From the NCBI GenBank assembly GCA_020832445.1, contig JAFIEO010000023.1, forward strand, positions 1 through 64,000: 64,000 nucleotides of DNA. Reading direction: 5' to 3'. Both the position numbers and the translations under genes were made by a program. This DNA comes from Paracoccaceae bacterium. Lineage in GTDB: Bacteria > Pseudomonadota > Alphaproteobacteria > Rhodobacterales > Rhodobacteraceae. The notes below the pieces were generated by a model, which was not told where the DNA came from, searched no databases, and saw only the letters and a list, made by a program, of their open reading frames with translations. This document shows positions 1 through 64,000 of the stretch, in pieces. Position 1 is the first letter of the stretch. Each line of letters starts with the position of its first letter.

Positions 1-338
1 TTGATGTTGGTTCTGTCGCCATCCGCTTCGATCAGGACCGCCGAATGGGGGGTGACGCCGCCCGCGACTACATGCACCTGATCCAGCGTAACCCCAAGCG
101 CGGTGATGCGCGCGCGCATCACCCCCGCCAGATCATCATCACCGATTGCGCCATATAGCGTGACCTGCCCACCCAGCCGCGCAATCGCACCCGCTGCATT
201 CAACGCACCCCCACCGCCCACCAGCCGCGATGCGTGCGCCTTGTGCTTTGCGCCAGCCACCGGAAAGCCGGACACCGACAATTCCAGATCCAGCGCAATC
301 AGCCCCCCACAGATGATATGCGGCCCCGTCTTGTCCAT
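1..338 (-). CDS. PfkB-family carbohydrate kinase (C-terminus cut by window edge)
   Basis: N-terminal 112 residues of a ribokinase/PfkB-type sugar kinase; the gene runs off the left edge. The first PfkB signature is visible: a glycine-rich GGGGALNAAGAIARLGG followed by LYGAIGDDD, the sugar-binding face of the fold. ATG at 338 lies 12 bases after the aldolase stop, so it is probably the last gene of the tctCBA-aldolase-kinase unit. In that context it may phosphorylate a 2-keto-3-deoxy sugar acid or another sugar intermediate, but this is inference: the ATP-binding C-terminus cannot be seen and substrate is not readable from this fragment. Confidence 0.85.
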   Translation of the reverse strand, partial: MDKTGPHIICGGLIALDLELSVSGFPVAGAKHKAHASRLVGGGGALNAAGAIARLGGQVTLYGAIGDDDLAGVMRARITALGVTLDQVHVVAGGVTPHSAVLIEADGDRTNI

Positions 339-350
339 GTTGCGCCTGCC

Positions 351-1127
351 TTAGCCCAACATATCAAGGCAAGCGGTGCGCGCTTCGCGGGCCGCATTCG
401 CCAGCATGGCAACATCGCATGGCCCCACAATCAGCCGGTAGCCGGCCTGTTGCAAATCGCGGTAGTTGCGGTTTGGCCAAAGCACTGTGCCCAGCGACAG
501 ACCACCCTGAAGCGTCAGTTCTTCGGCCTTGTTCACGACGTCCAGCACTTCGGGGGTGTCCATCCGTTCCAGATATCCCATAGACGCAGCCAGATCATTC
601 GGGCCGACAAACACCATGTCTATGCCGTCAATCGCTGCGATTGCAGGAATTTCCGAAACCGCATCCACATGTTCAATCTGCACCATAAGCAGCAGTTCTT
701 CATGGGCACGCTCGCGCGCGAAATCAGGCATCGCCCCAAAGCCCGACGCGCGCACAATCGGGGCTGCATAGCCACGCTGACCGCGCGGGGGATACAGGCA
801 GCAATCTGCCACGCCCTGGGCCATTTTGGCCGAATGCACCATGGGCACCATCAGCGATCGCGCGCCACGATCCAGCGCGCGTTTCAGCACGGCCTCGCTG
901 GCGTCAGGCACGCGCAGGATGGCCTCGCCCCCTGCCGCCTCGACAGCGCGGATCAGGTTGAAGCCATCTTCCAGCCCTGCAGCGCCATGTTCGCAATCCA
1001 CGACAATGACATCCCACCCCGCATGCACCAGCAATTCCGCCACATCGGGCGACCCCAGATCCAGCCATGCCGCCGCGACGGTTTCCCCCGCCTTGATCCG
1101 CGCCTTCAGTTTGTTTCTTCCTGTCAT
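351..1127 (-). CDS. HpcH/HpaI-family class II aldolase
   Basis: 258-residue aldolase of the HpcH/HpaI family, which cleaves 2-keto-3-deoxy acids to pyruvate plus an aldehyde using a divalent metal. Family marks: VDCEHG near residue 45, MVPMVHSA near residue 100, VQIEHVDAV with the metal-binding Glu, and GIDMVFVGPNDLAASMG with the metal-binding Asp. ATG at 1127 was chosen over an upstream start at 1166 because it begins with the usual family N-terminus and leaves a 13-base gap after tctA rather than an overlap. RhmA (2-keto-3-deoxy-L-rhamnonate aldolase) and GarL-type enzymes are the likeliest relatives. With the neighbouring transporter, kinase and lactonase genes it fits sugar-acid breakdown; the exact substrate is unknown. 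Confidence 0.9.
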   Translation of the reverse strand: MTGRNKLKARIKAGETVAAAWLDLGSPDVAELLVHAGWDVIVVDCEHGAAGLEDGFNLIRAVEAAGGEAILRVPDASEAVLKRALDRGARSLMVPMVHSAKMAQGVADCCLYPPRGQRGYAAPIVRASGFGAMPDFARERAHEELLLMVQIEHVDAVSEIPAIAAIDGIDMVFVGPNDLAASMGYLERMDTPEVLDVVNKAEELTLQGGLSLGTVLWPNRNYRDLQQAGYRLIVGPCDVAMLANAAREARTACLDMLG

Positions 1128-1140
1128 CTTGTCATCTCTG

Positions 1141-2643
1141 TTACTTGGACGAAGTCCGGTTTCCAAAAAAGCTCCAGCCAGCGCGCAGCAGCAGCGCGGC
1201 CCAAACCAGCAATGTCAGTGTGCCCAGCACGGCGGCCGTATCGCGCGCAAAGAACTCGGTCAGATCACCGCGAGACTTCATCATCGACACCATGAAGTTA
1301 TCCTCGACAATCCGGCCAAGGACGATGCCCAGAATGGCAGGGGCCAGCGGCATACCGGCCCAGATCATGCCACTGGCCAGAAGCCCCAGCGCCAGAATGA
1401 TCCAGATTGCAATAACGCTGCCGGTAATGGCATAGCCGCCAATCATGGACAGCAGCAAAATCAGCGGCATAAGGACAGCACGCGGCACGCGCAAAATCTG
1501 CGTGGCCAGCGCCACCACCAGCCCGCCGGTCAACAGCATCAACACATTCGCCATGAAGAACGACCCGAAAATCGTGTAGACCAGCACAGTATCATTGGTG
1601 AAAATATCCGGCCCCGGTGTCAGGCCCTTCATCATCAGCACGCCAATGGCAATGGCGGTCACACTGTCGCCGGGAATGCCGAACACCAGCGCAGGCGTCC
1701 ATGCGCCAGCCACGGCGGCGTTATTGGCCGCGCCCCCGTCCACAACCCCTTCGACATGCCCGCGCCCATAGGCTTCGGGTGTTTTGGAAAACCGGCGCGA
1801 CACGGCATAGGCGATCCATGCGGCCACATCAGCACCCGCGCCGGGCAACGCACCGATCACGGTGCCGCCACTGGCGGAACGGATGACATTTTTCCAGCGC
1901 TTGCGAAATTCACGCCATGCGTCGCGGATGGCCGAGAACAGCGGTTCAACAACCAGTTTTCCCAAATGCGCCTGACGGCCCAGTGCGGAATTGCGCAGCA
2001 GTTCAGACAGCGCAAAAATTCCAATCATCGCAGGGATGAAATTGATGCCGTCATACAGCTCCATCACGCCGAATGTATAGCGCGGGTGTCCTACAGCCAC
2101 ATCGATGCCGATGGTGGCCACGGCCAGCCCGATGAACAGGCTTGCAAAATTGCGCGGCACCGACGGCCCGCCGACGAACACCGCACAGGACAGGCCCAAT
2201 GTGGCCAGCCAGAAGGCTTCGTCACTGGAAAAGCTGCGCGACAGTTGCGCCAGCTGCGGTGTCGCATAGGCCAGAATGGCAACCCCGATCACACCACCGC
2301 AGACCGACGCGAACAGCGACGTGAACAGCGTTGTGCGCGGCTTGCCTGTCTGCGACAGGCGAAAGCTGTCCTCGACATAGGCGGCGGATGCGGGCGTGCC
2401 CGGTATCTTCAGCAATGCACCCGAAATATCGCCTGCAAAGATGGCGGTGGTCGTCGTGGCCACGATTGCGGCTGCGGCCTGAACGGGGTCCATGAACCAT
2501 GTGAACGGCACCAGAAGCGCCACAGCCATGGTGGCCGTCAGCCCCGGCATGGCCCCCACGAATGCCCCGTAAAGCGTGCATAACAGGATGGTCCCCAGAA
2601 TTCTGGGTTCCACGACAATGCTTAGAATTGCAAGAAGGTCCAT
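1141..2643 (-). CDS. tctA: Tripartite tricarboxylate transporter, large permease subunit (TctA)
   Basis: 500-residue TctA-family permease with about a dozen hydrophobic helices. It carries the family's glycine-rich conserved blocks: GAMPGLTATMAVALLVPFTW near the N-terminus, ALPGAGADVAAWIAYA in the middle, and AAVAGAWTPALVFGIPGDSVTA after it. Such permeases work with TctB and a periplasmic binding protein to import carboxylates by secondary transport. It follows tctB by 6 bases and precedes the aldolase. The adjacent sugar-acid enzymes suggest that the cargo is an aldonate or lactone rather than citrate (inference). Confidence 0.93.
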   Translation of the reverse strand: MDLLAILSIVVEPRILGTILLCTLYGAFVGAMPGLTATMAVALLVPFTWFMDPVQAAAAIVATTTTAIFAGDISGALLKIPGTPASAAYVEDSFRLSQTGKPRTTLFTSLFASVCGGVIGVAILAYATPQLAQLSRSFSSDEAFWLATLGLSCAVFVGGPSVPRNFASLFIGLAVATIGIDVAVGHPRYTFGVMELYDGINFIPAMIGIFALSELLRNSALGRQAHLGKLVVEPLFSAIRDAWREFRKRWKNVIRSASGGTVIGALPGAGADVAAWIAYAVSRRFSKTPEAYGRGHVEGVVDGGAANNAAVAGAWTPALVFGIPGDSVTAIAIGVLMMKGLTPGPDIFTNDTVLVYTIFGSFFMANVLMLLTGGLVVALATQILRVPRAVLMPLILLLSMIGGYAITGSVIAIWIILALGLLASGMIWAGMPLAPAILGIVLGRIVEDNFMVSMMKSRGDLTEFFARDTAAVLGTLTLLVWAALLLRAGWSFFGNRTSSK

Positions 2644-2649
2644 ACGCGC

Positions 2650-3129
2650 CTACCAGGCATAGGGCGCGAGCACGCCCCAAGGCAGCACAACGCGCATCAG
2701 TGAATAGAAGATATAGTGCAGAACCACAGGCGCACTCAGCGCCATGATCCCTGCCAGCACCCAGTTGCCGCCGAAAATGCGCACCGCGCACAACAACACC
2801 AACGCTGCGGCAACATGAAAGCCCAGAACCGGCAATAGTAACGCGAAGCCTGCAACCAGCGCCACAATGCCCACAAAGGACAGCGCGGCCAAGGTGGTTA
2901 TCCTGTCACGTCCGGCACTGTCATCAATCCGGCCAGAGCGGATGTCCCGAATGCCTTCTAGAATTATACCAAGGGCCGACACGATAAGTCCGCCCGCGAT
3001 AATTTTGGGAAACAGATCAGGCCCATAGGGCATGGCCCGGATGCGCGGGAAACCCTGCGCACCCCAGATCATGGCAATAGCAAGGGCGATCAGGACCGCC
3101 CCCACCACAAAGTCACGTCTAAGTGTCAT
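2650..3129 (-). CDS. tctB: Tripartite tricarboxylate transporter, small permease subunit (TctB)
   Basis: 159-residue TctB-family protein with four predicted membrane helices. The usual features are a short basic N-terminus, a helix followed by FPRIRAMPYGPDLFPKIIAGGL, and two helices near the C-terminus around LPVLGFHVAAALVLL. It lies 15 bases after tctC and 6 bases before tctA in the standard CBA order, so the three form one transport system. Confidence 0.9.
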   Translation of the reverse strand: MTLRRDFVVGAVLIALAIAMIWGAQGFPRIRAMPYGPDLFPKIIAGGLIVSALGIILEGIRDIRSGRIDDSAGRDRITTLAALSFVGIVALVAGFALLLPVLGFHVAAALVLLCAVRIFGGNWVLAGIMALSAPVVLHYIFYSLMRVVLPWGVLAPYAW

Positions 3130-3144
3130 TTGCTGCGACCGCGA

Positions 3145-4134
3145 TTACTCTGCCAGACCGACGGCCGTAATCGTTTCACCCAGCGCTTCATCCTGCGCCT
3201 GCATATAGGCCGTCAACTCATCCCCGCCGGTGAATACGACTTCTGCGCCACGGGATTCCTTGAACTCGGCCCATTCCTGCGTCTGGGTAATTTCCTCGAC
3301 CGCTTGTTGATAGGCGCAGGAAATCTCCTCCGGCATGCCTTCGGGGCCGGAAATGGTGATATAGGCCGCAAGGGTCCAGCCGCTTTCAAGGGCTTCAGCC
3401 GTCACCGGAACATCCGGCAGGGCTGCCATGGGCGTGTCATGCATATAGGCCAGCGCGCGAACTTCGCCTGAATCCACCAGCGCCTTGCCTTCTGACAGGG
3501 CCGGGGTTGCCATATCGACACCGCCAGCAATCAGTTCCTGCAACGCAGGCGCCGCCCCTTGCGAGGGAATCCAGCGAATGCTTTCTGGGTCCATGCCTTC
3601 GGCATTCAGCATACCAGCCAGCGCCAGATGCCAGATACCACCCAGCGATGTGCCTGATGCAGTCAGATCACCTGGATTTTCGCGCGCATAATCCAGCACA
3701 TCCCCGATGGTTTCAAACGGGCTGTCCTTGGAGACAAGCACACTTGCGGGAACAATATCAATCAGCCCGATCGGGGTGATATTGGTATAGTTCAGGTCGG
3801 TCAGACCAACCCAATGCATGGTGTTGATTTCAACAGTCACCGCCCCCACGGTGTAGCCATCGGGATCTGCATTGGCGATGGCACTATGGCCGGTCACGCC
3901 ATTGCCGCCCGTGCGGTTCACAACATTGAACGGCACGCCCCATTTTTGCTCCAGCATGGTGGCCAGCATGCGCGAATTGGCATCGGTGCCGCCGCCTGCG
4001 CCCCATGGGACAATATAGGTGACAGCGCGATCAGGCGTCCAGTCACACGATTGCGCCAGCGCCGCAGAACTGGTCGATGCAGCGATTGCGCCAAGCACGC
4101 CCACGCGCAGGGCCGTTTTCATCATGGATTTCAT
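3145..4134 (-). CDS. tctC: Tripartite tricarboxylate transporter substrate-binding protein (TctC)
   Basis: 329-residue periplasmic solute-binding protein of the TctC/Bug family. A Sec signal peptide (MKSMMKTALRVGVLGAIAAS, then ...AALAQ) precedes the mature start SCDWTPDRAVTYIVPWGAGGGTD, the hallmark Bug N-terminus whose glycine-rich loop contacts the ligand carboxylate. ATG at 4134 was chosen because a strong AGGAGGAGG ribosome-binding site lies just upstream; the longer reading to 4200 adds a basic non-signal extension. It is the first gene of the unit and diverges from the LacI gene, which probably controls it. Confidence 0.92.
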   Translation of the reverse strand: MKSMMKTALRVGVLGAIAASTSSAALAQSCDWTPDRAVTYIVPWGAGGGTDANSRMLATMLEQKWGVPFNVVNRTGGNGVTGHSAIANADPDGYTVGAVTVEINTMHWVGLTDLNYTNITPIGLIDIVPASVLVSKDSPFETIGDVLDYARENPGDLTASGTSLGGIWHLALAGMLNAEGMDPESIRWIPSQGAAPALQELIAGGVDMATPALSEGKALVDSGEVRALAYMHDTPMAALPDVPVTAEALESGWTLAAYITISGPEGMPEEISCAYQQAVEEITQTQEWAEFKESRGAEVVFTGGDELTAYMQAQDEALGETITAVGLAE

Positions 4135-4223
4135 TAGATTCCTCCTCCTCCGTGTTCGAGAGCCTTTGCGCCGCGAATCCGCAAGCGCCTCCCTCGGCAA
4201 GAGTAAACATGTCAGGAATCATT

Positions 4224-4240
4224 TAGTCAATCGATTAAAC
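4224..4240. promoter_or_regulatory. Candidate LacI-family operator
   Basis: An A+T-rich partial palindrome centred on CG (AATCGATT at 4229-4236, with flanking matches) lies between tctC and the divergent LacI gene. LacI/GalR regulators typically bind near-palindromes with a central CG. Its place about 90 bases upstream of tctC and 45 upstream of the regulator start fits control of both. Symmetry beyond the central eight bases is poor. Confidence 0.4.
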
Positions 4241-4280
4241 AAGTAGATATCACACGTTTTGACAGCTATATTCCCAGATC

Positions 4281-5300
4281 ATGAACAAGCGCGTCACTCT
4301 TCGTACGATTGCTGATGATCTGGGTATCACGGTCGCAACCGCGTCATTGGCCTTGCGCCGCCATCCGCGTATCTCGCCGGAAACAACGCAACGTGTGGAA
4401 CAAGCTGCCGCGCGGCTGGGCTATATTTACAATCGCGCCGCTGCCAACCTGCGCCAGACGCGCAGCAATCTTGTAGCTGTCTGTGTCAGCGATTTGTCGA
4501 ACCCGGTCTTTAATGAATTTCTGGTCTATATCGAAGATGAACTGCGCGAGCATCAGATGCAGGTCTTTCTTGGGATCGCGCGCGAGGATCTGGCGGTGCA
4601 GCGGCACTTTTTGCAAACCGCGCTGGAGCAGGGGGTTGGCGGCATCGTCTTGTTGCCTGTCAGGGGAACCACCCGTGCCGATCTGTCAGCACTTTTGCCC
4701 GAAGGGCAAATTGATCCGGTGGTGCCGACAGTGGTTGTGTCGCGCGCGCTTATGGATGTGGCCCTGCCCCAATTTGTCAATGATGACCAGCTTGCAGGGC
4801 GACTGGCGGCCCAATGCCTGATTGATCACGGGCACCAACACATTGTCTGGGTTGGGGGCGGTCAACAGACCTCCACCGCGCAGAACCGGCTATTGGGTGT
4901 GCAGCAGGCGCTGTCGGCAGCGGGCCTGCCGCAGGCCGAAATCCTGCACGGCCCGACATCGCGCCAGTTCGGCCACCAAAGCGCGCGCGCATTGCTGACG
5001 CGGGACAATCCGCCTTCAGGGGTAGTGTGCTTCAGTGATCTTATTGCCTTTGGTATGATCACCGGCTGTCAGGAACTGGGCAAACTGCCCGGCAGGGATA
5101 TATCCATCATTGGCTGTGACGACATGGAAGAAGCGCATCTGACCTTTCCGCCACTGACCACCATCGCCGTGGAGAAGGCCGAAATCGGACGGCGCGCGTC
5201 CCGCAGGTTACTTGCCCCGCTGACAGGACAGGACATTGTGGTTCTGCCCCCGAAGCTTGTTTTGCGCGAAACGGTCGGGCCACCTGCACAAGACAGGTGA
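4281..5300 (+). CDS. LacI/GalR-family transcriptional regulator
   Basis: 339-residue LacI-family repressor. The N-terminal helix-turn-helix is classic (VTLRTIADDLGITVATASLALRRHPRISPETTQRV, residues 5-39), followed by the hinge helix AAARLGYIYNRAAANLRQ and a periplasmic-binding-protein-like effector domain with NLVAVCVSDLSNPVFNEFL and, near the C-terminus, ISIIGCDDMEEAHLTFPPLTTI. It is divergent from tctC and convergent with the FAH gene, so it most probably represses tctCBA-aldolase-kinase and is released by the imported sugar acid or a derivative. The ribosome-binding site is weak. Confidence 0.93.
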   Translation: MNKRVTLRTIADDLGITVATASLALRRHPRISPETTQRVEQAAARLGYIYNRAAANLRQTRSNLVAVCVSDLSNPVFNEFLVYIEDELREHQMQVFLGIAREDLAVQRHFLQTALEQGVGGIVLLPVRGTTRADLSALLPEGQIDPVVPTVVVSRALMDVALPQFVNDDQLAGRLAAQCLIDHGHQHIVWVGGGQQTSTAQNRLLGVQQALSAAGLPQAEILHGPTSRQFGHQSARALLTRDNPPSGVVCFSDLIAFGMITGCQELGKLPGRDISIIGCDDMEEAHLTFPPLTTIAVEKAEIGRRASRRLLAPLTGQDIVVLPPKLVLRETVGPPAQDR

Positions 5301-5338
5301 CCCTTGGTTCTGGGCATGTTGAATCACAGCTTTGCGAA

Positions 5339-6199
5339 TTACGCGACCGGCGCGCGCACTTTCTGGGTCTGAACACCCAGTCCTTCGATACCGACGCGCA
5401 GAACCTCGCCGCCTTTCAGGTAAACGGGCGGCTTTTGCCCCATGCCCACCCCCGGCGGGGTTCCGGTTGATATGACATCGCCGGGCTGCAATGACATGAA
5501 CTGCGAACAATAGGCGACCAGATGCGGTATCTTGTAGACCATCGTGGCGGATGATCCGTCCTGATAGCGCTTGCCGTCAACCTCCAGCCACATGTGCAGA
5601 TTGTCGATGTCGTCCACCTCATCCGGCGTCACCAGCCATGGGCCTGTCGGGCCGAATGTGTCGCAGCCCTTGCCCTTGTCCCATGTGCCCGCGCGGTGCA
5701 GCTGGAATTCGCGTTCAGACACATCATTGACCACACAATAGCCCGCAACATGATCCAGCGCGCGATCTTGCGCAATATAGCTGCCGCCCTTGCCGATAAT
5801 GACCGCCAGTTCCACCTCCCAATCGGTATGGGTGGACCCGCGCGGGATCTGGATATCATCATCAGGGCCAATAACGGCAGAGGTCCATTTGTTGAAGATC
5901 ACAGGCTCTGGCGGGATGGCGGCACCGGTTTCGGCGGCGTGATCGGCGTAGTTCAACCCGATGCAGATGAATTTCCCGATATGCCCCACGCATGGGCCAA
6001 GGCGCAGGTCCTGTTGCGGCATTCCCTCAACCACCGGCAGGGTGTCAACATCCAGCGCTGCAATCCGCGCCATTGTTTCGGGCAGCAATGTCTGGCCCGC
6101 AATGTCATCGACATGGGCAGAAAGATCGCGCACGCGCCCCTGTGCATCCAGCAAACCCGGTTTTTCCTGCCCCGCAGGGCCGTAACGTAGCAATTTCAT
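5339..6199 (-). CDS. Fumarylacetoacetate hydrolase family protein (probable 2,4-diketo-3-deoxy-L-fuconate hydrolase type)
   Basis: 286-residue FAH-family enzyme. It has the short N-terminal cap (MKLLRYGPAGQEKPGLLD) and the catalytic barrel: GKFICIGLNYADHAAE, then the metal-binding segment DWEVELAVIIG, then VNDVSEREFQLHR and GDVISTGTPPGVGMG. The family hydrolyses C-C bonds in diketo acids or acts on ureidoglycolate and related compounds. Directly downstream of a lactonase and a KDF-dehydrogenase-like SDR, the best match is the last step of the oxidative L-fucose/L-rhamnose route, giving pyruvate and lactate. An AGGAT ribosome-binding site supports ATG at 6199. Family certain; substrate inferred. 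Confidence 0.88.
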   Translation of the reverse strand: MKLLRYGPAGQEKPGLLDAQGRVRDLSAHVDDIAGQTLLPETMARIAALDVDTLPVVEGMPQQDLRLGPCVGHIGKFICIGLNYADHAAETGAAIPPEPVIFNKWTSAVIGPDDDIQIPRGSTHTDWEVELAVIIGKGGSYIAQDRALDHVAGYCVVNDVSEREFQLHRAGTWDKGKGCDTFGPTGPWLVTPDEVDDIDNLHMWLEVDGKRYQDGSSATMVYKIPHLVAYCSQFMSLQPGDVISTGTPPGVGMGQKPPVYLKGGEVLRVGIEGLGVQTQKVRAPVA

Positions 6200-6250
6200 A
6201 CTTCATCCTGTCTTGTCACGCTGCAACGCAGCAGAGTGTTTGGGGAAGTG

Positions 6251-7144
6251 TCAAGCATTCCCCGGCGAAGCTTCGCGACCGGCCCCGTCAAGGCCGTAAA
6301 ACCGCGCAGCAGTCTGTCCGCTGATCTGCGCGCGATCCGCCGCAGGCAGGCGTGCCAACCAGTCGTGAAACAATGCGTGCCACCCGTCATAGCTGCCCGC
6401 AAGCCGCAGCACAGGCCAGTCCGACCCCCACATCAGACGCTCCGCGCCAAACCAGTCCAGCAGGTCATCCATCAGGGGGAATAGTATATCGCGCGCATCT
6501 GGCAGTTGGGCGGGGGCCATTTCGGTCAGCAGGCCCGATATTTTGCAACACGCGGCAGTGTCCCTTGCCAAATGCTGCATTCCGCTGCGCCACATATTAT
6601 GGCGCAGGTCATCCGGTGCAGCGGACAAGGCGGGTTTGGCCGCATGGTCAATGACCACCGGAAGATCAGGATGGCGGTTACAAAAACTCAGCAACATGTC
6701 CAGATGCTGCGGCAACACAAGCGCATCAAACCGCAAATTATGCTCCTGCATGGCGGGCACCCACCCGTCCTGCGGGGCTGTCAGCAACCAGTCATCGTGT
6801 TCAATATCCTGCAACATCGGGCGAATGCCGCGCAATGCCCCGTCAGCGGCCAACATCCGCAACCTTGCGCCAATATCCGGCTGTGTCAGGTCCGCCCAGC
6901 CAACTATGCCCGCCACGGCGTCGCAAGTCCGCGCCTGATCCAGCAGCCAGCGGGTTTCATCTTCCGTGGGCGCGGCCTGCACCACAATGGCGCGTGTAAT
7001 CGCGCACTGCCCGAGCCGCGCAGTCAATTCAGGTGTCCCGAAATCCTGTGCAATCGCAGCCAAGGCGGGGTTGTCCCGATCAATCCAGCCGTAATCCCCG
7101 CGATCCAGTGCCCAAATGTGGCAATGTGCATCAATTCCCGACAT
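6251..7144 (-). CDS. Amidohydrolase family protein, L-fuconolactonase-like (COG3618)
   Basis: 297-residue amidohydrolase of the group that holds L-fucono- and L-rhamnono-lactonases. Visible motifs are the N-terminal IDAHCHIW (HxH metal ligands, residues 4-9), VIDHAAKP in the middle, and MWGSDWPVLRLAG with the conserved Asp near the C-terminus. It would open a sugar lactone to the aldonate in the cytoplasm. It lies 1 base after the SDR gene and 51 bases before the FAH gene, so the three are co-transcribed. Confidence 0.87.
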   Translation of the reverse strand: MSGIDAHCHIWALDRGDYGWIDRDNPALAAIAQDFGTPELTARLGQCAITRAIVVQAAPTEDETRWLLDQARTCDAVAGIVGWADLTQPDIGARLRMLAADGALRGIRPMLQDIEHDDWLLTAPQDGWVPAMQEHNLRFDALVLPQHLDMLLSFCNRHPDLPVVIDHAAKPALSAAPDDLRHNMWRSGMQHLARDTAACCKISGLLTEMAPAQLPDARDILFPLMDDLLDWFGAERLMWGSDWPVLRLAGSYDGWHALFHDWLARLPAADRAQISGQTAARFYGLDGAGREASPGNA

Positions 7145-7145
7145 G

Positions 7146-7898
7146 CTAGATCGTCACCCCGCCATCAACCAGAACCGGCTGGCCAGTCATGAAGCGGCTT
7201 TCATCGGACAGCAGATAAATGATCATAGGCACAAGATCATCCACCGACCCCAGCCGCCCCATGGGCTGGCGCGCGATGAAATCGCGTGCCGCTTGCGCGG
7301 GGTCGGCAGCTTGCGCGATGCGCCCGCGCAGGGACGGTGTTTCAATCGTTCCGGGGCACAGGGCATTGCAGCGAACGCCCTTTTGCACGAAATCAGCCGC
7401 AATCGCCTTGGTCAGGCCAATCACCGCAGCCTTGGTCGCGCCATAAGCCGCACGATTTGGAAACCCTTTCACCGACGATGCCATGGACGCCATGTTCAAA
7501 ATGGCCGCCGTTCCGGTGGTTTCCGCGCGGCGCAACATTCCGGGCAAAAAGGCACGGCACATGCGCACCATGGACGTGACATTAACATCAAGACTAAGGG
7601 ACCAATCCTTGTCGGACAGGTCCAGAATGCTGCCCTGATGCACAATCCCCGCACAGTTGAACAGACCATCCAGATCGGGCAACCGCCCCTGCAAGGCCGC
7701 AATCGCCTGTGGGTCGCAAACGTCCAGTTCATGCACGTCAACGCTGCCTGCGCCGGACGGCCCCGCATAATCCAGCAATGCGCCATTGATGTCGGTGGCA
7801 ATGACATTTGCCCCTTCGGCCGCAAGGCCCAAGGCTGCGGCACGGCCAATGCCCTGCCCGGCTGCTGTCACAAGGACAGTCTTTCCTTTCAGTCGCAT
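7146..7898 (-). CDS. SDR-family oxidoreductase, 2-keto-3-deoxy-L-fuconate dehydrogenase-like
   Basis: 250-residue short-chain dehydrogenase. It has the NAD-binding TAAGQGIG near residue 10, NCAGIV, the catalytic Ser region, YGATK with Tyr and Lys of the catalytic triad, and the downstream CNALCPGTIETPSL. The last motif and the segment ASSVKGFPNRAAYGATKAAVIGLTKAIAADF are typical of the 2-keto-3-deoxy-L-fuconate dehydrogenase/BDH2-like subgroup, so I call it as that type rather than a generic SDR. ATG at 7898, behind a GGGGG ribosome-binding site, was preferred to 7931. It is the first gene of the SDR-lactonase-FAH unit, divergent from the IclR gene. Confidence 0.88.
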   Translation of the reverse strand: MRLKGKTVLVTAAGQGIGRAAALGLAAEGANVIATDINGALLDYAGPSGAGSVDVHELDVCDPQAIAALQGRLPDLDGLFNCAGIVHQGSILDLSDKDWSLSLDVNVTSMVRMCRAFLPGMLRRAETTGTAAILNMASMASSVKGFPNRAAYGATKAAVIGLTKAIAADFVQKGVRCNALCPGTIETPSLRGRIAQAADPAQAARDFIARQPMGRLGSVDDLVPMIIYLLSDESRFMTGQPVLVDGGVTI

Positions 7899-7977
7899 GT
7901 TTCCCCCAAACCTTGCAGAACTTCGCCCCAAGTGGGACCGCCTGAAGTTTATATTTGGACAGACTATTCATATTTGA

Positions 7978-7993
7978 TATGCTTGCAAGCATA
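7978..7993. promoter_or_regulatory. Perfect 16-bp palindrome, candidate operator for the IclR regulator
   Basis: TATGCTTGCAAGCATA reads identically on both strands. It lies in the divergent SDR/IclR promoter region, 80 bases upstream of the SDR start and 75 upstream of the IclR start. A second, looser repeat (CATAT-N3-ATATG) overlaps its left end. Placement and symmetry suggest a dimeric regulator site that serves both promoters; which protein binds is inference. Confidence 0.6.
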
Positions 7994-8068
7994 AATTTTG
8001 CGCCCGTCTATCCATGAACCAGGACTGTAGGGTTTCGGATTACAGCGCGCACCAACAGGGAAAGACAC

Positions 8069-8857
8069 ATGGAAACAGGCAAGAAAACTGCTGGCGCTGC
8101 AAGTGCAAGCGATTCGCGCTACCGCGCGCCGGCGCTGGATAAGGGGCTGGATATACTGGAACTTCTGGCCACAGAACCAAGCGGGCTGACGCGCAGCGAA
8201 ATCGTCCGCGCGATGAATCGCAGCCCCAGCGAAATCTACCGCATGATCGAACGGCTGGTCGCGCGCGGCTATATCTGCCGCTCGGCGGAAGGTGACAGAT
8301 ACGCGCTGACGATGAAACTGTTCCTGCTGGGGTCCGCGCATCCGCCAATGCGCAGGCTGGTGTCACAGGCCCAACCCCTTATGGATGATTTTTCACGGCA
8401 GACATTCCAGTCGGTGCATCTGGTTATGCAAGAAGGTGCTTGTGCCGCAGTGGTTGCGCAAGCCAGCCATCAGGCAACCTGGGAGTTTCGCCTGCGCGTG
8501 GGTGCCCAGCTGGACATATTGACAACAGGGTCCGGCCAGACGCTTTTGGCATTTCAGGACCATGCCGCGCGCGCGCGCATATTGCAGGCCGTTCAGGCCA
8601 TTCAAGATGATGTTGACGACGTCCAGCAAGACGTATTGGACAAGCTGCGCGCCGCAGGCTACCGGACAGGGCCAAGCAGGCAACTGGTGGGCGTGACGGA
8701 TATTTCCGTGCCGGTTTTCGGGACAGATGGCAACGCAATCGCAGTGCTGACCTGCCCCTACATCCAGCGCATCGGCACAGGCCGCTTGCCGGATAGTGGC
8801 TTATCCGGCGCGCTGGAACTGCTGCGGCAGGTCGCAGCGCAGATTGCACTGAACTAA
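8069..8857 (+). CDS. IclR-family transcriptional regulator
   Basis: 262-residue IclR-family protein. The N-terminal winged helix is clear (APALDKGLDILELLATEPSGLTRSEIVRAMNRSPSEIYRMIERLVARGYI, about residues 17-66). The effector domain follows (FSRQTFQSVHLVMQEGACAAVVAQAS ... GSGQTLLAF) and ends with ISVPVFGTDGNAIAVLTCPY. An AGGGAAAG ribosome-binding site precedes the ATG. It is divergent from the SDR-lactonase-FAH unit and is its probable regulator. Having a second regulator besides the LacI protein suggests that the transport and degradation halves answer to different inducers. Confidence 0.93.
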   Translation: METGKKTAGAASASDSRYRAPALDKGLDILELLATEPSGLTRSEIVRAMNRSPSEIYRMIERLVARGYICRSAEGDRYALTMKLFLLGSAHPPMRRLVSQAQPLMDDFSRQTFQSVHLVMQEGACAAVVAQASHQATWEFRLRVGAQLDILTTGSGQTLLAFQDHAARARILQAVQAIQDDVDDVQQDVLDKLRAAGYRTGPSRQLVGVTDISVPVFGTDGNAIAVLTCPYIQRIGTGRLPDSGLSGALELLRQVAAQIALN

Positions 8858-8949
8858 AGTATATCGCGCAAAAATGGGAACCGGCAGCGTGGGCGTGTCC
8901 AAGCTGAGCTGATTGTTAGCGCAGGCTGACGCGCGGGCACACCCCGCAA

Positions 8950-9852
8950 TCAGCGGTCATCCTGCCACAACTCCATCTCCCACCCTTCCGGCGGCGTGCA
9001 TATCTTTGGGTCAGGCGGCAACAGCGACTCTGTGTCCTTGAAATCATACGGCAATTGTCCAAGAATATGGCGCAGAACGGCCAGCCTTGCGCGAAACTTG
9101 TCTTCGGACCGGATAACCGTCCAAGGGGCAAAATCCGTATGGCTGCGCTGGAACGTTTCCGCGATGGCATGGGTGTAGCTGTTCCATTTCTCCAGCCCAT
9201 CAATGTCGATGCGCGACAGCTTCCAGTGTTTCATCGGATCAGACTCTCGCGCAAGCAGGCGGCGCAACTGCTCGGCACGGCCCACATTCAGCCAGATCTT
9301 GATCAGATGGACACCATCCCCCACCAGCATGCGTTCAAATTCCGGCACCTGATGGAAAAAACGGTCGCGCTGCGCAGGTGTGCAAAACCCGAAAACATGC
9401 TCGATCACGGCGCGGTTATACCAACTGCGGTCGAACAGCACCATTTCACCCCCCGCCGGCAGACATTCGACATAGCGCTGGAAATACCATTCGCGCAACT
9501 GGCGGTCTGTGGGGCGCGGCAGGGCTTCGACCCGAACCGTGCGGTGATTCGTGACTTCGGTAATCCGGTTGATGGCCCCTGATTTTCCGGCGGTGTCGCG
9601 CCCTTCAAAAATGACGACCACACGCTGGCCGGTTTCCGCAATCCAGTGCTGTAGCTTGACCAGTTCGAATTGCAGCGGCTTCAGATCATCTTCGTAATCC
9701 GACTTTTTCATCCAGCGCGGATAGGGGTAATTGCCTGCCAATGTGTCACGCTTGCGCGCGTCAAGGACCGTCTGGCGCAATACTTCAGGCGCAGTGTCGT
9801 TCAAGAACGCGGTAACCAACCCGTCAAGGGGCATCGGGATTGCACTCATCAC
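8950..9852 (-). CDS. ppk2: Polyphosphate kinase 2
   Basis: About 300-residue, single-domain PPK2, which uses polyphosphate to phosphorylate nucleoside diphosphates (or runs in reverse). Motifs: Walker A-like GRDTAGKSG (residues 84-92), the lid-type sequence RTVRVEALPRPTDRQLREWYFQRYV, Walker B MVLFDRSWYNRAVIEHV, and VIRSEDKFRARLAVLRHIL near the C-terminus. Length and motifs fit the one-domain class I group. Translation starts at GTG 9852 or the next codon, ATG 9849, behind AAGGA. It stands alone between an IclR gene and a tRNA. Confidence 0.95.
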   Translation of the reverse strand: MMSAIPMPLDGLVTAFLNDTAPEVLRQTVLDARKRDTLAGNYPYPRWMKKSDYEDDLKPLQFELVKLQHWIAETGQRVVVIFEGRDTAGKSGAINRITEVTNHRTVRVEALPRPTDRQLREWYFQRYVECLPAGGEMVLFDRSWYNRAVIEHVFGFCTPAQRDRFFHQVPEFERMLVGDGVHLIKIWLNVGRAEQLRRLLARESDPMKHWKLSRIDIDGLEKWNSYTHAIAETFQRSHTDFAPWTVIRSEDKFRARLAVLRHILGQLPYDFKDTESLLPPDPKICTPPEGWEMELWQDDR

Positions 9853-9912
9853 TTGTTCCTTTTGCTGGTCAGGCCAGAAAAAGCGCTATTCAATCGTGAT
9901 GCAAGTGTTTGA

Positions 9913-9986
9913 TGGAGCGGGCAGCGGGAATCGAACCCGCACCAAGAGCTTGGAAGGCTCATGTGATACCATTTCACCATGCCCGC
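9913..9986 (-). tRNA. tRNA-Gly (anticodon TCC)
   Basis: A 74-base cloverleaf on the minus strand. The acceptor arm GCGGGCA pairs with TGCCCGC, the anticodon loop is CTTCCAA in the stem GAGC/GCTC, the T arm contains GGTTCGATTCC, and the 3' CCA is encoded. Anticodon TCC reads GGA/GGG glycine codons. No integrated element is visible next to it. Confidence 0.95.
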
Positions 9987-10031
9987 GCTGGCCATGGATT
10001 AGCCCAAGGTCAGCGCAGGGTCAAGCGCTGG

Positions 10032-11225
10032 CTAGGCGCGCATCATGGGCCTGCGCGGCAAAAACACCGTGATTACCCCCAGGGCAGGCAGCCATGCACA
10101 GGCCTGATACACCCATGCAATGCCGCGATAATCGGCCACCACCCCCAGAAGCGCCGCCGCAATCCCGCCAAAGCCGAAGGCCAGCCCGAAAAATATTCCT
10201 GCCACAAGTCCCACACGCCCCGGCAGCAATTCCTGCGCATAGACAACAATGGCCGGAAAGGCCGATGCGATGACCACGCCAATGATCACCGACAAGACAC
10301 CAGTGGCCACAGGACCAACATGCGGCAACAACAGCGTGAAGGGTAGCACCCCCAGAATAGACACCCAGATCACGACCAGCGGGCCTAACCGGTCCCCGAT
10401 CAACCCGCCCAGCATGACGCCTGCGGCGGCGGCGGCCAGAAACAGGAACAGCATTTGTTGCGCAGCCCCGATCCCCATGTCAAAACGGTCAATCAGGAAA
10501 AACGTGTAATAACTGCTGATGCTGGCGGTATAGGCATTCTTGCTGAAGGTCAGAATGGCCAGAATGACAACCGCCCAGACAACCCGCCCGCGTGGCATGC
10601 CCAACTCGCGGCTGGGGCGCCCGCGTGCGGCATTTGCGCGGTTGATGGCCCCATACCATGCCCCCACGCGGTTCAGCAAAATCATCCCCACAAGGGCAAG
10701 CACCGCAAACCATGCCACGCTTGGCCGCCCCATTGGCAACACAATAAACGCGGCCAACAACGGACCCAATGCAGATCCGAAATTCCCGCCCACCTGAAAC
10801 AGCGACTGCGCCGTGCCAAAGCGCCCGCCCGATGCCAGCCGTGCCACGCGGCTTGCTTCGGGGTGGAACACGGCGGACCCCACCCCAATCAGCATGGCCC
10901 CCGCAAGCAGCCCGCCATAGCTTTGTGCGCTGGCCAGCAGCACCAGCCCTATCAGCGTTGCCCCCATCCCCACCGGCAGCGATTGCGGCATGAGCTTGCG
11001 GTCTGTCACCAACCCGACCAGCGGTTGCATCAGCGACGCTGTCACCTGAAACGCGAAGGTCATCAGCCCGATCTGCCAGAAACTTAGTGAAAACTCCTGC
11101 GCCAGCAGCGGGTAAAGCGCGGCAAGCAGCGATTGCATCACATCGTTGATCATATGGCACAGGCTGATGCCAACAAGAACGATCCATGTTGTCGTGGCGG
11201 CGGGGGTGTCTGTCGTGGCGACCAT
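10032..11225 (-). CDS. MFS transporter, fosmidomycin-resistance (Fsr)-like
   Basis: 397-residue major facilitator with 12 hydrophobic segments. The N-terminal segment LCHMINDVMQSLLAALYPLLAQEFSLSFWQIGLMTFAFQVTASLMQPLVGLVTDRK is the characteristic start of the Fsr subfamily of drug/proton antiporters. ATG at 11225 (MVATTDTPAATTTW) was chosen because the longer reading adds a Cys/Arg-rich, non-conserved stretch; GAAAGG lies upstream. It is divergent from the D-lyxose isomerase gene. The substrate cannot be read from the sequence, and a sugar-phosphate or drug exporter is possible. Confidence 0.85.
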   Translation of the reverse strand: MVATTDTPAATTTWIVLVGISLCHMINDVMQSLLAALYPLLAQEFSLSFWQIGLMTFAFQVTASLMQPLVGLVTDRKLMPQSLPVGMGATLIGLVLLASAQSYGGLLAGAMLIGVGSAVFHPEASRVARLASGGRFGTAQSLFQVGGNFGSALGPLLAAFIVLPMGRPSVAWFAVLALVGMILLNRVGAWYGAINRANAARGRPSRELGMPRGRVVWAVVILAILTFSKNAYTASISSYYTFFLIDRFDMGIGAAQQMLFLFLAAAAAGVMLGGLIGDRLGPLVVIWVSILGVLPFTLLLPHVGPVATGVLSVIIGVVIASAFPAIVVYAQELLPGRVGLVAGIFFGLAFGFGGIAAALLGVVADYRGIAWVYQACAWLPALGVITVFLPRRPMMRA

Positions 11226-11365
11226 GAAATCGCGCCTTTCACAAGGGGGCCAAGACGCGCAACATGCGCAGTGCCGCGCGGAAATGCAAGTAGGGGCGGA
11301 GTTCGCCCTTTCACGGCGGACAGGGGCATGGCACAACAGACCGGTAGCGCAAACAGGAGTGGGAT

Positions 11366-12046
11366 ATGAAACGATCTGCGATCAATGATATACTGCAAGC
11401 CGCCGACGCGTTCATCGCAGGGTTCCAGTTTGCCCTGCCCCCCTTCGCCGATCTGTCCCCCGATGCCCTGCGCGCCAGCGACCATGCCCATATCAGGGAC
11501 CGGCGGCTGGGCTGGGACATTACCGATTACGGCGGCGGCGATTTTGCGACTATGGGGCTGGCGCTGTTCACCTTGCGCAATGGCACCCTTGCGGAACTGC
11601 AACAGGGGCGCGGCATGGTCTATGCAGAAAAGCTGCTGATCTCTCGTGTGGATCAGCTTAGCCCGATGCACACCCATGCTGTGAAATCCGAAGATATCAT
11701 AAACCGGGGCGGTGGCACGTTGGTGGTTGAACTTTTCGCCTCTTCCCCGGATGGGCGCCGCGATCCGTCCTTGCCGGTCACTGTGACCTGTGACGGTATT
11801 GCGCGCACGCTGCCCGCAGGCGGCAAGCTGAAACTCGCCCCTGGTGAAAGCGTCACACTCAGGCCCGGTGACTGGCACGCCTTCTGGGCCGAAGGTGCGG
11901 ATTGCCTGATTGGCGAGGTCAGCACCGTCAATGATGACGAAACCGACAATATCTTCGACCCGCCCTTGCCGCGTTTCACGAAGGTTGACGAAGATGCGCC
12001 GCCATGGCGGCTGCTGGTCAGCGACTACCCCCTTCATCTTGCCTGA
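11366..12046 (+). CDS. D-lyxose ketol-isomerase (cupin)
   Basis: 226-residue protein matching the D-lyxose isomerase family, which interconverts D-lyxose and D-xylulose (or D-mannose and D-fructose). The cupin metal site is complete: His102 and His104 in SPMHTHAVKSED, Glu109, and His171 in GDWHAFWAEG. The N-terminal MKRSAINDILQAADAFIAGF and the C-terminal NIFDPPLPRFTKVDEDAPP are typical of the family. ATG follows GGAGTGGGAT. It diverges from the MFS gene and ends in a hairpin terminator. No pentose kinase is adjacent, so its pathway role here is open. Confidence 0.87.
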   Translation: MKRSAINDILQAADAFIAGFQFALPPFADLSPDALRASDHAHIRDRRLGWDITDYGGGDFATMGLALFTLRNGTLAELQQGRGMVYAEKLLISRVDQLSPMHTHAVKSEDIINRGGGTLVVELFASSPDGRRDPSLPVTVTCDGIARTLPAGGKLKLAPGESVTLRPGDWHAFWAEGADCLIGEVSTVNDDETDNIFDPPLPRFTKVDEDAPPWRLLVSDYPLHLA

Positions 12047-12062
12047 AATACTCGCGGGGGGG

Positions 12063-12105
12063 GACCGGTCCGTCAGGGCCGGTCGGGGGCGGCAGCCCCT
12101 CTTTT
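12063..12105 (+). terminator. Rho-independent terminator after the D-lyxose isomerase gene
   Basis: Two adjacent hairpins: GACCGG/CCGGTC with a 10-base loop (12063-12084), then GGGGC-GGCA-GCCCC (12086-12099), followed directly by TCTTTT. It begins 17 bases after the stop codon. Confidence 0.6.
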
Positions 12106-12127
12106 ATGCCTCAGGCTGTCCGCCTTA

Positions 12128-12236
12128 TTAGAGCATATCATGTTCATTCGCATTCACCAGACATGCTCTAACTTATTGATTTCGAATGCTCGAGAAGCTC
12201 AAAACCGGTTCCCACTTTTAAGCAACATCCTCTAAT
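12128..12236. repeat. Small intergenic repeat (MITE-like remnant)
   Basis: A 9-bp inverted repeat, TTAGAGCAT (12128-12136) and ATGCTCTAA (12163-12171), is followed by an AAAACCGGTTCCCACTTTT core and a degenerate CTCTAA end. The AGAGCAT/ATGCTCT ends with an AACCGGTTCCCACTTTT core recall small palindromic repeats common between genes of Rhodobacterales and Rhizobiales (from memory, not searched). No coding potential is seen. Confidence 0.5.
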
Positions 12237-12246
12237 CCTGTCGCGG

Positions 12247-15200
12247 CTATTCCGCCGCGCGCAAAGAACTGTTCAGGGGCAACGGGTTTTCCAGTTGCAG
12301 GGGCAACTGCTGCTCCAACGGGGCGGGCGGCACGTCCCAGATAATCTCTGTCCCGCTGATTTGCTTCAGTTTACGCTCCAGCGCGCTGTCCCTGCGCGCG
12401 GGTGAATCGCGCGCGGACAACAACCAACGCAAGCCAAGCGCCCCACGATAGGCCCCTTTTTCAATCCAGACACGCAGCGCCAGCATTGCGGGCGTCAGCA
12501 TCAATGTCAGAATCGTGGCAACCCCCAGCCCGAACACCACCGCCGTGCCCAGTTGTTTCCACCAAAGCGATGTGGGGTTATCAATTGCATACCCACCATT
12601 GGCAAAATCAATACTGATCCCCAGCATCATCGGTGTCAGACCGGCCATCGTGGTCGTGGTCGTCATCAGAACAGGACGAATGCGGGCTTCTACGGTGCGG
12701 ATAATCGCCTCGATCCGCGGCATGATGGCTGCGTAATTCTGATAAGTGTCAATCAAAACGATGTTGTTGTTCACCACAATACCCGCAAGCGCCACAATCC
12801 CGGTGCCGGTCATAATGACCGAAAACGTCTGGTCCATCACCAGCATGCCGATCAACACACCCGCAGATGACAACACCACAGCCAGCAACACCAGCACCGA
12901 ATTATAGAAACTGTTGAACTGCGTCAGCAAAATGACAAACATCAGGCCCAGTGCCGCGCTGAATGCCACCATCAGAAACTGCGTGCTTTCTTCCTGATCC
13001 TGCTGCTCGCCGGTCCATTCCCAATCCACACCATCGGGCAAGGGGCTTTCGGCGGTCAGCCATTCGGTCAGGGCCTCAATACGTTCGGTCGCCGTAATCG
13101 GCACGGTCCGCCAGCGGTTCTGGTCAATCTCGGCCAATGTCGCTTGTGCGCGGGCATAGGCATCGGTTCCCGGCTCATTCTCGCGCAGGACGGTTTCGGA
13201 ACGCGGCACAACGCGCATGGTCTGGCCAGAGGAATCGACCAGCCGCACCAAGCCGGAACGTACATCCGCCTTCACATCAAAATAGCGTTGCTGGTCCACG
13301 CGGTCGATCTGTCCGCGCCGCGCGACAGGCTTCGTCGTGATGAAATTCGACAGGGGCACCATGCCGAAACTTGTCTGCACGCGCAGGGTTTCCAGCGTGG
13401 ACAGCAAACGATCACTGTCCGGCAAACGCACGCGGATGTCGATTTCCTCGTCCGAGCTGTCCACGCGCATTGTATCCAGCAACAGCCCGCGCGTTACCAG
13501 TTGCACCATGCCGCCGATTGTGGCGACATCCGCCCCGAAGCGGCCCGCCATCGCGGTGTCGACATCAATTTCCCAGTCTATGCCGGGAATCGGGCGGCTG
13601 TCTTCCAGATCGAACAGGCCGGACGTGTCGCGAAAACGCGCCAGCACGGTTTCAACCGCCCCTTCCAGCACGTCGAAATCCTGCCCTTTCAGCCGCAGAT
13701 GCACGGGTTTTTGCCCGGACGGGCCACCGCTTTGCACCAGAAATTCTGTCTGTATGCCGGGCAGTTGGTCGAATTTCTGCTCCAGCCGTTCAAGTATCCG
13801 GGCGCCGCGCATGCTGGCATCGCCAACGCGGGTCTGCCAATGGGTCATTTCGAACTGGATCTGGCCTATCGCATCGCGTGGCGGCCCTGCACCAGCAGTG
13901 TTGGTGTTCAACCCCCCGTCACCCGCAAACGCGAACACCGCATCAATACCGTCTTCGGCAATGGTAATATTCTCGACCTGACGCACCAGCGCGTCTTTTT
14001 CGGTGATCGAAAAATTCCCCCGTGCGCGCACATAGATAATCCCGCGCTCCGGCTCTGTTTCGACGAAGAATTCCACACCACGGTTATTCTCGCCATAATA
14101 CTGGAATGTTGCCACAACGAACGCCCCAACCAGCACGATCAGGACGACCGGCATGATCGGGTTGCCCACGAAAAACCGCATGACATGGCCCGCTGGCGAA
14201 TATTTGCGTTGCGCATCAATGCGACGGGGCTTGCCCGGTGGCTTGATGGCCGCGAAGCTGACGGAAATGCCCATTGCAGCCAGCATCATCAGCACCGCAC
14301 CGGGCAATAGCTGCACTGCCGATTGCGCAGCCTGCGTGCCCCCTTGCAAATATGCGGGGTTCAACAACAGCATTGCCCCCAGCCACATCGCCGCGCCCGC
14401 CACGATGGCAAATGGCAGGCGCATAATCCATGGCAGACGACGCAGCGCCTGTGTCGCATGGTCCAGAATGCGGGCGGCCCGCCCGCTAAGCCCGCCCAGA
14501 ACCGGCAGGAATATAAGTGCCACGATCAAAGATGCCGTCAGCACAAAAATCAGCGTGACAGGCAACATACCCATGAATTCCCCCGCCACACCAGGCCAGA
14601 ACAACATTGGCAAAAAGGCGCAAAGCGTGGTCGCCGTTGACGCCGTGATCGGCCAGAACATACGCTGCGCGGCCTTGACATAGGCCTGCATCGGGCCATC
14701 GCCTTCTTGCAGGCGCTTGTCGGCATATTCGGTCACCACCACCGCGCCATCAACCAGCACGCCCACTGCAAGGATCAAGCCGAACATCACGATGTTGGAA
14801 ACCGCAACCCCCATCAGCCCCAGCAAGATGAAACACAACAGGAAGGATGCGGGAATCGCAAACCCCACAAGCATGGCAGACCGTGCACCAAGGGCTGCCA
14901 GCACAACGATCATCACAAGCGCAATCGCCGTCAGCACGGACCCTTCCAGCTGGCTGACCATTTCGCCCACTTCAACAGATGTGTCCAGCGCGGGCGTTAT
15001 GCGAATGGCGGCCTGCAATTCTTCCGGCCAGCTGGCACGTTCGGCGGCAATCGCCCCGCGCACCTGATCGGCGGTGTCGATGGCGTTGAACCCCTTGCGC
15101 TTGACCACCTGAATGGCAAGGTTGGTTTCGCCATTGAAGCGCGCGGTTCCGGCCCGGTCCGCAAACGTCATGCGTATTTCAGCCAGATCGCCCAGCCGGA

Positions 15201-15954
15201 CCACCGAATCCCCGTTCACCTTGACCGGCAGGCGGTAGATATCTTCAGGCCCTTCAAAACTGGCAGGGACGGTCACCCCGAATGCGCCCGCTGATGTTTC
15301 AACTTCGCCCGCGGCAACAAGCTGGTTGTTTTGCGTGACAACATTGATCAGTTCGCCAGCGGTCACGTTATACGCTTCCAGCCTGAGCGGGTCGATCAGC
15401 ACCTCGACCATTTCGTCGCGCGATCCGGCAATTTCTGCCTCCAGCACGGAATCCAGCCCTTCGATCCGGCGCTGCAAATCGCGCGTGGCCCGCAAAAGCG
15501 CACGTTCGGACACATCGCCCGACACGGCGACAATGATCATCGGAAATTCGGAAAAATTGATTTCGCTAATCGAATAATTCTGCGCACCGCTGGGAAACTT
15601 GCCTTCCGCGCGGCCCATCGCATCGCGGACATCTGCAAGCGTGGCGGTTTTGTCCCAGCCGAATTCAAATTCCAGAACGGCCGCCGCAAAACCGTCTGCA
15701 GAAAACGCGCTAAGCGTTTTCAACCCGTCCAGATCAGACAATTCGGTTTCCATGGGGCGCACCAGCATGGTTTCGCCATCCACAGCCGAAATTCCCGGAA
15801 AGGGCACGGTGATAATGACCGCCGGCACCTCGATATCCGGCTCGCCTTCTTTCGGAAGGTTGAAATAGGTCACTGTGCCCGCAAACAGGGTCATCAGCGC
15901 AAGCGCCATGACCATGCGTGCATGGCTGGCGGCCCATGAAACCAGTCCGATCAT
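12247..15954 (-). CDS. RND-family efflux permease with two extra membrane segments
   Basis: 1235-residue inner-membrane RND pump subunit. The N-terminal helix is followed by FNLPKEGEPDIEVPAVIITVPFPGIS and the first porter loop (PMETELSDLDGLKTLSAFSADG). Helix 4 has GVLVDGAVVVTEYADKRL with proton-relay Asp402. A second porter half and a second helix bundle (VVNNNIVLIDTY) follow. It is longer than the usual ~1040 residues: two additional hydrophobic stretches near 512-532 and 548-568, and a ~70-residue hydrophilic C-terminal tail. It overlaps the adaptor gene by 4 bases. Family certain; the sequence looks like the lipid/drug-type HAE group rather than metal pumps, but substrate is unknown. No outer-membrane channel gene is adjacent. 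Confidence 0.93.
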   Translation of the reverse strand: MIGLVSWAASHARMVMALALMTLFAGTVTYFNLPKEGEPDIEVPAVIITVPFPGISAVDGETMLVRPMETELSDLDGLKTLSAFSADGFAAAVLEFEFGWDKTATLADVRDAMGRAEGKFPSGAQNYSISEINFSEFPMIIVAVSGDVSERALLRATRDLQRRIEGLDSVLEAEIAGSRDEMVEVLIDPLRLEAYNVTAGELINVVTQNNQLVAAGEVETSAGAFGVTVPASFEGPEDIYRLPVKVNGDSVVRLGDLAEIRMTFADRAGTARFNGETNLAIQVVKRKGFNAIDTADQVRGAIAAERASWPEELQAAIRITPALDTSVEVGEMVSQLEGSVLTAIALVMIVVLAALGARSAMLVGFAIPASFLLCFILLGLMGVAVSNIVMFGLILAVGVLVDGAVVVTEYADKRLQEGDGPMQAYVKAAQRMFWPITASTATTLCAFLPMLFWPGVAGEFMGMLPVTLIFVLTASLIVALIFLPVLGGLSGRAARILDHATQALRRLPWIMRLPFAIVAGAAMWLGAMLLLNPAYLQGGTQAAQSAVQLLPGAVLMMLAAMGISVSFAAIKPPGKPRRIDAQRKYSPAGHVMRFFVGNPIMPVVLIVLVGAFVVATFQYYGENNRGVEFFVETEPERGIIYVRARGNFSITEKDALVRQVENITIAEDGIDAVFAFAGDGGLNTNTAGAGPPRDAIGQIQFEMTHWQTRVGDASMRGARILERLEQKFDQLPGIQTEFLVQSGGPSGQKPVHLRLKGQDFDVLEGAVETVLARFRDTSGLFDLEDSRPIPGIDWEIDVDTAMAGRFGADVATIGGMVQLVTRGLLLDTMRVDSSDEEIDIRVRLPDSDRLLSTLETLRVQTSFGMVPLSNFITTKPVARRGQIDRVDQQRYFDVKADVRSGLVRLVDSSGQTMRVVPRSETVLRENEPGTDAYARAQATLAEIDQNRWRTVPITATERIEALTEWLTAESPLPDGVDWEWTGEQQDQEESTQFLMVAFSAALGLMFVILLTQFNSFYNSVLVLLAVVLSSAGVLIGMLVMDQTFSVIMTGTGIVALAGIVVNNNIVLIDTYQNYAAIMPRIEAIIRTVEARIRPVLMTTTTTMAGLTPMMLGISIDFANGGYAIDNPTSLWWKQLGTAVVFGLGVATILTLMLTPAMLALRVWIEKGAYRGALGLRWLLSARDSPARRDSALERKLKQISGTEIIWDVPPAPLEQQLPLQLENPLPLNSSLRAAE

Positions 15955-17045
15955 GGCTGCACCCCTTGCGCGTCATGCGCCACGGTGTCGACATAGGCCC
16001 CTTCGCGGGTAAATTCCTGTCCGACGATGATTGCGGTGATCGTATCGGGCAGCCCCGTCAACCAGACACCGGAATCAGTGTCCCGCAATACGTTCGCCTG
16101 CGCGAAGCCTACCAGCCCGTCATCATCCACAACGCGCAGGCCCAGTTCACCCTGATCATTCAACGCCAGCGCGGATCCCGGCAACAGATGGCCCTGCTCT
16201 GCGCGGGACATGACAACAATATCCGCGCTTTGGCCATCGCGAATGGACAGATCATCGTTGGCCACAGTCACTTCAACACGGAAGGTGCGCGTCTGCGGGT
16301 CTGCCGCGCGCGACAGAAAACTGACCTCGCCCGTGACCTGCCGACCGGATGCCAGTTGCGCCTGCGCCGTTGCGCCCGGAACCAGCCTGTCAATCTGGGT
16401 TTCGGTCGCAAACCCTACAAGCCGAATCGTGTCCAGCTGAATCAGCGTGGCACATAGCGCGCCCGGTTGCAGCAGGCTGCCCAATTCGGCCGTGTCGCTT
16501 TCCAGCATGCCATCGAAGGGCGCATACATGACCAGCCGGGCCATTTCTTCCACCGCGCGATCAACGCCGGCCTGCGCGGATTGCAACGCCGCGCGCGCAT
16601 TTGCCAGCCGTGTTTCAGACCCGAACCCGCTTTCGGACAGGCCCGATGCAGCACGGTAGTTTATTTCAGCTTCCGTCAGGCGCGCGCGGGCTTCGTCCAG
16701 CGCGGCTTTGCGCACCCCAGGTGCGACTTCGCACAGCGGCGCACCTGCGGCAACCTGCGCCCCGCGCCGCAAGGGTTCGGATGTGACCAGACCAGATGTT
16801 TCGGACTTCACATCAACCTGACGCGCCGCTTCGGTGCGCCCGCGCAGCACAACGGGATTTTCGATTTCACGCGCATGGGATGTTTGCACCACCACACGAA
16901 CGCGCGCATCAGGCGGCGGGGCGTCTTCTGGCGCGGGTTCTTCAGTCACGACGCCCGCGTACCCCAACAGGGCCTCGCGCTCCATCACCATCAAGTAGAC
17001 CACAGCCATCACCAACAGCGCGGTGAAAAGTGGAAACAAGCGCAT
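15951..17045 (-). CDS. RND efflux periplasmic adaptor (membrane fusion protein)
   Basis: 364-residue HlyD/AcrA-type adaptor with one N-terminal membrane anchor. The lipoyl half-motifs are visible (ARQVDVKSETSGLVTSEPLRRGAQVAAGAPLCEVAPG and VMYAPFDGMLESDTAELGSLLQPG) around a short coiled-coil hairpin (RKAALDEARARLTEAEINYRAAS ... ARAALQSAQAGVDRAVEEMARL). A beta-barrel region with RTFRVEVTVAN follows. ATG at 17045 behind CGGAG was preferred to an upstream GTG at 17054. Its last four bases overlap the pump start (ATGA), so the two are translated together. Confidence 0.9.
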   Translation of the reverse strand: MRLFPLFTALLVMAVVYLMVMEREALLGYAGVVTEEPAPEDAPPPDARVRVVVQTSHAREIENPVVLRGRTEAARQVDVKSETSGLVTSEPLRRGAQVAAGAPLCEVAPGVRKAALDEARARLTEAEINYRAASGLSESGFGSETRLANARAALQSAQAGVDRAVEEMARLVMYAPFDGMLESDTAELGSLLQPGALCATLIQLDTIRLVGFATETQIDRLVPGATAQAQLASGRQVTGEVSFLSRAADPQTRTFRVEVTVANDDLSIRDGQSADIVVMSRAEQGHLLPGSALALNDQGELGLRVVDDDGLVGFAQANVLRDTDSGVWLTGLPDTITAIIVGQEFTREGAYVDTVAHDAQGVQP

Positions 17046-17120
17046 GCTGATCACTCCGATCGTTGAGCAGGCTAAAAAACGATATACGCTAAACTGACGG
17101 GTTCAGATTAAACATGACAA

Positions 17121-17146
17121 GCGTAAAGCACAAGTGATGTTTACGC
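17121..17146. promoter_or_regulatory. Inverted repeat GCGTAAA-N12-TTTACGC, candidate operator
   Basis: Perfect 7-bp arms (17121-17127 and 17140-17146) lie 76 bases upstream of the RND adaptor start and about 120 bases upstream of the next gene on the plus strand. The size and spacing suit a dimeric repressor. No regulator gene is adjacent to name a binder. Confidence 0.4.
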
Positions 17147-17263
17147 GATTAACATAGAGAATGATTGCAAGGTTTCAACTCTTGCGCCTCAATGTTGCGC
17201 AGGGCTTGGCAATTCCCCCTGCTTCGCGGTAAGAGTGTGTTGTTTTTTCCAACGAGGTGCTGC

Positions 17264-17914
17264 GTGAGCAATCCTGACAGTTTCATCAATGAAGTCACCG
17301 AAGAGCTGCGCCGCGACCGTATGGTCGGCTATCTGCGGCGGTATGGCTGGATCGCCGTTGTGGTGGTGGCGCTGATTGTCGGGGGTGCGGCATGGAACGA
17401 ATGGCGCAAGGCCAGCGAACGGGCATCCGCGCAGGCATTTGGCGATGCGGTTCTGACCGCCCTTGAAAACGATGCCTCCGCAGACCGCGTTCACGCCTTG
17501 TCACAGATTGACGCAACTGGCGCGCAGCAAGGCGTGCTAAGCCTGCTAAGTGCGGGCGAATTGTTTGAAAGCGACCGCGCGGCAGCACTTGATGCGTTGC
17601 GCGCGGCATCCGAAGACACTGCACTGACCGACTCTTACCGCCAGCTTGCCGCGTTGAAATACGTTATTGCAGGGGGCAGCGACATTCCCTTGGGTGATCG
17701 CGAAACCATTCTTGCAGGGCTTGCCCAACCGGGCCGCCCGTTCCGGCCACTTGTACTGGAACAGACTGCCCTGCTGCAACTGGAGCAGGGCAATCCTGAA
17801 AGAACCATTGAAATTCTGACCGACTTGCTGTCACAATCCGACGTGTCGGATGCGCTGGGGCGTCGGGCAACACAACTAATCATTGCCTTGGGTGGTGATC
17901 CCGCCGCAAACTGA
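17264..17914 (+). CDS. Membrane-anchored tetratricopeptide-like protein (YfgM/TPR_21 family)
   Basis: 216-residue protein with one N-terminal membrane helix (YGWIAVVVVALIVGGAAW, about residues 26-43) and a periplasmic helical-repeat domain (SLLSAGELFESDRAAALDALRAASED ... QLAALKYVIAGG). It starts at GTG 17264 (SNPDSFINEVTEELRRDRM), 6 bases after GAGG; the longer reading adds a non-conserved tail. It sits just upstream of bamB, the same pairing as yfgM-bamB in gammaproteobacteria. A role in periplasmic or outer-membrane protein assembly is therefore likely. Confidence 0.82.
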   Translation: MSNPDSFINEVTEELRRDRMVGYLRRYGWIAVVVVALIVGGAAWNEWRKASERASAQAFGDAVLTALENDASADRVHALSQIDATGAQQGVLSLLSAGELFESDRAAALDALRAASEDTALTDSYRQLAALKYVIAGGSDIPLGDRETILAGLAQPGRPFRPLVLEQTALLQLEQGNPERTIEILTDLLSQSDVSDALGRRATQLIIALGGDPAAN

Positions 17915-17996
17915 TACACGCAACCAGATATATGGGCCTTGCCCCTGCGGGCAGAATTCCACGACCCGGCCTTTCGGACCAGATTTATAGGAGTGC

Positions 17997-19313
17997 ATGG
18001 TGAAACTCTGGACATACGCGAGCATCCTTGCCCTCGGCACTCTTGTTGCCGCTTGTGACCGCGGCTTCATCCTCGAAGGGGAACGCTTCCCCTTGCGCGC
18101 TCCTTTTGCCGAAGGCGCGGGTGAAGCCCCCAGCAACCGGGCAGAGCCGATAAGCCTGCCCGCAACGGCAAGCAATGCCGAATGGACACATCGGCTGGGC
18201 ACACCCAGCACGCGCATTGCCCATCCTGCACTGTCAGGCAGCCTGCAACCGCTTTGGTCTGTCCAGATCGGTCAGGGCGAAGGGCGCCGCCACAGAATCA
18301 CCGCCGAACCTGTGGCCAGTGGCGGGTTGATCTACACGCTGGACAGCCGCGCGCAGGTTGCGGCCGTCACGACGCAAGGAGAACTGGCGTGGACGCGCGA
18401 TCTGACCCCCGCGACCACCCGCAGCGCTGACGCCGCATCGGGCGGCGGGCTGGCAATCGCCAATGGCAGGTTGTATGTCACTTCCGCTTTCGGGGTGCTG
18501 GCCGCACTGGACCTGCGCAGTGGCGATGTTATCTGGACCAAAACCTTCGACGCGCCCCTGACAGGTGCCCCGACAGTTGCCGGTGACAGGGTCTATGTCG
18601 TGGCATCCGACAGCACGGCATGGTCGATCAATGCCGCCACAGGCCAGACCGACTGGCAATTGTCCGGCACACCGTCAACAGCAAGCATGGTCGGCGGCGC
18701 GGCCCCCGCAATCGCGGGCGATCTGGTGCTGTTCCCCACCCCCGCAGGTGAATTGATTGGCGCGCGGCGCGACACAGGCCAGACCATGTGGCGCACTGTG
18801 ATTGCAGGCACGCGCATCGGGGTTGGCTATGCCAAGGTCACCGATGTGACCGGCGACCCCGTCGTTCAGGGAGATCAGGTCTTTGTGGGCAACCAGTCGG
18901 GCCGCGTCATGGCGCTGAACACCCGCGACGGCAGCCGCATCTGGACCGCGGATGAAGCCGCATATGGGCCGGTCTGGCCTGTCGGCGGGTCGGTATTTCT
19001 GATGTCTGACCGCAACCGCCTTGTCCGGCTGAACAGCCGCGATGGTGAATTCATCTGGGCGCAGCCATTGCCCTTGCACACCCAGACACGCGAACGCCGC
19101 CGCGCCGAGATTTTCGCCCATTACGGCCCTGTTCTGGCAGGCGGGCGTCTGGTGGTCGCATCAAATGATGGTCTGATCCGGCTGTTCGACCCGGCATCCG
19201 GTGCGTTGAATGGCGAAATCGAATTGCGTGGCGGTGCGGCTGTCAGTCCGATTGTTGTGGGCGGAACACTCTATGTGCTGTCCAGCGACGGACGGCTGAA
19301 CGCCTACCGCTAG
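17997..19313 (+). CDS. bamB: Outer membrane protein assembly factor BamB
   Basis: 438-residue lipoprotein. The signal peptide ends in the lipobox LVAAC (Cys20), and the rest is a PQQ-like beta-propeller with repeated blades such as GGLIYTLDSRAQVAAVTTQGELAWTRDL, NGRLYVTSAFGVLAALDLRSGDVIWTK and QVFVGNQSGRVMALNTRDGSRIWT. BamB is the propeller lipoprotein of the BAM complex that inserts beta-barrel proteins into the outer membrane. ATG at 17997 follows AGGAG. It lies 82 bases after the TPR gene and about 100 before der, as in many proteobacteria. Confidence 0.92.
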   Translation: MVKLWTYASILALGTLVAACDRGFILEGERFPLRAPFAEGAGEAPSNRAEPISLPATASNAEWTHRLGTPSTRIAHPALSGSLQPLWSVQIGQGEGRRHRITAEPVASGGLIYTLDSRAQVAAVTTQGELAWTRDLTPATTRSADAASGGGLAIANGRLYVTSAFGVLAALDLRSGDVIWTKTFDAPLTGAPTVAGDRVYVVASDSTAWSINAATGQTDWQLSGTPSTASMVGGAAPAIAGDLVLFPTPAGELIGARRDTGQTMWRTVIAGTRIGVGYAKVTDVTGDPVVQGDQVFVGNQSGRVMALNTRDGSRIWTADEAAYGPVWPVGGSVFLMSDRNRLVRLNSRDGEFIWAQPLPLHTQTRERRRAEIFAHYGPVLAGGRLVVASNDGLIRLFDPASGALNGEIELRGGAAVSPIVVGGTLYVLSSDGRLNAYR

Positions 19314-19370
19314 TAACGAATAATCCTGCGCGCCATCAGGTATTCCCCTGCGGTGCGACCCAGTTTTCTT

Positions 19371-19393
19371 GATGGCCCCTGTGCGGGGCCATC
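19371..19393 (+). promoter_or_regulatory. Perfect hairpin in the der leader
   Basis: GATGGCCCC-TGTGC-GGGGCCATC forms a 9-bp perfect stem with a 5-base loop, ending 21 bases before the der start codon. There is no T-run after it, so it is not a classical terminator. It may limit readthrough from bamB, stabilise the der mRNA or influence translation. Confidence 0.4.
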
Positions 19394-19414
19394 ACGCTTT
19401 CCCCGGAGGGGCAT

Positions 19415-20875
19415 ATGAGCTTCACTCTCGCCATTGTCGGCAGGCCGAATGTCGGCAAATCGACCCTGTTCAACCGCCTTGTCGGCAAACGTCTGGCGTT
19501 GGTCGATGACCAGCCCGGTGTCACGCGCGACCTGCGCGAAGGGGCCGCCAAGCTGGGGGATCTGCGCTTCACCGTCATCGACACCGCCGGTCTGGAAGAA
19601 GTCACCGACGACAGCCTTCAGGGCCGCATGCGCCGCCTGACCGAGCGCGCCGTCGACATGGCCGATATCTGCTTGTTCATGGTGGACGCCCGCACCGGCA
19701 TTACCCCCACCGATGAAATGTTCGCCGATATTCTGCGCAAACGCGCCGATCACGTCATTCTGGCCGCCAACAAGGCCGAAGGGCGCGCCGCTGATGGCGG
19801 TGTGCTGGATGCCTACAGCCTTGGCCTTGGCGAACCTGTGCGCCTGTCTGCCGAGCATGGCGAGGGGCTGGACGAGCTTTATCACATCCTGCGCCCGCTA
19901 TCTGATGAATATGCCGAACGCGCAGAAGAAGACGCACCCGAAACCGATCTGGACGTATCAGAGGGCGAAAACGACGCACCCGAAGATTTCACCCCCAGCG
20001 CGAAGCGCCCCCTTCAGGTTGCTGTCATCGGCCGGCCCAATGCAGGCAAATCAACACTGATCAACAAGATACTGGGCGAAGACCGTCTGCTGACCGGGCC
20101 AGAGGCCGGGATCACCCGCGATTCGATTTCACTGTCGATGAACTGGCTGGGCACGCCCACGCGCATTTTTGACACCGCAGGCATGCGCAAGAAAGCGCGT
20201 GTTATCGACAAGGTCGAAAAACTGTCTGTGGCCGACGGGCTGCGCGCCGTGCGTTTTGCCGAAGTTGTGGTGGTCTTGCTGGATGCCGCGATTCCCTTCG
20301 AGCAACAGGACCTGCGCATCGCGGATTTTGCCGAATCCGAAGGGCGGGCCGTTGTGGTTGCAGTCAACAAATGGGATCTGGAAGATGAGAAGCAGGACAA
20401 GCTGAAAGCCCTGCGCACGGGGTTTGAAAAGCTGCTGCCACAACTGAAAGGCGCGCCGCTTGTCACCATTTCCGCCAAGACAGGCAAAGGGCTGGACAGG
20501 CTGCATGACGCCGTGCTGCGCGCGCATGAGGTGTGGAACCGTCGTGTGCCCACCGCGCGGCTGAACCAATGGCTGGCCGCCATGGTTGAGGCCCACCCGC
20601 CCCCCGCACCAGGCGGCAAGCGCATCAAACTGCGCTATATGACACAGGCCAAGACCCGCCCGCCGGGATTTGTCGTCATGTGTTCCAACCCCGAAGACCT
20701 GCCCGCAAGCTACAGCCGTTATCTGGTCAACAGCCTGCGCGACAGCTTTGACATGCCGGGCACGCCTATTCGAATGTTCATGCGCTCACAATCAGACAAG
20801 AACCCCTATAAGGGCCGGAAAAAGGCACCGCCATCCAAGCTGCGCAAGCATTTGCAAGGCCGCAAGGCCGACTGA
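19415..20875 (+). CDS. der: Ribosome biogenesis GTPase Der (EngA)
   Basis: 486-residue protein with two tandem GTPase domains and a KH-like C-terminal domain, the Der/EngA architecture needed for 50S subunit maturation. Domain 1 has GRPNVGKST (P-loop, residues 8-16), DTAG and NKAE. Domain 2 begins near residue 203 with GRPNAGKST and continues with [12 protein letters not shown] and NKWDLE. The KH domain is near [30 protein letters not shown]. An acidic linker (about residues 168-195) joins the domains. ATG at 19415 follows GGAGG. Confidence 0.97.
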
Positions 20876-20942
20876 TCCGCGCCGTTATCGGGGCGTTAAC
20901 CATTATCTGCCATGATCAGGGTTTGAATGAAGGGCAAAATGT

Positions 20943-21797
20943 ATGGACACGGGCGTGCATAAACTGGCAGTCGGGCTGCTCGCGGTATGTCTGGGCTTTG
21001 TCCAGTTGCCCGCCCGTGCTGATATACCGCTGGATGCGCGTGTGGTCATGTCGGGCCATTCGCTGACCGATCCCATCCCCGATATGCTGCGCCCGATGGT
21101 GCACGCGACGGGCGGGCGCGGGGCGATTATTGACCGCTCCACCATACCCGGCAGCCCTATGGACTGGCGCTGGAACAACACGGCCCAACCTGTGGATGCC
21201 CGCACAGGGATGGCCAGTTACGATCTGCTGGTGCTGACAGAACGCGTGCCACTTCTGAACACGATGGGCTATCATAACTCCGCAGATGAAGCGCTGCGAT
21301 GGGCGCGCCATGCATGGGAAAACGGGGCGCAAACGGTGCTCTATGCCACATGGATCACGCGCGACACCGGGCCGGGCGCGGGCGATGACACTGCGGAAGC
21401 GCATATCCCGTTTCGCGAACGGTTGCAGGTTGAACAAGACCGCTGGCTGGAAATCCGCGACCATGTGAACCAGAACCGCCCCGATGGCATGCCCGAAATG
21501 GTCATGATACCCGGCCCGCGCATCATGACTGCAATTTATGACGCGATTGATGCGGGCACGGCCCCCGGCCTGACCAGCATGGATGCCCTGTTCAGCGATG
21601 CGATTCACATCAATGATCTGGGGGCCTATGTCATGGCCTTGGCGCATTATGCGGTCATCTACGGGCGCAGCCCGCTGGATGTGCCCTTGGGGCTGGGACG
21701 CACCCCCACGCCGGACCCTGAACTGGCACGCTGGCTGCAACAGCTTGTTGCGGATGTCGTGGCGCAGGCCCCGGAAGCGCGGGCCTCTGGTCACTGA
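20943..21797 (+). CDS. Exported SGNH/GDSL-hydrolase-like protein
   Basis: 284-residue protein with a Sec signal peptide (HKLAVGLLAVCLGFVQLPARA). After it comes VVMSGHSLTD, which looks like the nucleophile block of SGNH hydrolases (Ser in GHS), and near the C-terminus FSDAIHINDLGAYVMALAHYAV supplies the Asp-x-x-His dyad. The GGRGAII and HNS segments may provide the oxyanion-hole Gly and Asn. This suggests an extracytoplasmic esterase or acyl hydrolase. The family assignment is from motifs only and the substrate is unknown. It is preceded by AAGGG and stands alone after der. Confidence 0.7.
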   Translation: MDTGVHKLAVGLLAVCLGFVQLPARADIPLDARVVMSGHSLTDPIPDMLRPMVHATGGRGAIIDRSTIPGSPMDWRWNNTAQPVDARTGMASYDLLVLTERVPLLNTMGYHNSADEALRWARHAWENGAQTVLYATWITRDTGPGAGDDTAEAHIPFRERLQVEQDRWLEIRDHVNQNRPDGMPEMVMIPGPRIMTAIYDAIDAGTAPGLTSMDALFSDAIHINDLGAYVMALAHYAVIYGRSPLDVPLGLGRTPTPDPELARWLQQLVADVVAQAPEARASGH

Positions 21798-21870
21798 CCG
21801 TATTGCAGCAGGTGGAAACATCACTGATGGTGGTGAATGGTGGCCTTAAGGGGACGTTGGAATTTCACGA

Positions 21871-22053
21871 GGCGCGGAGCAAAGGCCGCAGGCCGCCGCG
21901 CCATCGGCGGGCCGTCCCACGGCCTGCCGATTTGGCCAGCAACTCGCCAAGCATTTGAACGCAGGAGTATGCCGCCTGCATAAAGTGAACTTCACCAATG
22001 CCGGATCGGCAGACCCCGGCCCACCGATGGCGCGGGCTTGGTCCCCGCGCGAA
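21871..22053 (+). repeat. Dispersed structured repeat, copy A
   Basis: One of three copies of a ~180-bp GC-rich repeat. It starts GGCGCGGAGCAAAGGCCGC and ends CGGGCTTGGTCCCCGCGCGAA. Inside is a 13-bp hairpin (21903-21915 with 21919-21931, loop CCC, one G-T pair), then a small hairpin TATGC/GCATA around 21969-21983. It fills most of the 341-base gap between the SGNH gene and aroC, which face each other. The rest of that gap (21798-21870, 22054-22138) shows no gene or other signal I can support. Confidence 0.8.
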
Positions 22054-22138
22054 TGACTGCAAAAGGCCAATTTCAGTCAGTAAGGGGAGTTATGCGAACA
22101 TTCCACAGCACCGCCCCCCCCATGCAGCCAAGCACGAA

Positions 22139-23257
22139 TTACTGCGCTGCCGGCCCAATCTGCCCCACCGGGCCAAGCGCGCCCGTCTGCGCGCGCTGCA
22201 TCAGCAGATGGTCAAGCAAAACGCAGGCCATCATCGCCTCTCCCACGGGAACGGCACGAATACCCACGCAAGGGTCATGGCGTCCTTTTGTCACCACATC
22301 TGTCGGATCGCCCGCGCGCGTGACAGATGCACGCGGCGTATGGATGGATGATGTCGGCTTAACCGCGAAACGCACGACAATATCCTGCCCTGTTGAGATC
22401 CCGCCCAGAATGCCACCGGCCTTGTTGGACCGGTAGCGCGGGCCATCCGGTCCCATCTCGATTTCATCGGCGTTTTCCACGCCAGTCAGCGCCGCAGCCC
22501 CCATACCCGCGCCGATTTCCACGCCCTTGACCGCATTTATGGACATCATCGCGGCGGCCAGTTCCGTGTCCAGCTTCGCATAAATCGGCGCGCCCAGCCC
22601 CGCAGGTGCACCTGCCGCCACCACTTCGATCACCGCGCCCACCGAATTGCCATCCTTCCGAATCTGGTCCAGCGCCTGTGCCCAGTCCTGCGCGGCTTGT
22701 GCATCGGGCACCCAGAACGGGTTGCGCGCCACCTCGTCCAGATCGAAGCGCGCGCGGTCAATGGCATGCGGACCCATCTGCACCATATATCCCGCAATGC
22801 TCAGCCCCGGCACCAGTGCATCCAGAACAGCGCGCGCCACACCACCCGCGGCCACGCGCGCGGCTGTCTCGCGCGCAGAAGACCGCCCGCCCCCACGCGG
22901 ATCGCGCAACCCGTATTTCTGAAAATAAGTAATATCGGCATGGCCGGGGCGGAAGGTATCAAGGATGTTGCCGTAATCTTTGGACCGCTGGTCAATATTG
23001 CGGATCATCAGTTGAATGGGCGTGCCGGTGGTGTGTCCGTCATAAACGCCTGACAGAATTTCCACCTCGTCAGGTTCGCGCCGCTGCGTGGTGTGGCGGT
23101 TCTGTCCGGGTTTGCGTTTGTCCAGCCAGTGCTGCAACATGGCCGCATCCAGCGCCACGCCGGGGGGGCAGCCGTCAATAGTGGCCCCAAGGGCCGGACC
23201 ATGGCTTTCGCCCCATGTGGTCACACGGAAGATATGGCCGAATGTATTAAAGCTCAT
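22139..23257 (-). CDS. aroC: Chorismate synthase
   Basis: 372-residue AroC, which converts 5-enolpyruvylshikimate-3-phosphate to chorismate, the last shikimate-pathway step, using reduced FMN. It opens [24 protein letters not shown] with the GESHG signature. [20 protein letters not shown] and [29 protein letters not shown] are the other family blocks. ATG at 23257 behind AAAGGAG was chosen; a much longer open frame extends to 23824, across the riboswitch and into thiB on the other strand. aroQ of the same pathway lies 31 kb away at 54539. Confidence 0.97.
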
Positions 23258-23349
23258 GCGCGGCACTCCTTTGGGGAAACACTTAGCGCCAAGGCGCGCA
23301 AGGCTCAAGCACCGCACTTGCCGCGACAGGTGAAAACCCCTAAGTGATG

Positions 23350-23444
23350 TGTCACCTCGGGGTGCCTGCATGCGGGCTGAGATGCGACCATCGCGGACCC
23401 GTTGAACCTGAACCGGTTCAGACCGGCGGAGGGAAGGTTGCGGG
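23350..23444 (+). ncRNA. TPP riboswitch (THI element)
   Basis: All conserved blocks of the thiamine-pyrophosphate aptamer are present in order: CGGGGTGCC, GGCTGAGATG, ACCCGTTGAACCTGA, and GGTTCAGACCGGCGGAGGGAAGG. It lies 50 bases upstream of thiB. Binding of TPP should switch off thiBPQ; in alphaproteobacteria this usually acts through translation initiation. Confidence 0.95.
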
Positions 23445-23494
23445 CAAGCGCCCGTTGCAATCCCCGCCCGTCGTGAATGAAGGAGATTGAACAG

Positions 23495-24472
23495 ATGATG
23501 CGTTTCCATTTCGCGGCAGTGGCAGCCTTGGCAATCACAGGTGCGGCGCAGGCCGACACGCTGACCGTGCTGGCCCCCGACTATTTCGGGTCCAGCTGGG
23601 GGCCAGGCCCGGCCATCAAGCAAGGGTTCGAGGACCGTTGCGATTGCACGCTGGAGTATCGCACAGGCGACGTTCTGCCCCGCCTGATGCTGGAGGGGGA
23701 GCGTTTGCAGGCCGATCTGGTCATGGGCTTGGGCACGGATGAATTGCTGCGCGCACGCCAGTCGGGCCTGTTTGTGCCACATGGGCAGGATCTGGCCCCG
23801 CTGACCGTGCCGGTTGACTGGCAAGATGACAGCTTCATCCCTTTCAACTGGTCCTATGCGGCCTTTGTCTATGACAAAACGCGATTGGAAACCCCGCCTG
23901 CCAGCTTTGCGGAACTGATTGAACGGGATGATATTTCACTGATCTGGCAAGACCCCCGTTCATCGGGCGCGGGGCTGGCCCTGATGCTGTGGGTTGACCA
24001 CCTGTATGGCGAAGACGCGCACAGGATCTGGCAAAACCTTGCGGCCAAGACGGTCACGGTTACCGCTGGCTGGTCGGAAGCTTATGGCATGTTCACCGAT
24101 GGCGAGGCGGATATGGTGCTAAGCTACACCACATCACCTGCCTATCACATTGCCGAAGAAGATGATGACACCAAGGCGGCTGCAATATTTGAAGAAGGGC
24201 ATTATTTCATTGCCGAAGCTGCCGGTATTCTGGCGGGCGCGCAGCAGCCCGATCTGGCGCGGCAGTTTATGGAATACATCCTGTCGCAGGACTTCCAGTC
24301 CATGATTGCGACGGCGAACTGGTCTTACCCCTCTGCCCTGCCGCACGCGGACTGGCCGCAGGTGTTCCGCGACCTGCCCCTGCCGGATCAAGCCATATTC
24401 CTGACCGAAGAGTTGGCCGATGACCGCCGCACACCGGCACTTTCGCATTGGCTGGATGGCATGACGCGGTGA
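23495..24472 (+). CDS. thiB: Thiamine ABC transporter substrate-binding protein
   Basis: 325-residue periplasmic protein with a signal peptide ([20 protein letters not shown]) and a mature domain starting [31 protein letters not shown], the ThiB/TbpA type. It also has [11 protein letters not shown] and [26 protein letters not shown], which line the thiamine pocket in this family. ATG at 23495 is 9 bases after AGGAG. It is the first gene of thiBPQ, directly behind the TPP riboswitch, so it imports thiamine or its phosphates. Confidence 0.93.
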
Positions 24473-26040
24473 CGCGCAACGCGGCCAGTGCTGCACGGCT
24501 GTTCACCCTGATCGCGGGCAGTCTGGTCGCGCTGTGGTTGCTGGTGCTGAATTTCGGCGCATTGGGCGCTGTGGCGGTGCGGGCCGAAGGGTTCAGCGCG
24601 CTGCGCGGGTCCGACTGGGCGGCGGTGCGGTTTACACTGATTCAGGCTGTGTTGTCGGCCATGCTGTCGGTGGCACTGGCCATCCCCATTGCGCGCGCGC
24701 TGGCGCGGCGGCAATTCAGGGGGCGCGGGCTGCTGATTACGCTGATGGGGGCACCGTTTATCCTGCCGACGCTGGTTGCGGTGCTGGGGTTGCTGGCGGT
24801 GTTTGGCCGGTCCGGCCTGATAAATCAGGGGCTGGAGGGGGTGGGACTGGCGCGGTTCAATATTTTCGGCCTGCATGGTGTGGTGCTGGCGCATGTATTT
24901 TATAACCTGCCACTGGCCACGCGGATTGTGCTGCAAGGTTGGGCCGCCATCCCGGCGGAACATTTCCGGCTGGCGGCGTCGCTTGGCTTTCGCCCGCAAG
25001 ACACCTTTCGCCAGCTTGAAGTCCCGATGCTGCGCGCAGTGTTGCCCGGCGCGTTTCTGGTTATTTTCCTGATCTGCCTGACCAGCTTTTCAGTGGCCCT
25101 GACCATGGGCGGCGGCCCACGGGCAACGACGGTGGAACTGGCCATCTATCAGGCGTTTCGGTTTGATTATGACATGGGCCGCGCGGCCCTTCTGGCCTTG
25201 GTGCAATTCGCGCTATGCGCAGTGGCGGGGCTGGTCGCGTGGCGGGTGGCGCTACCGTCTGCACTGGGCGGGGGTATGGACCGGCCTGTGCAGCGCTTTG
25301 ACACTGGCGGGGCGGCGTTGCGGTCATGGGACAGCGCGTTGATTGTCAGCGGGGCGCTGTTCTTGCTGGTCCCGCTGGCAATGATCACCTTGCGCGGCCT
25401 GCCCCATATCGCGGGTCTGCCCGTTGAAGTGTGGCAGGCCGCAGGACGGTCGCTTGTGGTGGCGCTGGGGGCCACGGCCGTGACACTGGCCATGACGCTG
25501 ACGCTCGCGCATGCTGTGCTGGCATTTCGCGGCGGTGCGTTTCTGGAATGGCTGGGATTGGCCGCACTTGCCGCATCGCCCTTGGTTATAGGCACGGGGC
25601 TGTTTTTGCTGATCCAGCCCTTGGCCAATCCACGCGATTTTGCGCTTGTGGTGACCATGCTGGTAAATGCCGGAATGGCCATGCCTTTTGCGCTGCGCCT
25701 GATCCTGCCTGCCTTGCGCGACATCACCAGCACACAAGGCAGGCTGGCGGATGCGTTGGGCCTGCACGGGTGGGCACGGTTGCGCATCGTCACCCTGCCA
25801 CGCCTGCGCCGCCCGCTGGGGTTTGCCGCAGGTTTGACCGCCGCGCTGTCGATGGGCGATCTTGGTGTGATCATGCTGTTTGCGGAACGCGAAGGGGCGA
25901 CACTGCCTATGCAGCTATACCGTTTGATGACCGCTTACAGACTGGATGACGCCGCCGGTGCAGCGCTGGTCTTGCTGGGCGCAAGTCTTGGGCTGTTCTG
26001 GGCCTTTGACCGATGGGGGCGCAGCCATGCTGAAGCTTGA
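24469..26040 (+). CDS. thiP: Thiamine ABC transporter permease
   Basis: 523-residue permease made of two fused binding-protein-dependent permease halves, each with an EAA-type loop (AIPAEHFRLAASLGFRPQDTFRQLEVPMLR, and GRLADALGLHGWARLRIVTLPRLRRPLG), as usual for ThiP. It starts at GTG 24469, which overlaps the thiB stop as GTGA; the longer reading to 24448 would run back into thiB. About 12 membrane helices. Confidence 0.92.
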   Translation: MTRNAASAARLFTLIAGSLVALWLLVLNFGALGAVAVRAEGFSALRGSDWAAVRFTLIQAVLSAMLSVALAIPIARALARRQFRGRGLLITLMGAPFILPTLVAVLGLLAVFGRSGLINQGLEGVGLARFNIFGLHGVVLAHVFYNLPLATRIVLQGWAAIPAEHFRLAASLGFRPQDTFRQLEVPMLRAVLPGAFLVIFLICLTSFSVALTMGGGPRATTVELAIYQAFRFDYDMGRAALLALVQFALCAVAGLVAWRVALPSALGGGMDRPVQRFDTGGAALRSWDSALIVSGALFLLVPLAMITLRGLPHIAGLPVEVWQAAGRSLVVALGATAVTLAMTLTLAHAVLAFRGGAFLEWLGLAALAASPLVIGTGLFLLIQPLANPRDFALVVTMLVNAGMAMPFALRLILPALRDITSTQGRLADALGLHGWARLRIVTLPRLRRPLGFAAGLTAALSMGDLGVIMLFAEREGATLPMQLYRLMTAYRLDDAAGAALVLLGASLGLFWAFDRWGRSHAEA

Positions 26041-26719
26041 TGGCGTGACAATCCGGCAGGATGATTTCACCCTGACCGCCGATCTGTGCATACCGACGGG
26101 TGCGCATGTGGCCGTGATCGGGCCTTCCGGGGCGGGAAAATCCACATTTCTAGGCGCAATCGCGGGGTTTGTGCCGGTGTCAGCAGGGCATGTCATATGG
26201 GACAGGCAAGATCTGACAGCGCTTGGCCCGTCGGGCAGGCCCGTCTCGACACTGTTTCAGGATAACAACCTGTTCCCGCATCTGAATGTGTTCCAGAATA
26301 TTGCATTGGGCTTAAAGCCGTCATTGCGCGTGACCACGACAGAGCGCGCGCAGATAGATCAGGCGATGGGGCGTGTCGGGCTGTCGGGTTTTGGGGCGCG
26401 CAAACCTGCACAGCTGTCAGGCGGACAGCAAAGCCGCGTTGCACTGGCGCGCGTGTTGCTGCGTGCCCGGCCGCTGTTGTTGCTGGATGAACCGTTTTCC
26501 GCACTTGGCCCAGCCCTAAAGGCCGAAATGCTGACACTTGTGGGCGATATTTGCGCGGAAACCAATATCACGCTGCTGATGGTGACCCATGATGTGGGCG
26601 ATGCGCGTGTGATTTCAGAGCAGACAATTCTGGTGGCGGACGGGCACGCCACCGGTCCGTTTCCGACTGCCGAACTGCTGGACAACCCGCCACCCGCGCT
26701 GCGCGATTATCTGGGGTGA
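26027..26719 (+). CDS. thiQ: Thiamine ABC transporter ATP-binding protein
   Basis: 230-residue ABC ATPase with Walker A GPSGAGKST (residues 35-43), signature LSGGQQSRVALARV, Walker B LLLLDEPFSALG and switch His in MVTHDVGDA. ATG at 26027 lies inside the end of thiP (14-base overlap). It powers thiamine uptake through ThiP. The gene ends shortly before repeat copy B. Confidence 0.93.
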   Translation: MLKLDGVTIRQDDFTLTADLCIPTGAHVAVIGPSGAGKSTFLGAIAGFVPVSAGHVIWDRQDLTALGPSGRPVSTLFQDNNLFPHLNVFQNIALGLKPSLRVTTTERAQIDQAMGRVGLSGFGARKPAQLSGGQQSRVALARVLLRARPLLLLDEPFSALGPALKAEMLTLVGDICAETNITLLMVTHDVGDARVISEQTILVADGHATGPFPTAELLDNPPPALRDYLG

Positions 26720-26765
26720 AATTGCCAGTTCATGGCGTGACAGGATAAGCTTGGGTCGTTGCAGC

Positions 26766-26940
26766 CTGGACAAAGCCCGCGCCAGCAGCGGGCCGGGGGC
26801 TGCCGGTCCGACGTTATAAGAATGCAGTTTATGCAGGCGGCATACTCCCAAGATCAAAGGCTTGGAGCACCATCAGGTAATCGGCAGGCCGCGGGACGGC
26901 CCGCCGATGGCGCGGCGGGCTGAAGCCCTTTGCTCCGCGC
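26766..26940 (-). repeat. Dispersed structured repeat, copy B (inverted)
   Basis: Same repeat as at 21871 and 49931 but on the minus strand: GCGCGGAGCAAAGG ends at 26940 and the GGACAAAGCCCGCGC end lies near 26768. The hairpin ATCGGCAGGCCGC-GGG-ACGGCCCGCCGAT spans 26880-26908. It occupies the 295-base gap between thiQ and fur, which are convergent; no gene is seen in the remainder of that gap. Confidence 0.78.
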
Positions 26941-27014
26941 TTTTGCGCCTTCTCTTCCGGCCAGACCTTATACCAACGCGTGCTTTCATGCCCGAATGCC
27001 CCGCCAAGGATGCG

Positions 27015-27425
27015 CTACCCCTTCAGTTTGCGCCCCAACAATTCCAGCCGGTGCCCGTGCAAATGATAGCCCAGACGGCGGGCAATCTTTTCCTGCAATG
27101 CCTCGATTTCAGGATCGCAGAACTCGATCACCTCGCCGGTGTCCATGTCAATCAGATGGTCATGATGGTCCCGCTGGCTGTCTTCAAAACGGGCGCGGCC
27201 ATCGCCGAATTCCAGCCGGTCCAGAATGCCCACTTCTTCCAGCAGCTTGACCGTGCGGTATACCGTCGCCAACGAGATTCTGGAATCCAGCGCATTGGCG
27301 CGCGCATGCAATTCCTCGACATCCGGGTGATCCGATGCTTGCTCGATCACCTGCGCAATGGTGCGGCGCTGGTCGGTCATGCGCAGGCCCTGCGCTTCCA
27401 GTCGGTCAAGGATTGTCTTGCTCAC
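27015..27425 (-). CDS. fur: Fur-family metal-dependent regulator
   Basis: 136-residue Fur-superfamily repressor. The winged helix (TDQRRTIAQVIEQASDHPDVEELHARANALDSRISLATVYRTVKLLEEVGIL) is followed by the dimer/metal domain with RDHHDHLIDMDTGEVIEFCDPEIEALQ and HLHGHRLELLGRKL. It has none of the paired cysteines of zinc-structural Fur proteins. In Rhodobacteraceae the Fur orthologue of this type often acts as the manganese regulator Mur; whether it senses iron or manganese cannot be told here. Irr is less likely because its heme-regulatory N-terminal motif is not seen. Confidence 0.9.
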   Translation of the reverse strand: MSKTILDRLEAQGLRMTDQRRTIAQVIEQASDHPDVEELHARANALDSRISLATVYRTVKLLEEVGILDRLEFGDGRARFEDSQRDHHDHLIDMDTGEVIEFCDPEIEALQEKIARRLGYHLHGHRLELLGRKLKG

Positions 27426-27496
27426 GCGTGCTGTCCTGCTTCACTTGGTTGCCACAGTTTACCCGCAAGCGGCCGCGCTGAAAACCGCCAATCCTG

Positions 27497-28369
27497 CTAA
27501 CGCTTGCCATAATACAGGCCCACAACATGTTCTGCCTGCGCAAAAAACAGCCAGCGTTGCACAAACATCCCGGCGGTATGGGCCAGAAGGGCCAGGGCAA
27601 CAGATATGTAGCTGACAGGTCCCAGCAACAGCAAGGCGGGCAAAAGCGCGCCAAAGCCCAGCGCGATCAGGCGCAGTTTATGGGCGTGCTTGCGCCCCAC
27701 CACATAGACCATTTCGCGCAGCAGATAGTTCTGGCCGGAATGCGGCGGCTCCAACAGTCGCACGCGCCCAAGACTGCCCAAACCCGTTGCTGTGCCGCTG
27801 TCGGACCCCGCTGCGCGAAACTGTCGGTCCCCTGCGACCCAATGCACAACCATGGCAACCGACAGGGCCAGCATGCCCCACAATGCCACCGATGCCAGAC
27901 CCGCAAGCAGCGCCCCGCCCGCTAAAGCAGCGACAACGAAAACCGGCGGGGTGCTGGCGTGGTGCCAGCGCGGAACCGCCTTGATCTGGGCATAAATCAT
28001 CGCGGTCGCAAAGATCGTGGCCAAGGCCAGCATGGCCCCGATCCACCCCAGAACCGGCAGCGGCATGCCCCAGAAGGTTGATGCGGCGGCATGCGGGGCC
28101 AAGACCAGCAATGTGGCCACAGACAACACCGCTTCACGCGACAGCCAACTGCTGCGCCATTGCGAAAACGACTTGAGCGCGCGTTCGGGATGGCCAAGAT
28201 GAAAGGCTGCGGCAATCAACCCCGCACCCGCCAGACCATATCCAAGGCCGAACAGGATGAACGCCCTTGCCCCCAGTGGCTGCGACAGGCCAAGGCCCAA
28301 CCACACCAGCAGCCCGAACCCAAGGCCCGAAAGCACCGTAAACAAAATAAGCGATGGGGCCGGATGCAT
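27497..28369 (-). CDS. soeC: Sulfite dehydrogenase membrane anchor subunit SoeC (DmsC-like)
   Basis: 290-residue membrane protein with about eight hydrophobic helices, of the DmsC-type anchor family (MHPAPSLILFTVLSGLGFGLLVWLGLGL start; HLGHPERALKSFSQWRSSWLSREAVL is a typical DmsC/SoeC block). It would pass electrons from SoeB to the quinone pool. ATG at 28369 follows the soeB stop by one base. Order soeA-soeB-soeC and subunit sizes match the cytoplasmic-facing SoeABC sulfite dehydrogenase of purple sulfur bacteria and roseobacters. Confidence 0.82.
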   Translation of the reverse strand: MHPAPSLILFTVLSGLGFGLLVWLGLGLSQPLGARAFILFGLGYGLAGAGLIAAAFHLGHPERALKSFSQWRSSWLSREAVLSVATLLVLAPHAAASTFWGMPLPVLGWIGAMLALATIFATAMIYAQIKAVPRWHHASTPPVFVVAALAGGALLAGLASVALWGMLALSVAMVVHWVAGDRQFRAAGSDSGTATGLGSLGRVRLLEPPHSGQNYLLREMVYVVGRKHAHKLRLIALGFGALLPALLLLGPVSYISVALALLAHTAGMFVQRWLFFAQAEHVVGLYYGKR

Positions 28370-28370
28370 G

Positions 28371-29120
28371 TCAGAGCCTCTCCAGCGTGCGGTCCAGCCA
28401 GCCAAGGAAACCCGTGGCTGTGGCTGTGTCAGACGGGGTGTCGCACAGGCTGGCCAGATCGGGGGCCTGCAATGTGTCTCGCCCGCGCGGCGGCAGGTAT
28501 TTGTTCACAGGATTTGTGCCTTGCTCGGGCATCAGATCAAACCCGCCGCGTTCGTCGACCAAGCGCGACACATCGCTGTCAGGATCACCAAGATCGCCGA
28601 AATGACGCGCCCCTGCGGGGCAGGTGCGCACGCAGGCAGGTTCGCGGTCATCAGCAGGCAGGTTTTCATTATAGATACGGTCCACACACAGGGTGCATTT
28701 TTTCATGACCTTTGCCGCTGCATCCATTTCGCGCGCGCCATATGGGCAGGCCCATGCACACAGCCCGCACCCGATACAATCGGTTTCATTGACCAGCACA
28801 ATCCCGTCCTCATGGCGCTTATAGCTGGCACCTGTGGGGCACACGGTGACACAAGGTGCATCATCGCAATGCAGGCAGGATTTTGGGAAATGCACCACCA
28901 TCGGCGGGGCCGCGTCGCGTGTCACCTCAAACGTATGGACGCGGTTCAGGAATGTGCCTTCGGGCTGTTCGCCATAGGCGTCCGTATCCGAAAGCGGCGC
29001 GCCATAGTTTTCGGTATTCCAGCCCTTGCACGAAATCACACAGGCATGACAGCCCACACAAGTGTCCAGATCGATGACAAGGCCCAGCTTGCGGCTGGTT
29101 TGCGCAGGAAGGCTGGTCAT
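28371..29120 (-). CDS. soeB: Sulfite dehydrogenase iron-sulfur subunit SoeB
   Basis: 249-residue protein with four [4Fe-4S] cluster motifs, as in DmsB-type electron-transfer subunits: CVGCHACVISCKGWN, CLHCDDAPCVTVCPTGA, CIGCGLCAWACPYGA and CTLCVDRI...CVRTCPAGA. No signal peptide, so it works in the cytoplasm. It links the molybdopterin subunit SoeA to the anchor SoeC. It starts 76 bases after soeA ends. Confidence 0.85.
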   Translation of the reverse strand: MTSLPAQTSRKLGLVIDLDTCVGCHACVISCKGWNTENYGAPLSDTDAYGEQPEGTFLNRVHTFEVTRDAAPPMVVHFPKSCLHCDDAPCVTVCPTGASYKRHEDGIVLVNETDCIGCGLCAWACPYGAREMDAAAKVMKKCTLCVDRIYNENLPADDREPACVRTCPAGARHFGDLGDPDSDVSRLVDERGGFDLMPEQGTNPVNKYLPPRGRDTLQAPDLASLCDTPSDTATATGFLGWLDRTLERL

Positions 29121-29196
29121 ATGGTGCGGCCCTTTGGTGTCTGGCCGGATGGCACGGTTGTTTGAGTATTTTTGGCAAGATGAGGCGGCACGAAGG

Positions 29197-32019
29197 TCAT
29201 TCCTTCACCTGATGCGCTATATCCCGCGGCGCAGGCGGCACGGGCGAGGTTTGCGCCGGATGGGCGGGCGCGCTGACCGTCTGTCCTGCGGGGGCTTTTT
29301 CAATACGCACGCGCAGATCATACCATGCAGCCTGTCCGGTGACCGGATCGGAATTGGCCCAGCGCAACCCGTCCCCCTTGGGAGGCAGCAATTCATGGAT
29401 CAGGTGGTTCAGCAGGCTGGATTTCGTGGCTTCCGGTGCAGCAGGGTCCAGCGCCCATGCACCGCGCCGTTTTGCAACAGCGTTCCATGTCCAGACCGTA
29501 TGCGGGTTCAGCGCGTCCATACGCACCACAGGCAGGGTGATTTCCCCATGCGGAGAGGTCAGCGTGGCCCAGTCGCCCGGTTTGAACTGGTGCTGCGCCC
29601 AGATCTGGCCAGACACATAAAGCGGCGTGTCACCGTGGATCTGGCGCAACCATGCGTTCTGGCTGCCCCATGAATGATAATGCGCCATAGGGCGTTGCGT
29701 CAGGGCATGCAGGGGGTATTCGGCGGGATCGGTCACTGCATCAGTGAAGGTCGGATACCACACAGGCAGCGGGTCCATTGTCTGGATCAGGCGCGCGCGC
29801 AGATGATCGGGCGGCTGGCGGTGGCCATACCCTTCGGCAGCCAATTGGAATTTGCGCAGCGGTTCGACATACAGGTTGAAGACATAGGGCTGCGGGCTGT
29901 CATACAGCCCGTGCGACACTGCCCAGTCCTGGTAGGCGGCGTTCCACGGCTTGAAGAACTGCGCCTGTGCCGGAATATGGGACGACCAGAATCCGCCATT
30001 CTCGATGTAGCGCGCGATCTGGTCGGGGTTTGGACTGCCGCGCCCCTGTCCGGTGCCATCATCATTGCGCCAGCCCGCCAGTGGCCCCACGCCGGGGCGG
30101 CGTTCATGATTGGTGATATAATCGGCGTAATCCCTGAAGCGGGGCGTTCCATCGTCGTTGATCATGCCCGCAAGCCCCAGCCGCGCGCCAAGGTCCAGCA
30201 ACACCGACTGGAACGGGCGCACATCACGGTCAGGGGCAACCACAGGCCAGCGAATGGAATCGGCCAGCGCGTCGGCCTCGCATATGGGGCGGTCCAGCAG
30301 GCTGATGCAGTCATGGCGTTCCAGATAGGTGGTATCTGGCAAAACCAGATCGGCAAAGGCCACCATTTCGGAGCTATAAGCATCGGAATAGATGATGCGC
30401 GGAATACGGTAGCTGCCATCGGCGTTCTGATCGGTCAGCATGTCCATGACCGCGCTGGTATTCATGGACGAATTCCATGCCATATTCGCCATATACAAAA
30501 ACAGCGTATCAATTTCATAGGGATCGCCCGCATGCGCATTGCTGATGACCATATGCATCAGCCCATGCACTGAGAGCGGCGCGTCCCATGTGAACGCCTT
30601 GTCTATGCGTCTGGCGCTGCCATCGCCGTTGATCAGCAGATGTTCCGGTCCCAGCGGATAGCCCAGATGCGGGCCATCCAGCGGCTGGCCGGGGGCGTGG
30701 CGGGCATGCGGCCTTGGATGCGCTTCGGGCGGTTTTGGGTAGGGCGGCTTGAAGCGGAAGCCGCCTGGCGTTTCCACGCTGCCGATCAGAATTTGCAGCA
30801 TATGCAGCGCGCGCGCCGTCTGGAACCCGTTGGAATGGGCGGACACGCCCCGCATGGCATGCATGGCCACCGGACGGCCCACCATTGTTTCATGCCGCTG
30901 GCCGCGGAAATCGGTCCAGGGTTGGTGCAGGGTGATTTCTTCTTCAAACGCAACGCGCGCAATCTCGGCGGCAATGGCGCGGATGCGGGGCGCGGGAATG
31001 CCGCAGCGTTCGGCCACAGCTTCAGGCGCATAATCGGGCGACAGATAGCGATCTGCCAAGTGGCGAAACACGGGCAGATGCTTCACCCCGCCCATGCTGA
31101 CGCCTGCGGCCAGATCGGGGGCAATGCCGGGGGTATCCCATGCCAGCGCCTGTCCGGTTTTGCGGTCGCGCACCAAGGGCTTGCCATCATCATCGCGCAG
31201 GAACATGCCCTTTTGCGCGCCGTCATGGGCATTTATCAGATAGGGCGCGTTGGTATAGCGGATCAGATAGCCAAGATCGATCTTGCCCGCGCGCAGCAGT
31301 TCATGCACCAGCGACAGGATGAACAAGCCGTCCGTCCCCGGCGTGATGCCAACCCAGTCATCGGCGATGGCATTATAGCCAGACCGGATGGGGTTCACCC
31401 CGATCACCCGCGCACCGCGTGCTTTCAGCTTGCCAAGACCCATCTTGATCGGGTTGCTGTCATGATCTTCGGCGACACCAAACAGCAAAAACAACTTGGT
31501 GCGGTCCCAGTCGGGTTGGCCGAATTCCCAAAATGACCCGCCCATCGTGTAAATGCCTGCCGCCGCCATATTGACGCTGCAAAAGCCGCCATGTGCGGCC
31601 CAGTTCGGTGTTCCGAAAGCCTGCGCCCACCAGCCCGTGAAGGATTGTGACTGGTCGCGGCCAGTAAAGAAGGCCAGTTTCTCAGGCGCCTTTTCGCGCA
31701 GGGGTTTCAGCCAGCTGGTCGCGATGGCAAACGCTTCATCCCATGAAATTTCCTGAAATTCACCTGATCCGCGCGGACCAACACGTTTCAGGGGCGCGCG
31801 CAGCCGCGCAGGCGACAGGTGCTGCATGATGCCCGCGCTGCCCTTGGCACACAGCACGCCACGATTGACCGGATGATCGCGGTTCCCCTCGATATAGGCG
31901 ACCTTGCCTGCCTTCATATGCACATTGATGCCACAGCGGCACGCGCACATGTAGCAGGTGGTTTTGCGCACCTCATCCGAAGGCTTTGGCGATAGCATAA
32001 TATCAGGCTGAACCGTCAT
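29197..32019 (-). CDS. soeA: Sulfite dehydrogenase molybdopterin subunit SoeA
   Basis: 940-residue molybdopterin oxidoreductase of the DMSO-reductase superfamily. The N-terminal [4Fe-4S] motif is TTCYMCACRCGINVHMKAGK (Cys22, 25, 29) with the fourth Cys in GVLCAKGSAG. The catalytic domains follow and the C-terminal dinucleotide-binding domain contains LTQRPMAHYHSWGSQNAWLRQI. There is no Tat signal, as expected for cytoplasmic SoeA, which oxidises sulfite to sulfate. ATG at 32019 lies 5 bases after GAGGG. A polysulfide/thiosulfate reductase-like role is the alternative, but size, missing Tat signal and partner types favour SoeA. Confidence 0.82.
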   Translation of the reverse strand: MTVQPDIMLSPKPSDEVRKTTCYMCACRCGINVHMKAGKVAYIEGNRDHPVNRGVLCAKGSAGIMQHLSPARLRAPLKRVGPRGSGEFQEISWDEAFAIATSWLKPLREKAPEKLAFFTGRDQSQSFTGWWAQAFGTPNWAAHGGFCSVNMAAAGIYTMGGSFWEFGQPDWDRTKLFLLFGVAEDHDSNPIKMGLGKLKARGARVIGVNPIRSGYNAIADDWVGITPGTDGLFILSLVHELLRAGKIDLGYLIRYTNAPYLINAHDGAQKGMFLRDDDGKPLVRDRKTGQALAWDTPGIAPDLAAGVSMGGVKHLPVFRHLADRYLSPDYAPEAVAERCGIPAPRIRAIAAEIARVAFEEEITLHQPWTDFRGQRHETMVGRPVAMHAMRGVSAHSNGFQTARALHMLQILIGSVETPGGFRFKPPYPKPPEAHPRPHARHAPGQPLDGPHLGYPLGPEHLLINGDGSARRIDKAFTWDAPLSVHGLMHMVISNAHAGDPYEIDTLFLYMANMAWNSSMNTSAVMDMLTDQNADGSYRIPRIIYSDAYSSEMVAFADLVLPDTTYLERHDCISLLDRPICEADALADSIRWPVVAPDRDVRPFQSVLLDLGARLGLAGMINDDGTPRFRDYADYITNHERRPGVGPLAGWRNDDGTGQGRGSPNPDQIARYIENGGFWSSHIPAQAQFFKPWNAAYQDWAVSHGLYDSPQPYVFNLYVEPLRKFQLAAEGYGHRQPPDHLRARLIQTMDPLPVWYPTFTDAVTDPAEYPLHALTQRPMAHYHSWGSQNAWLRQIHGDTPLYVSGQIWAQHQFKPGDWATLTSPHGEITLPVVRMDALNPHTVWTWNAVAKRRGAWALDPAAPEATKSSLLNHLIHELLPPKGDGLRWANSDPVTGQAAWYDLRVRIEKAPAGQTVSAPAHPAQTSPVPPAPRDIAHQVKE

Positions 32020-32130
32020 TCTATCCCTCGACGTCTGTTCCGCAACCAACGCAAAACACGAAACGTTTTCACCTGCAAGGAAGCAGCACCAGAACTGATT
32101 TGTCCATAGCGCTGCCGCGGCGGAATTTAT

Positions 32131-32805
32131 TTATGCAATCCGGCGAAAACAGGACAGGCCGGTTGAATTGTCGAAAAAGGGAACGGAACCGGGCATATCT
32201 TCGCCCATGATGCGGGCATGCGCTTCTGCCAGAACCACCTCTGTTATGAAGGGCAGGTTCAGCTTGCGGGCCTGTGTAAAAGGCACCCAGTGCAAATGTG
32301 CCAGTTCATCGCAGGCTTCTGAAAAATCATCCGGGTCACCCACGATATTTTCAACATCAGCCAGAAAGAAGCGCGCATCAAAACGGCGTGTGCGCCCCGG
32401 TGGGGTAATGGCACGGAAGATGTAGCGCAGTCCGGATGCATCAGGCAAAAGGCCGTGATCGGCAAACCGCGTCCAGTCCGCAGGCGGGTTATGCCAGTGC
32501 CCCGCGCCGCCCAGCATCAGGCCGGTTTCTTCCCATAACTCGCGCACCGCAGCAGCGGCCAGTGCATTCGCGCCGGGGGCATCTTGCGACAAGCGCGCCG
32601 CACAGTCACCGCCCAGGGGACATGCAAGCGGCACATCGGCATCTGTCACGTCCACAGCACCACCGGGAAACACGAATTTGTCGGGCATAAAAGCGGCACT
32701 TGCCCCGCGCTGGCCCATCAATACATGCGGGCCATCGCGTTCATTGCGCACCAGAAGCACAGTTGCGGCATGCCGGATGGCGGTTTTGTCAACGGTTTCG
32801 TTCAT
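32131..32805 (-). CDS. Nudix hydrolase
   Basis: 224-residue Nudix protein. The Nudix box is recognisable as AAAAVRELWEETGLML with the REx2EExG catalytic core, but a ~25-residue insert separates it from the preceding FPGGAV, as in the NUDT7/8- and CoA-pyrophosphatase-like subgroups. MGQRGASAAFMPDKFVFPGG marks the substrate side. ATG at 32805, directly behind GGGGGAGTGG, overlaps the DUF983 gene by 17 bases. Substrate unknown; a nucleoside-diphosphate derivative or CoA-type pyrophosphate is plausible. Confidence 0.85.
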   Translation of the reverse strand: MNETVDKTAIRHAATVLLVRNERDGPHVLMGQRGASAAFMPDKFVFPGGAVDVTDADVPLACPLGGDCAARLSQDAPGANALAAAAVRELWEETGLMLGGAGHWHNPPADWTRFADHGLLPDASGLRYIFRAITPPGRTRRFDARFFLADVENIVGDPDDFSEACDELAHLHWVPFTQARKLNLPFITEVVLAEAHARIMGEDMPGSVPFFDNSTGLSCFRRIA

Positions 32806-33193
32806 CCACTCCCCCGAATCCGTGCATACGGCGTGACCATTGGATGGCCACAATCATGCCCTTGAACCGGGGAAGAAGAAATAGCGAAAGCAGGATCAGC
32901 AAAAGCGAAAACACCGAAAACAACAACACAGGGTTCGGGTCCCAGCGGAACATCACCGCAACCATTGCCGGGGTCACGACCTTCAATGTGACAAGCATGG
33001 TCAAATAAGCGGGGCCGTCATCGGCGCGTTGATGCGACAAATCCTCGCCGCAGGCGGGGCAGGTGTCACGCACTTTCAAAAACCCGCGCAGCAACGGGGC
33101 GGCCCCGCATGCGGGGCATTTGCAGCGCAGGCCGCGCATCACTGCCGGTCCCAGGGGCCTGTCGTCTACTTCAACTGTGTGCGTCGCGTGCAT
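32789..33193 (-). CDS. DUF983 family protein
   Basis: 134-residue membrane protein of the DUF983 family, common in alphaproteobacteria. An N-terminal zinc-ribbon-like pair (CPACGAAPLLRGFLKV, CPACGEDLSHQ) precedes two hydrophobic helices (LTMLVTLKVVTPAMVAVMF and LLFSVFSLLLILLSLFLLP). ATG at 33193 with AAAGGG is preferred to an upstream GTG. The function is not established. The stop overlaps the Nudix start, so the two are co-transcribed. Confidence 0.88.
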   Translation of the reverse strand: MHATHTVEVDDRPLGPAVMRGLRCKCPACGAAPLLRGFLKVRDTCPACGEDLSHQRADDGPAYLTMLVTLKVVTPAMVAVMFRWDPNPVLLFSVFSLLLILLSLFLLPRFKGMIVAIQWSRRMHGFGGVDERNR

Positions 33194-33216
33194 GTCATGC
33201 CCTTTCACTTTCACCG

Positions 33217-33230
33217 CCCCTACTTAGGGG
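33217..33230. promoter_or_regulatory. Palindrome CCCCTA-CT-TAGGGG in the divergent DUF983/EF-hand promoter
   Basis: Six-base arms meet around a two-base centre, 24 bases upstream of the DUF983 start and about 150 upstream of the EF-hand gene. It could be a regulator site or a short leader hairpin; no binder is evident. Confidence 0.3.
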
Positions 33231-33378
33231 AGCATCGCATAAATTGCATCAGGGATTAAGATTTTGCGTCACCATGTCGCAACAAAATGCACCGCCTTGC
33301 GACGGAACTGCCGCCGCGCCGCGTTTTCAGGACATCAAGCGGCAAAAACCGCCGCATGCGAACCGAAAGGACTGCACT

Positions 33379-33897
33379 ATGAAAACACCCCTTATGTTGA
33401 TAATCGGCATCTCTGCATTCGGGCTTGGCACCGTAACTGCCGACGCGCGCAGCACCGAACGCCCGGCGATGCCCGGCTTTGAGCAACTGGACGGCGACCA
33501 AAGCGGCACCATCACACTGGAAGATTTCCAGACCCATTTGCAAACCATGCGCAGCGGGCGGCACGACCAGATTGTTGAGAAACTGATGGAACAAGCCAAC
33601 GAAGACGGTATGCTGGATGAAGATGCATTGCGCACAGGTCTTGATGCACTGGCCGAAGACCGCCGCGCCGCCATGTCCGGCCATCGCAGGTCACAAGGCG
33701 CAGGCCCGCGCGGCGAGCGCGCAGAATTCGGGCAGCGCATGTTCGAGCGGATTGACGCCAATGACGACGGTGTCATCGATGCGCAGGAATACGAATCCTT
33801 CACCGACCGGATGCAGGCGCGTATGACACGGCATGAAGACCGCAGGCCAAGTGGTGGCCGCTGGGGCAGAGGACCGAAAGATCGCGCGCAGGATTGA
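33379..33897 (+). CDS. Exported EF-hand calcium-binding protein
   Basis: 172-residue protein with a signal peptide (MKTPLMLIIGISAFGLGTVTADA) and at least two EF-hand loops: DGDQSGTITLED (about residues 38-49) and DANDDGVIDAQE (about 129-140). A third, degenerate loop (NEDGMLDED) lies between. The C-terminus is Arg/Gly-rich. ATG at 33379 follows GAAAGG; a longer reading from 33109 has no coding support. It is 52 bases upstream of an ECF sigma factor and on the same strand, which suggests a shared envelope-sensing role. Confidence 0.83.
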   Translation: MKTPLMLIIGISAFGLGTVTADARSTERPAMPGFEQLDGDQSGTITLEDFQTHLQTMRSGRHDQIVEKLMEQANEDGMLDEDALRTGLDALAEDRRAAMSGHRRSQGAGPRGERAEFGQRMFERIDANDDGVIDAQEYESFTDRMQARMTRHEDRRPSGGRWGRGPKDRAQD

Positions 33898-33949
33898 TCA
33901 CGATCCGTCCTTGTGACAGCGGGGGCGGAACGGCCGGACAGGGAAACGC

Positions 33950-34531
33950 ATGGTACCACGCGATATGGATGCGGCCAATCAAGACGCCGATTTGCTTGCG
34001 CAATTCGCGCAAGGCGACCGGCTGGCCGCACAAACCCTGACCGACCGTCTGGCCCCGCGTATCGTGCGTTTTGCCGCCCGCATGCTGGGCGACCGGGCCG
34101 AGGCCGAGGATGTCACACAAGACACCATGCTGCGCCTGTGGCGGATAGCGCCCGAGTGGCAGGATACGGGTGTTCCCCCTGCCGCATGGTTGTTCCGGGT
34201 TGCGGCAAATTTATGCACGGACCGGTTGCGCCGCCGCCGGTCCGGGCCTGCGGAAATGCCGGACCTGCCGGATGATACGCCGGGGGTAGATGCGCAGATG
34301 ATGCAAAGCAAACGGGCCGCGGCATTGCAAAGCGCGCTTGCGGCCTTGCCCGAACGGCAAAGACAGGCTGTCATTCTGCGCCATCTTGAAGGGCTGTCAA
34401 ACCCGGACATCGCGGCCATAATGATGATAGGTGTCGAAGCTGTCGAAAGCCTGACCGCACGCGGCAAACGCAACCTGACCGCGCTTTTGTCAGGGCAAAA
34501 AGAAATCCTGGGGTATGAAGATGAACACTGA
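33950..34531 (+). CDS. ECF-type RNA polymerase sigma factor
   Basis: 193-residue sigma-70 family protein of the extracytoplasmic type. Region 2 is FAARMLGDRAEAEDVTQDTMLRLWRIAPEW...PAAWLFRVAANLCTDRLRRR, and region 4 is ALAALPERQRQAVILRHLEGLSNPDIAAIMMIGVEAVESLTARGKRNLTALL. ATG at 33950 follows AGGGAA. Its end overlaps the start of a small membrane protein that is probably its inhibitor, and a periplasmic sensor-like gene follows. Together they look like a sigma/anti-sigma envelope-stress or metal-response module. Confidence 0.92.
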   Translation: MVPRDMDAANQDADLLAQFAQGDRLAAQTLTDRLAPRIVRFAARMLGDRAEAEDVTQDTMLRLWRIAPEWQDTGVPPAAWLFRVAANLCTDRLRRRRSGPAEMPDLPDDTPGVDAQMMQSKRAAALQSALAALPERQRQAVILRHLEGLSNPDIAAIMMIGVEAVESLTARGKRNLTALLSGQKEILGYEDEH

Positions 34532-34907
34532 CAAGCACCAAAACACCGGCATCGAACCGCTGGACGTGTTCTTTGATGCCGCCCGCGCACAAGCCCCTGA
34601 ACTATCGCAGGATTTGCGCGCGCGTATTCTGGCAGATGCCGACAGCGCGGTGTCAGTTGCCAGCGCGCCCGTCCCGCAAAACCCGACGCTGCGCCAGCGC
34701 GTGGGCGTCTGGCTGAACGGTTGGGCGGCACCGTCGCTTGCGGGGGGGCTGACCGCTGCGGTCGCAGGGTTCTGGTTCGGGGTGGTTACCCCCATGCCGG
34801 TGGCGGCACTGGATGCACCGCTGTGGTTGCAAGACGCGCTGGGTTATTTTGACGCGATCAGCACCCCGCTTGTCGGGCTGGATGATCCGCTATTATGGGG
34901 GTTTTGA
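34515..34907 (+). CDS. Small membrane protein, putative anti-sigma factor
   Basis: 130-residue protein with one membrane segment (PSLAGGLTAAVAGFWFGVVTPM, about residues 74-95). The cytosolic N-terminus begins MKMNTDKHQNTGIEPLDVFFDAARAQAPELSQDLRARIL. It overlaps the sigma gene by 17 bases, a common sigma/anti-sigma arrangement. I see no zinc anti-sigma HxxxCxxC motif, so the call rests on position and topology. ATG at 34515 or 34521 could be used. Confidence 0.65.
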   Translation: MKMNTDKHQNTGIEPLDVFFDAARAQAPELSQDLRARILADADSAVSVASAPVPQNPTLRQRVGVWLNGWAAPSLAGGLTAAVAGFWFGVVTPMPVAALDAPLWLQDALGYFDAISTPLVGLDDPLLWGF

Positions 34908-34910
34908 CAT

Positions 34911-35405
34911 ATGGCACAGTCCGATCAAACACAGTCTGGCCCGAAACCGCGAATGCCGCTTTGGGGCAAAATCGTTCTGACACTGTCGCTCGTTCTGAAT
35001 TTTGCCTTCGCGGGCTTGATCGGCGGCGTGGCCGCGCGGGCAGGCTTTGACGGGACGCCCCTGCGCGCGGCAATTTCTGCCCTGCCCTTTGATGACCAGC
35101 GCGATCTGCGCCGCGACAGCCGGCAGGCCCTGCGCGAAAGCAGGCAACACCCGCGCAGCCCGTTGGCGACACATCAGATGATTGAAAGCCTGCAAGCGGA
35201 TGAATTTGATGCAGACCAGTTCATCGCCGCCCTGAACGAGGCGCAGCAACATCTGATCAATATAAGCAATCGGATGCAAAACCGCCTTGTTGCCCGCGTG
35301 GCAGAAATGACGCCTGACGAAAGACATGCCTATGCGGCACAATTGCAGCAGCGCCTGCAAGACAGACGCAGGCCGGAATGGTGGCGCGGGCGATCACGGG
35401 ATTGA
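34911..35405 (+). CDS. Periplasmic heavy-metal sensor-like protein (CnrX/Spy-type)
   Basis: 164-residue protein with one N-terminal anchor (LWGKIVLTLSLVLNFAFAGLIGG) and a helical periplasmic domain: SALPFDDQRDLRRDSRQALRE ... QFIAALNEAQQHLINISNRMQNRLVARVAEMTPDERHAYAAQLQQRL. This pattern belongs to the CnrX/Spy/ZraP helical-hairpin families found with ECF sigma factors. It starts 3 bases after the preceding gene. It probably senses envelope stress or metal and relays it to the sigma factor; the ligand is unknown. Confidence 0.78.
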   Translation: MAQSDQTQSGPKPRMPLWGKIVLTLSLVLNFAFAGLIGGVAARAGFDGTPLRAAISALPFDDQRDLRRDSRQALRESRQHPRSPLATHQMIESLQADEFDADQFIAALNEAQQHLINISNRMQNRLVARVAEMTPDERHAYAAQLQQRLQDRRRPEWWRGRSRD

Positions 35406-35565
35406 CCCCGCGCGACAGGGTTTGCGTTCGGTGCCAATCGCGCCGCCCGCCATCTGAATTCATATGTTTGAAGCGGTGACCCCGGGTTTCACCTTTGCGC
35501 AGCATTCGCCGCGCAGTTGACCGCCGGCACAGTCGCCGGACACGCCCGCGCCATATTCCGCAGCT

Positions 35566-36963
35566 TCAGGCCGCAGCAATATGTCCGGTCACCACACGGT
35601 TGCGCCCCCCCGCTTTTGCAGCGCGCAGCGCATCATCCGCCTTGCCGACAATGGTTTTCGCAAAATCAGACATGCCGCCCTGAAATGCCGCATGTTGCAC
35701 CGCCACACCGATCGACACAGACAACTGCAAGGCAACATCGCTGCCCACAACCGCATAGGGGCGGGCATGAACTGTGTTGCAAATCCGCAGGGCCACACGC
35801 CGCGCGGCGCTGATATCCGCACCGGGCATCACGACGACAAATTCCTCACCACCATAGCGGGCCAGAATATCCGTGTTCCGCAAGGTCGCACGCATACGCC
35901 GCGCCACTTCTGTCAGGACATCATCACCCGCATTATGGCCAAAGCGGTCGTTCACTGCCTTGAAGTGGTCCAGATCAATGACCAGAACAGCGCAATGTGA
36001 CAACGCACCAGATTGCAGATTTGCGGCAATATTCGCCATCTGGACGCCAAGATAGCGCCGGTTAAACAACCCCGTCAGCGGGTCACGCACGGCCTGATCC
36101 AGTTGCGTTTCAAATTCCCGCTGCATCGCATCGCGTTGCCGCTTCTGGTGCAGTATCTTGGCCAGACGCAACTGCGCCTCTTCCACGTCAAGGGGCAGAT
36201 ACAGCACCTCTCTCGCGCCCAGATCAAGGGCCATCGCACCCAGAAGCTCCTGTTTGTGGGGCAGCATGATGCACAGTTCTGCCTGCCGCGTCTGGTTGCG
36301 CGACAGCAAATCAGGGATGATCTGCAAACCGCGCTGAGTGATCACTTCGGGGGTGACAAGAAAAAGGTCCGGGCTGGCCGCAGCCGAATCCAGCCGAAGG
36401 GCCTGTTGCAGGCTAAGGCATGTGCAGCTCATATCCGGCATGACCGCGCGCAAATCAGCACACATCCCGCCATGTGTCGCGCCGCAATCACATATGATGA
36501 TCATTCTGGACTGCGCGACAAAACAGGGTGCAGCCTCTGCCATGGCGGGGGCGGGTGGCAGGGTCGTCGACAGACTGCCCTGGGCGCGGCGATCGCGCCC
36601 GCGCAACAGGCTGCGGATACGCCCCATCAGATAGGATTCGTCCAACGGCTTGGACAAGAAATCATCTGCACCCATTTGCAACGCCCGAAGGCGCTGCGCC
36701 CGGTCTGCGGTTGCAGAAAACAGCAAAATCGGAATATGGCGCGTGGCAGGATTGGCGCGCAGTATCCGGCACACCTCTACGCCGTCAATATCGGGCAAGC
36801 GGCAATCCAGCAAAATCAGATCAGGGTGTTCATCCTGCGCCAGCGAAATGGCCTTTTCCCCGCAACTGGCCATCACGCAATCATAGCATGCAGCCTGCAA
36901 CTTGGCGCGCAGGATGGTCCGGTTAATTGAAAGATCATCGACAATAAGTATGCGTCCTGACAT
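35566..36963 (-). CDS. PleD-like response regulator diguanylate cyclase
   Basis: 465-residue protein with PleD's layout: receiver, pseudo-receiver, GGDEF. Receiver 1 (residues 1-120) has ILIVDDLSINRT, phosphoacceptor Asp in LILLDCRLPDIDG and Lys in FLSKPLD. The second receiver (about 160-275) has LFLVTPEV where the phosphoacceptor should be, so it is likely an adaptor for dimerisation. The GGDEF domain (about 295-465) has active-site GGEEF and, five residues before it, the RNTD inhibitory site for product feedback. It makes cyclic di-GMP. ATG at 36963 is used. No cognate kinase gene is adjacent. Confidence 0.93.
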   Translation of the reverse strand: MSGRILIVDDLSINRTILRAKLQAACYDCVMASCGEKAISLAQDEHPDLILLDCRLPDIDGVEVCRILRANPATRHIPILLFSATADRAQRLRALQMGADDFLSKPLDESYLMGRIRSLLRGRDRRAQGSLSTTLPPAPAMAEAAPCFVAQSRMIIICDCGATHGGMCADLRAVMPDMSCTCLSLQQALRLDSAAASPDLFLVTPEVITQRGLQIIPDLLSRNQTRQAELCIMLPHKQELLGAMALDLGAREVLYLPLDVEEAQLRLAKILHQKRQRDAMQREFETQLDQAVRDPLTGLFNRRYLGVQMANIAANLQSGALSHCAVLVIDLDHFKAVNDRFGHNAGDDVLTEVARRMRATLRNTDILARYGGEEFVVVMPGADISAARRVALRICNTVHARPYAVVGSDVALQLSVSIGVAVQHAAFQGGMSDFAKTIVGKADDALRAAKAGGRNRVVTGHIAAA

Positions 36964-37058
36964 ACGTGACACCTTGTATATGGTTAATCACACGCTACGC
37001 CGCATTCGTTAATAAACCCTTTAAGCCCGCGACCCCACACCGCCACAGGATTGCCCGC

Positions 37059-37352
37059 ATGAACCAAAGCGCCGCAGAAAACATTGCCCTCGATGCCTTC
37101 GCCTGGCTGTGCGCCGAGGAAGATTTGCTGCCGGTTTTCCTGAACGCCAGCGGCGCATCCATTGATGACCTGCGCGCGGCCCTGTCATCTGCCGAGGGGC
37201 CGGATGTAGGGCTTTTGGCGGCAGGCCTGGATTTCATTTTGATGCGCGATGAAACGGTGATTGCCTGCTGCGCGGCACAAAACCTGCAAAATGACCGGCT
37301 GGCACAGGCGCAGGCGGTTCTTGCGGGCACTGCGGGAATGCACTGGACATGA
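37059..37352 (+). CDS. DUF3572 family protein
   Basis: 97-residue protein of the alphaproteobacterial DUF3572 family (ENIALDAFAWLCAEEDLLPVFLNASGASIDDLRAAL ... LAAGLDFILMRDETVIACC). No signal peptide or membrane helix. It is divergent from the PleD-like gene; in many alphaproteobacteria DUF3572 genes lie beside pleD or divK. ATG at 37059 behind CAGGA was chosen over the longer reading. Function unknown. Confidence 0.82.
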   Translation: MNQSAAENIALDAFAWLCAEEDLLPVFLNASGASIDDLRAALSSAEGPDVGLLAAGLDFILMRDETVIACCAAQNLQNDRLAQAQAVLAGTAGMHWT

Positions 37353-37355
37353 CGC

Positions 37356-37374
37356 GCGAATAAGCCTTATTCGC
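37356..37374. promoter_or_regulatory. Near-perfect palindrome GCGAATAAG-C-CTTATTCGC
   Basis: Nine-base arms around a single C, starting four bases after the DUF3572 stop codon and lying just upstream of the aspS promoter candidate. With no T-run it looks more like a protein-binding site or mRNA end structure than a strong terminator. Confidence 0.45.
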
Positions 37375-37384
37375 CGACTTGCCC

Positions 37385-37413
37385 TTGACTTCCGCCCCGC
37401 CAGATTGTGTATC
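37385..37413 (+). promoter_or_regulatory. Candidate sigma-70 promoter for aspS
   Basis: TTGACT (37385-37390), a 17-base spacer and TGTATC (37408-37413) lie about 40 bases upstream of the aspS start codon. The -35 is good and the -10 weak. No other good candidate is seen in this gap. Confidence 0.4.
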
Positions 37414-37453
37414 GCGCGACAAGCCTGCACCGATGTAACCAAGGGAACAGCCC

Positions 37454-39412
37454 ATGCACGCCTATCGCAGCCATACCTGCGCAGACCTGACCGCCGCCCA
37501 TGTGGGTGAAACCGTGCGCCTGTCCGGCTGGGTGCATCGCATCCGCGACCATGGCGGGGTTTTGTTTATCGACCTGCGCGACCATTTCGGCATCACGCAG
37601 GTTCTGGCCGACAGTGACAGCCCCGCATTTGCCGATATCGAAAAGCTGCGTGCAGAATTCTGTGTCCGCATCGAAGGCACGGTCAAGGCGCGCGATGCAT
37701 CGCTGGTCAACACCAAGCTGAAAACCGGCGAGATTGAAGTCTATGCCCGCAAGATGGATATTCTGGGGGCGGCTGACGACCTGCCGCTGCCTGTGTTCGG
37801 CGAACCGGACTACCCCGAAGAAACGCGCCTGTCCTACCGTTTTCTGGACCTGCGCCGCGACAACCTGCATGCCAATATGATGCTGCGCTCCAATGTGGTG
37901 CGGTCCATGCGGCAGCGCATGTGGGACACGGGCTTTACCGAATTCCAGACGCCCATCATCACGGCATCAAGCCCCGAAGGGGCGCGCGATTTTCTGGTGC
38001 CGTCGCGCCTGCATCCTGGCAAGTTTTATGCCCTGCCCCAAGCGCCGCAGCAGTTCAAGCAACTGATCATGGTGTCGGGGTTCGACAAATATTTCCAGAT
38101 CGCGCCCTGTTTCCGCGATGAAGACCCGCGCGCCGACCGGTCGCCCACAGATTTCTACCAGCTTGACGTAGAAATGAGCTTTATTGAGCAGGAAGACGTA
38201 TTTTCCACCGTAGGCCCTGTGCTGCAAGGCGTGTTCGAGGAATTTGCGGGCGGCAAAAAGGTTGACCCTGCTGCGGACTGGCCGCGCATTCCCTATGCCG
38301 AATCGCTGTTGAAATACGGCACCGACAAGCCCGATTTGCGCAACCCGATTGAAATGCAGGTGGTGTCCGACCATTTCCGCGACTCCGGTTTTGCGATTTT
38401 CGCGAAACTTCTGGAAAATGACGGGACAGAGATTCGCGCCATTCCCGCGCCCACCGGCGGGTCGCGCAAGTTCTGCGACCGGATGAACGCTTTCGCGCAG
38501 GCGCAGGGGTTGCCGGGGATGGGGTATATTTTCTGGCGCGAGCGAGATCGCTCGCCTGTCTATAACGAAGTTATGGCTAAAATTGAGGCCGGAGACACGG
38601 ATTTTAGTCAGTTCCGAGCCGAATCTGAGTATTATAAGGATTTTGAAAATAGGATCGTCAGCATGCTCAAGGCTGGCGACCCACTGGACAAGATTAAGGC
38701 TCGTGAACTGGCTGAACTTTACCTTGGAGACATCGAAGCGGCCGGACCATTGGCCAAGAATATTGGCCCCATTCGCACCGAAGCCATCCGCCAACAACTT
38801 GGCCTCGGTATAGGTGACGCCGCTTTCTTCCTTGGCGGCAAACCCGCCCAGTTCGAAGGGGTGGCCGCGAAAGCGCGTGACGAGATTGGCCGCGAATTGA
38901 AGCTGGTGGATGAAAACCGCTTTGCTTTCGCGTGGATCGTCGATTTCCCGATGTATGAAGCGGATGCCGAATCCGGCAAGATTGATTTCAGCCATAACCC
39001 GTTTTCCATGCCGCAAGGCGGAATGGACGCGCTGGACGGTGATCCGCTACAGGTTCTGGGCTATCAGTATGATCTGGCCTGCAACGGTTATGAATTGCTG
39101 TCGGGTGCTATCCGCAACCACAAGCCGGAAATCATGTATCGCGCCTTTGAAATTGCGGGCTATCCGAATTCCGAAGTGGACAAACGCTTCGGCGGTATGG
39201 TCAAGGCGTTCAAATATGGCGCGCCCCCCCATGGTGGCTGCGCGGCGGGCATTGACCGGATTGTCATGCTGCTGGCGAATGAACAGAATATCCGGCAGGT
39301 CATCATGTTCCCGATGAACCAGCGCGCCGAAGACCTGTTGCTGCACGCACCATCAGACCCGACCAATGAACAGTTGCGCGATCTGGGGTTGCGACTGGCA
39401 CCGAAATCCTGA
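37454..39412 (+). CDS. aspS: Aspartyl-tRNA synthetase with an in-frame insertion
   Basis: 652-residue class IIb synthetase that charges tRNA-Asp (probably also tRNA-Asn). The OB-fold tRNA-binding domain ([30 protein letters not shown]), motif 2 ([31 protein letters not shown]) and motif 3 ([19 protein letters not shown]) are intact. Bacterial AspRS is usually about 590 residues; the excess is a block of roughly 60 residues between GMGYIFWRE and [12 protein letters not shown], where relatives have only a short linker. The block lies near the end of the inserted (GAD) domain and is AT-rich. All catalytic motifs lie outside it, so the enzyme is likely active. ATG at 37454 follows AAGGGA. Confidence 0.96.
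38541..38725 (+). other. In-frame, AT-rich insertion within aspS
   Basis: About 60 codons without counterpart in the AspRS family as I know it. By hand count, 38581-38700 has about 47 % G+C against 67 % just upstream (38461-38520). Codons rare elsewhere in the window (AGG, AGT, TCT, CGA, TAT) cluster here. The peptide is charged and helix-prone ([19 protein letters not shown], then [20 protein letters not shown]). The left edge overlaps a perfect inverted repeat, GCGAGCGA-GA-TCGCTCGC (38538-38555). Exact boundaries are estimates from where the family alignment resumes. Confidence 0.7.
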
Positions 39413-39421
39413 TTTCAGGCG

Positions 39422-39458
39422 GGGTGTGCGATCCATCATCGCGCACCCTGTTTCATTC
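39422..39458. terminator. Rho-independent terminator after aspS
   Basis: GGGTGTGCGAT pairs with ATCGCGCACCC (11 bp, one T-G pair) around a CCATC loop, followed by TGTTTCATT. It starts 10 bases after the aspS stop, in the convergent gap before the orphan receiver gene, and may serve both directions. Confidence 0.65.
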
Positions 39459-39523
39459 CGACACGCCGCATTTCGCCACACCCTGCCGGACCCGCGCTCG
39501 CGGCATAATGGCGCATGACCCTG

Positions 39524-40222
39524 TCAGATCAGCGGCTGCCCCCGCAAACGGTTGCGCAACATCAAGGCCAGATCCGTGACGCGCCCTGTTTCGCGCGCCA
39601 GCATCACTGCGGACACTATCGCGGCATCACCCAGACTGTGGCCCAACGCTTCGATGAACTGCAACGCATAGGCCCGCTGCGCATCGCCCCCCGCCCCCTG
39701 TAGCAAATCGCACGCCATATAGACATCATCACGCAGCGCTGCCGGATCGTGGTTTTTGGGCGGACATACTCTGCCCTGGTGGCGCAAGTTAAAGAAAACC
39801 GGCGCAAGAAGGCCCCTGAACTGCGCCACGCTGGAAATGGGTTTCGGCAAGAAATGGTCGGCGCCTGCGTCCAGCGCCGCATCGTCAAGGTCCGGCTGGC
39901 CGGATGTTGCGACAATAAGCCCCACACGCGGCCTGCGCTGGTCCAGCATGGCAATCAAATCCAGCCCCGACCCGTCCGGCAGCCCTATGTCAACGATCAC
40001 CGCGTCGGGGGTATACAGGTCCAGATGGCGGTGCGCGGCCCTGACACTGCCGACACGCCGCAACCGCGCGCCCGCGCCGCGAAACATCAGGCGCACAGCG
40101 TCACTGGCCACATGGCTGTCTTCAACCAGAAGCAACGTTCCCCCTTGCGCATGGTGTCGCGGCGGCATCGGCATGACGCCCGGATCACGGTGCCTGCTCA
40201 GTGCTGTGCCATAGGTGTTCAT
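39524..40222 (-). CDS. Response regulator receiver protein with uncharacterised helical C-terminus
   Basis: 232-residue protein with a CheY-like receiver at about residues 28-150 (TLLLVEDSHVASDAVRLMF, phosphoacceptor Asp in DAVIVDIGLPDGSG, Lys in HFLPKPIS). A C-terminal helical region follows (RDDVYMACDLLQGAGGDAQRAYALQFIEALGHSLGDAAIVSAVMLARE). It has no recognisable DNA-binding or enzymatic output. ATG at 40222 is preceded by GGAGG. No kinase gene is adjacent. It may act by protein contact; the C-terminal region is not one I recognise. Confidence 0.83.
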   Translation of the reverse strand: MNTYGTALSRHRDPGVMPMPPRHHAQGGTLLLVEDSHVASDAVRLMFRGAGARLRRVGSVRAAHRHLDLYTPDAVIVDIGLPDGSGLDLIAMLDQRRPRVGLIVATSGQPDLDDAALDAGADHFLPKPISSVAQFRGLLAPVFFNLRHQGRVCPPKNHDPAALRDDVYMACDLLQGAGGDAQRAYALQFIEALGHSLGDAAIVSAVMLARETGRVTDLALMLRNRLRGQPLI

Positions 40223-40373
40223 CACATCCTCCATCTGCTGTAGACAGGGTCAGTTCACCGCAATTTGCCTAATATGCCGTTAAAGTCCCGTCACGCCCGC
40301 CTGCGCCACCTATTGCATCATCCGCAAAACCCCAGCATAAGCTTGCGCAACATTGTTTCGCAGGGGAAATGCC

Positions 40374-40778
40374 ATGATCGGACGCTTGAACCATGTCGCC
40401 ATCGCCGTGCCGGATCTGGAAGCGGCCGCGGCGCAATACCGCACAACGCTGGGGGCCGATGTCGGCGCGCCGCAGGATGAACCCGATCACGGTGTGACGG
40501 TCGTGTTTATCACCTTGCCCAATACCAAGATTGAACTACTTTACCCCTTGGGTGACAACAGCCCGATTCAGGGATTTCTTGACAAGAACCCCTCAGGCGG
40601 TATCCACCATATCTGTTACGAGGTCGAAGATATTCTGGCAGCACGCGACAAACTGAAAGCCGAAGGTGCGCGCGTTCTGGGCACGGGAGAGCCGAAGACA
40701 GGCGCGCATGGCATGCCTGTCCTGTTCCTGCACCCCAAGGATTTCAACGGCTGTCTGGTTGAACTGGAGCAAATCTGA
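40374..40778 (+). CDS. mce: Methylmalonyl-CoA epimerase
   Basis: 134-residue vicinal-oxygen-chelate protein: MIGRLNHVAIAVPDLEAAAAQYR with metal-ligand His7, then GGIHHICYEVEDI with another His, and CLVELEQI with the terminal Glu ligand. It interconverts the (S) and (R) forms of methylmalonyl-CoA in the propionyl-CoA and ethylmalonyl-CoA pathways. ATG at 40374 follows AGGGG. It overlaps the DUF1467 gene by one base, a pairing common in Rhodobacteraceae. Confidence 0.93.
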   Translation: MIGRLNHVAIAVPDLEAAAAQYRTTLGADVGAPQDEPDHGVTVVFITLPNTKIELLYPLGDNSPIQGFLDKNPSGGIHHICYEVEDILAARDKLKAEGARVLGTGEPKTGAHGMPVLFLHPKDFNGCLVELEQI

Positions 40779-41044
40779 TGTCGATCATGTCTGCCATCGC
40801 ACTTTATGGGGTTATCTGGTTCATGACCATGTTTCTGGTCCTGCCCTTTCGCATGCAAACCCAAGGCGAAGCAGGCGAGGTAGTGCCGGGCACCCCGTCA
40901 TCCGCACCATCCGATGCCCAGATGATGCGCAAGGTCAAGATTGTGACCGTCATTGCAACGACAGCATTCGTGGTGATCGCTGGAATAATCCTGTCAGGTG
41001 TCATCACCTATGACATGATCGAGCAGATCACGCGCAGATCGTAA
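40778..41044 (+). CDS. DUF1467 family membrane protein
   Basis: 88-residue protein with two membrane helices (IALYGVIWFMTMFLVLPF and VTVIATTAFVVIAGIILSGVI) and a central GEVVPGTPSSAPSD loop, the DUF1467 pattern. TGATG couples its start to the mce stop. Function unknown; it is conserved next to mce in related genomes as I recall. Confidence 0.85.
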   Translation: MSIMSAIALYGVIWFMTMFLVLPFRMQTQGEAGEVVPGTPSSAPSDAQMMRKVKIVTVIATTAFVVIAGIILSGVITYDMIEQITRRS

Positions 41045-41092
41045 CGGCCAGATCACGGCGCGCGGGCCGTGATCTGCAAACCGCGCAGGTGA

Positions 41093-41665
41093 TCAGTCGA
41101 TAAACTGCGTCAGGGCCGCCACATCAGGGCGCGGGCGTTCCGGCGGGGCAGATGACGCCGTTCCAAGGTGAATGAACCCAGCAATCCATTCATCCGGTTG
41201 TAGCCCCAGCGCGGGCGTGATGAATGCGGGGTCATGTGCCACCCAGCCGGTCAGCCAGTTCGCACCGAACCCGCTGGCCAACGCTGCATTTACCAGCCCC
41301 AGACACACAGCGCCTGCCGTCAATGTCTGCTCGATCTGCGGCACCTTGTCCGAAGGCTTCGGGCTGGCCACAACCGCAACGATCATGTGGGCCTGCGCGA
41401 ATGTGGTGCTGGCCTTGGTAATCTTGTCCTCATCGATCCCTTGCGCGTTGCCATACTGCGCAATCAGCTGCGCAATGCGCGCGCATCCCGCCTGTTGCAG
41501 CACGACAAAACGCCACGGTTCCAGCTTGCCATGATCGGGCACGCGCGATGCCGCTGTCAGCATGGCCATCAGCGTATCATTGTCGGGCACTGGCAGCCCC
41601 AGCAGCTTGGCCGGTCTGGAACGGCGCGTTTGAAAGAATGCCATAACGGCCGGGTCAGTATTCAT
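41093..41665 (-). CDS. Nitroreductase family protein (YdjA-like)
   Basis: 190-residue FMN-dependent nitroreductase-fold protein. FFQTRRSRPAKLLGLPVPDNDTLMAMLTAASRVPDHGKLEPWRFVVLQ is the family's N-terminal flavin-binding block, and ALASGFGANWLTGWVAHDP plus FIHLGTASSAPPERPRPDVAALTQF complete it. ATG at 41665 behind AAGGTG was chosen; the open frame extends upstream to 41854 without similarity. Physiological substrate unknown. It is divergent from galE. Confidence 0.87.
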   Translation of the reverse strand: MNTDPAVMAFFQTRRSRPAKLLGLPVPDNDTLMAMLTAASRVPDHGKLEPWRFVVLQQAGCARIAQLIAQYGNAQGIDEDKITKASTTFAQAHMIVAVVASPKPSDKVPQIEQTLTAGAVCLGLVNAALASGFGANWLTGWVAHDPAFITPALGLQPDEWIAGFIHLGTASSAPPERPRPDVAALTQFID

Positions 41666-41846
41666 TGTGTCACCTTTATCTTGCCGCACATAACATAAGC
41701 ATTCCGAACCCGACGGAAAGCACCAGATCACATGTTGCGCCCCCCTGATGGGCCCGATCATGCATCTGATGCAGAACGCCCTTTCAATAAGGCACATTTT
41801 CCAGCACAACCTGAGGCGACGTGTGCGTCTAATTCGGAGATTTTCT

Positions 41847-42848
41847 ATGAGCACTACAGCAGACGCCCCAAATGTGCTGGTGACAGGCGGGGCGGGTTAT
41901 ATCGGATCGCATGCCTGCAAGTTACTGTCGCAGGCAGGATATACACCCATCGCGTTGGACAACCTGTCCACTGGCTGGGCGCGCGCCGTTAAATTCGGCC
42001 CCTTTGTGCAGGCCGACATTCTGGACCGCGCCGCACTGGATGCCGCGTTCGCACAATACCAACCTGTCGCCGTAATGCATTTTGCAGCCCTTAGTCAGGT
42101 GGGCGAGGCATCGCGCGATCCCGGCCTTTACTGGCGCAACAATGTCGGCGGGTCACTGAATCTGGTCGAGGCGATGCTGGCCGCCGGATGCCGCAACATG
42201 GTGTTTTCATCGACCTGCGCGACATATGGCGATCAGGACGGTGTGGTTCTGGATGAGTTGACGCCACAACTGCCCCTGAACGCCTATGGCGCATCAAAAC
42301 GCGCGGTCGAGGATATCTTGCGCAATTTTGGCGCCAGTCATGGGCTGAATGCGGTGATATTCCGGTATTTCAACGTCGCAGGTGCCGACCCCGACGCACA
42401 GATCGGCGAATGGCACCAACCCGAAACCCACCTGATTCCCGTCATGATCGAAGCTGCGGCAGGCGCGCGCGATGCGCTGGTCATCAATGGCGACGACTAC
42501 CCCACACATGACGGCACCTGTATCAGGGATTATGTGCATGTTATGGATCTGGTGCAGGCGCATGTTCTGGGGCTGGAATGGCTGCGCGATGGCAAGGGAT
42601 CGCGGGTATTCAACCTTGGCACAGGCGTCGGGTTTTCCGTGGCAGAGGTCATTCGCCAGTGCCGCGCGGGAACCGGCCACAAAGTTCCGCACAGCTTTGG
42701 TCCCCGCCGCGACGGGGACGCAGCCGCCCTTGTGTCTGGCAGCCGCCGCGCGATTGAAGAGTTGGGCTGGGTTCCACAGCGATCATCGCTGAAACAGATG
42801 ATCGAGGACGCTTGGCGATGGTATCAGACCGGCGGCTATTCAGGCTAG
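41847..42848 (+). CDS. galE: UDP-glucose 4-epimerase
   Basis: 333-residue extended SDR enzyme that interconverts UDP-glucose and UDP-galactose for surface polysaccharides. The Rossmann motif is VTGGAGYIGSHACKLL, the catalytic block is FSSTCATYG and YGASKRAVEDIL, and NVAGADPDAQIGEWHQPETHLIPVMIEAA and DGTCIRDYVHVMDL are GalE hallmarks. ATG at 41847 follows CGGAG. It stands alone, with LysR convergent 22 bases downstream. Confidence 0.93.
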   Translation: MSTTADAPNVLVTGGAGYIGSHACKLLSQAGYTPIALDNLSTGWARAVKFGPFVQADILDRAALDAAFAQYQPVAVMHFAALSQVGEASRDPGLYWRNNVGGSLNLVEAMLAAGCRNMVFSSTCATYGDQDGVVLDELTPQLPLNAYGASKRAVEDILRNFGASHGLNAVIFRYFNVAGADPDAQIGEWHQPETHLIPVMIEAAAGARDALVINGDDYPTHDGTCIRDYVHVMDLVQAHVLGLEWLRDGKGSRVFNLGTGVGFSVAEVIRQCRAGTGHKVPHSFGPRRDGDAAALVSGSRRAIEELGWVPQRSSLKQMIEDAWRWYQTGGYSG

Positions 42849-42870
42849 ATACAGGCGGTGTGGCACGGCA

Positions 42871-43806
42871 TCACGCCCCGTCCTGAACGGAACCCCGCGT
42901 CAGTTTGCGCTGTCGCATGGCCGCTTTGCATTCCGCGACCATGAAATCGGCAAACAGGCGAATTTTCGGGTCTTGCTGGCGCCGGTGCGGATAGACGCAC
43001 ACAAAGATCGCGGGTTCTGGCGGGGCATCGGGTAGAACTTCAATCAACCGCCCCGCACGCAAATATTCCGCCAGTTCATGACGCGGACGGTTGACAATAC
43101 CTGCCCCGTCCAGCGCCCAATCCACCAGAACGCCTGCATCATCACAGTCCAGCTGCCCCTGCAAATCCAGCCGCAATGGCCCGTCTTGTGTTTGCAATGT
43201 CCAGAAATATTCAGGTGATCGCGGATAACGCAGCAACAGGCAATCATGGCCGCGCAAATCTTCCGGCCCCTCTGGCGTGCCGCGCGCTGCCAGATAAACC
43301 GGACTTGCCGCAAGGATGCGCGGGGCGTCCATGATCTTGCGCTGCTTCATGCTTGAATCCGGCAAGACCCCCAGAACAAACGCCATATCTATCTGATCTT
43401 CGACAATATCAACGCGCCGGTCAGACAGGCGCAAATTCAGACTGATTTCGGGATAGTCACGGGCAAAACGCCGTGCAAGCGGGGCAATCAACGCCCGCCC
43501 TATTCCCAAGGGCGCTGTCACGCGAATAGTCCCGCGCGGCTGGCCTGATATGCCCGCGATCGCGGCTTCTGCATCTTCCAGCGCGGTGATGACCTTGCGC
43601 GCATGATCATAGAAATCACGGCCGATTTCCGTGGGCATCAGTTTGCGGGTCGTGCGGTTGAACAGCCGCACCCCAAGCCGCGCTTCCAGTTCCTTGATGC
43701 GCTTGCTGGCAACCGCAGGGGTCAGCCGCAAATCGCGCCCGCCAGACGTTATGGACCCCAGTTCACTGACCCGCACGAACACGCGCAACGCTTCCAGATA
43801 AGACAT
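42871..43806 (-). CDS. LysR-family transcriptional regulator
   Basis: 311-residue LysR protein. The winged helix is at residues 4-60 (LEALRVFVRVSELGSITSGGRDLRLTPAVASKRIKELEARLGVRLFNRTTRKLMPTEIGRDF), followed by a periplasmic-binding-like effector domain (GTIRVTAPLGIGRALIAPLARRFARDYPEI). It diverges from xdhA and is the likely activator of xdhABC-guaD, sensing a purine such as xanthine or urate (inference from position). Sequence around ASKRIKEL resembles the DsdC/CrgA-like LysR subgroup. Confidence 0.92.
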   Translation of the reverse strand: MSYLEALRVFVRVSELGSITSGGRDLRLTPAVASKRIKELEARLGVRLFNRTTRKLMPTEIGRDFYDHARKVITALEDAEAAIAGISGQPRGTIRVTAPLGIGRALIAPLARRFARDYPEISLNLRLSDRRVDIVEDQIDMAFVLGVLPDSSMKQRKIMDAPRILAASPVYLAARGTPEGPEDLRGHDCLLLRYPRSPEYFWTLQTQDGPLRLDLQGQLDCDDAGVLVDWALDGAGIVNRPRHELAEYLRAGRLIEVLPDAPPEPAIFVCVYPHRRQQDPKIRLFADFMVAECKAAMRQRKLTRGSVQDGA

Positions 43807-43843
43807 TTGCGCCCCCGGTTGCCTTGATTTGCGGCACAGTTGC

Positions 43844-43883
43844 CAACAAAATGTTGAAACAGTCTAACCTTTTCCCCTGTTTC
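43844..43883. promoter_or_regulatory. Candidate LysR binding region between the LysR gene and xdhA
   Basis: Two inverted repeats lie in the divergent promoter: CAACA-N3-TGTTG (43844-43856) and GAAACAG-N14-CTGTTTC (43856-43862 with 43877-43883). LysR proteins bind pairs of such sites near divergent targets. Binding itself is inferred. Confidence 0.4.
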
Positions 43884-43947
43884 GTTGAAAGTGGGAATAG
43901 GCGAATATCTAAACATAGTGAATTCCCCAAAGGACAAAGGGTCCGAT

Positions 43948-45399
43948 ATGCCCCACCGTCAGGACATGCGCTTTTTGCTGAATGATCGCCCTGTTACCCT
44001 GTCCAGTGTCGGGGCGGGCGACATGTTGCTGGATCATCTGCGCCTTGAGCAGCGCCTGCGCGGCACCAAGGAAGGCTGCGCCGAAGGCGATTGCGGGGCC
44101 TGCACGGTTCTGGTGGGGCGGCTGGTTGCGGACAGGCTGGAATATGAGCCGGTGAACGCCTGCATCCGTCCACTGGCGTCATGTGACGGCTGCCATGTCG
44201 TGACAATCGAGCATCTGCGCGGGCATGATGGCGCGCTGCATCCGGTGCAACAGGCGATGGTTGACCATCACGGCAGCCAATGCGGGTTTTGCACGCCGGG
44301 CTTTGTGATGGCGCTATATGCCTTGTGGATGCGCACCCCCCACCCGTCCGAGCATGATCTGGAACGCGCGCTTCAGGGCAATCTGTGCCGCTGCACAGGC
44401 TATGCGCCGATCATCCGCGCAGGGCTGGCAATGGGCGGCTATGGCACATCCGACCCGCTGATGGACGAACGCGCAACCGTCGCGCAAACCCTGCGCGACT
44501 GGCATGACGGGGCGCGTGTGGATGTCGCAAAAGATGGCAGCCGCGCCATTCTGCCCGCCAATGTCGATGATCTGGCCCGCGTTCTGGCACAACACCCTGA
44601 CGCGCGCATTATTGCAGGTGCAACGGATGTGGGGCTGTGGGTGACGAAATTCCTGCGCGATCTGCCCTTGGCCGTGTTCATCGGTCATCTGGATGAATTG
44701 CGCGACATTCAAGACACCGACGATGCCCTGCATCTGGGCGCGCTGGTCAGTTACACGCAGGCGCATATACCGCTGCGCACACATTTCCCGCATATGGCAC
44801 GCTATTGGGACCGGATCGCAGGCTGGCAGGTGCGCGCCATGGGCACGCTGGGGGGCAATATCGCCAATGGCTCGCCCATCGGGGATACGCCACCGCCCTT
44901 CATCGCGCTGGGGGCGCGGCTGGTGCTGCGCCATGGTGATGCGCGGCGCGACATACCGCTGGAAGATTTCTTTCTGGATTATGGAAAGCAAGACCTGCGG
45001 GCGGGTGAATTCATCGAAACTGTCATCCTGCCCAAACCTGCGCCAAACACCCTGCATGCCGCCTACAAGATTTCCAAGCGCAGGGATGAAGATATTTCCG
45101 CCGTGGCGGCAGGGTTTGCGCTGACGGTTGAAAATGGCACCATTACTGGCGCGCGCATGGCCTTCGGCGGGATGGCCGCAACGCCCAAACGCGCGGCCCA
45201 TGCCGAAGCAGCCCTAACGGGCCAGCCTTTCGCGATGGACAGCTTTCAACGCGCCGCCGATGCCCTGCCGCAGGATTTCACGCCCCTGTCGGACATGCGC
45301 GCCAGCGCGGAATACCGCATGCGGGCCGCGCAAAACCTGTTCACCCGTTTCTGGCTGGACGCAAACGGCACCCCCGCCACGCTGGAGGATGCAGTATGA
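43948..45399 (+). CDS. xdhA: Xanthine dehydrogenase small subunit
   Basis: 483-residue subunit with two [2Fe-2S] clusters and an FAD domain, as in the Rhodobacter capsulatus enzyme. The first cluster uses Cys44, 49, 52 and 72 (EGCAEGDCGACTVLV ... NACIRPL); the second uses Cys112, 115, 147 and 149 (QCGFCTPGF ... NLCRCTGY). FAD-domain marks are RIIAGATDVGLWVTK and MGTLGGNIANGSPIGDTPP. It passes electrons from the molybdenum centre to NAD+. ATG at 43948, seven bases after AAGGG, was chosen over 43885. It overlaps xdhB by 4 bases. Confidence 0.94.
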   Translation: MPHRQDMRFLLNDRPVTLSSVGAGDMLLDHLRLEQRLRGTKEGCAEGDCGACTVLVGRLVADRLEYEPVNACIRPLASCDGCHVVTIEHLRGHDGALHPVQQAMVDHHGSQCGFCTPGFVMALYALWMRTPHPSEHDLERALQGNLCRCTGYAPIIRAGLAMGGYGTSDPLMDERATVAQTLRDWHDGARVDVAKDGSRAILPANVDDLARVLAQHPDARIIAGATDVGLWVTKFLRDLPLAVFIGHLDELRDIQDTDDALHLGALVSYTQAHIPLRTHFPHMARYWDRIAGWQVRAMGTLGGNIANGSPIGDTPPPFIALGARLVLRHGDARRDIPLEDFFLDYGKQDLRAGEFIETVILPKPAPNTLHAAYKISKRRDEDISAVAAGFALTVENGTITGARMAFGGMAATPKRAAHAEAALTGQPFAMDSFQRAADALPQDFTPLSDMRASAEYRMRAAQNLFTRFWLDANGTPATLEDAV

Positions 45400-47711
45400 A
45401 GGACACCCCCCGCACAGACGGCGCGACCCATCAAGACCAGAACCATGACAGCGCCATCAAGCATGTCACTGGTCGCGCGGAATACACCGATGACATCACC
45501 GAACCCGCAGATTGCCTGCATGCCTATATCGGCACGGCAGGCATTGCGCATGGCACCATCGCGTCCCTTGATCTGGACGCAGTGCGCACAGCGCCCGGTG
45601 TCGTGGCCGTGCTGACCGCAGATGACATACCGGGGCGCAACGACATTTCGCCCAACGGGCTGAACGACGAACCGGTTTTCACCGCCGGTCTGGTCCAGTT
45701 CCATGGCCAGCCCGCATTTGCCGTGGTGGCCACAACCCGTGATCTTGCGCGGCGCGCGTGCCGGTTGGCAAAGTTTGAATATGCCCCCCTGCCCCATGCC
45801 TGCGATATTGATACAGCCGAGCACGCCGCCTATCCCGATGTGACAGCCCCCCTGACACTGGAACGCGGGCTGGCTGGCCCTGCACTGAATGCCAGCCCGC
45901 ACCGCATCAAGGGCCGCATGCGCGTGGGCGGTCAGGATCATATGTATCTGGAAGGGCAGATCGCGCTGGCCATCCCCGGCGAAGATGACGAGGTGTCGCT
46001 GTTTGCCTCCACCCAGCACCCGAGCGAGGCACAGCATATGGTCGCCCATGCGCTGGGTGTCCCTGCAAATGCAGTGGTGATCAATGTGCGGCGCATTGGC
46101 GGGGGCTTTGGCGGCAAGGAAACGCAGATGAACCTGTTTTGCGTCATTGCCGCGCTGGCCGCAAAACAACTGGGCCGTGCCGTGAAGCTGCGACCGGACC
46201 GTGATCAGGATATGGAAATCACCGGCAAGCGGCATGACTTCCGCATTGATTATGACGTGGGCTTTGACGATCAGGGCCGCATTCTGGCCGTTGACGGGGT
46301 GTTTGCCGCGCGCTGTGGCTGGTCGTCCGACCTGTCCGGCCCCGTGACGGACCGCGCGCTGTTTCATGCCGATAATGCCTATTACTACCCTGATGTGCGC
46401 CTGAAATCCCGCCCGATCAAGACCAACACGGTCAGCAACACGGCCTTTCGCGGCTTTGGCGGCCCGCAAGGCGTGATTGCAGCCGAACGCATGATTGAAG
46501 AAATAGCCTATGCGTTGGGCCGCGACCCGCTGGAGGTACGCCGCGCGAATTTCTACCGCGATGGCGCGGATGTGACCCCCTATCACCAGACGGTCGAGGA
46601 CAACATCCTGACGCGGCTGGTGGACGAATTGGAGCAATCATCCGACTATCAGGCACGGCGGCGCGCGGTGCTGGACTGGAACGCCAAGGACGGCATCATC
46701 CGCAAAGGCATTGCGCTGACGCCGGTGAAATTCGGCATCAGTTTTACCGCGACATGGTATAATCAGGCGGGCGCGCTGGTGCATGTCTATAATGACGGGT
46801 CGATCCACCTGAACCATGGCGGCACCGAAATGGGACAGGGGCTTTACACCAAGGTCGCCCAAGTCGTGGCCGAAGCATTTCAGGTGGATATTTCCCGCAT
46901 CAAGATCACCAAAACCACGACCGAGAAAGTGCCCAACACATCGGCCACAGCCGCCAGCAGCGGGTCGGACCTGAACGGCATGGCCGCGCTGAATGCCTGC
47001 GAACAGATCAAGGCGCGGCTGGTGGAATTTGCGGCAACGCACTGGGGCGTGCCCGCCGAAGCCGTGCAGTTCCGGCCCGGTCATGTGGCAGTGGGCGGGC
47101 AGGAAATCCGCTTTGATGATCTGATCAAGGCCGCCTATATGGCGCGCATCCAGCTTTCAGCGGCGGGGTTTTACAAAACGCCGGAAATTCACTGGGACCG
47201 CGCCAAGGGGCGGGGCCAGCCCTTCTATTATTTCGCCTATGGCGCGGCCTGCGCGGAGGTCAGCATCGACACATTAACCGGCGAAACCCGCGTGGACCGC
47301 GCCGATGTGCTGCATGATGTGGGCCGTTCGCTGAACCCCGCGCTGGATCTGGGGCAGGTCGAGGGGGCATTCGTGCAGGGCATGGGGTGGCTTACATCGG
47401 AAGAACTGGTTTGGGATGACAAGGGCCGCTTGCGCACGCATGCACCGTCCACATACAAAATACCGCTGGCATCGGACCGGCCACGCATTTTCAATGTCCG
47501 GCTGGCCGATTGGTCGGAAAACGTGAAACCCACAATCAAACGGTCCAAAGCGGTGGGCGAGCCGCCCTTCATGCTGCCGATTTCAGTGTTTGAAGCCATC
47601 GGCATGGCCGTGGCATCGGTCGCGGATTACCGCGAATGCCCCCGCCTTGATGCGCCCGCCACGCCCGAACGCGTGTTGATTGCGGTCGAACGGTTGCGGG
47701 CAGGCGCATGA
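45396..47711 (+). CDS. xdhB: Xanthine dehydrogenase large (molybdenum) subunit
   Basis: 771-residue molybdopterin subunit that hydroxylates hypoxanthine and xanthine to urate. Active-site features are present: GGGFGGKETQMNLF near the Moco, NTAFRGFGGPQG with the substrate-binding Arg, GGTEMGQGLYTKVAQ, and VGEPPFMLPISVFEAI with the catalytic Glu. N-terminal HVTGRAEYTDDI is standard. The four-base ATGA overlap with xdhA and with xdhC indicates coupled translation. Confidence 0.95.
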   Translation: MKDTPRTDGATHQDQNHDSAIKHVTGRAEYTDDITEPADCLHAYIGTAGIAHGTIASLDLDAVRTAPGVVAVLTADDIPGRNDISPNGLNDEPVFTAGLVQFHGQPAFAVVATTRDLARRACRLAKFEYAPLPHACDIDTAEHAAYPDVTAPLTLERGLAGPALNASPHRIKGRMRVGGQDHMYLEGQIALAIPGEDDEVSLFASTQHPSEAQHMVAHALGVPANAVVINVRRIGGGFGGKETQMNLFCVIAALAAKQLGRAVKLRPDRDQDMEITGKRHDFRIDYDVGFDDQGRILAVDGVFAARCGWSSDLSGPVTDRALFHADNAYYYPDVRLKSRPIKTNTVSNTAFRGFGGPQGVIAAERMIEEIAYALGRDPLEVRRANFYRDGADVTPYHQTVEDNILTRLVDELEQSSDYQARRRAVLDWNAKDGIIRKGIALTPVKFGISFTATWYNQAGALVHVYNDGSIHLNHGGTEMGQGLYTKVAQVVAEAFQVDISRIKITKTTTEKVPNTSATAASSGSDLNGMAALNACEQIKARLVEFAATHWGVPAEAVQFRPGHVAVGGQEIRFDDLIKAAYMARIQLSAAGFYKTPEIHWDRAKGRGQPFYYFAYGAACAEVSIDTLTGETRVDRADVLHDVGRSLNPALDLGQVEGAFVQGMGWLTSEELVWDDKGRLRTHAPSTYKIPLASDRPRIFNVRLADWSENVKPTIKRSKAVGEPPFMLPISVFEAIGMAVASVADYRECPRLDAPATPERVLIAVERLRAGA

Positions 47712-48529
47712 ACGGCGCCCACGACATCCTAAGCGGCCCCGCCGCTATGATCCATGCCCGCATTTCCCGCGTGCAAGGGTCCAGCCCGCGCGAAACAGGC
47801 GCCGAGATGTTCATCACCGCGCAGGGCATGGCGGGCACGATCGGCGGCGGGCAGGCGGAATGGCAGGCACTGGCGCGCGCGCGCGACATGCTGGCCAAGG
47901 GCACATTGCGCGACACGCTTGATATCGCCCTTGGGCCGGAAATCGGCCAATGCTGCGGCGGGCGGATTTTGATAGAGCTTGTGCGCCTTGGCGACAGCGC
48001 GCGCGCGGCCCATCTTGCGCGCCTGCAAGGGGCCGTGCGCCCGCATGTGCTGATACTGGGCGCGGGTCATGTGGGCCGCGCTTTGGCACGGATCATGATC
48101 ACGCTTCCCTGCCGCACGCTTCTGATCGACACCCGCGCCGCCGAATTGCGGCAGGCCCCCGACGGTGTGGAAACCTGCCTGACCCCCCTGCCCGAAGCGG
48201 AAATTGCCACAGCCCCGCCCGCCAGCGCATTCATTGTCGCGACCCATGACCACGGCTTGGATTTCCTGCTGACGCTGGCCGCGCTGCGCCGCAAGGATGC
48301 CGCCTATGTCGGGCTGATCGGGTCTGCCACCAAACGCGCGCGATTTGACCGTTTCGCGCGTGACCACGGCGCAGGCACCGACACGGCGGCGCTGATCTGC
48401 CCCATTGGTGCGGCGGGCCTTGGCGACAAGCGCCCCGAAGTTATTGCGCTGATGACGGCGCAGGAAGTCATTTCGGCATTGGGGCGCGCAACCCCGGCGC
48501 AGGCCGGTGCCTGTGCCGTATCTTCGTGA
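47708..48529 (+). CDS. xdhC: Xanthine dehydrogenase accessory protein XdhC
   Basis: 273-residue molybdenum-cofactor chaperone that sulfurates and inserts Moco into XdhB. XdhC family blocks: SRVQGSSPRETGAEMFIT, GTIGGGQAEWQAL, LGPEIGQCCGGRILIEL with the paired Cys, then a Rossmann segment LILGAGHVGRALARI and YVGLIGSATKRARF. It overlaps xdhB by 4 bases and precedes guaD by 10. Confidence 0.93.
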   Translation: MNGAHDILSGPAAMIHARISRVQGSSPRETGAEMFITAQGMAGTIGGGQAEWQALARARDMLAKGTLRDTLDIALGPEIGQCCGGRILIELVRLGDSARAAHLARLQGAVRPHVLILGAGHVGRALARIMITLPCRTLLIDTRAAELRQAPDGVETCLTPLPEAEIATAPPASAFIVATHDHGLDFLLTLAALRRKDAAYVGLIGSATKRARFDRFARDHGAGTDTAALICPIGAAGLGDKRPEVIALMTAQEVISALGRATPAQAGACAVSS

Positions 48530-48539
48530 AAGCCATCCC

Positions 48540-49829
48540 ATGACTCTAACCCTGATCCGCGCGCGGTTGCTAAGTTTCCTGCGCGAACCCCACAGCCCCG
48601 ATGACACGGCCAGTTTTCGCTATATCGACGATGGCGCCTTGCTGATCGAGGGGGGCATGATCCGCGCCATGGGCGAATTCAGCCAGATCAACACCCCCGA
48701 TGCGACAGTGATCGACCACCGCCCGCATCTGGTCATGCCCGGTTTCATCGACACGCATCTGCATTTTCCGCAAACACAAGTGATCGGCTGTTGGGCTGCG
48801 GAACTGCTGGACTGGCTGAATGACTACACCTTTCCCGAAGAAACCCGCTACAATGACCCTGCGCTGTGCGCACGCATGGCCAGCGCCTTTCTGGACCGGC
48901 TGGCAGATCACGGCACAACAACGGCTGTGGCCTATGCGTCCGTGCACGCGGCGTCTGCTGATGCGCTGTTCGCCGAGGCGTTGAGCCGAGACATGCGGCT
49001 GATTACTGGCAAGGTGATGATGGACCGCAACGCGCCCGGGTCCTTACGCGACACGGCCCAATCGGGCTATGATGACACCAAGGCCCTGATTGCGCGCTGG
49101 CACGGCAGGGGGCGGCTGTCCTATGCCATTACCCCGCGTTTTGCCATCACATCCACGCCCGACCAGATGGCTGCGGCGCAGGCCTTGGCGGTTGAGCACC
49201 CCGATTGCTATATCCAGACCCATCTTAGCGAAAACCACGCCGAAATCGCGCTGTCATGCCAGCTTTACCCCGATGCGGTGGACTATACGGACATTTACGC
49301 CCGTTACGGGTTGCTGGGGTCAAAATCCCTGCTGGGGCATGCGATTCACTTGTCTGACCGTGAAATAGGTGCCTTGGCAGAAGCAGGTGCAAAACCAGTG
49401 TTTTGCCCGACGTCAAACCTGTTTCTGGGCAGTGGTTTGTTTGACGACGCAAAATTGCGCGCGGCGGGGCTGGTGAATGCCATTGCCACCGATATCGGCG
49501 GTGGCACAAGCTATTCCATGCTGCAAACCCTGGCCGAAGGCTACAAGGTGCTGCAACTGCAACGCCAGCGCCTGCACCCGTTTCGCGCCTTTCACTGGAT
49601 CACGCGCGGCAATGCGGTGGCCCTTGGGCTGGAGCATTGCATCGGCACGCTGGACGCGGGCACGGACGCCGATTTCGTTGTCCTGAACGCCAATGCCACC
49701 CCTGCCATGGCCCAGCGCATGGACCGCGCGCAGGGGCTGACGGATGAATTGTTTGCCCTGCAAGTGATGGGCGATGACCGCGCGGTTGTGCAAACCTATA
49801 TCGCGGGAAAGCCGCAAAAGGCAGGCTGA
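48540..49829 (+). CDS. guaD: Guanine deaminase
   Basis: 429-residue amidohydrolase that turns guanine into xanthine, the substrate of the adjacent dehydrogenase. Motifs: PGFIDTHLHFPQTQVIG (HxH metal ligands), ETRYNDPALCARMASAFLDRLADHGTTTA, QTHLSENHAEI with His, LGHAIHLSD with His, and IATDIGGGTSYSMLQTL with the Asp ligand. ATG at 48540 follows the xdhC stop; the ribosome-binding site is weak, which suggests coupling to xdhC. It is the last gene of the operon before repeat copy C. Confidence 0.94.
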   Translation: MTLTLIRARLLSFLREPHSPDDTASFRYIDDGALLIEGGMIRAMGEFSQINTPDATVIDHRPHLVMPGFIDTHLHFPQTQVIGCWAAELLDWLNDYTFPEETRYNDPALCARMASAFLDRLADHGTTTAVAYASVHAASADALFAEALSRDMRLITGKVMMDRNAPGSLRDTAQSGYDDTKALIARWHGRGRLSYAITPRFAITSTPDQMAAAQALAVEHPDCYIQTHLSENHAEIALSCQLYPDAVDYTDIYARYGLLGSKSLLGHAIHLSDREIGALAEAGAKPVFCPTSNLFLGSGLFDDAKLRAAGLVNAIATDIGGGTSYSMLQTLAEGYKVLQLQRQRLHPFRAFHWITRGNAVALGLEHCIGTLDAGTDADFVVLNANATPAMAQRMDRAQGLTDELFALQVMGDDRAVVQTYIAGKPQKAG

Positions 49830-49930
49830 TACGCGCGGCAAGTCCTTTGGGTATGAAGTGACCAGCTTTTCATGCCGTGTTCTTTTTGCCTGTGGGTTTT
49901 GGCCTTTTGCAAACATTGCGAATGCCCCAA

Positions 49931-50115
49931 GGCGCGGAGCAAAGGCCGCAGGTGGCCCATGCCATTGGTCTGGCCGTCCCGCGGCCTGCCGATTTGGCTG
50001 ATGGCAGGCCAGGACTATGATCTTGAGGGTATGCCGCCGGCATAAAGTGCATTCTTACAATGTCGGATCGGCAGCCCCCGGCCCACCGATAGCGCGGGCT
50101 TGGTCCCCGCGCGAA
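49931..50115 (+). repeat. Dispersed structured repeat, copy C
   Basis: Third copy, same orientation as copy A: GGCGCGGAGCAAAGGCCGC at 49931 and GGGCTTGGTCCCCGCGCGAA ending at 50115. The main hairpin arms are ATTGGTCTGGCC (near 49964) and GCGGCCTGCCGAT (49981-49993); the small hairpin reads TATGCC-GCC-GGCATA. It fills the 338-base gap between convergent guaD and the hybrid kinase. The rest of the gap (49830-49930, 50116-50167) shows nothing I can support. Confidence 0.8.
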
Positions 50116-50167
50116 GGGCAACAATAGGCCAGCAACCCCGAACTGACAGGACCAAACACCAGCAGTG

Positions 50168-52447
50168 TCAGCGCGGCGACATATGCAACCAATAACTGTA
50201 ATCGCCGGTTTGTGGTGCGGTATCTGTGTCCGAATCCGGCAATGCACGCGACTGCATGGCCTTTTGCAGAACACGCTTCAGCCGTCGCAGGGCAACAGGT
50301 TTGGTCATCACCATCATACCCGCTGCCTGTGCGCGCTGCGCAAGATCGTTGCTGTGGTTGGCGGTGATCAGGATTGCAGGAATTGTGCCATACCGGCTGC
50401 GCAACTGTGCCACAACGTCGATCCCGTCCTCGCCGTTGTCCAGTAAGAAATCTGCCAGAATAATATCAGGGGAAACACCAAGTTCGGCCACCTGCTGATC
50501 GGCTTGGGCAAGGTTTGCGGCCTCCAGCGGGCTTGCGCCCCAATGTTCCAGAACTTCCATCATCGCGGCACGCACGCCTGCGTCATTCTCAACCACAAGC
50601 ACCAGCAGATCATCCAGCGGGCTGCGCGCCGCATCCGGCCCGGTGGCCGCGTCGGCCAGTGTGGGCACGGCCATGTCGGACCGTGGCACGGTCAGCGAAA
50701 ATACCGTGCCCTTGCCCATGGTTGAACGCAATTCCAGCGGATGGCCCAACAGCGCACTGGCTTGTTCCACAATCGCAAGGCCCAACCCCATACCCGTGCA
50801 AGCGCTTGGCGCAAGGCGGGTGAATTCCTGAAAGATCTCGGATTGTTTGTCGGGGGGGATTCCCGGGCCTGTGTCCCAAACCTGCAACCGCAATGTTGCA
50901 CCTTGATTGCGCGCCCCAACCACAACCCTGCCCGTTGATGTGTAGCGGATGGCGTTGGACAAAAGGTTTTGCAAGATGCGTTTCAGATAGACCGCATCGC
51001 TGTGGACAACCGCGCGGCTGGGCATGACCACCAGCCGCAGCCCTTTTGCCTGCGCAATCGGGGTGAATTCCTCTCGCAGTCTGTCCAGCAACTGGCCAAG
51101 GGCAATGGGTTCTGGCTTGGCGCGGGCTGCACCAATATCAAATTTGGAAATATCCAGAAGTGCGCCCAATATCTGCTCGACACTGCCAAAGGCACTGCGA
51201 ATACGTTCTGTCAGGCGCACCTGCCCCGCGTCCAGCGGGGTCGTGGACAGGGATCCAAGAAACAGTTTGGCCGCGTTCAGCGGTTGCAACAGATCATGGC
51301 TGGCAGAGGCCACGAAACGCGATTTCGATGTATTGGCGCGTTCTGCCAGATCGCGCGCGGATTCAAGTTCCAATGTGCGTTCGCGCACCCGCGCTTCCAG
51401 CGTTTCATTCAACCTGTGCAATTCGGCGATGGCCCCGCGTTCCTTGGTCATGTCGGTCAGCGACATCACGAAACCACGGTCGGGCATCGCTTGCGCCGAC
51501 AGATGCAGGATGGTTCCGTCATCTTGGGTGATTTCCAGTGACAAGGGCGGGCGGTGCGGCGGTCCCTGCACCCATTGCATCAGCATTTGCGGCACGCGTC
51601 CCTGCCCCAGTTGGCGGCGGCGCGCCAGATCATCCAGAATACTGGCAAAGGGCGTCCCGATGGCCAGCAATTCCACCGGCGGCAGGAACATGTCACGCAA
51701 GCGCCGGTTCCAGCCCGCAAGTCGTGCCTTGGCGTCGAACATGGCCACGCCCTGATCAATATGGTCCAGGGTCGCGCGCACCATCTGCGCCTGTTCGTCC
51801 AGCAGTTTGGCGCGTTCTTCGCGTTCATTGCGCACCATGGCCGTCACATCGGTCTGGGTCACGGCAGTGCCACCGGACGGCATGCGCTGTTCACTGACCT
51901 GTAGCCATTGGTCATCGCGCAGCGGCACTATGAAATTCACGTTCTTGCGCCGGTGGCTTTCCAGCCGCTGGGCCACCCAGGCGGCGCGCGTCTGGCCATC
52001 GGGCAAATGCAGATAGGGGCTTTCGGACACCAGCCGCACATAATCGCGAAAACCAAGCCCCGCGCCAATGCGCCTGCGCAAATCGGGCAGACCTGCACAA
52101 AACCGCGAATTCCACATGACCAGCATGTCCTGCGCGTCGAATAATGCAAACCCTTCGCGCATGGCTTCCAGCGCGTCGGTCAGGATATTGCGCGCGCGCA
52201 CGGCCATGCGTTCCGCCTGTGACAGGCGCGAATTGGCGATGCGCAGCTTGTCCAGCGTTTCGGCCAGATCGCGGGTGCGGCTGCGCACCTGCTGCTCCAG
52301 CGCCACGACATGCTGCAACTGGCCCACGGGCCGGCTGGGCGATTGCCCGCGTTCGGACCGGTCCATAAGGGCGGCGACGATGGCGCGCAGGCGCAGGTTT
52401 TCCTCGTCCGGTGTCAGAGCGGGCGGCAAGAAATCCTTATGCATCAT
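50168..52447 (-). CDS. Hybrid sensor histidine kinase with PAS domains (NahK-like)
   Basis: 759-residue cytosolic hybrid kinase with no membrane helix. An N-terminal coiled coil (to about residue 80) is followed by two PAS-like domains (about 88-200 and 220-335), HisKA with His384 in SASHDLLQPLNAAKLFL, an ATPase domain (LQNLLSNAIRY, VWDTGPGIP, GMGLGLAIV), and a C-terminal receiver with phosphoacceptor Asp near 666 (ILADFLLDNGEDG). This layout and the ASHDLLQPL H-box match NahK-type kinases that work with NosP. It starts inside the end of the FIST gene (ATG at 52447 or 52444 behind GGGGGG). Confidence 0.9.
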   Translation of the reverse strand: MMHKDFLPPALTPDEENLRLRAIVAALMDRSERGQSPSRPVGQLQHVVALEQQVRSRTRDLAETLDKLRIANSRLSQAERMAVRARNILTDALEAMREGFALFDAQDMLVMWNSRFCAGLPDLRRRIGAGLGFRDYVRLVSESPYLHLPDGQTRAAWVAQRLESHRRKNVNFIVPLRDDQWLQVSEQRMPSGGTAVTQTDVTAMVRNEREERAKLLDEQAQMVRATLDHIDQGVAMFDAKARLAGWNRRLRDMFLPPVELLAIGTPFASILDDLARRRQLGQGRVPQMLMQWVQGPPHRPPLSLEITQDDGTILHLSAQAMPDRGFVMSLTDMTKERGAIAELHRLNETLEARVRERTLELESARDLAERANTSKSRFVASASHDLLQPLNAAKLFLGSLSTTPLDAGQVRLTERIRSAFGSVEQILGALLDISKFDIGAARAKPEPIALGQLLDRLREEFTPIAQAKGLRLVVMPSRAVVHSDAVYLKRILQNLLSNAIRYTSTGRVVVGARNQGATLRLQVWDTGPGIPPDKQSEIFQEFTRLAPSACTGMGLGLAIVEQASALLGHPLELRSTMGKGTVFSLTVPRSDMAVPTLADAATGPDAARSPLDDLLVLVVENDAGVRAAMMEVLEHWGASPLEAANLAQADQQVAELGVSPDIILADFLLDNGEDGIDVVAQLRSRYGTIPAILITANHSNDLAQRAQAAGMMVMTKPVALRRLKRVLQKAMQSRALPDSDTDTAPQTGDYSYWLHMSPR

Positions 52448-53621
52448 CCCCCCCACTGGTCACGGCAAACACTGTATCGGGTTCAGGCTGCGGCGGGTAG
52501 AAGGCAAGCCCCGTGAAGGTCTGGTTGACATGCATCAGATTGAACTGCTCGCCATAGGTGTTGAACCCTGCCACCTGATAGCGGTCCAGAACAGTGCTGA
52601 TGCGCGCGCGGTTCTGGGTGTTTTCTGCCTCTAGTCTGCGCAGGATGCAGTCACAGGCCAGAATTGCGGGCAGCGGCCCATCGCCTGCCAGCCCCGCAAG
52701 CTGGCTGTCCAGATGCGCGACCAGATCGACGCTTGTGGCAAGGCGCAGCACCAGCCCCGGTTCCACCGCCGAAAAGAAGCGCAGCGTGCCATCGGGTTCC
52801 ACGCGCTGGATGGCCAGCACATGATGATCCTTGCCGATCTTGGACACCACCGGATTGGCCGCGAATATGAACGGCGACAGCTGTTGCGGGTCCTTGCCCA
52901 GAAGCCGCGCATATTCCGGCCCTGCGGGCATACCGTTGATCTGGCGCACCAGTCTTTGTTCGGGGTCGGCATCGGTCACCACCATGCGCAGTTCGGTGGG
53001 TTCCAGATGGTCGAAACGAAACGCCGTCACCGTGCAGGGTGTGCGCAGCACTGCCAGCACCGCAGCATCCGTCATGAACCGGCCCTGATGCAGCACATGG
53101 GTCTGGCCAAACCGCAAACCGTCGCCTGCCGACCCGCCGACAAGCGGCGACTGGCTAAGCGCTTCAGACAAGGCCCAGACCAGATGATCCTCCATCATCG
53201 ACAGCCCGTCGGTCAGCAGGAATGCCACTTCATTGGACCAGTCAGCGGTTGAGAATGTCAACTCGGCGCGCAACTCAAACGCCAGATCTCGCGCTTGTTC
53301 CGGCCTGAAGCTGCGCAACCCCTCGATATGGCCCACGGCCACACGAAACAGATCGCGCGGCAGGCCGATCGCTACAATATGCCCGTCCAGATACCCGCCA
53401 TTGCCAATTTCGCCCGCAGTCGTGCAGCCAATGACCGGCAGTCTGGACGGCAACCCCATCAGCGCACCCTCGACACTGCGCAGATCATGCCCGTCACCCA
53501 CAAACAAAATCACCAGCGCCAGATCAGCGGGGGTCAGGGCTGCCAGTATGTCGGACATGGCCTGCGCTGTATCCTTGGCCCCTGACTGCGCATGTCTGAA
53601 TATTGCAGCATTGCTGTGCAT
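52437..53621 (-). CDS. FIST-domain sensory protein (NosP-like)
   Basis: 394-residue protein with FIST-N and FIST-C domains. FIST-N includes LALVILFVGDGHDLRSVEGALMGLPSRLPVIGCTTAGEIGNGGYLDGHIVAIGL; FIST-C includes GPLPAILACDCILRRLEAENTQNRARISTVLDRYQVAGFNTYGEQFNLMHVNQTFTGLAFY. Proteins of this type beside a hybrid kinase include NosP, a heme protein that senses nitric oxide and regulates NahK. Heme binding here is inference. ATG at 53621 follows AAGGGGGG; the longer reading to 53711 has no family support. Its stop overlaps the kinase start. Confidence 0.87.
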   Translation of the reverse strand: MHSNAAIFRHAQSGAKDTAQAMSDILAALTPADLALVILFVGDGHDLRSVEGALMGLPSRLPVIGCTTAGEIGNGGYLDGHIVAIGLPRDLFRVAVGHIEGLRSFRPEQARDLAFELRAELTFSTADWSNEVAFLLTDGLSMMEDHLVWALSEALSQSPLVGGSAGDGLRFGQTHVLHQGRFMTDAAVLAVLRTPCTVTAFRFDHLEPTELRMVVTDADPEQRLVRQINGMPAGPEYARLLGKDPQQLSPFIFAANPVVSKIGKDHHVLAIQRVEPDGTLRFFSAVEPGLVLRLATSVDLVAHLDSQLAGLAGDGPLPAILACDCILRRLEAENTQNRARISTVLDRYQVAGFNTYGEQFNLMHVNQTFTGLAFYPPQPEPDTVFAVTSGGDDA

Positions 53622-53726
53622 TGGCTGCCCCCCTTCCCCCAAGGTCCACGCGCGCCGCCGCCCGTTGCGGGCCGCGTCAGGCCAGCCTAACGCAAAGCGC
53701 CGCCCGGACAAGGCCGGAACGGCGCG

Positions 53727-54434
53727 TCAGGACATGCCACCATCCCGCAAAATCGACGCAAAAGACGCTGAATTGGCAATACGTACGGCCTGTGTCCGGC
53801 TTTGCGCGCCCATTTTGCGCAATATCGCCGTGACATGGGCCTTGACCGTGGTTTCACTGATCGACAATTCGAACGCAATTTGCTTGTTCAGATACCCTTC
53901 GCAGACCAGCGCCAGAATCCTGCCCTGCTGCGGCGTCAGGGTGGCCAGCTTGTCGACCACGGCCTGTTCGCCACTGCCATCCGTGCCGGTTGGGGGGGCG
54001 TAACTTTCAGGGGTATACGTCCCGCCCTGCATGACCTGACGAATGGCCGCGACAAACCCTTCACGGGGGCTGTGCTTGGGCACGAAACCCGCAGCACCGG
54101 CTTGCAGCACGGCTGTCACAATCCGGTCATCGGCCATAGAGGACACCACCACCACCGGCACACCGGGAACGGCGTTGCGCAGCCGCATCAACCCGTCCAG
54201 ACCCGCCACATCAGGCAAGTTCAGGTCCAGCAAAATGGCATCCGGTTCCATCCCGCTGCGCAGGTCTTCCAGCGCCTGACCCAGCGAACTGGTGGCATGG
54301 ATGCGGGTAACGGCCAGCGTTTCTGTCAATGTCATTTGCAGGGCTTCGCAAAACAGCGGATGATCGTCGATGATCATGATCATGTCGGTATCTTTGCCTG
54401 CGGCTGCCCCGATGGTGATCATTCTGGCTCTCAT
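53727..54434 (-). CDS. NarL/LuxR-type response regulator
   Basis: 235-residue regulator with a receiver (IMIIDDHPLFCEALQ, phosphoacceptor in AILLDLNLPDVAGLDG, Lys in GFVPKHS) and a C-terminal LuxR helix-turn-helix (LATLTPQQGRILALVCEGYLNKQIAFELSISETTVKAHVTAILRKMGAQSRTQAVRIA). It is 105 bases upstream of the FIST gene on the same strand and is the probable DNA-binding output of the FIST/hybrid-kinase pair. Starts at 54434 (GACGGG upstream), 54422 or 54383 are possible; the last begins right at the receiver. Confidence 0.92.
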   Translation of the reverse strand: MRARMITIGAAAGKDTDMIMIIDDHPLFCEALQMTLTETLAVTRIHATSSLGQALEDLRSGMEPDAILLDLNLPDVAGLDGLMRLRNAVPGVPVVVVSSMADDRIVTAVLQAGAAGFVPKHSPREGFVAAIRQVMQGGTYTPESYAPPTGTDGSGEQAVVDKLATLTPQQGRILALVCEGYLNKQIAFELSISETTVKAHVTAILRKMGAQSRTQAVRIANSASFASILRDGGMS

Positions 54435-54538
54435 TGCTTACCCGTCATTTCGTCCCATCCGCACTTATAGCGCATTTCGACCGGAAAGTGTGCCCCCTCT
54501 TAAGTCCTATGGCGCATAGGGGCTGCATCAGACGCAGA

Positions 54539-54985
54539 TCAGGTCGCCAACAGCGCCACCACGCGACGCAGCGCCAGTTGATAGCCAAGCGTCCCGCAGC
54601 CTGCGATAACCCCGTCAGCGCGCGCACTGACATAGGAATGATGACGGAAGGTCTCGCGCTTGTGGATGTTGGAAATATGAACTTCCATCACTGGCCCGTC
54701 AAAGGTGTTCAGCGCGTCCAGTATGGCCACGGATGTATGCGAATAGGCCCCCGGGTTGATGATGATGGCGCGCGCCGCATCGCGGGCGGTATGGATCATA
54801 TCCACGATTTCGCCTTCGTGGTTGGACTGGAACAGCGCCGCCTCGACGCCCATTTCCCGCGCCAGCGCCGCACAATCACGCGCCACATCGTCAAGGGTTT
54901 CATGGCCGTAGATTTCGGGTTGCCTGCGCCCCAGCAGGTTCAGGTTCGGGCCGTTCAGTATATGGATCATCGGAAGCGGCATCAT
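54539..54985 (-). CDS. aroQ: Type II 3-dehydroquinate dehydratase
   Basis: 148-residue shikimate-pathway enzyme. It shows [19 protein letters not shown] with the catalytic Arg/Tyr loop, [31 protein letters not shown] and [20 protein letters not shown] with catalytic His. Translation starts at one of two adjacent ATGs (54985 or 54982) after AAGGAT. It diverges from pmbA. Confidence 0.96.
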
Positions 54986-55000
54986 CTATCCTTTCGCAAC

Positions 55001-55081
55001 TGGCACCCTTAGTGCCACAGCCCCGCCTGTGCGAAAAGTGCCAAGATGCGGCGCGTGCCGGTTGTGCGGACAGTTTGGCAC
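55001..55081. promoter_or_regulatory. Cluster of TGGCAC/GTGCCA sites in the aroQ/pmbA divergent promoter
   Basis: TGGCAC (55001-55006) and GTGCCA (55012-55017) form an inverted repeat with a 5-base gap, 16 bases upstream of aroQ. Further copies are GTGCCA (55038-55043), GTGCCG (55055-55060) and TGGCAC (55076-55081). Five half-sites in 81 bases look like a regulator-binding cluster. A sigma-54 promoter was considered and rejected because the TTGC element is missing. Confidence 0.4.
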
Positions 55082-55164
55082 ATAAAAACGCGCGCGGGCA
55101 TTTCATTCGCGGCAGGTTCGGCTTACATCTGAACGAAGTTTCATCAACCGACCAAAGGCCAGAT

Positions 55165-56526
55165 ATGTCCAGCACCCCCCTGACCGATGCCCTGTCGCCT
55201 GTGACACAGGCCCTTCTTGCCGCCGCGCGGGCGGCGGGCGCGGATGCCGCCGACGCCATCGCCATCGAGGGGCGCTCGGTGTCCATCGACGTGCGCAAGG
55301 GCGGGCTGGAACAGGCGGAACGCGCCGAAGGGCTGGATATCGGATTGCGCGTGTTCATCGGGCAGCGTCAGGCGTGCATTTCATCGTCGGATACGCGGCC
55401 TGAGACCTTGCAGGCCATGGCCAGCCGCGCCGTTGCCATGGCGCGCGAAGCCCCCGAAGACCCCTATGCCGGACTGGCCGACCCTGACCAGCTGGCAGAT
55501 TTGCGCAGCGCCGACGGGCTGGAATTGTTCGATCCCAGCGCGGAGCCTGAACCCGCAGCACTGGAAGAGGACGCGCGCCGCGCCGAAGCGGCGGCACTGG
55601 CCGTCAACGGCGTGACACAGGTGCAATCTGCATCAGCCGCGTATGGCCAGCAGGCCGTGTGGATGGCGGCCAGTAACGGGTTTGAAGGGGGCTATGCGCG
55701 CAGTTCGCGCCACATGTCCTGCGTGGCCATCAGCGGCGAAGGCACCGGCATGGAACGCGATTGGTGCGGCGAGGGGCGCATTTTCCAGGCGGACCTGCCC
55801 AGCGCCGAATATGTGGGCAACCTTGCCGCAGAACGCACGATTGCGCGGGCAGGCGCGCGCAGGCCCAAAACCGGCACATATCCGGTGCTGTATGATGAAC
55901 GCATTGCATCCAGCCTGATCGGCCATTTGCTGGGTGCCATCAATGGCAGCGCCATTTCACGCGGATCAAGCTGGCTGCGCGATGCGATGGACACACCCGT
56001 TCTGCCCGATGGCATTTCCCTGCACGAAGACCCGCTGCGCATTCGCCGCTCGGGCAGCCGCCCGTTCGACGCCGAAGGGTTGGCCAGCCGCAAAAAGGCG
56101 CTTGTGCAAGATGGTGTGCTGCAATCATGGGTTCTGGATCTGGCAAGCGCGCGCAAACTGGGGCTGGACAGCACGGCAAACGCTGTGCGCGGCACATCCG
56201 CGCCCCCCAGCCCGTCAACATCGAATGTGATTCTGACCCAAGGCACCAAGACACATGCCGAATTGATCGCTGACATGGGAACGGGGCTTCTTGTCACATC
56301 GCTGATCGGGTCCACCATCAACCCCAACACGGGTGATTATTCGCGCGGGGCCAGCGGGTTCTGGGTGGAAAACGGCAAAATCGCCTATCCGGTGAATGAA
56401 TGCACCATTGCAGGCAATCTGCGCGACATGCTGCGCCGGATCATTCCGGCCAATGACGCACAGGACCACCTGTCCAGCGTCGTGCCCTCGCTTCTGGTGG
56501 AAGGGATGATGCTTGCTGGCGAATGA
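55165..56526 (+). CDS. pmbA: TldD/PmbA-family metalloprotease component (PmbA/TldE)
   Basis: 453-residue member of the TldD/PmbA family, which degrades or matures modified peptides as a TldD-TldE pair. It lacks the HExxxH zinc motif of TldD, so it is the PmbA/TldE-type partner. Family blocks: GRSVSIDVRKGGLEQAERAEGLDIGLRVFIGQRQACISSSD at the N-terminus, SASRGSSWLRDAM-like and VRGTSAPPSPSTSNVILTQG in the middle, and GTGLLVTSLIGSTINPNTGDYSRGASGFWVENG near the C-terminus. ATG at 55165 follows AAAGG. It overlaps cysQ by 14 bases. Confidence 0.9.
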   Translation: MSSTPLTDALSPVTQALLAAARAAGADAADAIAIEGRSVSIDVRKGGLEQAERAEGLDIGLRVFIGQRQACISSSDTRPETLQAMASRAVAMAREAPEDPYAGLADPDQLADLRSADGLELFDPSAEPEPAALEEDARRAEAAALAVNGVTQVQSASAAYGQQAVWMAASNGFEGGYARSSRHMSCVAISGEGTGMERDWCGEGRIFQADLPSAEYVGNLAAERTIARAGARRPKTGTYPVLYDERIASSLIGHLLGAINGSAISRGSSWLRDAMDTPVLPDGISLHEDPLRIRRSGSRPFDAEGLASRKKALVQDGVLQSWVLDLASARKLGLDSTANAVRGTSAPPSPSTSNVILTQGTKTHAELIADMGTGLLVTSLIGSTINPNTGDYSRGASGFWVENGKIAYPVNECTIAGNLRDMLRRIIPANDAQDHLSSVVPSLLVEGMMLAGE

Positions 56527-57304
56527 TGATCTGAACCTGCTGATACGCGCCGCGCAGGATGCCGGACAGATCGCATTGCGACACCTGAAGGCGGGACCAA
56601 CAGTCTGGCAAAAGCCCGACGGGCAAGGGCCGGTGACAGATGCCGATCTTGAAATAGACCGGATGCTGCACAACGTCCTGCGGGCGGCGCGCCCCGATTA
56701 CGGGTGGCTGTCCGAAGAAACCCGCGACACGCCCGACAGGCTGGCGCATGACCGTGTTTTCATCATCGACCCGATCGATGGCACACGCGCCTTTGCACAG
56801 GGGCAGCAGGGTTTTGCACATGCCCTTGCCGTGGTCGAGCATGGCCTGCCCACCGCCGCAGTCGTGCATCTGCCGGTGCCGGATCTGACCTATTATGCCG
56901 CGCGCGGACAGGGGGCATTCCTGAACGGGCGCGCCATCAGTGCCGCAGACCGGCGTGCGGTGACAGGCGCGCGCGTGCTGGCCCCCAAGTCACAATTCAC
57001 GCCCGAACTGTGGCAAGGGGGCGTGCCCCTGATCGCACCGCATTTTCGTTCATCACTGGCATGGCGCATGGCACTGGTCGCCGAAGGGCAATTCGATGCA
57101 ATGCTGTCCCTGCGCCCGACATGGCATTGGGATATTGTCGCAGGCGCGTTGCTGATCGCAGAAGCTGGCGGCAAGGTCAGCGACGGGGCGGGGCATAACC
57201 TGTTGTTCAACACCAGTTCCCCGCGTTCGGACGGAATAATTGCAGCAGGCGCAGTCATGCACGACGCGTTGATCAATCTGCGCAAGCCCCAACGCGCAGG
57301 CTAA
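56513..57304 (+). CDS. cysQ: 3'(2'),5'-bisphosphate nucleotidase / inositol monophosphatase family (CysQ)
   Basis: 263-residue Mg-dependent phosphatase. Motifs: GPVTDADLEIDRML, WLSEETRD with the metal-binding Glu pair, DPIDGTRAFAQGQQGFAHALAV (the DPIDGT signature), and WHWDIVAGALLIAEAGG near the C-terminus. CysQ recycles 3'-phosphoadenosine 5'-phosphate. The most upstream start is TTG at 56513, eight bases after AAGGG inside the pmbA end; no in-frame ATG occurs before the conserved core, so the TTG start is likely real. Other inositol-monophosphatase substrates cannot be ruled out. Confidence 0.87.
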   Translation: MLANDDLNLLIRAAQDAGQIALRHLKAGPTVWQKPDGQGPVTDADLEIDRMLHNVLRAARPDYGWLSEETRDTPDRLAHDRVFIIDPIDGTRAFAQGQQGFAHALAVVEHGLPTAAVVHLPVPDLTYYAARGQGAFLNGRAISAADRRAVTGARVLAPKSQFTPELWQGGVPLIAPHFRSSLAWRMALVAEGQFDAMLSLRPTWHWDIVAGALLIAEAGGKVSDGAGHNLLFNTSSPRSDGIIAAGAVMHDALINLRKPQRAG

Positions 57305-57474
57305 TGGCGCGATTGCGCATATAACCCATGCGCAAAACGCGTCCCACTTGCGCAAACAGCAAAAGACACGCACAAATTATTGCTTTTTTAAAGCCCGCAT
57401 GGTGAATAGCGCCTGCCCCTGTATGCGAAATCCACAAGAATGGTGGGCAACGTCCCACATTGAAAGGAAATGCT

Positions 57475-57720
57475 ATGAAAAAACGCCTACATCTGGTTTT
57501 CGGCGGCGAATTGACAGACCCGCGCGGCACGGAATTCGTTGACACCGACGCGATTGATATTGTCGGCCTGTTTCCGGATTATGCTTCCGCACATGCGGCA
57601 TGGAAGAACGCAGCCCAGCGCACCGTTGACAGCGCTGAAACACGTTACTTCATCGCCCATCTGCACCGCCTGATCGAAGAAAGCGACGAAACCAGCCCGA
57701 CACGCACACTGGAAGGCTGA
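57475..57720 (+). CDS. DUF4170 family protein
   Basis: 81-residue small protein of DUF4170 (KRLHLVFGGELTDPRGTEFVD ... DIVGLFPDYASAHAAWKNAAQRTVDSAETRYFIAHLHRL). ATG at 57475 has AAAGGAA upstream. It lies 14 bases before waaA, and the DUF4170-waaA-lpxK order is usual in Rhodobacterales, which suggests a link to lipopolysaccharide synthesis. Function unproven. Confidence 0.85.
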   Translation: MKKRLHLVFGGELTDPRGTEFVDTDAIDIVGLFPDYASAHAAWKNAAQRTVDSAETRYFIAHLHRLIEESDETSPTRTLEG

Positions 57721-57734
57721 CAGACGGCACACCC

Positions 57735-58955
57735 ATGCAGCATTCTGCGTCCGAACGGCTATATCTTCTGTGGCACCACCGCGCGGGCAAGTCCCCCGGC
57801 GCTTCACCCGTGCCACATCTGGACGGCCCTGTTATCTGGCTGCATGCTGACAATCAGCATGCGGTCGGACAACTTGATGCATTGTCAGAAGCGATGATGC
57901 ACCAGCAGGCGCAGCAGGGCAAACATGTGTCGGTGTTGCTAAGCTATGTCGCGGGGTTGCAGCCACCGGCGGAAATACCCGGGCGGGCGGCGCTGGCGAT
58001 CGCGGCGGATCGCGTGGATATTATAACGGAAATCATGTCCCGGCTGGCCCCTGTCGCCGTTCTGGTCGCTGTGCAACGACTGCCTGTCGCAATAATCAGC
58101 ATTGCGGCCGCCGCCGGGGCCAAGGTCTTGATTGCCGATATGGACAGCCCCCGTTTTCCGGGCGTCTGGGGGCATATCCCGGGCTTGTCCACAAATCTGA
58201 TGGGGCGTGTTCACCGTGTCTTTCTGTCCACGCCCGCACAACGCACGAGCTGGGCAAAAGCGGGCGTTGAAGCCGACAAAATGCTTCTGTCCGGCCCGCT
58301 GAATGACGCCCCCATGGCCCTTGGCTGCAATGAGGCGGAACGTGATGCGCTGGCCCAAAGCTTTCGTCAGCGAACTGTCTGGCTGGCCATTGGGGTGCCC
58401 GAAATCGAAGAAGCGACGATTGTTGCGGCCCATCGCGCGGCCCTGCGCGATTCCCACCGTGTTGCACTGATCCTGCACCCGCTGGACCCGATGCGCGGCA
58501 CAGCGCTGAAGGCGGAACTTACCCCGAAATTCAACACGGCGTTGCGGTCGGTCGATGACCAGATCACACCCGACACCCAAGTCTATATTGTTGATACCGA
58601 AGGCGAACGCGGGCTTTGGTATCGGCTGGCTGTCGCTTGCTATATCGGCGGCAGCCTTGACAAGACCGGCGCAACGGTCACGCCCATGGAAGCGGCGGGT
58701 TTGGGTTGCGCTATTGTGCACGGGCGCGAAACCGGACAATTTACTGATGCGTTCCAGCGCCTGACCAGCGCCAGGGCCACCAGCCGCATTCAGCGCGCCG
58801 AGGCTTTGGGGCAGGCCATATGCGCCGCCCTGCGCCCCGATCAGGCCGCACAAATGGCCCATCAGGGGTGGCAGGTTGTGTCGGAAGGGGCAGAAACCGC
58901 CGATATGATCATCGCCACCCTTCTGGAAACACTCGACTTGGCAGGGGCGGCCTGA
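57735..58955 (+). CDS. waaA: Divergent 3-deoxy-D-manno-octulosonic acid (Kdo) transferase family protein
   Basis: 406-residue protein of the WaaA/KdtA family (GT30) that adds Kdo to lipid A precursors. The fold is recognisable from [97 protein letters not shown] and [23 protein letters not shown]. Where relatives have HAxSVGE (catalytic Glu) it has HADNQHA, and the GGHNPxEPA block reads [11 protein letters not shown]. It may be altered in activity or depend on a second WaaA elsewhere. It overlaps lpxK by one base. Family call firm; enzymatic competence doubtful. Confidence 0.75.
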
Positions 58956-59950
58956 TGCGCCCGCCCGCATTCTGGCATACGCCCCCGGACAAGCCCGCCC
59001 TACTTGCGCGCCTGCTGGCGCCCCTTGGGGCGGTTTACGCGGCGGGGACGGCGCGCCGTGTGACGCGCGCGCCGCAATGGCAAGCGCCGGTGCCGGTAAT
59101 CTGTGTCGGCAATCTGAATATCGGCGGCACCGGCAAAACGCCGACGGTGATTGCCATTGTCCAGAAGCTGCAAGCGCTCGGGCGCACGCCACATGTCATT
59201 TCGCGCGGCTACGGGGGCCGTCTGGAAGGGCCTGTTCAGGTCCGCGAAGGTCAGCACAGCGCCGCCGATGTGGGCGATGAACCGCTGCTGCTGGCGGCCT
59301 TTACCCCTGTCTGGGTTGCGCGCGACCGTGCGGCAGGTGCGCGCGCCGCAGTGGATGCGGGCGCGCAGGTGCTGGTTATGGATGACGGGTTTCAAAACCC
59401 CTCCCTGTCCAAGGATATGGCGATTGTCGTGGTTGATGCGGCCACAGGTTTCGGCAACGGGCGCGTTATTCCGGCAGGCCCCTTGCGCGAACCCGTGGCG
59501 GCAGGGCTGGCGCGTGCAGATCTGGTCATATCCATCGGGGGCAGCGCCGCGCAGCGCCAGTTCGCCACCCGTTGGGGCGCGCAGATCACATGCCCGCATA
59601 TGACCGCGCGGCTGGACCCGCTGCAAATGGGCATGACATGGCAGGGACTGCGGGTTCTGGCCTTCGCAGGTATCGGGCATCCGGAAAAATTCTTTGCGAC
59701 ACTGCGTCACGAAGGCGCGGAAATCCTGCGCGCCGAAGCGCTGAGCGACCACCAACCCCTGTCCGAAGGGTTGATGAAACGGCTTGAACTGGAAGCAACC
59801 GCCTTGGGGGCGCAACTGGTCACCACCGAAAAAGATGCGGTGCGCCTGCCCCATAGCTTCCGGCGCAAGGTTCTGACCTTGCCGGTGCGGTTGCAGTTTG
59901 AGGATGCGGGCACACTGGATGCGGCGCTGCACACCCTGACCCGCAGCTGA
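58955..59950 (+). CDS. lpxK: Tetraacyldisaccharide 4'-kinase
   Basis: 331-residue LpxK, which phosphorylates the 4' position of the lipid A disaccharide at the inner membrane. An N-terminal amphipathic/hydrophobic helix region precedes [23 protein letters not shown] (Walker A, near residues 50-63). [38 protein letters not shown] (Walker B-like) and [11 protein letters not shown] follow. ATG at 58955 shares the A of the waaA TGA stop. It completes the DUF4170-waaA-lpxK unit. Confidence 0.94.
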
Positions 59951-60054
59951 CGCCCCCATTAATCCACCGGAACCCAACGGAATTTCTTGCGTTTGTTACA
60001 TGGATTTCCTATGCGGGCTGCTTATGTCACTGCACAAGAAGGGTGGGACAATTC

Positions 60055-61959
60055 ATGCCGGATCAAGTGTTTCAGACCTACGGGATTCACCGTTGGGGGG
60101 CGGGGATGTTTGCCCCTCTGGAGAATGGGGATCTGGGCATCGTCAACCCTGCGCGCCCTGATGCGCCAGCAATCAGCCTGCGGGAACTGCTGAACAACCT
60201 TGATGCGCGCGGCGTGCAGACACCCGTTCTGGTGCGTGTGGGGGCCTTTTTGCGCAGGCAGCTTGAATCCCTGAACGATGCATTCGCGCAGGCCATTGCC
60301 GCCAATGGGTATCAGGCCCCCTATCGGGGCGTTTTTCCCATCAAGGTGAACCAGCAGGCCGAAGTGATTGACCGTATCGTGGATTACGGGCGGCCCTATA
60401 CATTCGGGCTGGAAGCGGGGTCCAAGCCCGAATTGATTCTGGCCCTGTCGCGGGATTTGCCGAAAGATGCGCTGCTGATCTGCAATGGCATCAAGGACGC
60501 CGAATTCATCCGCCTTGGCATTCTGGCGCGCAAGGCGGGCATCAACTGCGTTCTGGTCATCGAAAGCCCGGCCGAGGCGGACACTGTCATCGCAGAAGCC
60601 AAGCGTCTGGGTGAAAAGCCTGCATTGGGCGTGCGCATCAAACTGACACGGCGCGTCAGCGGCAACTGGGCCGACAGTTCCGGCGACCGGTCCACCTTCG
60701 GGCTGACCACCAAGGAAGTGGTGGACCTGATCGACAAATTGCGCAACGAGGACATGCTGGATTGTCTGGTGTTGCAACATTCGCATCTGGGGTCACAAGT
60801 GCCACAGATGCTGGATATTCGACAGGCCGTTGATGAAGCGTGCCGGTTCTATACAGAATTGCGCCGCCTTGGCGTGCCGCTGACCTATCTGGATCTGGGC
60901 GGCGGGCTTGGCATTGACTACACCGGCGAGGCGCGCGCGTCTGACAATTCGGTCAATTACACGCTGGAAGAATACTGCGCCAATATCGTTGAAACCGTGA
61001 AATACCAGATGGATGAAGCCGGCGTGCCGCATCCCACACTGGTCACCGAATCCGGCCGTGCGATTGTGGCCTATTCGTCAATGCTGCTGTCCGACATTCT
61101 GGAAGCCAGCTATTTCGACCGCTCTGCGCCGATCACACCGGAAGAAGACGATCATCACATGCTGTCGGATATGGCGGCGATTGTGGGCTATCTGTCACCG
61201 CGTCGCATGCAGGAATGCCTGAACGATGCCGAATATTACCGCGAAGAATTGCGCGCCCTGTTCCGCCGCGGCGTCATTGGTATTGAAGAAGTCGCGCGCG
61301 CCGAACAGATTTTCCTGTATGTCGTGGGCCGCATCAAGGATCTGGTCGCACAAACACCCGATGTGCCGCAGGAAGTGCTTGAAGAACTGTCCGCGCATCG
61401 CGATATTTACCGCGCGAATTTCAGCCTGTTCCAGTCCCTGCCAGATGTCTGGGCGATTGACCAGTTGGTGCCCATTGCGCCCTTGCAGCGCCTGAACGAG
61501 GTGCCGACCCGCCGCGCGGTATTGTCAGACATCACCTGCGACAGTGACGGCAAGATTGACCAGTTTGTTCTGGGCGACGGCATTGGCAACGCGCTGCCCG
61601 TCCATGAACTGCGCCCTAATGAACGCTATTTCATCGGCATTTTCCTTGTCGGCGCCTATCAGGAAACGCTGGGTGATCTGCATAACCTGTTTGGCGATAC
61701 CAATGTCGTGACAGTGGATTTCAATGAAGATGGCGTGCTGGAATTGCAGCACGAAGTCGAAGGCGACACAGTGGCCGAAGTGATGGCCTATGTCGAATAT
61801 GAACCCAAACAATGCCTTGATGCGTTCAAGCGCATCGTTGAACGGGGGGTGCGCAATGGCACGCTGAACCCGTCACAGCGGCGCATGCTGATGGAAACCT
61901 ATCGCCATGCCATCAACGGCTACACCTATTACGAACATGAGGAGCATACCCATGGCTGA
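60055..61959 (+). CDS. speA: Biosynthetic arginine decarboxylase
   Basis: 634-residue PLP-dependent, fold-III decarboxylase that makes agmatine from arginine. PLP-binding segment YRGVFPIKVNQQAEVIDRI (Lys in PIKVN), HSHLGSQVP, YLDLGGGLGIDYTG and VTESGRAIVAYSSML are SpeA hallmarks. Length fits the family. ATG at 60055 was chosen over a GTG at 60043 that lies within the ribosome-binding site GAAGGG. It overlaps the next gene by 8 bases. No agmatinase or agmatine deiminase is visible in this window, so the next step must be encoded elsewhere. Confidence 0.93.
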   Translation: MPDQVFQTYGIHRWGAGMFAPLENGDLGIVNPARPDAPAISLRELLNNLDARGVQTPVLVRVGAFLRRQLESLNDAFAQAIAANGYQAPYRGVFPIKVNQQAEVIDRIVDYGRPYTFGLEAGSKPELILALSRDLPKDALLICNGIKDAEFIRLGILARKAGINCVLVIESPAEADTVIAEAKRLGEKPALGVRIKLTRRVSGNWADSSGDRSTFGLTTKEVVDLIDKLRNEDMLDCLVLQHSHLGSQVPQMLDIRQAVDEACRFYTELRRLGVPLTYLDLGGGLGIDYTGEARASDNSVNYTLEEYCANIVETVKYQMDEAGVPHPTLVTESGRAIVAYSSMLLSDILEASYFDRSAPITPEEDDHHMLSDMAAIVGYLSPRRMQECLNDAEYYREELRALFRRGVIGIEEVARAEQIFLYVVGRIKDLVAQTPDVPQEVLEELSAHRDIYRANFSLFQSLPDVWAIDQLVPIAPLQRLNEVPTRRAVLSDITCDSDGKIDQFVLGDGIGNALPVHELRPNERYFIGIFLVGAYQETLGDLHNLFGDTNVVTVDFNEDGVLELQHEVEGDTVAEVMAYVEYEPKQCLDAFKRIVERGVRNGTLNPSQRRMLMETYRHAINGYTYYEHEEHTHG

Positions 61960-63175
61960 CAACAAGGACGTTCTGGTCATCGGCGCTGGTGGCGTCGCAT
62001 CTGTTACCCTGCATAAAATGGCAATGAACCGCGACCTGTTTCCGGGCCGTATTGCCGTGGCCAGTCGCACGCTGTCCAAATGCGACGCGATTGCCGCATC
62101 CATCAAGGCGCGCACAGGGCAGGTGATTGAGACCTATCAGGTCGATGCCGATGATTTGGCCCAGACAGTTGCCCTGATTGAAACCGTGAAACCCGCGCTT
62201 CTGGTCAATCTGGCCCTGCCCTATCAGGATCTGGCCCTGATGGAAGCCTGCCTTAAAACCGACGTGTATTATCTGGACACCGCCAATTATGAACCGCCGG
62301 AAGAAGCGAAGTTTGAATATTCGCACCAGTGGAAACTGCATGACCAGTTTAAACAGGCCGGACTTATGGCCACGCTGGGTGTGGGGTTTGACCCCGGTGT
62401 GACCAGCATTTTCGCCACATATGTGCGTAAGCACCACCTGTCGGGCATTCGCCAGATCGACATTCTGGATTGCAATGGCGGCGATCACGGCCATCCGTTT
62501 GCCACCAATTTCAACCCCGAAATCAACATCCGCGAAGTCACCGCCGAAGTGAAGCATTGGGAAAATGGCGGCTGGGTCACCAGCCCGCCCATGTCCACCA
62601 AAGTGCCGTTCGATTTTGAAGCGGTCGGCGAAAAGAACATGTATCTGATGTATCACGAGGACCTGGAATCCCTTGTGACCCATTTCCCCGAAATCGAGCG
62701 TGCGCGCTTCTGGATGACCTTTGGCGATGCCTATATCAACCATGTCACCGTATTGCAGAATGTGGGCATGACGGGCATTGACCCTGTGGAATATAACGGT
62801 CAGCAAGTCATCCCGCTGCAATTCCTGAAAGCCGTGCTGCCAAACCCCGGGGACTTGGGCGAACGCACCAAGGGCAAGACCAATATCGGCGACATCATCA
62901 CTGGCCCTGCCAAGGACGGGTCGGGCGAAAAGACGTTCTACATTTACAATATCTGCGATCATGAAGAATGCTTCCGCGAAGTGGGGTCGCAAGCGGTCAG
63001 CTACACAACCGGCGTTCCCGCCATGATTGGCGCGGCATTGATGCTGAATGGCACATGGTCGGGCGCGGGCGTGTTCAACACCGAACAGCTGGACCCCGAT
63101 CCGTTCATGGAAATGCTGAACCAGCACGGCTTGCCATGGCAGGTTGTCGAATTGTCAGGGCCGGTTGATTTCTGA
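61952..63175 (+). CDS. Carboxynorspermidine/carboxyspermidine dehydrogenase (saccharopine dehydrogenase family)
   Basis: 407-residue member of the saccharopine-dehydrogenase family. It has an N-terminal NAD(P) fold (VLVIGAGGVASVTLHKMAMN), YLDTANYEPPEEAKFEYSHQW, LGVGFDPGVTSIFATYVRKH and IDILDCNGGDHGHPFATNFNPEINIREV, matching carboxynorspermidine dehydrogenases. It condenses aspartate semialdehyde with putrescine (or diaminopropane). ATG at 61952 follows GAGGAG inside the speA end. The decarboxylase gene follows with a one-base overlap. Confidence 0.92.
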   Translation: MADNKDVLVIGAGGVASVTLHKMAMNRDLFPGRIAVASRTLSKCDAIAASIKARTGQVIETYQVDADDLAQTVALIETVKPALLVNLALPYQDLALMEACLKTDVYYLDTANYEPPEEAKFEYSHQWKLHDQFKQAGLMATLGVGFDPGVTSIFATYVRKHHLSGIRQIDILDCNGGDHGHPFATNFNPEINIREVTAEVKHWENGGWVTSPPMSTKVPFDFEAVGEKNMYLMYHEDLESLVTHFPEIERARFWMTFGDAYINHVTVLQNVGMTGIDPVEYNGQQVIPLQFLKAVLPNPGDLGERTKGKTNIGDIITGPAKDGSGEKTFYIYNICDHEECFREVGSQAVSYTTGVPAMIGAALMLNGTWSGAGVFNTEQLDPDPFMEMLNQHGLPWQVVELSGPVDF

Positions 63176-64000
63176 TGGCGATGCAGACCCATGCGGGCGA
63201 TCCGGGCGCGTTTCGGGGGTTTGACCTGACACGCGTTCCGTCCCCCTGTTTCGTGGTGGACGAGGCGCGGCTGGAGCAGAACCTTCAGGTTCTGGCCGAT
63301 ATTCAGGCACGCTCCGGCGCAACGGTTTTATGCGCGCTGAAGGCATTTTCCATGTGGTCGCTGGCCCCGCTGGTCAGCCGCTACCTGTCGGGCGTTTGCG
63401 CGTCCGGCCTGTGGGAAGCGCGCCTTGGGCGCGAACATTACGGCGGGATCGTGGAAACCTATTCGGCCGGCTACAGACCCGATGAAATGGGTGAAATCAT
63501 TGCGCTGTCGGACCATATCATCTTCAACACCCCTGCCGCAAAAGACCGCTTTTTGCCGATGATCAAGGACGCAGGCAAAGATGTGCATGTCGGCCTGCGC
63601 TTCAACCCCGGCTTGCCGCTGGGCGATGATGCGAAATATGACCCCGCCGCCACCGGATCGCGCCTTGGCACACCGCTGGACCAAATCGACGCAAGCGCGC
63701 TAGACGGCGTGGACGGGTTGCATATGCACACCTTGTGTGAACAGGATCTGGACCCGCTGCTGGCCATCTGGGACCATATCGCGCCGCGCATCCGCGCGCT
63801 TGCCCCGCATCTGAAATGGATCAATTTCGGCGGCGGCCACCACATTACCCGCGCCGATTATGACCGCGAAGGGCTGATTGCATTCCTGCAACGCGTGACC
63901 GCCGACACGGGTTTGCACTGCTATCTTGAACCGGGCGAAGCGGTGGCGCTGGATTGCGGCATTCTGGTGGGCGAAGTGCTGGACATTGTCGAAAATGACG
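63175..64000 (+). CDS. nspC: Carboxynorspermidine decarboxylase (3' end cut by window edge)
   Basis: First 275 residues of an NspC-type PLP decarboxylase; the stop lies beyond the window. It begins MAMQTHAGDPGAFRGFDLTRVPSPCFVVDEARLEQNL, the PLP lysine is in LCALKAFSMW, and GLHMHTLCEQDLDPLLAIW, WINFGGGHHITRADYD and CYLEPGEAVALDCGILVGEV follow the family pattern. It decarboxylates carboxy(nor)spermidine to spermidine or norspermidine. ATG at 63175 shares the A of the preceding TGA. With speA and the dehydrogenase it forms a polyamine operon. Confidence 0.92.
   Translation, partial: MAMQTHAGDPGAFRGFDLTRVPSPCFVVDEARLEQNLQVLADIQARSGATVLCALKAFSMWSLAPLVSRYLSGVCASGLWEARLGREHYGGIVETYSAGYRPDEMGEIIALSDHIIFNTPAAKDRFLPMIKDAGKDVHVGLRFNPGLPLGDDAKYDPAATGSRLGTPLDQIDASALDGVDGLHMHTLCEQDLDPLLAIWDHIAPRIRALAPHLKWINFGGGHHITRADYDREGLIAFLQRVTADTGLHCYLEPGEAVALDCGILVGEVLDIVEND

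Follow-up and report, generated by a model that had tools for sequence, protein, structure and literature searches.

In the family of the analysed genome, a loop of the GAD domain of aspartyl-tRNA synthetase (AspRS) is a slot whose alleles replace one another between related species. The alleles are a short linker, a fairly conserved insert of 29-30 amino acids, or divergent or unrelated inserts of 35-94 amino acids. Two clear pairs of genes show the exchange of a short segment, which comprises the insert and some tens of bases of the adjoining aspS sequence. Our best reading, which we put forward tentatively, is that the insert is a swappable acidic surface domain diversified by a putative antagonist of AspRS.

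The extra domain in AspRS

The gene aspS occupies positions 37454..39412 on the forward strand of the window (the whole stretch of 64,000 nucleotides analysed) and was identified by its matches to AspRS models. Its product, an aspartate--tRNA ligase of 652 amino acids, is the single AspRS match in the genome of the window. It scored 772.9 bits with model NF001750 (cut-off 443), and a Foldseek match to 1eqr (E 2.8e-56) indicated the AspRS fold. The aspartate--tRNA ligase models covered the protein in two stretches, the best stretch of NF001750 stopping at residue 375. The roughly 60 extra residues noticed in an earlier, sequence-only reading of this DNA are indeed present: 63 codons (residues 364-426, positions 38543..38731, forward strand) directly follow the sequence ...GMGYIFWRE. 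Alignment with relatives moved the boundaries proposed at that time (38541-38725) by a few bases. The block is a hypervariable insert of the kind that we call type II, with helices predicted at residues 368-379, 392-407 and 410-424.

The GC content of the insert is 0.47, as had been estimated, against 0.57 for the whole gene. The 150-base segments adjoining the insert have values of 0.54-0.63, and the earlier estimate of 67% for the flanks was thus too high. The contrast is sharper at third codon positions (GC3), with 0.48 in the insert and 0.70 in the rest of the gene, which agrees with the foreign codon usage described before. An Rfam search over positions 37400-39500 gave no match at E 0.5, and an RNA element was set aside.

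The slot was predicted to lie in the GAD domain, and this was confirmed with a relative lacking the insert (L007), in which the Pfam GAD model covers residues 317-405 (28.1 bits, cut-off 23.4). In the window AspRS only the first half of the model was matched, with a score of 16.8 bits, below the same cut-off. AlphaFold models of the window protein and of the protein of Defluviimonas L162 showed, between GAD strands, one helix followed by a helical hairpin, with one additional short helix in L162. The pLDDT of blocks around the insert was 71-85 in the window protein and 67-89 in L162; in both models it was below 50 in parts of the catalytic domain. The models thus suggest that in the window AspRS the GAD domain is split by the insert, with GAD strands on either side. 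When 226 AspRS sequences were compared with L007, all insertions of at least 8 amino acids were found at residues 361-370, three loci (L239, L233 and L219) excepted.

Distribution of slot contents

Across the family the slot is filled in one of two ways, by a linker of 1-6 residues or by an insert of 29-94 amino acids that keeps the frame. The genus survey comprised 37 genomes including that of the window, 34 of which had an AspRS match. The slot was spanned in 29 of the 30 genus loci (L001-L030), L015 being cut off. Ten of the 29 carry an insert (63, 82, 78, 71, 53, 39, 92, 94, 30 and 30 amino acids), and 19 have a linker of four residues such as GDDG, in line with the expectation that close relatives would lack the block. 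The insert takes the place of the linker and does not interrupt it: in most cases WR-AGDDGL-EAAGPLA is changed to WR(K/E)-insert-EAAGPLA. In L005 and L006 the residues adjoining the slot differ as well.

The family survey included 246 genomes, the window's among them, with one genome per species in the comparison set; AspRS was matched in 245. Beyond the genus set 128 loci were read, 28 chosen by score and 100 in list order, two at contig ends having been left out of the latter set. Forty of the 128 carry an insert longer than 20 amino acids (29-84), 11 of these being of a second kind, type I, with 29-30 amino acids. The query behind the score ranking contained an insert, which biases the ranking towards genes with one, and the reading covered only part of the genomes; 40/246 is therefore a floor and not a rate. 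Among named loci, inserts of 29-76 amino acids were present in 10 of 80. The named carriers include Paracoccus subflavus, P. sediminilitoris, Defluviimonas salinarum, Cypionkella, Roseovarius, Rhodovulum steppense and Afipia.

The slot of the other 88 of the 128 loci is 1-6 residues long. This lack of a large insert in most of the loci read fits the main rival of our reading, a serious possibility that we rank below it. According to this explanation the GAD hairpin is a permissive loop that tolerates domains brought in by recombination with foreign aspS, and selection demands little beyond harmless folding. A sporadic insert outside the family would fit it too. In Afipia (L230, positions 9084-9206), labelled as lying outside the family, AspRS has a 41-residue insert of lower GC content at the same slot, and the phenomenon may therefore occur beyond the family.

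The comparison was extended to 289 genomes sampled across the class, five of them of the family. Here the non-family AspRS align across the slot among the matches listed; one of those listed ends early at a contig end. A slot-centred query applied to the 65 non-family genomes with more than one match found a match in 63, none with an insert of 20 amino acids or more, the largest excess at the slot being 13 codons. Ten viral contigs encode AspRS. The slot is spanned in nine of them, with 0-44 residues by the coordinate rule, of which the value 44, at least, looks like an alignment fault. Genome G006 contains a second, partial aspS piece (C408, 10458-11408; 77% identity) that aligns through the insert region in one stretch, and its other aspS has a short linker. 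The second piece could be a contamination or a second allele.

Exchange of slot segments

A tree was built from the aspS flanks of 33 sequences (28 of the genus and five others; L015 and the short L030 were excluded), omitting two codons before the slot and fifty after it. Insert presence required 11 changes on this tree, compared with a mean of 10.8 when presence was shuffled; 323-339 of 500 shuffles needed as few as 11, and at least seven changes are forced by well-supported branches. Insert presence is thus random with respect to the flank tree. This too is as expected for a permissive loop. Vertical inheritance with matching composition, which the sequence-only reading had named as the finding that would speak against its claim, does not describe the data of the genus: on the genus-centred tree the distribution did not follow the gene tree, and GC3 of the longer inserts is low.

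The window and G033, the nearest relative found, are sisters on the flank tree, with branches near 0.01. Over 20 kb they aligned in two blastn pieces with 95.1% and 96.6% identity and 19 and 1 gap letters, respectively. The sole break, at 38544/38730, is the slot. That the only break in 20 kb of near-identical DNA falls there speaks against a loop that is merely permissive. Both inserts are of type II, with 63 amino acids in the window and 82 in G033, and they are 40% identical over 52 aligned codons. Between the two genes dN is 0.010 in the flank and 0.675 in the insert (52 alignable codons).

The divergence extends beyond the insert. In the 84 bp after it (38732..38815, forward strand) there are 25 differences from G033, followed by four in the next 316 bp, which makes this stretch a likely recombination tract. 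The upstream flank (38412..38542, forward strand) is near-identical to G033 until 4 bases from the slot; two differences lie within these 4 bases and the next one at 37 bases. This flank contains the conserved block GMGYIFW, which may be the place where upstream crossovers can fall. Among the loci compared, the best identity to the 84-bp tract was 80% over 90 bp, and no donor was found there.

The second clear pair is L017, of the window's genus, and L059, of another genus. Their 30-residue type I inserts are identical at 89 of 90 nucleotides, and the identity continues without a difference for 42 bp upstream and 41 bp downstream, whereas pS in the rest of the gene is 0.50. It follows that segments containing the slot move by recombination. 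The earlier suggestion of a recent or mobile insertion is therefore supported as far as horizontal movement is concerned, and not as an isolated event: the slot is hypervariable throughout the family, and the window insert is one of its alleles.

As a general signature in the genus, higher divergence of the flanks is a small effect. Mean identity in the 30 bp before the slot was 87% for pairs of insert-bearing loci and 94% for pairs of empty loci; the corresponding values for the 30 bp that follow the slot were 70% and 84%. Farther out the two kinds of pairs differed little. The tract argument is therefore based on the two clear pairs. In L005 (G035; insert at 2590-2748) about 90 bp downstream of the insert are unusually different (VAKGPIANNIGQDRCEAIRDQLNL). 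Their best match among the loci compared was 67% over 90 bp, which suggests a donor that is not among the genomes sampled. Between L003 and L013, both of the genus, the 90 bp on either side of the slot are 96-98% identical and the inserts differ (78 and 94 amino acids).

The genes of the window were also sought in the regions of eight relatives. The upstream order was kept wherever it was covered, except for the farthest gene (977 amino acids) in L288. The downstream neighbours were present in L281, L283, L284, L285 and L287 and partly in L286, and were not found in L282 (empty slot) or L288 (insert). Among the genes sought in these eight regions, none was seen to be tied to the insert.

Insert families, composition and selection

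The first 50 inserts were grouped by phmmer (E < 0.001). The largest group, type II, has 22 members, the window insert among them; type I has 13, two further groups have four and two, and nine inserts are singletons. Type II members share a C-terminal helix pattern with the consensus I-x6-GD-x3-A-x2-L-x4-FG, of which A alone is invariant; their N-terminal halves are barely alignable. A type II profile searched against the 246 family genomes gave 19 strong hits (E <= 4.5e-9), every one within aspS, most of the genes concerned having fed the profile. Weaker hits were one more aspS (E 7e-4) and 15 loci elsewhere (E 6e-4 to 0.05). At seven of these 15 the longest reading frames were inspected; none was AspRS-like, and some are possibly shadow frames. 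The domain is thus present in aspS of 20 of the 246 genomes, and outside aspS these gave no strong hit, a confinement that counts against a merely permissive loop.

No family in Pfam, PHROGs or PADLOC was matched by more than one of 25 type II members (E 0.05), and a PDB sequence search with type II gave a designed protein as best match (E 0.048). The window insert is a member of an orphan helical domain family with strong hits solely in aspS. Type I members had scattered weak matches, helix-turn-helix families among them. A 29-residue type I insert with near-host GC3 is conserved in ten genera (L087, L093, L100, L101, L113, L120, L127, L128, L142 and L145) and is possibly a tamed, vertically inherited version.

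All 60 inserts of more than 20 amino acids at the slot are in frame and free of stop codons. The in-frame character claimed for the window insert is thus general, which argues against chance and against a one-off assembly error. In the 45 non-type-I inserts mean GC3 was 0.494, compared with 0.810 in their genes. It was lower than in the own gene in 44 of 45, and in 41 of 44 it was below every segment of the same length in that gene. GC1 and GC2 barely differed from those of the genes, indicating that amino acid content is not the main cause of the low GC3. In type I inserts GC3 was 0.632, against 0.773 in the genes, and lower in 13 of 15. Insert and host GC3 were weakly correlated (Spearman 0.41, p 0.006), and some inserts may therefore be long resident. 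Low GC3 in hosts of varied GC3 suggests that slot contents are renewed, a further point against mere permissiveness.

In 19 of 20 insert pairs pN was lower than pS, the exception being L017/L059, which differ by one base. This comparison is informative for the better-aligned pairs only, dS being mostly saturated. Examples of pN/pS are 0.17/0.85 for L048/L058, 0.28/0.93 for L050/L202, 0.34/0.78 for L162/L164 and 0.03/0.50 for L087/L113. These values support that the well-alignable inserts are translated and constrained as proteins, as would also be expected if folding were the only demand in a permissive loop. The ratio of insert dN to flank dN was 1.7-6.8 in 13 non-type-I pairs, 68 in the window/G033 pair and 0.2-2.5 in six type I pairs. 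Values of dN exceeding dS were not obtained for the inserts, with synonymous sites mostly saturated and low-identity pairs saying little.

Mobile elements, phages and gene capture

The sequence-only reading had compared the insert with the palindromic elements of Rickettsia. An in-frame mobile element of such a kind would account for the foreign composition and the intact frame, and the left edge of the insert coincides with an inverted repeat of two perfectly matching 8-bp arms around a 2-bp loop (38538..38555, unstranded; hairpin search and shuffles). Among the 45 non-type-I inserts a left-edge hairpin of at least 7 bp was detected in the window and L033 only, where shuffles predict about 0.2. 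Against this, the short linker is replaced and not interrupted, and in its own genome the peptide is present once, the only further match being at E 0.05. The strong type II hits in the 246 family genomes are confined to aspS. End-to-end matches beyond the shuffled range were seen in only two of 45 inserts (8 and 9 bp), and a repeat resembling a target duplication is lacking in 42 of 45. Copy number, confinement to aspS and the lack of clear ends make this origin highly improbable, and the comparison did not hold up.

Searches of viral contigs with four inserts (window, L002, L008 and L013) found no relative, and a phage origin was rejected for these four. In 147 genomes the L013 insert had no relative except in its own, and the L008 insert had just two weak hits (E 0.0018 and 0.0089). 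Capture from another gene was set aside, the searches with these two inserts having given no clear source.

tRNA charging

Asparaginyl-tRNA synthetase (AsnRS) was not detected above the asnS cut-off in any of 62 genomes, the window's included (34 with and 28 without an insert). As a positive control, the same model exceeded the cut-off in seven of 14 control genomes. The AspRS of the window therefore probably also serves tRNA-Asn, and in all 62 genomes AspRS is the sole candidate for charging it. An effect of the insert on tRNA recognition had been considered possible. In this explanation the domain would tune the handling of tRNA-Asp and tRNA-Asn or the docking of GatCAB in a transamidosome, and the location of the slot would suit it: the GAD/insertion domain of AspRS contributes to positioning the tRNA, as described in PMC4237437. 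However, AsnRS is missing with and without an insert alike, so that a link between the two was dismissed. The net charge of all 45 non-type-I inserts is negative, a point against RNA binding, and near relatives have no insert or an unrelated one. We consider this explanation unlikely, and the proposed effect is not supported by these data.

Discussion

The observations can be combined into a tentative model in which a putative antagonist diversifies the acidic surface domain. The alleles show that the GAD loop between two strands is a domain-exchange slot, and in the two clear pairs the insert was swapped together with tens of bases of the aspS flanks. Exchange as homologous recombination would do it keeps the frame. 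The insert would be an acidic helical domain that is exposed to the solvent and does not disturb catalysis. AspRS is an essential enzyme and the window's genome has a single one; the insert is therefore presumably compatible with catalysis. The fast turnover may be due to an antagonist, for instance a phage product, a toxin taken up by the cell or some other inhibitor, to which this surface of AspRS serves as a binding or sensing site. A domain that is new or missing would then escape, common ones would be targeted and rare imported alleles would rise. Since the insertion domain helps to position the tRNA (PMC4237437), an antagonist bound there could block the enzyme. The Pfam, PHROGs and PADLOC searches with 25 type II members and the viral-contig searches with four inserts gave no lead to an antagonist.

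With a shade more reserve, we consider it possible that the loop acts as a hypervariable decoy or shield against a phage or competitor protein, exchanged across genera and deciding whether such a protein can bind the essential enzyme and stop it, or as a kin mark. A narrower explanation, that the insert is a self/non-self marker conferring immunity to an AspRS-targeting toxin of the same strain or its kin, would be consistent with the extreme allele diversity among near relatives. The immediate neighbours of the window aspS (a GGDEF response regulator, a DUF3572 protein, a response regulator and a glyoxalase-like protein) include nothing toxin-like, and we regard this explanation as quite improbable.

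Essential cytoplasmic enzymes are expected to be conserved, yet at a single precise position in a tRNA synthetase the domains of near-identical genomes differ greatly. If the turnover is driven by an antagonist, the slot points to a new class of anti-synthetase weapon and provides a simple genetic handle for finding it. If it is not, the slot is a place where nature itself inserts domains, which could serve enzyme engineers and studies of the origins of orphan domains. No description of such a slot in AspRS was found in the open-licence literature among the matches listed. If the antagonist reading is true, this would be, to our knowledge, the first hypervariable slot of its kind in a tRNA synthetase.

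The window AspRS shares enzyme and fold with the bacterial GAD-containing AspRS of E. coli (1c0a/1eqr) and with the non-discriminating AspRS of P. aeruginosa (4wj3/4wj4). In the phmmer alignment residues 370 and 377 of the 4wj3 chain bracket the slot; unlike the window AspRS, this chain has only a few residues there and no domain. The Rickettsia palindromic element, described in PMC10969869 as an in-frame insertion of about 150 bp inside a housekeeping gene, is similar in size, frame and type of target; for the slot inserts, in contrast, no dispersed copies were found, strong hits were confined to one gene and there are no clear repeat ends. Also comparable are the exchange of target recognition domains in restriction enzymes and other mosaic alleles. 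There, too, divergent domains are swapped via conserved flanks, whereas here the slot is located in an essential tRNA synthetase and the domain has no known recognition task. Aminoacyl-tRNA synthetases and RNA polymerase are known to carry stable lineage-specific insertions that are thought to be vertically inherited. They likewise represent an extra domain in a core enzyme, but the aspS slot turns over between sister species.
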